A stretch of 64,000 nt of DNA, taken from contig CM067298.1 of NCBI GenBank assembly GCA_034231615.1, positions 60,418,387-60,482,386 on the forward strand. Reading direction: 5' to 3'. Of the stretch, positions 1 through 64,000 are shown piece after piece (the first letter of the stretch is position 1; each line of letters opens with the position of its first letter). The notes under the pieces were generated by a model, which saw nothing but the letters and a program-made list of their open reading frames with translations, was not told the origin of the DNA and did not search any database. The stretch is from Meghimatium bilineatum (Eukaryota > Mollusca > Gastropoda > Stylommatophora > Philomycidae). The position numbers and the translations under genes were made by a program.

Positions 1-165
1 ACACAATTTACAGTGGTCATCCCATGCCCAAACTGTCCAAGGACATTTGTGACTAGAATAGCGCTTATTAACCATCTACGAACTCACAGTAAGTGATATC
101 ACTCTAACTGAATTTCAAAAGTGGATGTAATAATCATCCTACATCATCATCATCATGTGATGAAC
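1..165 (+). mobile_element. LINE 3' end with C2H2 zinc-finger C-terminus, cut by window start
   Basis: Frame 1 reads CPNCPRTFVTRIALINHLRT and then HSK with a stop at 94-96. The spacing C-x2-C-x12-H-x3-H is a full C2H2 finger of the sort that closes many LINE ORF2 proteins. It is followed by a TCATCATCATCAT tail. A host zinc-finger gene is possible but the tail argues for a LINE. Confidence 0.6.
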
Positions 166-166
166 A

Positions 167-330
167 AAAAAAGCATTAAAAAGCGACTAAGGAGGTTTGT
201 ATACACAATCCTGTAGACAGTGATGCAAACATGCCAGTCTCATGTCAATTATGTCGGACCTAAATGCGCAGATATCGCAGCCAAGCTGTAAACCACGACA
301 CAATGCATTATGTTCTTCAGAATATTATTC
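167..330 (+). mobile_element. SINE-1 fragment
   Basis: This is a broken copy of the family seen whole at 38868 and 56568. It keeps gcgactaaggaggt, gcgcagatatcgcag and ctgtaaaccacgacacaa. Confidence 0.6.
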
Positions 331-334
331 GTGT

Positions 335-430
335 GACATTTTATTTTCAGAACGTGCTCTTCTCTATGGCATTTCTGAATTTCTCACAATTCTGGGCGAG
401 ATGGCCTGATGCAGTTGACGATGTGCCAGG
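335..430 (-). mobile_element. LINE 3' end fragment (FREFIGKTTFWKE-type)
   Basis: Reverse frames resemble the end of the LINE at 25055-25353 (HIAQDRERFREFIGKTTFWK) in a decayed form. It lies next to a short stretch reading PGRRGRER on the plus strand, so the piece is rearranged. Confidence 0.4.
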
Positions 431-2049
431 GAGAAGGGGAAGGGAAAGGTACCTCAAGGACATGAGAACCCCCAGAGGACGTTGAGGACGATAAGAACCA
501 AGTCAAAACAATCACTGTAACGTTCGCGAGAGGACATAGGCACAAAGCCATTACACTAATATAAAATAGCGACACAAATATATCGTTGCCAAATACGGTA
601 TAATGCTTTTGTGTAGTCATATAACGCTTTTGTGTGGTCATTGTAAATGTTGGGTACTTAGCACTTACAGAAGTGGCTCATGTAGCTATTTTTCGCATAG
701 TCAGTGTTATGACAGACAAATAACAAGGCGATTAACTGTCCAGACTACTAGGAACCATCTCCTTGTAGTCCGTGACTGTGGCCGGTTGTACTGGGTTAAA
801 TGTTTATCTAGATTGCCATAAAACTCATAGCGACGTGATTTGTTGACATTACCATATTAACTCACACCGACTTAATGATTGTTACATCGAGGTGTTGATC
901 CATTGAAGTACATTAGAAATGACCAATGGCAATTATTATTATTTACTCATTTACGTTTGTGTCGCCATCACAAATGAAAATGCCATTTTTATTGCATGTC
1001 CTTTGTTTGACTACTTCAAAGTCAAAATTTGATGGAATTGATTATCTAGCCGTTTACTTGGTGAGTTAGAGAAGATGTGATCGACATGTCTTGAAGAGAA
1101 AATATTGTAAAATGATTGTAGTAGAATTATGCCAGGGATGTAATGCTATCACTCGTTCTAGATTAGGAGGGGTTTACATGATGAAACATATTCAGTCACG
1201 GGGATTGGGACTCGAACGCAAGTCCAGCAGTAGGGGCAGTCAAGAGTCGGGAGTGGCAGTCAGGCAAGTTGGCAGAAGAGCTGCCAAATTGTTCAAGTGA
1301 AATAGATAGGTTTGAAACATCGGGAAAACGTCTCGAATTCCAGGTGTGAGGATTAGTTTAGAAACTTCTAAATATGTCTAGGATTCTAAGTGTGAGGATT
1401 AGATAATAGTGTTTTTAGACAGTGAATACAAGTGCAAGAGATATGGCGAAAAGAAATTATAATATCATACAAGTGAGAAAGAAACTGAATTTCTTCTGAG
1501 AACGAAAGCTTTGGGTTGCCCCCGTGAAGATTACTAACCTCCGTTACGAGCAGCGAAGATAGATATATGACGATTCTCTAAAATACTATAATATCGACCA
1601 ACAGTTCGCAGTAGCGAAATAACTAAGACGAGTTGTAAGAAGGACGGTCAGAATAAGTAGATTAGTTTGCGATAGCGAACCGTTGAATGCAGACGTTAAT
1701 TCTTAGCAGTAGATCTATATCTATTGATGCAACTATTTGATTTCTAATTTATGTACATAATTGATGCATTATGTTGTGAACTAGTTGATGTATCACAAAA
1801 TAAACATGTCTTCGAGTAAGAAGACGCTGGATGAGACACGTATCGCTTGTATCGTGTTCCTGTTTGAAAGTACATCAGTTGTCAGTGTTCACTGATTACT
1901 TTATATCACTAAATTCACACGTCCACGCCATCGGTTACTTTGAGAGGGGATGTCATCGAGACAACCAGCACAATGAAGTAATTGGAAGGTTATCTTGGAC
2001 CGAAGTCTGAGTTTCAAAGATCATGTTGACACACCATTGTAAGACGTAG
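431..2049. other. Unassigned intergenic stretch
   Basis: No coding pattern, RNA gene or recognisable repeat seen. Short ORFs at 603-821 and 1091-1300 have no family resemblance and no splice context. Confidence 0.5.
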
Positions 2050-3180
2050 AAAGGTCTTGCAGCGATGAAAATAATGACTGCTGCTAAATGTGAACAGAGA
2101 CTGCTATTTCTTCTGTATCAGGGATTGGTAGTGGTGGTGGTGGAGTACACACTGGCGATTCTGACACTGAGTAAGACGCAAACAGAAAGATTGGATAGAA
2201 TCTAGAATGAGGCAATGCGAATAACTTTGGGATGTACGAGAGATACGTCGGCATGGGCCATGCGATACTTACTTTATTGCCCAACTGCAGAGCAAAGAAT
2301 ACAAACGTGCAGGGCCCGGGACTACCTACAAATCACTGCTGATAAACAACACCCTTTACACACTGAAATTCTCAAAGTGAAAGGCAGCCGACTTAAGAGA
2401 GGAAAGACGTGAATGGAGCGCGCAGAGGATATTATATAGAGTGCATGCAGATTGGAGGATGTGCTCTCTGGTGCGGAATCAATTCATGCGCCCTTAGATT
2501 GCCCAACATCCTTCAAAGTAATAATAACACTTAATAGAGAATGCAGGGAATGGTGACCGAGAGTGGTGGAGTTGGAGGTGCTCGTTCTGATCGGTGAGAA
2601 TTCCAGAGAGGGTGATATGATTGTATATACAGAATGGTCGGGCCTTGCCGGCTCATGGTGGGAAGGGGGGGGGGGGAGACCACCAGAGAAGAAGGTGATG
2701 CATTCGCTCAGACGACAAGCAGCATGACAATGGAGATTTTAGCAGTAACCATGGATTTGAAATGGGTGTACTTGGATGCCTGTACACTCAGTGAATCTAT
2801 GAGCATTATTGTGAAAATTCAGGAGGGGCACATTCGAGAACAGTGGCTGGTTGCAGTGAAGAATTCCTGTGTGCGTAAAGTGACTTTTATTTTTGTGCCG
2901 GGACATGCCAGAGTCCATGGTAATGAGAGAGCAGATAGGTTGGCCGTACACGCTGCTACTACGGATGTTGGTGGAGCGATGGATCGAGCAGACATTTTGA
3001 ACGCCCTACGGGAAATGCACGAACAAATGACTGTATAAATGACGATGACTCTTATTCCATGACTAGAATACGGCAGTTTGGTTTGAAATGCTGTGTCGAA
3101 CTAAGCAGAAGAAGAAGACAATTCAAACGTATGATCAATTCAATGTTAAGACTATTTTTCTATAATCAATGACGCACCAA
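2050..3180 (+). mobile_element. LINE fragment: end of RT, linker and RNase H
   Basis: Reads RLDRIQNEAMRITLGCTRDT and SAWAMRYLLYCPTAEQR, the segment after the reverse transcriptase. Then comes an RNase H-like part with TTSSMTMEILAVT, LSESMSIIVKIQEG and FVPGHARVHGNERADRLA. Several frame changes show that it is dead. Other copies of this family end in CPxC..DDxPTxN. Confidence 0.75.
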
Positions 3181-3204
3181 GTCCGATGTGGTCATAATCT
3201 AACC

Positions 3205-3414
3205 TAGTGTTTTCCAACCTATTTCTTACCATGCCCCACCCAAGTCTTTCTAAAATTCTGATGTCCCTTCCCTATGTAACATATACATATTTTTAATATT
3301 TTAAAAATTCAATTATTCCCCAAAATATGATGAATAATTGCACCCTGAATCCCCCCCCCCTAAACAATCAAATTGCCCCTCTGTGGGGTGTGGGCCCCAC
3401 TTTGGGAAACAATG
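3205..3414. mobile_element. Non-autonomous hAT-like element with 8-bp target duplication
   Basis: The ends are tagtgttttccaacc and an imperfect inverse (cattgtttcccaaag). The 8-bp direct repeat atctaacc lies exactly outside at 3197-3204 and 3415-3422. Eight-bp TSDs and this type of terminus are typical of hAT. Confidence 0.75.
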
Positions 3415-3700
3415 ATCTAACCAATCTGTTATCTGGAAAAATCCTGCTGGGTGGTATCAAGCACAGTTACTTCTCAGGATGATCCGAGTTTTTCTGTGCT
3501 TTTCATTGCTAACCGACACAATGTATACGCAAAGTGAACATTTACCAGCCAAAATAAGCGACGCTGTTTAGAATCTGCCACGGACATCTAGATGTATACA
3601 TGGGCGTACTACGGGCGTCACAGAAATGATCAATTTTTACCAAAATTAACTGAAATCCAAGAATATGTTTGTAGACGAGCTCACAGGGATAATCTGGAGA

Positions 3701-4043
3701 CGGACTTGTTATAGACTGAGCAAGTCATGTTATAGGATGTAATCAAGTCATGTTATAGGATGTAATAAAGTCATGTTATAGGATGTAATAAAGTCATGTT
3801 ATAGGATGTGATCAAGTCATATTATAGGCTGTGATTAAGTCATGTTATAGGATGTAATCAAGTCATGTTATAGGATGTAATAAAGTCATGTTATAGGATG
3901 TGATTAAATAATAGACTGTGCTCAATTAATTTTATTGGCTGTCTTCAAGTCATGTTATTGGCTGTGCGCAAGTCATGTTATAGGATGTTATCAAATCATA
4001 TTATAGGCTGTGATCAAGTCTTGTTATAGGCTGGGATCAAGCC
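3701..4043. repeat. Minisatellite, 23-bp unit, about 14 copies
   Basis: The unit is approximately aagtcatgttataggatgta plus 3 variable bases. Central copies are nearly identical and outer copies have drifted. Period is constant at 23 bp with one disturbed region near 3905-3955. Confidence 0.9.
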
Positions 4044-4254
4044 TTAAGTAAAGTTATACTGATATAAGTAGGAACATATTAGAATATAGTATGTATGGAA
4101 AAGACTGACCAGATGAAGTTACAGGAAGCAAGTAAACGAGTGGTTGATGTGAAACACACCTGACTAGACGACCTATTTGACCAATTGATTATAACCATGA
4201 AATGCATTACTAATACATCGAGGATCATGCTTCTCAAGTGACGCAATTGATTTT

Positions 4255-4530
4255 TCCTGCCGCCGTATGTTGCCGGGACCTAAAGGAGAGCAAAGAATAG
4301 CGACACTATTACCTGCCAAGCATGTTGTAAAAGGTGACCAGTGATTTAGGGTGGAGATGAATGTTCATCCAATATATGGTCAAAGTGACACAGAAGCCAT
4401 ATTGAAGATATTATGTTATGCTGAAAGCCGTAGATATCGCAGTAGACTATTGCACAACGAATCCTAGTCTCTGGACTAAATCCTGCTGATCTGCAAAAGT
4501 TTGAGAGGAACGCAGGAGAGGAAGACTTAT
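4255..4530 (+). mobile_element. SINE-1 copy, diverged
   Basis: It starts cgccgtatgttgccgggacc and ends gaggaacgcaggagaggaag. It keeps the order of blocks of the copies at 38868 and 56568, but differs at many positions, so it is an old insertion. Confidence 0.75.
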
Positions 4531-4959
4531 TCCGTGATTTTTATTAGTCACTATGTGTATAGTTTGCGTCGTAAGCCAATGAAAATAACTGAGAAAATCA
4601 AATTCATCACTTTAGACAGATAATTCCCAATTTACATGTCTTATATTATCGATGGTCTGAGTAAACAACTGTCAATATTCGAATATATTATTTCAAAATT
4701 CATTTTTTTTAAAAACGGCAACAGAAGAAGAAAGGAAGAAAGAGATATAAAACAGATGTACAAATAACAAATAAAAACATCAATGATATTCATTATTGTA
4801 TCGAGTATATAAAAATATGCATGCTTTTTGATCAACTTCAAAAGAATATGGATCAAGTATCAAGTACAGAATACATACATACTTTTTATTTCAAGGGATG
4901 GAGCAATACGGGAACAAAACAAAAACAAAAAGAAAAGGACCCTCATCAGGGCTGTCAGG
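4531..4959. other. Unassigned AT-rich stretch
   Basis: Nothing recognised; low-complexity A/T runs. Confidence 0.4.
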
Positions 4960-5240
4960 AAGGTCTATATAGGCCTATACACTGTGGCCCTTGTTTACCG
5001 TGCGGCGTCAGGGGTGGAAGAGATCTCTGGAGATGGCCTTCTTGTGCGCTGTTTGTAAGCTTGTTCTGTGGTTTTTTTTATTTCTGTGATCCATCTTTTA
5101 CATGGTCTGCCTCTGGCTTTATAACCGTTATGTCTATGTGTCATAGCCATTTGTGGCATGCTATCTGTCGGTAGTCTGGAAGGTCGACCACCCAAAACAT
5201 ACCAATCGCTATCTTGACAGAGTTGAGTAGGTTGTTATAT
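4960..5240 (-). mobile_element. LINE C-terminal fragment (ARGRPCKRW type)
   Basis: The reverse frame reads HRHNGYKARGRPCKRWITEI and KKTTEQAYK. The RGRP-x-RW box is the usual C-terminal signature of many LINE ORF2 proteins and is shared with the copies at 42880 and 60560. Confidence 0.6.
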
Positions 5241-5244
5241 TCGC

Positions 5245-5495
5245 ATCATGATAGGGCACAACAGACTAAATAACCACTTGGATACATTATGACTAGTTCC
5301 ATTACCTCTGTGTCATGTAGGAAGGAAGCACCGGCCGCGAAACATATCCTGCACGACTGCATTGCACTAAACAAGTTAAGGGAGGAACACTTGTCCACAG
5401 AGACGGGCATCTACAGAAAGTTGCATGGGAGCACCGAGGAGCTTTCAAATACAACAGCATGCATTCAGAAAACCAGACTTTCTTGTGTAGACGTG
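5245..5495 (+). mobile_element. LINE 3' fragment after RNase H (AEHIL..C..LYG type)
   Basis: Reads KHILHDCIALNKLREEHLST and KLHGSTEELSNTTA, like the C-terminus of LINE polyproteins that follows an RNase H domain (C-x-CG...EHVLQ-C-P...LYG). Related fragment at 51400-51810. Confidence 0.6.
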
Positions 5496-6055
5496 TAAAC
5501 AGTGAATACAAGAAGAAATAAAATACATATATAATAATTTAAACAGATAATGTATAGGACATTACTATTTTTGAATGTTTACTTGTCATATGTCAGTGTT
5601 ATTCACCAAGATGTTTCACTGCTATATATATATTTCTATATTACGCGTAGAATCATTACCATTGTACTGTATGTGAAATGTCATATGTACTTGGAGGTAA
5701 CAGTATTGCCATTCTTTTTTCTCCGCTTTCAGACCCAGGCAACCCTTTGGTGTTAAGTGTACTATTAACTGTGATTTACATAAGAAAATCCCAGCAACAG
5801 TGTCATAGCACAGGCGAGAATAAACCAATGAAATTGATGTATGCATGGAATTATATTTGTAAGGATTTTTAAAGTTATATTTTTTGTTTGTCTAACGTAT
5901 TTTGGAAAAAAATATATACATAAATATCCAACTGACAATAATGTTTTTTTATGTGCACAACGGGGCTGGATAAACATTTAGTGTCTGGACCGGACATCCC
6001 GAATCCAGGACAAAGATTGTGACGTGAATTCTCAGCCACTCAAATCCAGATCCAG
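5496..6055. other. Unassigned stretch
   Basis: No repeat family or gene recognised. Short overlapping ORFs on both strands look random. Confidence 0.4.
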
Positions 6056-6059
6056 TTCA

Positions 6060-6190
6060 CCTTATAGATCCTGAACAATTTGTCTTCTTTCTAAACCTTG
6101 ACGGTACGCCAGAATGTCGTCTGCATATGGGAGGACTCTGCCATTTCCAATCAGGTAAATCCAGGAATATGGTAATGAAGTTTTGCAAAG
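6060..6190 (-). mobile_element. LINE reverse-transcriptase fragment with YADD box
   Basis: The reverse frame reads VLPYADDILAYRQGLERRQI. YADD is the catalytic box of reverse transcriptase. Nothing upstream or downstream of it survives in frame. Confidence 0.6.
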
Positions 6191-6199
6191 AACTAAGAA

Positions 6200-6260
6200 C
6201 ACACATAATAACACACACAAATCGACGTTTCGACGAAAAGGCTTTATCAAGACAGAAATA
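6200..6260 (-). mobile_element. Penelope-like element end with hammerhead-like motif
   Basis: On the minus strand cttgataaagcc is followed after 8 bases by gaaacgtcg. This matches the hairpin block found at other PLE ends in this window. Only the terminal block is left. Confidence 0.45.
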
Positions 6261-6346
6261 GAGCAACATAAAATATATAACAAAAAACAGACAGTGAGAA
6301 TTTGTATGTTTACATTTGCATGTGTAATATCAAATAAATTGGATCC

Positions 6347-6715
6347 TGGGTGTATTGTTGTCGGATCAGATGTCTGGACAGAAAACCTGGGTGTATTGTT
6401 ATCGGATAAGATGTCTGATCAGAAAGCCTGGGTGTATTGTTGTCGGGTCAGATATCCAATCAGAAAGCCTGGGTGTATTGTTGTCGGGTCAGATATCCAA
6501 TCAGAAAGCATGGGTATATTGTTGTCGGGTCAGATATACAATCAGAAAGCCTGGGTGTATTGTTGTCGGATAAGATGTCTGGTCAGAAAGCCTGGGTGTA
6601 TTATTGTCGGGTCAGATATCCAATCAGAAACCCTGGGTGTATTGTTGTCGGGTCAGATATCCAATCAGAAAGCATGGGTATATTGTTGTCGGATCGGATG
6701 TCCGATCAGAAAGCC
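6347..6715. repeat. Minisatellite, nine exact 41-bp units
   Basis: Units begin tgggtgtattgttgtcgg at 6347, 6388, 6429, 6470, 6511, 6552, 6593, 6634 and 6675 with no length change. Two sub-types alternate (gatgtctg versus gatatccaat). All three plus-strand frames stay open, so the long ORFs over it are a by-product of the repeat. Confidence 0.95.
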
Positions 6716-6723
6716 TATCAAGT

Positions 6724-6747
6724 TTACTACTTCAATTGAAGTAGTAA
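6724..6747. repeat. 24-bp perfect palindrome
   Basis: ttactacttcaa is followed directly by its exact reverse complement. It lies 8 bp after the last 41-bp unit. Confidence 0.9.
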
Positions 6748-6789
6748 TCATACTTTCATGGAAACATGACAATGACATTCCAGTTCATA

Positions 6790-7440
6790 TGGATTCAGAA
6801 GTCCATGCTCCAATGATTGTAAATTGCTCAGATCTATTATTGTCTACATTGATGGGTCTGTGTTTGGGCATTCGCGGCTCAATGCAGAGGAAAGTGTATT
6901 AGGGAAGAAAGTTGTGCCTTCTATAAAACCACCAATAGTATGACGATCGAGGTGATGGCAGTGACAAAGGAAATGATATGGCTGCAGTCCCAAAGTGCGC
7001 CATGTGTATGTCTTCTTAATTATTCTATGAGTATGCTTCGAAAGATTCAGTCGGGCTATCTACGCCGTCAGTAGTTTCAGTAGAAGACGAAATGTGCACT
7101 GAAGAGAATAACCTTCATTTTTAAAACTTGGCACTAGGGTGTTGAGGGACATGAAAGAACAAACTTCTGTATATATGACTACAATGGGAGTGAAGCGTGG
7201 TGTTACAAGAAATGAGTGCATATAGAAATAAAAAGTACAGTTATCAACCAACACAGAACCAGAAAAGTCAGTTACCACATGCTCAAGGACATACTGAATA
7301 TGAGATTAGAGAACATATAGCTTGTCCGACGTGTCATAATGATGATCTGACGTCTAACTAACGAACCTAACCTAATCTAAACAACACAACCAACTAACCC
7401 ACTAATTACTTAACAACTAAACTAACTAACCAACTTCAAT
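6790..7440 (+). mobile_element. LINE 3' part: RNase H remnant, HIACPTCHNDDLTSN end and CTAAC-rich tail
   Basis: Frames give VYIDGSVFGHSRLNA (start of RNase H), then SMTIEVMAVTKEM and SMSMLRKIQSGYL, then EHIACPTCHNDDLTSN. That end corresponds to EHLWTCPECNDDDPTTN at 44164-44520 on the minus strand. A CTAACY-rich 3' tail follows at 7355-7440. Internal deletions are evident. Confidence 0.7.
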
Positions 7441-8040
7441 GCGAAGACATTGCTTTCATCACAATGAAACAGTCGAATACCTCCTTAGGAACAGCTCTTC
7501 CCTCTCGACTTCCAGGCAAATACTTTTACAGATACCCTTTACAGTCATTAGTTATCTGTATGGATCACTAAGTCAACTTCAGAAGACCTGTACTTTTTTT
7601 TTTTAGAGAATGGTATTGAACTGCCAATAGTAGAATTACTCAGTAGGAATTGGATATAAACAACAACAGCAAAATGTGCGTAACTGTTCCCACTCCCCCG
7701 ATTGTTTTTGCTAAAAATAATACAAGAGTTCTACTGCTCGTAATTCTTGTGGATCCAAACAAAATTAACAAATACATACAAACGCATAAAAAAATCTATA
7801 TCATCGTATAACATATTCTCTTCAGAATTGAGTTGCCAGAGTTTACACAATTGCATGGCAAAAATTCACAATTTTTAAATCTCACTAACCATTAATTTTA
7901 TGTTTTGACAATTTTGTATTTTATTTTTTTTTTGCAATTTGAGAATGTATTAAAAGTAGGACGTTTAACCATTTTTTCCATATAATCAATTCCTACTATA
8001 TGGTTACTCTACCAAAATGAACGGAAATAGTTACAAGTGT
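7441..8040. other. Unassigned AT-rich stretch
   Basis: Nothing recognised beyond A/T runs. Confidence 0.4.
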
Positions 8041-9170
8041 TACCAATATTAGTCAATAAAACAAATTGCCAACGGCACTGTGACAGACGGCTTTTCGACT
8101 AAATATCTTCATCATGACGAAAAACAACACATGAAATAAACAATATACTGAGTGTAAGACAGCACACATGAAGATGGTAGGAGGACGAGATTAAAACGTA
8201 GTAAGTAATGTCATAGGGAAGAGAAAGATCGAAGCTGGAAGGGTCTAGCAAAGTAGAAAACAGACTTAGCATCACGGGAATATGAGATAGTGATGATGAG
8301 GTAGGAGGTAAGATGACACAAAAATAGTGCGAGAATAAAACAGGTTACTTATCTCAGTGCGGTCTGGGTAAAATGGATAAATACTCAGTGTTAGAGAACA
8401 ACCTAACGAAAAATTAACTGGTCATGTTATACTTTACTAAAGGATAATGTTTAAATGATCACGTGCTGGATAGGAGAAGTTCGAACGTGAATAATGGACA
8501 AAGGCTAGTCGGAACGATAAAAGACCACCACCTCTGGCTAGCAAAGACAATAAAGAATGATCAGAAGTATATGAGAAAGAAGGGGGGGGGTAATGAGCTA
8601 GGTATAAGGGTTCACAGGAAGAGTCAAAGTGACTCAGAGTGTAGGATATTGCCGAAAGGCGCAGACGTCGCTATCCATCAAACCAACTATGACGCGAATA
8701 TGGTGCATAAAGAAACGGAGAGGTCGGTGAGCGGACATAGAAGGTATTTTAAAAATGCTAAGTGAAGGAAATGAGTAGGAGAAAAGATGCATTCAGAAAC
8801 AGTAGTAGCGAGCTGGTGAGGGCCCACGAAATCTAGCAGAAATATGCTAAAGGTGGTGAACGTGCGATGGGGAGAAAGGGTCAGAAAAGGCACTACTAAA
8901 ACGGTGGTGAGCGTGCCGGACAAGTACCAATGAGGCATACCGGAAGATGAACACAGAACACAACACCAGAACACAACACGAAGTACCTTATTAGGTCATG
9001 TACCGGAAAATGTGACCGGTCTCAAAAACCGATGATGTAACTGAGATGAGCAAGCTACACGTCACACGCATTTATCTGGCTAATCTGATAAAGAACGTTT
9101 TCTTTACTACAACTTTATTTTCACACTATTGAACTCAAGTCGTCACGTGGACAAAGTGACTGACATGCGA
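8041..9170 (-). mobile_element. Penelope-like element 3' region, copy 1
   Basis: The low-coordinate end has the PLE block on the minus strand (catgatgaag, 9 bases, then gtcgaaaagccgtc). About 0.9 kb away lies a second conserved block, ccggtctcaaaaaccgatga, also present near 10790 in copy 2. No endonuclease domain remains. Confidence 0.45.
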
Positions 9171-9500
9171 TAAATTATTTCAGAATTTCATATGATAGCA
9201 TCTCTGCATACACAACGGTGGAGCATACCATCTACACATAGTACGAGGCCTCTCAAAGCATTCCATATCACTGAGAGTCTTCTAGGCGGGAAAGCAAAAC
9301 TGGAACCCCCCGTCCTTTTCCAATTACTTATACAAACAATATCTTCATGGCTTACAATTACAAGCGCCAAAACCAGGAATTGACTAGCTCTGTGCAAGTC
9401 CTGTCTCATTTAGATCCAGCCATAAACCAAAATGAACAAAAATATGTATACGTGTTACCAAAATAAGTCGATAAAACAACCTAACGAGACACATTAACAT

Positions 9501-9531
9501 GCGACGTTTCTACTAAAAAGCATTCATCAGG
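9501..9531 (-). ncRNA. Hammerhead-ribozyme-like core
   Basis: The minus strand reads CTGATGA, then a 4-bp stem (TGCT/AGTA, one G-U) with a TTTT loop, then GAAACGTC. CTGATGA and GAAAC are the two invariant strands of a hammerhead core. Stem I and the flanking pairs are poor, so activity is doubtful. Confidence 0.5.
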
Positions 9532-9737
9532 ACAAACTAAAGACCACAGTAAACAAATCTTAGATACGCAAATGGTGGTGATAGGAAGAAAAAAAAGGGG
9601 AGAAGGACAATAGGGAATTGACATCGTAGGAAGAAAAGATAGAACAGAATGACAGGGAAAAAGTCGGCGTGAGGAGAACATAGAGGTGGTAAGTAAGGAG
9701 GGGAAAGTGCACAGAAAAAATAAAATAGATAATATAT

Positions 9738-9898
9738 TCATTCATTTATTTATTTATTCATTTTCTTTTTGCGCTGAAGTTAGCGCATAAGGCAGAGGTC
9801 AGATCTCTCCAATTCTGTCTGTTCAAAGCTCTCCCGTGCAGTTCTTGAATTGTATAAATAGTGGTTGTTTTACTTTCTCTAAGTATTGTTCTTCTGAG
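9738..9898 (-). mobile_element. 5'-truncated LINE insertion with 12-bp target duplication
   Basis: tagataatatat occurs at 9726-9737 and 9899-9910. The insert carries the 3' end seen at 13670 (cattcattt repeats, then ttgcgctgaagttag). It sits inside PLE copy 2 and so is younger than it. Confidence 0.85.
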
Positions 9899-10935
9899 TA
9901 GATAATATATACTGCAAGTAAAATAACATAAATTCAAAATAATTATCTCGATAGTAGTCGCCAGTGAAAAAGGAGTATGAACCAGAGATACCTGGTTCAA
10001 TAGCAAACAGTAGCCAGTTCCCACCCGTTGAAGGACACGGAGGCTAGATAGACATCTGCGGAAAATAAAATTGGATAAAAGCCGAATCAACAAGGATAGG
10101 GAGTTAAGAGAACGCGCTACAAACAAGAACCTAAGCGTAATTCAGGTGCGTAGCAGAAAAAAATGACAAGTAGCAATATCCATGACGCGAGCCAAATGAC
10201 TTATAAAACAGATAAAAAGAGGTGAAAAGAGATGAGTGGGGGGGGGGAGGGCTGAGAGAATGAAGAAGAATAAAAAAAAGAGTAAAGAGGCGAAAGAAGA
10301 AAAGAAGTCACATCGACGGCAGATCGACGTGGGCCCCAAAACTAAATCGAAGATACGTCACACAAGGAAGGAATGTGAAGGTGGGCACAATGGACGCATT
10401 GAAGACACAACAGCAGAGGAGGAGGGTAAGCGAAAGCGGGAAATCGCGTCGTACGAAGGTATAAAAAAGACTCATATACAAAGACATGGGAAGAAAGTGC
10501 CGAAGAAAATAGCACCAGTGCAAGCGTAGAATAAAGGGACAGGAAACAAAGGCTGTGGGGGAAGTAGGCAGACCCAGAACTACAACCAACGCATGTGAAA
10601 TGGTAGGATGGCGCAAGGGGGGGGGGGGGGTTGTAGGTCGTCGCAGATGACTAGTTGGTATCATGGGACCACCATGTCGTGATCAGTGAAGGTCGGTATA
10701 GCAGAAGTCCCGATGAAATATAAAGGAAGATGGACCAACGTCACAACCGCAACAACAAGTATATTTTAGGCCAGGTGTTGGAAAATGTGTCCGGTCGCAT
10801 AAACCGAAGATAATATAAGGATGAGTCAGCCGCACGTCGCAACTCCAATATGGGTATTGTTAGCACTGTACACTAGCTCATCTATAAGGAGAAACGGACA
10901 TAATCTCGAACCATAAATACACGCCCCCTTAGTGT

Positions 10936-11154
10936 GGGCCATGTAACGTAGGAAAGAAAATTTAACATGAAACGAGGTTCATGTCTGTTTGAGACCAACC
11001 ATACGTCGCAACCCGTTTGTAGGCCTTGCTCATACTGCACGCTGACTCCATAGAAAGATATAGGTGAGACCACTGTCTCTGTCCCACCTTAATTAGTCTC
11101 ACACAGACATGAAACTCGTTTAATCTGACATGTTCCTCCCCACGGTACATGGCC
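10936..11154. repeat. Imperfect inverted repeat, arms of about 60 bp
   Basis: catgaaacgaggttcatgtc..gagac near 10968-10996 reappears inverted as gtctcacacagacatgaaac near 11096, and gggccatgta pairs with tacatggcc. The roughly 100-bp spacer is unrelated. Possibly another decayed PLE dimer. Confidence 0.5.
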
Positions 11155-11187
11155 GGTTTGCCCATGTCCCATACAAGCTAGATACCA

Positions 11188-11275
11188 TGATACAACGAAT
11201 GTTATTCTCTGGACCGTATCCTGATAACCAGCAGGTTTTTGAGAACGGACGCACATTTGACAAAGTAACACATGT
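11188..11275 (+). mobile_element. SINE-1 3' tail fragment
   Basis: catgatacaacg..ttctctggac..gagaacggacgcac matches the last third of SINE-1. Confidence 0.55.
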
Positions 11276-11279
11276 AGGA

Positions 11280-12775
11280 ATATAGGATATTGTCTAACAA
11301 ATGCAATAATTGTTATGCTACTCTATGCAGCTACCTGTATTACTATTGCGTCGAGGGTTTCACGAGTTCAGAAATTGTGGACCAAAGACCTTCTTATCTA
11401 AAGGCGAGGTATAATTAATGCATTAAATGACGTGCTTCGGGTCACAAACACGTGGTTAATGCTAACATGACGGATGGCAAACACTTCAGATGAATGAATA
11501 TAATGATGTACGTGTGTAGACTATCGACACGACACAGCAGGCATATATTGTAGAGTAGACGATAGTCGATATTGAACCTATGATTTGACGTGTCAGCAGC
11601 CAAAAACGAATGTTCTTGTTCTAGTGCAGATGTACTCACCTTTTTTTAAAAACAGTGGCTTTCTTTTGGAACAATTTGTCCCCCCCCCCCCCTCCCCCGG
11701 AACCTTAAAAAACTTATCGACTTTCTTTAGTGTTCAACAAGACCTTTTAAAAGTAGATAAATTGATTGATTTCCTCCCAATAGTCAAGGCATAGATCTTC
11801 AGTAGGCAGTAGATCTTCAGTATACAGCGAAAATCATAGGGTGGGACTTTATCTTGCTAAATTTTGTTCAAAATAATTACCATCCTGTGGTTCCCCTGGA
11901 ATGTATCCCTGCCCCACCTGCCTTTTAAAGTCTCCGTGGCTCCCAGTGTCGCCACATGGTCCACACTGATAATCACTGTTCGAGATTAAACTAGATAATA
12001 TATTTTGTTAGGTTGAAATTTAAAAAAAAAGCTTGTCCATCAAATGACTAAGAAGGATGGTTGTGGAGTTAAGTGCCCCACCATATGATCTTCGCTGTGT
12101 TAAAGCTTTCTGAAGATCCATGACTTGACTGCTGGGAGAAAATCCATGTATCTCCAGTATGCCTCAAGATTACAACAAAGTCACGGCAAAGTTCTCTCCA
12201 GAGTTGATCTGTCCAGCTCATGGGGTGATACATCCTACAGCCACATTGAATCAAACAATCACTGTATTAAAAATTACTGCAATACTTCCTCATTAAAAAA
12301 AGGAAGAAAAATGTCAGATAAACAGCAATCTGGAGCAGAATGTAAAACTACACTATCGGGTCTGTTTTTCATCATCAAAAATAATGATGACCATTTGTTA
12401 CATCCATTCTTGAAAATTCAGTTAGCCTTATATCCTTGATAATGTTTTCGTAAATGGCTCCCCTGTTCGGGCCGCAAATGCCATTGGACATTTCGGGCAT
12501 AGAATGGCAAATGTAGACGGTTTTGTTTGTTTACCCGTGAATATCTAGCAACTCACCGCTGTTGAGCAACTCACCGCTCTTTTCACAAGACGCTGCACCT
12601 TTTTTGACTGTAGATCGACATGTAGCTTTATTGTGTTCAAGCCCTTTCCATATTTTTGTCTATTTCAAAAGCTTTTAGTGAGGTCTGTATTATTGCGTCA
12701 TTTTAGTGCCACCTTGAGATCATATGCCATAATGCAACTCACCATAGAGAAGTATCTTTGTCAGGTGATGTTCTG
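11280..12775. other. Unassigned stretch with a 13-C tract
   Basis: I see no gene or repeat family. It contains an uninterrupted C run at 11680-11692. Confidence 0.4.
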
Positions 12776-12779
12776 ACAT

Positions 12780-13025
12780 ATACCAGATGACCTGCTCAGC
12801 GAATTTCTGTCTGCACCAGAATAGTGTCAATGCTATGGATACCAGATCTGTCAAAGACAGTAGTATCTGAAATCTTGACTTGCCATCTGATGATCATAAC
12901 TTTCCTGAGGCAAGTTATGTGAAAGTGATTGAGTTTTCTCACATGTCGTTTATACACAGTGCATCTTTCACTAGCGTATAACAACACTGGAAGTGCCACA
13001 GCTGTGTAAATTTTCGGCTTAGTCT
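12780..13025 (-). mobile_element. LINE fragment (VRKLNHFH..CLRK type)
   Basis: The reverse frame reads LPVLLYASERCTVYKRHVRK and LNHFHITCLRKVMIIRWQ. This is a widespread LINE segment just after the RT domain (YASETWTVYSRHVRKLNHFH). It is closed by TEIR and a stop. Confidence 0.7.
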
Positions 13026-13554
13026 GTAGATTAATGCAATTTCAATGCCCCACATTATCACATAAACTTCAAAATAATTAAATAGAATCGCTCTTTATAA
13101 TCAAACAAATACATCAATTTGACAGCTTCAATAAGTTTGCTCAATAACACACTCTTGATGAGTGCTATCTCAACGACTATGATATTTACACACAGTTTTG
13201 AAATAGTCCACACGATACTGGAAAAATATAGCGCTATATTGATATGCAGTGTAACACAACTTGTGTATAGGGAACACGTTTGATCAACTCATGATACTTC
13301 TTTGTGATTCTATTCTCATCCACCATCCATCCATCATCAAACATTATTCATCTATGTGTTCACCCAAAATCTATCGATCATTCATCCATTCATCGCTCAC
13401 TATCAATACCACCATAAATACCACAACCATCATTAATTTGTGTCTTTCAGTTAAGTTATGAAATGGTTATACATGCTCATTTTTAGAAACAAGAAACTTT
13501 GTATTGAAGTCCTAGTTATAATCTCTTACATGTTATTTTATTACATGTACAAGA
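13026..13554. other. Unassigned stretch
   Basis: Repeated cat/tca triplets near 13318-13430. Nothing else recognised. Confidence 0.35.
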
Positions 13555-13660
13555 TTCCAGAAATAAGATATACGGATGACATATTTACTACACATCATGA
13601 GGGAATGAAACAGCTAATTACAACAATTATAAAGGTTACTATAATATCCTATTAATGTTA
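13555..13660 (+). mobile_element. LINE RT fragment with YTDD box
   Basis: Reads IPEIRYTDDIFTTHHEGMKQ and LITTIIKV, the same family as IPEIRYTSDTVLL at 35330 and IPEIRYAKDTILI at 58640 (minus). YTDD stands for the RT catalytic YADD. Confidence 0.65.
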
Positions 13661-13669
13661 AAAACAAAT

Positions 13670-14510
13670 TCATTCATTCATTCATTTTCCTTTTGCGCTG
13701 AAGTTAGGGCATAGGGCAGAGGTCAGATCTCTCCAATTCTGTCTGTTCAAAACTATTCTGTGCAGTTCTTGAATAGTATGAATATTGGTTATTTTACTTT
13801 CTCTAAGAATTGTTCTTCTGAGTGTTTCTTTTGGTCTACCCCTTGCTCTTTTGCCTGTAGGTATTCATTCAAGAGATTGGTGGTGTATTCTGTTGGTGTC
13901 TGCGCGTAGGTTATGCCAGATGTAGGACCAACGGCGTTTTCTGATAACATTTGTGATGAAATTTTGATGTGTCTCTTCTCTGATTTTATCATTCGATCTG
14001 AATTCACTCCAATGGGCGTTAGTTATCATACGAAGACATTTGTTCTCGAAACTCAGTAATTTCTTTTTCTGAAGATAAAGAGCTTTTCCAGCTCTCACAT
14101 CCATATGATAGCACCGGAATAACGCAGGAATTAAATAAGCGCATTTTCGTGAGTGTGCTGATTGACTTTGACTTCCAGATATTAGACAGTCTGTTAAATG
14201 CACTTGATGCTAGGGCAATGCGAGTTGTAATTTCTGTCATGATATCACCGTAGAGTGTTAATTTGCTTCCTAGATAGGAGAATTTGTGTACTTTTTCAAG
14301 TTGTTGTCCATTTAAAGTAATTTCGTTAGGTGAATTTGTGAAGTCCATAATTTTTGTTTTTGATGAATTGATTTGGAGACCTATTTGTCATGCGATGAGT
14401 TTTAATCTATCAGTTTTTGTTTGTGCATCTTGATGGTTTTCACTCAATAGTGCCAGATCATCGGCAAAATCCAGATCTTCTTGTGTTGTTTTATTTATCC
14501 ATATGATTCC
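13670..14510 (-). mobile_element. 5'-truncated LINE with 11-bp target duplication
   Basis: taaaaacaaat lies at 13659-13669 and 14511-14521. The insert reads FADDLALLSENHQ, then KTKIMDFTNSPNEITLNGQQ, KVHKFSYLGSKL, SYGCESWKSS and IRKRRWSYIWHN. It ends in an (AATG)n tail on the minus strand. Same family as 53440-54025. Frame changes show it is inactive. Confidence 0.88.
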
Positions 14511-14516
14511 TAAAAA

Positions 14517-14937
14517 CAAATAGCTAGCAATAAAACAAAGATAATTTTCCACGTCACAGTCCAACAGGGACCTTTCTCAAGGAACACATAATTTTAAAAT
14601 ACCAACAATAACCATACAAATATTTAAAACTGGGATGACTTGGACACGTTTCTCTCACCGCCAAACAATAAATGAAGACATGCATGTCTAGTAAACTGTC
14701 TATCAATAACGCGCAAACATGCTTACATATTGAACGCACGTAATTCGTCATTTACTAGACATGCATTGCACGTCTTCACTTGGTAATGTTTTGTGGTGAG
14801 AACAATGGCCTCCCAGTTTTAAACATTTTTATGTATTTGTGGTCTTTTCCCCCCATTGTTATGTGTTTCTTTAGAAAGGTCTCCGTTGGGCCGTAACGTG
14901 GAAAATTGTCCTTGTTTTATTGCTAGTTATTTATTAT
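14517..14937. repeat. Older PLE palindrome (two 3' ends head to head)
   Basis: Both arms carry ctagcaataaaac, the PLE hairpin block and a long matching interior down to gaagac.tgca..catgtctagtaaa. Arms are about 180 bp (14517-14697 and 14748-14937) with a spacer near 50 bp and clear divergence, so it is older than the palindrome at 17858. Confidence 0.7.
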
Positions 14938-14943
14938 TAACAT

Positions 14944-15508
14944 GAACTAAAATTAAGGCTGGAGATGGCTTTAGCGTCCTTATCAAGGCTAACTGTGATT
15001 TGGAAAAGCAACATCAGTGCTGGAGTGAAAATCAAACTGTATAAGTCGCTGGTGCTTTCTGTTGTGTTGTATGGTTGTGAGAGTTGGACACACACTGAGA
15101 ACATGGAGAGAAGATTACAGGCTTTCGAGTACAAATGCTACAGACGAATTCTACGAATTTCCTATAGGGAACATAAGACCAATGTGTACGTAAGAAATAA
15201 AGTAGAGATGTGTTCAGGAGCCATTGCTTTCAATAGTGAAACGACGAAAACTAGCATGGTTCGGACATGTATGCAGGCACGATTCCTTGTCAAAAACAAT
15301 ACTGCAGGGAACTGTCGAGGGTGGAAGAAGCAGAGGAGGAAAAATAAAGGCATGGACAGACAACATCAAGGAATGGACAGGGCAAGATATTTCCTCACTC
15401 ATCCGAATCGCTGAGGATAGAATTCGCTGGAGGACTCCGTGTGTTGAGGCATCCAATTTGGTACCCCTACGACCCTGAAGGGTTACAGGTTTATAGATAG
15501 ATAGATAA
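14944..15508 (+). mobile_element. 5'-truncated LINE with 11-bp target duplication and TAGA tail
   Basis: attattaacat lies at 14933-14943 and 15509-15519. The insert reads LSRLTVIWKSNISAGVKIKL, SVVLYGCESWTHT, ERRLQAFEYKCYRRILRISY, then (other frame) KLAWFGHVCRHDSLSKTIL and VEGGRSRGG. It ends ccctgaagggttacagg and tagatagatagata. It split PLE sequence in two (see 15582-15640). Confidence 0.9.
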
Positions 15509-15519
15509 ATTATTAACAT

Positions 15520-15640
15520 TGATAGTTAGGATTTTATAGTAACCTTTTTACTTGATTCAGGATTTACCATTTATTCGATTGGTTACTGCGGCACTCTCCA
15601 TTTTGTTGGAACAACCTCTGACATTTTAGTTACTTATATT
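15520..15640 (+). mobile_element. Displaced terminal part of the older PLE
   Basis: ggttactgcggcactctcc..ttttgttgga..cctctgacatttt is the same terminal block as at 21239-21297 and 45012-45069. It was separated from 14937 by the LINE at 14944-15508. Confidence 0.65.
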
Positions 15641-16350
15641 CACAACAACGAAATACAGTGAGATCCAAAATCTAGGCCTGTATCTAAACGCACAGAAAAC
15701 ACAAATTGTGACAACAGGCAAAACAACGATCAAACCGATTATCAAAAGAGACAATATAGAACTAGTATGTGTAAACAAATTCAAATATCTGGGAGCAAAT
15801 ATAAATAGTTCCAGAGATTGTTCAGTTGAGATTAGGAAAGGACAAGCAATTGCAACACTCAAATGAACACAAATGCGGTGACAAAGTAGTAATAGTGACA
15901 CTAAAGTAACTCATCTAAGATCATGTGTTTTCCCACTGGCAACATATGATGCGAGACTTGGACTTTAAACAAGACAATACCCAAAAGAATAAATCCATTT
16001 AAAATGAAGTGCCACAGAGAGATCCTTTGAGTATTATGGACATAGAAAAAGAAGAACATTGAAATTTTGAAACTACTGAAGCTAAATAAAGGGTGGTTTC
16101 TAAATGCAATCATAAGAAGGAAGTTACAGTAATTTGAACACTTAAGGGACACGATGTTATCGAAAGGCTGATTCTGGAGGACAGAGTTCCAGATGAGAGA
16201 AGAGGAAGATCAAGAAGACGACGGACCAGCAACATCAAAGAATGTATGAACATGTCACTGGCCAATATAGGCCTGCTTGCCTGGAACAGAGAGGCGTTCA
16301 GAGTATCCATGATGAAGACAATATTCTGGCAAGAATATGCCACTTGAGAT
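15640..16350 (+). mobile_element. LINE fragment: RT thumb to C-terminus
   Basis: Frames give NAQKTQIVTTGKTTIKPI, CVNKFKYLGANINSSRD, then LKLLKLNKGWFLNAIIRRKL and FWQEYAT near the end. Many stops. Family of 25055, 36016 and 335. Confidence 0.65.
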
Positions 16351-16380
16351 ATGCCACTATGTTTAAAGATATTATCTGTG

Positions 16381-16740
16381 TAGATATTAAATAGGTTGGG
16401 TGATAATTGTCTTAACCCTCTGCTTATTTCTATGTATGATGAGTTGCTGTTTTCTCACCTTATTGATGTAGTCTGTTCCCAATATATATATATTTCTAAT
16501 CAGTCTGGTGCCTTTTCCATCTATGCCTATTTCTTGAAGACTTTTGATTAATTTTACGTGTTGGACTCTGTAAAAGGCCTTGCTGTAGTCTATGAAGAAA
16601 ATATAGGTACTTCTTTGTACTTCTATATATTTATCTATCAACAGTCGGATACTTAGTATAGCTTCTCTGGTTCCTGTTTTTTCTAAAACTGAATTGCTCT
16701 TCACCTCAGTGTCTATTCTTGTTTTTAATTCTTGTAAGTA
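16381..16740 (-). mobile_element. LINE reverse-transcriptase palm fragment
   Basis: Reads KTGTREAILSIRLLIDKYIE, YIFFIDYSKAFYRVQHVKLI and KSLQEIGIDGKGTRLIRNIY. FIDYSKAF is the first catalytic-aspartate region of RT. Lies inverted relative to the LINE pieces on both sides. Confidence 0.8.
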
Positions 16741-16749
16741 TTATTAACA

Positions 16750-17390
16750 TGGAATAGAAGATTATATACATGAAAAATTCATGGAAACAGAAAGAGGAAC
16801 CAGATGGATTTCATTATGATCAACAATAGATTTAGAAATAGTGTCAAGAACACTAAAACATATCCAGGAGCTGATATCAACTCTGACCATAATCTAGTGC
16901 TGTGCAAAATACATGTTAAACGTAAAAGGATAAAACATAGAAGAAATCAATATCCATAGGTAGACACATCAGCACTAAAACAACAAAAACAACAAGATAT
17001 ACAGCAAAAATACCTTGTAGATGTGAGGAACAAATATGAACATCTAATAATATAGTGTGTGGAACAATACAGAAGGGAGAATGCAGAAGAGAAAATGGAC
17101 AATAAATGGGACATCTTAAGGACATTCAAATATCAAATGAAAATTTACCAATAAGACAAGCCAAGAACAAACAAACACAGATAATGGATATAATATTAGA
17201 GAAAATCTCAGAAAGAAAGCTAAAAATACCCCAAAACATTCACTTATACACAAAGAGATATGCAACTGGTGCGGAACAGCGAATGAATAATGGCTAGAAA
17301 CAAAATGCAGAGAAATAGAGAAGATGTCCCTACAACAGAAGACAAATGAAATGCATAAGGATAAGACAGATCACAAATAAGAATTTGGGG
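16750..17390 (+). mobile_element. LINE endonuclease-domain fragment (SDHNLV)
   Basis: Reads QMDFIMINNRFRNSVKNTKT and YPGADINSDHNLVLCKI, the end of an apurinic-type endonuclease domain (SDHN motif), followed by the Lys-rich linker towards the RT. Confidence 0.75.
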
Positions 17391-17394
17391 ATCT

Positions 17395-17470
17395 CCCTAG
17401 CGCAGTGGTTAAGATGTTATTCCTGTTCAAGAGGTCATAGGTTAGAAGGATGAATTTTTTTCTGATTCCT
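17395..17470 (+). mobile_element. tRNA-derived SINE head, decayed
   Basis: ctagcgcagtggttaagatg resembles an A box (compare tagtgcagtggttagagcac at 26858), with a weak B-box region at ggtcataggttagaag. Not a usable tRNA. Confidence 0.4.
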
Positions 17471-17484
17471 GTGGATTATCACTT

Positions 17485-17800
17485 GAAGTTACAGAATTAT
17501 GTGTATATTAGTGGTTTTGTCCATGATATTCTAAGAACCTCTCTATAACAATCCATTTCGAATGCCAATATTTTCTTTTCCATTGGAGATGTCATTGCCC
17601 ACATCTCACAATCATATGTTGCCAATGGAAAGATATTGCTTCTTAATAATTGTAATTTTGTTTTATGTGGTCATCATGAGTTTCTTGACATTGTATACAT
17701 CTCAATAGTTTTACATTGCATTCTGAGCCGGTTCTGGTCGTGTATAAGTTACCGTCCTTTATCCACCTTCAGCTCAATATAGGGCCTTTTCAACTGCTGT
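17485..17800 (-). mobile_element. LINE RT-thumb fragment
   Basis: The reverse frame reads LLRSNIFPLATYDCEMWAMT and MEKKILAFEMDCYREVLRIS, a standard LINE segment. A sister piece lies at 57380-57530. Confidence 0.65.
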
Positions 17801-17857
17801 CTTCGAAGCCGTTGTCAATAATACAATCATCTGTCTTCTCCACCAGCAGATATGTGT

Positions 17858-19550
17858 ACAAATAGTAATGCAAAATGATGTAAAAAGGTTACAAAAACAC
17901 TTACCTAGCCTATTAATAAAAATATATTTTTAAGAAAAAAAAAAAAAAAAAAAAAAAAAACATACAATAAAACGAAACAGGACAATTCTCAACATATCGG
18001 CTCAAATTGAACCTTTTTCAAGAGACAAACAACAGAAAACGACAAAATAAAAAAATAAATAGATGTCTATATTTCATCAAGCCCTCGTCTCCATAATAGC
18101 GCAGGGATGGCAACGCATCTAGTCAAAGTGAAAATGCGTGCATTCATTATAAACAAACCGAAAGTGGGAAATTAGAGACACTATAGATGAGTGCAAGAAT
18201 AATAAAAGAAAAAGATAAGAAAAATACCCCTTTTGTCACTCTATCAGACAGGCAGGTTTTAAGAACATAGTCACAACAGGCACGACTGAAGGGAACAGAG
18301 ACAGATGGGGACGTGAGAAAATATTCATGTGACAACCTAGCAAGGCTTGGAAACAACGATCCTGATAACAATACTGTGAACAGAGAACCATGGTCACCTA
18401 CGCCAACAAGAATGGCATATGACAATGACAGATGAGTAATGATGAGGTTGTGTGGTGGTGGGGTGAGTGGGTTTGGGGAAGGAAGGATAGAAGAAGAATC
18501 AACATTTGAAAACGTATGGAATGAATGTGAAACCAAATATAGACATAAACATATATATTAAACCAAACCTAAACATACATAGAAATGTAAACACACACCA
18601 AGAGTCAAGAAATAAACACATAACAAGATGGACACAGATGTGTGAAGGATACCCACACAAAATGCACAGGCATGTAAATGTATCCACACACAGGAAAGGG
18701 CTCACACCAGAATAGGTATACACGTTGACACAGAATGGAGATACGTGCATTAACATAAAAAAGCGCTCACATAAATATACATATATATATCTATACACAA
18801 ATATGAACTTTCATGCACATAAACACTTTCTCGTATAAATAATAACATGAACATTCATACACATAGAAACATATACATATATTAATGTAAATATAAACGT
18901 TCGTTCACATAAAGATAATGCTATAACAACTGCATATGTATACATACAAATGTGTGGCCCAAAGTAATTGTGTGGATACATAGAACCATGTAAAACGAAA
19001 TGCATATACAAATAACTATATATGTGTGGGCACCCATCGAAGAGACAACTGCAATAAAAACGAGGAAATCAAAATCTAAATATGTAAATGATTTAACAAT
19101 AACAAAATGGCAGAGTACAAAATAATCACATATTGACATACACAAACGAAAGAAGACATAAAGGAATTATATAGAAGAACGGCAAACACAAAAATAATAA
19201 TTATTCACGAAAGTGTACAAAGACAAATAATTACAAGAATCAGTGCAATACGGGAGTAGAGGGTATAAAGAAAAGGTGGGTAACTCAAACAAAACGGTGA
19301 TTAATGTTCATTCCGTTTGGTTGCAAGACTCCCATATGACAAATGAGACGATATTCCAAGGACTGACGTTGCCGGTCACCGGTATAACAACGTAACAAAC
19401 CGGTTACAGAGACATCAGAGCTACCATGATGTGACGGGCTGTTAAAATGATTAGCCACTGGGGAGTCACGATGATTCGTGATATCTCTCAAATGTTCGGC
19501 GAATCTATCAGCTAAACGTCTACCAGTCTCACCAATATACTTCATATCAC
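17858..19550 (-). mobile_element. Penelope-like element 3' half (left arm)
   Basis: On the minus strand: GIY-YIG domain from the centre outward, about 1.3 kb of apparently untranslated sequence, then the PLE hairpin block (cttgaaaaagg..gagccgatatg) and gttttattgtatg with an A/T run. The RT half of the element is absent. Confidence 0.85.
19285..19545 (-). pseudogene. PLE GIY-YIG endonuclease domain, N-terminally cut (left copy)
   Basis: Reads MKYIGETGRRLADRFAEHLR, VANHFNSP and LEYRLICHMGVLQPNGMN, then a stop. This is the C-terminal GIY-YIG nuclease module of Penelope-like retroelements, which nicks target DNA. The palindrome centre falls just before the YIG half of the motif, so the GIY half and the whole RT are missing. 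Confidence 0.85.
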
Positions 19551-19561
19551 GAATAAGCGTT

Positions 19562-21300
19562 GTGATATGAAGTATATTGGTGAGACTGGTAGACGTTTAG
19601 CTGATAGATTCGCCGAACATTTGAGAGATATCACGAATCATCGTGACTCCCCAGTGGCTAATCATTTTAACAGCCCGTCACATCATGGTAGCTCTGATGT
19701 CTCTGTAACCGGTTTGTTACACCGGTGACCGGCAACGTCAGTCCTTGGAATATCGTCTCATTTGTCATATGGGAGTCTTGCAACCAAACGGAATGAACAT
19801 TAATCACCGTTTTGTTTGAGTTACCCACCTTTTCTTTATACCCTCTACTCCCGTATTGCACTGATTCTTGTAATTATTTGTCTTTGTACACTTTCGTGAA
19901 TAATTATTATTTTTGTGTTTGCCGTTCTTCTATATAATTCCTTTATGTCTTCTTTCGTTTGTGTATGTCAATATGTGATTATTTTGTACTCTGCCATTTT
20001 GTTATTGTTAAATCATTTACATATTTAGATTTTGATTTCCTCGTTTTTATTGCAGTTGTCTCTTCGATGGGTGCCCACACATATATAGTTATTTGTATAT
20101 GCATTTCGTTTTACATGGTTCTATGTATCCACACAATTACTTTGGGCCACACATTTGTATGTATACATATGCAGTTGTTATAGCATTATCTTTATGTGAA
20201 CGAACGTTTATATTTACATTAATATATGTATATGTTTCTATGTGTATGAATGTTCATGTTATTATTTATACGAGAAAGTGTTTATGTGCATGAAAGTTCA
20301 TATTTGTGTATAGATATATATATGTATATTTATGTGAGCGCTTTTTTATGTTAATGCACGTATCTCCATTCTGTGTCAATGTGTATACCTATTCTGGTGT
20401 GAGCCCTTTCCTGTGTGTGGATACATTTACATGCCTGTGCATTTTGTGTGGGTATTCTTCCCACATCTGTGTCCATCTTGTTATGTGTTTATTTCTTGAC
20501 TCTTGGTGTGTGTTTACATTTCTATGTATGTTTAGGTTTGGTTTTATATATATGTTTATGTCTATATTTGGTTTCACATTCATTCCATGCGTTTTCAAAT
20601 GTTGATTCTTCTTCTATCCTTCCTTCCCCAAACCCACTCACCCCACCACCACACAACCTCATCATTACTCATCTGTCATTGTCATATGCCATTCTTGTTG
20701 GCGTAGGTGACCATGGTTCTCTGTTCACAGTATTGTTATCAGGATCGTTGTTTCCAAGCCTTGCTAGGTTGTCACATGAATATTTTCTCACGTCCCCATC
20801 TGTCTCTGTTCCCTTCAGTCGTGCCTGTTGTGACTATGTTCTTAAAACCTGCCTGTCTGATAGAGTGACAAAAGGGGTATTTTTCTTATCTTTTTCTTTT
20901 ATTATTCTTGCACTCATCTATAGTGTCTCTAATTTCCCACTTTCGGTTTGTTTATAATGAATGCACGCATTTTCACTTTGACTAGATGCGTTGCCATCCC
21001 TGCGCTATTATGGAGACGAGGGCTTGATGAAATATAGACATCTATTTATTTTTTTATTTTGTCGTTTTCTGTTGTTTGTCTCTTGAAAAAGGTTCAATTT
21101 GAGCCGATACGTTGAGAATTGTCCTGTTTAGTTTTATTGTATGTTTTTTTTTTCTTAAAAATATATTTTTATTAATAGGCTAGGTAAGTGTTTTTGTAAC
21201 CTTTTTACATCATTTTGCATTACTATTTGTTCATTAGGTTACTGCGGCACCATCCACTTTGTCGGACACCCTCTGGCCATTTGGTTATTTAGATATGTGT
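19562..21300 (+). mobile_element. Penelope-like element 3' half (right arm plus terminal block)
   Basis: Same content as the left arm in the opposite direction. It continues past the palindrome limit (21230) into ggttactgcggcaccatcc..ctctggccatttggtta at 21239-21297, the terminal block shared with 15582 and 45012. The left arm lacks that block. Confidence 0.85.
19567..19819 (+). pseudogene. PLE GIY-YIG endonuclease domain (right copy)
   Basis: Starts with the same MKYIGETGRRLADRFAEHLR. It is the mirror copy of 19285-19545 and differs by an 8-bp length change about two thirds of the way along. Confidence 0.8.
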
Positions 21301-21754
21301 ACAGTAGCTTCAGGTAGTTCAGCCGACTAGCCAAGGTCATTGTCCGGGGGATTGGAGCAGCTGTACACAAGCAGATTCATGGAGCCATACATGAGCGTGG
21401 AGTGTGGGAACCAAATAGAATCTTGGCCTTCCCGAGGGGAAGTGGCTGCTACTCACCATGAGGTACTATCTCTACACACTATAATAGACCTATTAGTATA
21501 TTTTTGTCTTGAATTAGGTCTCACTTCCAAATAATTACTATTAGAAATACACATGAGTGTTAATGGCACAAATAAAGACAGTTTCACTTAATATAATTAA
21601 AATATAAAAAGAAAACATAATGGTACTATAGGCCCATATGTTTGTAAAGTTTATCTTTATTATCCACAGCATGCACTTCACACATGAAATTCCTAATACT
21701 TATGTACAACACAAATTTAATGAGTTCTACAATGAACGCACAGACTATACTGTA
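21301..21754. other. Unassigned stretch
   Basis: A 64-codon ORF at 21340-21534 has no family resemblance. Nothing else recognised. Confidence 0.35.
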
Positions 21755-22030
21755 TTGGCACCGGAAAAAAAAATAACAGTATACAAGACATTTTCAATGT
21801 ATGAACCTTAAGGTCTTTTTCAAGAAAATAGTGAACAAACAGTAAAAATAATGGTACTATCACAAAAGCATTAGACAGCAGGTATTAAACAATAGAGATG
21901 TCCAACATAACAATGACACTTGTGTACACAAGTATTGTTAGAGATGCACAAAATACAAGGGAAATGAGAAAAGAATAAAATAACTATACCTGTAAACAAC
22001 ATAAACGATAATACAATGAGTCCTACCACA
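21755..22030 (-). mobile_element. Penelope-like element 3' end fragment
   Basis: The minus strand carries cttgaaaaagaccttaaggtt, the PLE hairpin block with a perfect GACCTT/AAGGTT stem, near 21800-21835. Confidence 0.5.
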
Positions 22031-22299
22031 TCAAAATCTAAATAAATGAATGATCAGAATTAAGACCAAAAGGCTTATGGGTATCAAACTGAAACATATA
22101 CAGATATGCCTATATATTAATTTCCTAAGCATGTCTCGTATCGGGTGGGGGGGGGGGGCATTAAATGTATGTATGGCCTGCCAATACATGCATGTGAGAT
22201 ACACAATGCTGTAAATCTGTATCAATATGGAAAATTTGTATTAGTTAACACCTATGGCCTTGTGTCATGAGGTTATGGGTTCAAAATCTCCTTCTACTT

Positions 22300-22541
22300 C
22301 AGTGGTTTTCAACCTTTTTTCACATATAGCCCCACTTGTTGATAAATTTCTTCTGTCGTTCACCTGAGACCTAAAAGACCTGCTTATGAACTTTGTTAAA
22401 CGTTTATTATTATATATTGGTTAAATATTATACAAATAGTTATATTTCTGTGGCTCTCCTAGATTATCTGTATCCTCCCCCCTACAATATTTTCTTTGTG
22501 GCTCTCTAGGAAAATGCTGTGGCCCATGTTGAAAATCACTG
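22300..22541. mobile_element. Non-autonomous hAT-like element
   Basis: cagtggttttcaacc at the left and the inverse of ccagtgattttcaac at the right are classic hAT-type termini. Flanking target duplication is no longer clean. Confidence 0.6.
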
Positions 22542-22718
22542 GTCTAGTGTACAAGAACATATATTTACATGCTGGAGATTATTGCTTGAGCAATTTATGT
22601 GTTTTGAGGGATACTCTTTGTAGCCAGTGAGCTGCTTTATTGAAAAGGACAGATCCGGGGAAATCTCAGCAAATGAAGTCAATTCTCTGCACTTTCTAAA
22701 CCACATATTATATATTAC

Positions 22719-23558
22719 AAACTAAACCTCCTTGATTAGGCGGAGCAATATACAGCAACTTTCTCTCCGCTGAATATTGTGGGGTCATCTTCTTCAATTC
22801 TGCACTTGAGGTTACAACCTCTTCTAACTTCTCCTTAACTCTTCTTATCTAGGTACTCTAAGCCTCACCACTCTTCTCTTACTCTGTAGAATCTGTGTTC
22901 TTATTAGTTATTTGTTGTCATAATGATAGAATGTTCAATGCATTACCCCTTTCTTTAAACTCCAGTTGAATCAGTTTTTGACATGTTCTCTTCCATAGAT
23001 CTGTATTTATTATCATTTCTAAACATCTGATACAGGATAGCTTATGTGGCAAAGACATAACAAGAAAGACAAATAGATACAAAATATCTTCTAAGTCAGA
23101 TGTGTTGGGTCATTGACACAAATAAAAAGTGACAATGCATTTCCTTTTGTTTGACTAGATCCTGATGAGACATCTAGTAGGACCATTTTTAAGTTCATAT
23201 TGCTTATTCCATATAGTCATAGGCTTTTGTATTTTTTTGTTTACACTCTGTAATAAAAAGATTTGTGCTTAAAATACTCAATTACTAGATGTATGTAAAA
23301 CTGATCCTACTTCCTACTTTCTGAGTTTGTTCTGTCTCAAACATAGGCATTTGTGACTGAAATGATAGGAAAGATTTCACACAGGAGAGTTCTACAGAGT
23401 AAGAGAAAAGTGGTTCTCAGAGTACCTAGAGAAGAATAGTTAAGAGAAGTTAGAAGAGGTTGGAATCTCAAGTGCAGAATTGAGGAAGATAACTCCTGAA
23501 ATATTCAGCAGAGAGAAGTTGCTGTACATTGCTCCACCTAATCAAGGAGGTTTAGTTT
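22719..23558. repeat. Dispersed repeat present as inverted pair
   Basis: The left arm at 22719-22891 (aaactaaacctccttgatta to actctgtagaa) recurs inverted at 23390-23558 with about 85-90 percent identity. A further segment (tctgtctc.aaca.aggcatt) is directly repeated at 23331 and 23561. Family not recognised. Confidence 0.75.
23091..23190 (+). mobile_element. SINE-2 fragment
   Basis: gtcagatgtgttgggtcatt and gacaatgcatttcc..ggaccat match SINE-2 (see 23880). It lies between the arms of the inverted pair 22719-23558. Confidence 0.6.
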
Positions 23559-23879
23559 CTTCTGTCTCGAACAGAGGCATTTATGACTGTAATGATAGAA
23601 ATATTTCCCTCAGGAAAGTAGAATAAGTTACATAAAACTATTAGAATTGATGGAAAATGTTGGCAACTCCTAAAGATCAGAAACTTCTCAAAAGGGAAGA
23701 AGCATATTTTTTAAAAGGAATCCTACCCTGCTCCTATAGCAAATTCATACTTATAGCCCTGATTATAGAGCATATTTAAAGCTGCCACTGCTCTGCTTCT
23801 TCTGTTTGTTATTATTTGGAAGTCCTCATTGTATTTTTACAAATTATATAATTCCAATACCATCATAAATTACACCCAG

Positions 23880-24022
23880 CTGAAGATGGATGTGTCAGGT
23901 CATTGACACAAATAAAATGGTGACAACGCATTCCATTCTCTGGACTACAACCTGCTGGAAATCTAGTAGGACCATTGTCCTGCTAGAGGAGTGAGAATGA
24001 ACACAGAAGAAGAAGAAGATAT
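23880..24022 (+). mobile_element. SINE-2 copy
   Basis: gaagatggatgtgtcaggtc, gtgacaacgcattcc, ctctggactac..cctgctggaaatctagtagg, then a gaagaagaagaag tail. It shares its 3' part with SINE-1. Confidence 0.75.
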
Positions 24023-24024
24023 AT

Positions 24025-24230
24025 CACACAGAGTTAGTACTGCATTTTGCCATGCACCTCTATTTTGACTGATCATCTTAATCTCAGGAAGGAAGTTGAT
24101 GCCTTTCATCTTAGATTTTCTTGTCAGTGTTTTTTTCCGCAGTCTTTCTGAGTCAACTTTTCTTTTCCATACTGTTCCCATTTGAGAACATATTTTTGAT
24201 TCTTTGGTTGTTTATTCTCATCTTGTAGCT
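24025..24230 (-). mobile_element. Probable LINE 3' end fragment
   Basis: The reverse frame reads RKSKMKGINFLPEIKMISQN and RGAWQNAVLTLCDIS, similar in layout to LINE C-termini (..AQDR..WR..V..LC). Weak. Confidence 0.4.
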
Positions 24231-25050
24231 GACATATCACCATCTTCTTTTCCTGATTGTTGATGAACTATTGGTTGCATGCACATTTCTCATAAATCTT
24301 TATTCAAGGCCATATACTAAGGGGAAGGAGGGTTAAACATCCACCCTAAAAAAGTAGAGCATGACATTTTATATTAAGAAACATGCTCAATGTTGTTTCC
24401 ACACACAGAAATCATCACCATACAAATAAAAATGAGTTGATAATTTATTATATTTTTATTAAGACAAAAAATTTGAGAATACATTCTTATCCTCTCTATT
24501 TTCATGGAACACATTCTCATTACAATATAAATAGGTAAGAAATACAGTGGCATCAAACACAGCTACTAGAAAAGAACAAAATGGGGTAATTACATCAACT
24601 TTTAAAACATTAAAAAATATCATAAGAAATGTTGATCATTGAAATGTGAAATATCATCACCTGTTTTTTTTATTTTGTCTAATAGTGTGTGTTCAGTACT
24701 GCTACCTATTTACATTGCATATTCTGTGCAGTATACCACAGCCCATTAGTTTCCCCTGGAGACTTAATCCCTTCTGGTTTCTGTGTAATTTGATTATCTC
24801 TTATTAACAGCACAATTTATCCAGTATATCTGTGGTAATTAATACTTGCTCCATGTGCATCAATTATTCTTAACCCTTTCACCCTTATGAGATTTCCCAA
24901 TTGTCAATCCCTGATCCCTAAGGCAAGGGGCACAACTCCTCAAAAATATGGATATGATGATGAAAAAATTGCATTTTCTTTCAAACTATTCATCATATCA
25001 CACTCAGACTTGGCAGATCAACAGAAAAATGAACAGTCTTACATAAACCT
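24231..25050. other. Unassigned AT-rich stretch
   Basis: Nothing recognised. Confidence 0.4.
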
Positions 25051-25054
25051 ATCT

Positions 25055-25353
25055 AGTCATGTGACGTATTCCTTCCAGAACGTTGTCTTCCCAATGAACT
25101 CTCTGAACCTCTCTCTGTCTTGGGCGATGTGGCTTGCATTTTCTAGCGATGTATTCATGTTATCTTTAATGTCGTCAGTCCATCGGCTTCTTGGTCTGCC
25201 CCTTCTCCTCTTCCCAGGTACTCTTCCCTCCATTATTTGTCTCTCTAAACAGTTATGTCTCTTTATATGACCAAACAGGCGTAGTTTTCTTTTTGTTATT
25301 GTGTTTAGTAACCAACACTCTGGAATATTCAGTGTGTTTTGGACTTCCGCCAA
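25055..25353 (-). mobile_element. LINE C-terminal fragment, open frame
   Basis: Reads KRKLRLFGHIKRHNCLERQI, GKRRRGRPRSRWTDDIKDNM and ERFREFIGKTTFWKEYVT, then a stop. It carries the GHI-x-RH and RGRPRSRW boxes of LINE ORF2 C-termini. This is the best-kept copy of the family also seen at 335, 15640, 36016 and 48640. Confidence 0.8.
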
Positions 25354-25734
25354 AATGGCAGACTAGAACGAATGTGTTCTCTTTACGGTGCTCGATTAAC
25401 GGTTGTTCCTTCCCGAAAGTAATGGCAACCTACGGGAATATTGTGCCTAGAAATTTCCAATGCATAAACCTATATCAAAGATAATTTAATACATATATGT
25501 TTTAAATAATAAACTGTCAAACTCGACATAATGTGGGGAAAATTATTGTTTGACCTTTGGGGTGTTGAGTAGAGGAGTCATATTGAGACGAAAATATTGA
25601 GATATATTCTCAAATCCCTTTTTTTCCAAACAGGGTGAGATGCCCAAAACGTTGAACCTGTCATATGTACTTCAGTACATACCATACTCAAACAGAATAC
25701 ACAGGTCCATCATAATATAAATTTTTTAAATGAC
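25354..25734. other. Unassigned stretch
   Basis: Nothing recognised. Confidence 0.35.
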
Positions 25735-26175
25735 ATTTTATTTCAATGGCAGTTGCAGATGTTCAGCGCGTGTCTTCTTTCCTTGTTTGTTCTTTGCGTT
25801 ATATTACATAGAAATTTGTCCGATCGGCTGCAAATTGATAAACTCATCGTTGACAATGATGCTAAAGTATTCATAACGTGTGGCAATCTCATCAAGATTA
25901 TGTACAGACCCAATGTTTTGTACACAACTCTCAACTTCTACTCGAAAAACTACATCACTACGGCGAAATTTGCGATGTCACAATTAGTGCCACGCATGTC
26001 CATCTCTTTGTCAGAAACATTAGGTCTATCTAAGAAGAACTTCACTGTCACTTTCCACGTTATATTTAATACGCAAATTACCTACATCGTGCATATTTCC
26101 ATCTTAACTACGGCTGTCATCATCAGTGTACATATGAATAATATCTTCCATTTCCAAAATTAGGTCTAATAATTT
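25735..26175 (-). mobile_element. Possible piggyBac-like transposase N-terminal remnant
   Basis: Reverse frames read MEDIIHMYTDDDSRS (acidic start) and later ATRYEYFSIIVNDEFINL, reminiscent of the piggyBac lead-in (..YF..F..DEL...L). The match is short and broken. The plus-strand ORF over it (25753-26163) has no resemblance to anything. Confidence 0.3.
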
Positions 26176-26560
26176 GCAAATTTTAAAAAAATCGTGATAA
26201 ATTCATTTTTCCACCGATCTCTTAGATTAAACATAAAAAAAGAAGCGAAACCACGGATCTACTCAATGGTCATGGTTTTTAATAGTCCCGGCGCAAACTA
26301 AAAATGTCATATCGGTCGCAACGACATAAGTAAAAAAAAAAAAAAAAAAAAAAAGGCGACTCGAAAATCGTTTAAAACTACGCTAATTAAAAAAAAAATC
26401 TTAATAAATCATTTTTATGTCCGATTTCTCAGATTAAAAGATAAAACAGAAGCTAAACCACGGATCTACGCAATGGTCATGGTTCCTAATAGACCCGACA
26501 CACACAAAAAATGTCATATCGATCGCAGCGAAACAAGTTTTAAAAAGCGTCTTGGAGGCG
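26168..26560. repeat. Tandem duplication, period about 207 bp
   Basis: aaccacggatctac.caatgg and aatgtcatatcg.tcgca occur in both halves at a fixed offset of about 207 bp (ccacggatct at 26251 and 26458). Confidence 0.8.
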
Positions 26561-26847
26561 CTCTAGGAGGCAGCCAGTAGAAGTAGCGCAGAGGCACTCT
26601 AAGGGGGAAACGGTTAATTTTAATAATCCTTTCAGTTCATTCTTTAATATCAACAAGCATACTTCTTTCATTTGTGTTATAATCAGTGGCAAAGCATATA
26701 ATTTTTTGGGGTAAATTGAGTCATGAAAAGGATTATGGGCTACACTTACTGGTATGTCAAAAATGTGCATTTATGTTGTTATAAAATCCAATATTTACAG
26801 TCTATGTCTAATAGTACTTTTGATTGCTAGTACTGTACTACTAGTAC

Positions 26848-27119
26848 TATAGGGAGCCACGTAGTGCAGTGGTTAGAGCACTGGCTTTGCATATGAGTGG
26901 TGCTGGGTTCATTCCCCAGTTGAGGCGGAAATGTTTTTCAGATCGTAACGGCTCCTGGGTTGACCCAGCCTTAAATGGGTACCGGATTAATCCGGGAAAT
27001 AAAGACTGTGAGGGAGAGGAGATGGCTACCGCTCTCATTTGCACAGTCACTGAAATGTGAGATCGCTAACATCTCACACCCCTATGACATTGATAAATGC
27101 TATGGGTGGTTATTTTACT
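26848..27119 (+). mobile_element. tRNA-derived SINE with central domain
   Basis: The A box lies in tagtgcagtggttagagcac and the B box is ggttcattcccc. A body follows with tgacccagccttaaatgggt and taatccgggaaataaagac, then a variable end. A related partial copy is at 45862. tactgtactacta occurs at both flanks (near 26831 and 27126) and may be the target duplication. Confidence 0.75.
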
Positions 27120-27900
27120 TACTTTACTGTACTACTAAAATGAAATATTTACCGTTTACGTCTACTAGTACTTTTGACTACTAGCACTGTACTACTACAA
27201 TAAATACTGGTAATACAAAATAAAGCTAAAATAGCAATGCCCAAATCAACAAAATCAATCATCAAATATCAATATTATAACGGAAATTTTTTAATAATTC
27301 AATAAAATAATAGAATCCAAGTAACAACTTTACAACTAAATGAACGTACTATGAAATATAAATCCGAAACAATCTAAATGCTCAGAATTTAACACATAAG
27401 ATAATCACAAAACGGATAGCCGCTGTACTTGACATTGTGCCACCTGAAAGAAAATTGGAGGAGCACGTTGTGCATTAATCTCCTTCCTAGCTCCCCACAA
27501 GCCCTGATTATCTGGATGTTTTAGGCTGATTGTCACCAGCTTAGCCAAAGGGGAAGTGACCGCAGTCACACATTAATTTTGCAGTCTTTGCACGCTGCGC
27601 TAAATTAAATGTCACTATGCTTGCAAAAGAAAAGTCATTAGAACTTCAATTTTACATCTATTTATGTAAAGGAACGCTTCTGTTTTCGACATATCTCAAC
27701 TTGTCATGCCTACTCTGATGCTTCGCTACTGGTTATAATTTTTCTTCAATCCTCTCAGCCATTCTTATATCTGTTTCAATATCTCTCTTCTACATGAGGT
27801 GTTATGATTTTCTCTTTCACTCACTAAATTAATATCTACAAACTATAGATCAAAATAGAAAAAATGAAAATCATGAATACTAATGAGAATATATATCTGT
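27120..27900. other. DUOX 3' flank, unassigned
   Basis: Lies downstream of the DUOX stop and probably includes its 3' UTR. I found no clear minus-strand AATAAA close to the stop and no repeat family. Confidence 0.4.
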
Positions 27901-61473
<33,573 letters not shown>

Positions 61474-62918
61474 CTAAAATATAATACACATGCACACACA
61501 AATGATCAGAGATACATTATATTTACATGGCAAGACTTTAATCAAAGGATATTGTATAACATGACATTACCATATTTATTGTTTGGAAAGAAATATGGGA
61601 TATAAAAAAAACTGCTTGCACATGCTGATTTTATTTTAGATGCCAAAAATATTATATATTGTATATAAGTACGGTTACCTTGATAGTTTGCTCATAACTG
61701 AAGAGAGCCATATGTTGCAAAAATAAAGTATGGAAAACACTAGGACATATTTTCTTTAGGTTAATGAAAAAATAATCTAGACGACAAGCCAGAAATAAGT
61801 GTTTGTCCTATAAAATTATGGGAAGTGACTATAATAGATTAATCACTGCTAAGAAGTATATATGATAACAGCCTCTCATATCAGAATAGAGAATAAGACG
61901 ATTACATTTGTCCTAACTTAATAAATATAGTTATTGTATTTAATCCTCACTGGAAAGTTCCAAATATAATTACTGTTGAAAGAATAAAAGCCTATCCTGA
62001 GGGTTTATCTGTCTGTCATCTGTTATTTTGAATCTAATCGCTTGATAATTGAATGCAATGCATATTCAGAGGGTCCATCTACAAGATATCTGTTTGAATC
62101 TTGAATCTTATTTTTATCTGATAATTCAGCATGACACTGATATAAATCCGGCAACAATGGTAGAAAATAATTTAATTTATTAAATTAAATGATAAACTGT
62201 TTTGAGTGTAACATCCACAGCATGTTGTTTCAGTATTTACTTGAGTCCCAGGCAGATGAAAACTACAACCAACCAACCATTCAGTGCTAACACTTGTAAA
62301 ACCCTACATGAAATATGAGTAGAAAAGTATTCTCAGACTCCTATCTTATACTGCATAAGATAGAAAGGTGCATGTTAAGAAAAGAATGGGTCATGTTACT
62401 TAACTTGGTTGTCCAAAGTATTACACGGATATACTGCCCTGGTTATGCAGGATTTATAAGCAATGAATAAGCAGATTCATTGGTGGAAATTCTGTGATTT
62501 ATGGCACAGTATTTAACAGAGATAGGGACAACCTAATAAGAGCAATCATTGATTTACTATAGCTTGAAGAAAAAGATGCTAGAGGAGCTAGCATGTAAAT
62601 ATAACCTTTAGCAAGCTGTGTTTACAAATCAAAAATTTTCCCCACGCCACTGAATTCTTTTTTTAGAATTTGTGTTATTGATTGTGGCTGTTTTAAAAAT
62701 TCAATAACATTTTTGTTGTTAGAGATAATTAAATAATATTTGTACATATAAATAAAGAATTGAATACTGCATATATTGGTGTAATTTTTTTATTTGTGTG
62801 TGTGTGTGATACCAGATGTATTAGAAAGTGGTAAAGACGATTTTTCACCAAAAAAAACAACAAAGAAATTATAACAGACAAAAAAGAAAAAAATTATTTA
62901 ACAATTTCGTCCTCCAAA
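61474..62918. other. DUOX upstream intron, unassigned
   Basis: I searched the minus strand for an EF-hand exon ending in phase 2 and found none. A hydrophobic stretch at 62225-62320 (minus) was considered and rejected. Confidence 0.5.
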
Positions 62919-62949
62919 ATGTCATCATCCATGCTGCCGACAGAATTGC

Positions 62950-63185
62950 CTCTATCTTACACCACATACTCTAATGGAGTGATATCTCCTTCTATGAACG
63001 GCACAATTTCCTCCTCATCTGAATCGGCCACCATTATAAATTCAAAGAAATTTGAATCCAAGATGAACAAACTTGATTGCTTGGGACTCTGTAGAAAAAA
63101 CGAATTGCTATGTTCGTATGCTACATAGAAGTTGTGAGAACGACATGCCGGACGTGGAAATAAATAGGCTTCATCTACGCATGTT
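62950..63185 (-). other. Open reading stretch, possible exon or transposase N-terminus
   Basis: In reverse about 75 codons stay open, with MVADSDEEEIVPFIEGDITP followed by LEYV and a good donor-like gtaaga. The acidic start resembles transposase N-termini and some host first exons. No homology recognised. Confidence 0.25.
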
Positions 63186-63349
63186 CCAGTTTATGTGCAT
63201 TACCAAATAAGGCTGTGCTACATCATATAAACATGCCTTGTATATAGGTGGCCCCAGACACCTTTCGTGAAAACTGAGCTAGTACTGGAAGTGGATCTGT
63301 AACTCCCTTAGCTTGCTAAAGGATAAAGAATGACAGAAATGGGGATGAC

Positions 63350-63530
63350 CAGGGATGAGTCGAGAAAGTGTTTTTTTTTACTCTGGAAAAATCTGAAGAT
63401 CACATAATCATCCAACATATGACAGGGAATCTGAGTCTGCATATTCGTGGATGATGCTGAAATGAAGGTCTGAGAGCTTAAGGGAATATTCTGTGTGCCA
63501 TGATGTTGGTTTCTAAGCAAGAAGCAAGTA
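63350..63530 (+). mobile_element. LINE C-terminal fragment
   Basis: Reads IQHMTGNLSLHIRG, parallel to NQHLTGTLSLHTLRW at 57980. Confidence 0.5.
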
Positions 63531-63814
63531 AATTACACCTAAAAAAAGGAGAAATAATTAAAGAATTAGTAACAGAGATATAAGTACACACAACCTTTAG
63601 ATTTTTGCTTAAGGAAATGTAAATAGAATACTTATCAGGGCATCAAGTGCGCCAATACAGGGTTATACTCAAATGAAATCCGACCGTGCTATGTCACCTA
63701 TGACAGAACACGAGGAGCATGATGTTGTCATCACTGATGTAATAAATACACATTAATAAACAAAGGGTTAATGGTCATTCTTTTCATATGCTTAGTGTCC
63801 TGTGCAGACATTCA

Positions 63815-64000
63815 ACAACATGGCCAGTACTATAATGAATCCGTCCAAATTTGACCAACAAGCAGTGATTAAGTTTCTTACAGCCAAAAGATGCTGATCA
63901 AACAACATTCATCAAAGAATGCAGGCGGTGTATGGTGGAAAATGTGTTTTGAAGATAACAGTGAAGAATTTGGTATGAATGTTTCGGGAAGAGCGATGGG
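63815..64000 (+). mobile_element. mariner-type transposase N-terminal fragment, runs off the window
   Basis: From 63820: MASTMMNPSKFDQQAVIKFL and, past one stop, NNIHQRMQAVYGGKCVLKIT. This is the first helix-turn-helix of mariner transposases (..RAVIKFL..EIHERL..VYG). Opposite strand to the mariner piece at 55176. Confidence 0.65.

Follow-up and report, generated by a model that had tools for sequence, protein, structure and literature searches.

A near-perfect 3.4-kb palindrome is a head-to-head Penelope-like element dimer within a single target-site duplication

The palindrome at 17858–21230 of the window (the whole 64,000-nt stretch of DNA analyzed) is confirmed as real, and both of its arms came in between one target-site duplication (TSD), which makes it one insertion and not two. 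Our verdict is that the structure is a single-event dimer of a Penelope-like element (PLE), belonging to a general kind that is already known but unusual in the length and symmetry of its arms. We consider it reasonably probable that a 5′-truncated PLE of the endonuclease type was inserted once, as a head-to-head dimer, by double-ended target-primed reverse transcription.

An inverted-repeat search returned blocks of 1443 nt at 99% identity, 159 nt at 100% around an 11-nt center and 102 nt at 95%. The left arm (17858–19550, minus strand) is a 5′-truncated, tail-less PLE copy with its 3′ end pointing left, and the right arm (19562–21230, plus strand) is its mirror copy with the 3′ end pointing right; the center between them, GAATAAGCGTT, occupies 19551–19561. 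Outward from the center, the stem is perfect for 159 bp. In the gapped alignment of the arms, 1662 positions matched and 8 did not; one of the 8 (19551/19561) belongs to the edge of the center. The arm substitutions therefore number 7 in 1669 aligned positions, or 0.42% (95% Poisson range 0.17–0.86%), and comprise 4 transitions and 3 transversions by hand count from the alignment. Two length differences complete the comparison: a poly-A/T run of 26 versus 10 that accounts for 16 bp, and 8 bp at 19384–19391 (minus strand) in the left arm that are missing from the right arm. The initial annotation had described a near-perfect 3.4-kb palindrome with arms of about 1.67 kb and an 11-bp center, and the inverted-repeat search and the alignment both bear this out. 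Its estimate of about ten substitutions and two length changes was accurate for the length changes, and the substitutions come down to 7. Its reading of the arms as two Penelope-like 3′ parts set head to head is also upheld, but the arms are not equal, because a 60-nt tail is present on the right only. With this tail and a 13-bp TSD on each side, the structure reaches beyond the palindrome first annotated. Rfam microRNA matches across the center were rejected; they lie below the gathering scores and are as expected from any perfect hairpin.

The TSD, AGATATGTGTACA, is perfect over 13 bp and adjoins both outer ends of the element as one pair that encloses the two arms. The left copy lies at 17848–17860, its last three bases (ACA) being common to the left arm as well, and the right copy at 21291–21303 adjoins the tailed end. 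When both strands were searched, AGATATGTGTACA was found at just these two places in the 64,000-nt window. As a control, random pairs of equal-size stretches were compared, and 33 of up to 20,000 pairs had some 13-mer in common; adjacency to element ends was not demanded, and pairs less than 500 nt apart were skipped yet kept in the total. Because this single pair flanks the whole palindrome, one insertion is indicated, and the case of two independent insertions with separate duplications, which the initial annotation had named as the finding that would speak against its reading, is contradicted. Palindromes are also a known class of artifact, and the structure could in principle have come from assembly or library preparation, as a missing-adapter read or a chimera. 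We hold such an origin to be very improbable: the mirror halts at the element ends and excludes flanking DNA, there are 7 substitutions and two indels between the arms, both arms share one TSD pair and only one of them carries a tail. A simple read artifact in particular is disfavored by the TSD pair, the arm differences and the ending of the mirror at the element ends.

Each arm contains the C-terminal end of a Penelope GIY-YIG nuclease followed by 1.4 kb of 3′ region. In the left arm, the end of the nuclease open reading frame (ORF) stays open to its stop codon (19285–19560, minus strand, 91 aa). The same coding end in the right arm (19558–19728, plus strand, 56 aa) is frameshifted to an early stop, the frame ending after 56 codons because the 8 bp are missing. 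A degenerate YIGETGR pattern identified two stretches in bacterial and archaeal genome contigs, L001 and L002. L002 (positions 1–4335) is a 4.3-kb contig of an Ignavibacteria MAG with a Penelope ORF encoding reverse transcriptase (RT) and GIY-YIG and with a repeated 99-nt start; we think that it is probably contaminating eukaryotic DNA. Pfam recognized RVT_1 (6.4e-12) and GIY-YIG (3.8e-5, residues 751–791) in its 847-residue ORF. The arm protein aligned with this ORF from residue 765 (34% over 62 residues, E 5e-5 in a single comparison), with YIGETGR in common. By homology, then, each arm begins inside the GIY-YIG domain, in agreement with the initial annotation, and the arms would lack the RT because, in the L002 layout, it sits upstream of the truncation point. 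The C-terminal GIY-YIG endonuclease, which marks endonuclease-containing PLEs, is thus represented through the L002 alignment. Two further PLE marks are present: a TSD of the variable length seen in these elements, here 13 bp and perfect, and a head-to-head inverted partial copy inside one TSD pair at 17858–21230.

The inner ends of the arms differ slightly. The right frame, which starts in the center, reads Cys (RCDMKYIG) where the left arm reads Arg (LIRDMKYIG). Since this Cys lines up with the second Cys of CKNC in L002 and the Arg of the left arm does not match it, the right arm probably retains a few more upstream nucleotides than the left arm, as judged from L002 in place of a family consensus. 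The 11-nt center, upstream of GTGATATGAAG, may belong to the right arm as a native overhang, or be filler or a hairpin loop.

Other searches for relatives of the arm protein returned little. Alone (86 residues), it had no Pfam match at E up to 1, and a PDB sequence search gave one match, at an E value of 0.96, which is not meaningful. The AlphaFold model of the 91-residue protein had a pLDDT of 45 and was discarded. Among viral contigs, no relatives were detected by the arm protein, the degenerate YIGETGR pattern or the L002 protein. Direct (tandem) pLTRs were likewise not seen, there being no direct repeat of at least 60 nt in 16000–24000. PLE structure is described as variable (PMC11167929 and PMC3846280); tandem pLTRs were not taken as defining for a truncated copy, and 5′-truncated copies may be without them.

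The 60-nt tail (21231–21290, plus strand) runs past the point at which the left arm ends, and related 3′ ends elsewhere in the window suggest that this difference is not peculiar to the palindrome. Used alone as a query against the window (E up to 1), the tail matched 15581–15635 (80%) and 45014–45066 (75%) besides itself. Six PLE 3′ ends were examined within the window. Expressed in arm positions and as local-alignment ends, three of them stop at 21230–21238 and three at 21290–21294, although this tally leaves out weaker window matches to six PLE pieces used as queries (E about 2e-4 to 0.05, including 39701–39787, 45768–45838, 33412–33504 and 57672–57743) that could shift the 3-to-3 split. 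The tailed ends are at 21290, about 15636–15639 and 45067. The tail-less ends are at 17858, about 13603 and 42653, the latter two equivalent to about 21235 and 21238. Two of the six are separate old PLE 3′ ends found by sequence match, one tail-less (42653–42864, minus strand) and one tailed (44836–45067, plus strand). The tail was then scored past five ends, the end that supplied it being excluded. It scored 33 and 28 past the two other tailed ends (0 of 1000 shuffles; 0.0015 of 2000 window stretches) and 5, 6 and 8 past the three tail-less ends (shuffle P 0.998, 0.913 and 0.338; window P 0.997, 0.88 and 0.30). Two alternative 3′ end points with a tail between them, a further PLE mark, are therefore found here, three ends of each kind among the six. 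The weak match at 45768–45838 (67.6%, E 2.7e-4) is to the tail region of the 45067 end and could be a very old further tailed end.

These ends also bear on two explanations that do not involve PLE dimer formation at insertion. In a DNA transposon of foldback or MITE-like type, the arms would be terminal inverted repeats of 1.67 kb, enclosed, as here, by a TSD. Its inverted termini would also be equal, but one end of the palindrome is 60 nt longer than the other, the ends match other PLE-like 3′ ends, and the nuclease end encoded in the arms is of the Penelope GIY-YIG type. Furthermore, the two open frames of at least 120 codons in the arms (18147–18557 and 20403–20957) gave no hit to any Pfam family at E up to 1, Pfam being the only transposase search made. 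We regard a transposon of this type as extremely improbable. Inverted duplications can also arise by template switching during repair or replication, and a single-arm insertion might have been duplicated in this way at a later time. Such a two-step history appears highly unlikely, given that the outer limits of the palindrome coincide with the 3′ ends of the element and the TSD and do not lie within flanking DNA, and that the left arm stops at a recurring PLE stop point.

A second, older head-to-head PLE dimer lies at 13603–15639 and is broken by two inserts. By alignment, its left arm consists of an outer piece with the tail-less end (13603–13668, minus strand) and an inner piece (14511–14695, minus strand), and its right arm of an inner piece (14751 to about 14943–14945, plus strand) and a tailed outer piece (15510–15639, plus strand). 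The inner pieces are identical at 149 of 175 ungapped columns (199 with gaps), and the outer pieces, compared as 13603–13668 (minus) and 15500–15580 (plus), at 52 of 60 (69 with gaps). Each insert has its own duplication, 10 bp in the left arm (TAAAAACAAA, at 13659 and 14511) and 11 bp in the right (ATTATTAACAT, at 14933 and 15509). Judged by eye from their reading frames, both inserts are LINE-like; Pfam found DUF6451 in the left one and nothing above the cut-off in the right. The older dimer shows the same asymmetry as the young palindrome, tail-less on the left and tailed on the right, and its inner ends begin at a homologous point on either side of a 55-nt spacer. A TSD was looked for around 13603–15639 and not found.

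The separate ends at 42653 (minus) and 45067 (plus) are likewise head to head, tail-less on the left and tailed on the right, 2 kb apart with other elements between them. They could be a third old dimer, at 42653–45067, but were not counted as one: the likeness upstream of them was that of random pairs (P 0.45, n 386), and shared flanking words reached 6 nt at most. No TSD was found at either end taken separately, with shared words of 8 at most. Between these two ends lies a (TA)n-type palindrome (43952–44091) with no spacer and 70-nt arms at 93%.

Double-ended target-primed reverse transcription would produce the young palindrome as follows. The element protein would cut the target in a stagger, leaving 13-nt 3′ overhangs. 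The right-hand 3′ end of the target would prime at a distal start site to yield the tailed right arm, and the left-hand 3′ end (...TGTACA) would prime at a proximal start site 60 nt upstream to yield the tail-less left arm. Both cDNAs would halt at nearly one point in the nuclease ORF, where the template RNA probably ended, and would then be joined via the 11-bp center. Three of these steps are inferred: that both strands primed, that the cDNAs shared one template end and that end joining took place at the center. Counted in favor of double-ended priming are the one TSD pair, the tail on the right only, the recurrence of two stop points and the equal asymmetry of the older dimer, and the ACA common to the left junction and the target would fit short primer pairing. 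Against it, independent cDNAs need not halt within 11 nt of one another, which means that a shared RNA 5′ end has to be assumed, and the sample is one young and one old dimer, the old one with no recognizable TSD. Nor are one tailed and one tail-less arm obligatory, as follows from the Anolis PLE known as PAc, for which the two strands showed no difference in start site (PMC11167929). PAc prefers ATT-containing, AT-rich cut sites (PMC11167929), and no such preference is evident at the joined flanks of the palindrome (100 nt, 54% A+T versus 64% in the window).

The coincident inner ends require either a template RNA that ended there or fold-back copying. In the latter, a tailed cDNA or an antisense transcript would fold with an 11-nt loop, copy itself and join the target 60 nt short. 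Self-priming of this sort would account directly for the common inner end and for a loop of a mere 11 nt, and has been suggested for palindromes at the inverted junctions of PLEs (PMC3846280). However, it would allow a tail on the primary arm only, and it leaves unexplained the recurring tail-less stop point, which is shared by the left arm of the older dimer and the end at 42653. We therefore view fold-back copying as unlikely. A template RNA that ended at the inner point is also part of a reading that we put forward tentatively, in which one 5′-broken RNA was copied by two reverse transcriptases in convoy, each starting from a different target strand, one at the proximal and one at the distal (tail) start site, and both ran off the same RNA end. 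If true, this would account for one-tail dimers, for inner ends within 11 nt and for arms that were near-identical at birth, and symmetric dimers would always carry exactly one tail.

If neutral rates between 1e-9 and 3.6e-9 per site per year are assumed, the arm divergence of 0.42% corresponds to an age of roughly 2.1 to 0.6 My; the faster rate was back-calculated from an octopus distance and time pair (PMC13282606). None of the 7 substitutions is closer than 826 nt to the center (P about 0.009, post hoc), and 5 of them cluster in 209 bp (P 0.016, post hoc). At about 160 nt from the center, by contrast, lies the 8-bp difference, which shows that the arms have not been kept perfectly alike. 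Some of the differences could predate the insertion if the arms had two different template RNAs. The palindrome may be very young, or its arms may have been kept alike by gene conversion.

A two-helix hairpin was predicted upstream of the tail from six aligned rows, two of which are the near-identical young arms. From its core layout, we term this hairpin hammerhead-like. It lies at 21079–21117 (plus strand) in the 3′ region of the right arm, by prediction on the aligned rows, and at 17987–18025 (minus strand) in that of the left arm, hand-mapped from alignment columns 15–53. Of its 10 predicted pairs, 2 are changed on both sides and 4 are broken in at least one row. Rfam gave no hammerhead match at gathering score in the whole window, and none at E up to 10 in 17700–21450 or 14400–15000, which cover two of the four loci.

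Several other features were observed in the window. Tandem arrays with 23-bp and 41-bp units occupy 3663–4087 and 6306–6756, respectively, the latter within an open frame of 247 codons that encodes repeated GCIVVGSDIQSE-like peptides. A dispersed repeat is present in three copies that are 84–92% alike (2891–3098, 32436–32603 and 44301–44522). The frame at 2616–3038, which overlaps the first of these copies, encodes a motif that resembles the RNase H end of a retroelement. Upstream of both PLE end points, the word AGGTAAGTG at 21182–21190 resembles a splice donor by eye; intron retention by PLEs is mentioned in PMC3846280.

With its 3.4-kb length, 11-bp center and 0.42% divergence, the palindrome is a candidate for studies of long-palindrome stability in nuclear DNA. 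In the 5′ inversions made by L1 twin priming, the element RNA is primed by both 3′ ends of the target and the inversion lies inside one TSD pair, with the two pieces derived from different parts of one RNA. Unlike the products of twin priming, both arms here span the same 1.67 kb.

The closest published structures are those of the Penelope elements of Adineta vaga (Pen2a_Av and relatives). In PMC3846280, these are head-to-head inverted parts, in several cases with a short TSD around the whole, an optional short tail on one inverted repeat and palindromes at the inverted junction, as is the case here. The head-to-head form is given there as the most frequent inverted arrangement, and our window has a second, old dimer of this form; what is unusual in the palindrome is the length and symmetry of its arms. 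The inverted part in the A. vaga copies described is usually a pLTR of about 180–220 bp beside a longer element, with longer inverted overlaps in two Pen3 contigs (PMC3846280), whereas the arms described here have a length of about 1.67 kb, mirror each other symmetrically and begin within the nuclease ORF. In searches of a CC-licensed PMC library, none of the listed titles and abstract openings described a PLE palindrome that is both long and symmetric. For head-to-head copies, the 2013 A. vaga study suggested self-priming (PMC3846280).

The other comparison is with PAc, the Poseidon PLE of Anolis carolinensis. Frangieh et al. (2024) showed in vitro that purified Anolis PLE protein cuts both strands of the target and extends them, and that reverse transcription begins at two neighboring internal sites, the genomic tail being the stretch between them (PMC11167929). 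PAc thus resembles the element described here in having two adjacent 3′ end points with a tail between; its tail is 30–40 bp, compared with 60 nt here, its hammerhead ribozyme is a recognized one, whereas ours is a hammerhead-like predicted hairpin, and no palindromic dimer is described for it in the main text (PMC11167929). The steps that follow two-strand cutting and internal starts were left for validation by that study (PMC11167929). The mode of PLE integration is unsettled, and the locus speaks to both proposals in natural DNA through its single TSD pair, its one tailed and one tail-less end and its coincident inner ends; counts of tails and inner ends over all dimers of a PLE-rich genome would be a test of two-ended priming versus fold-back copying. 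The tail pattern of the palindrome matches the two start sites and two-strand priming of the Anolis protein.
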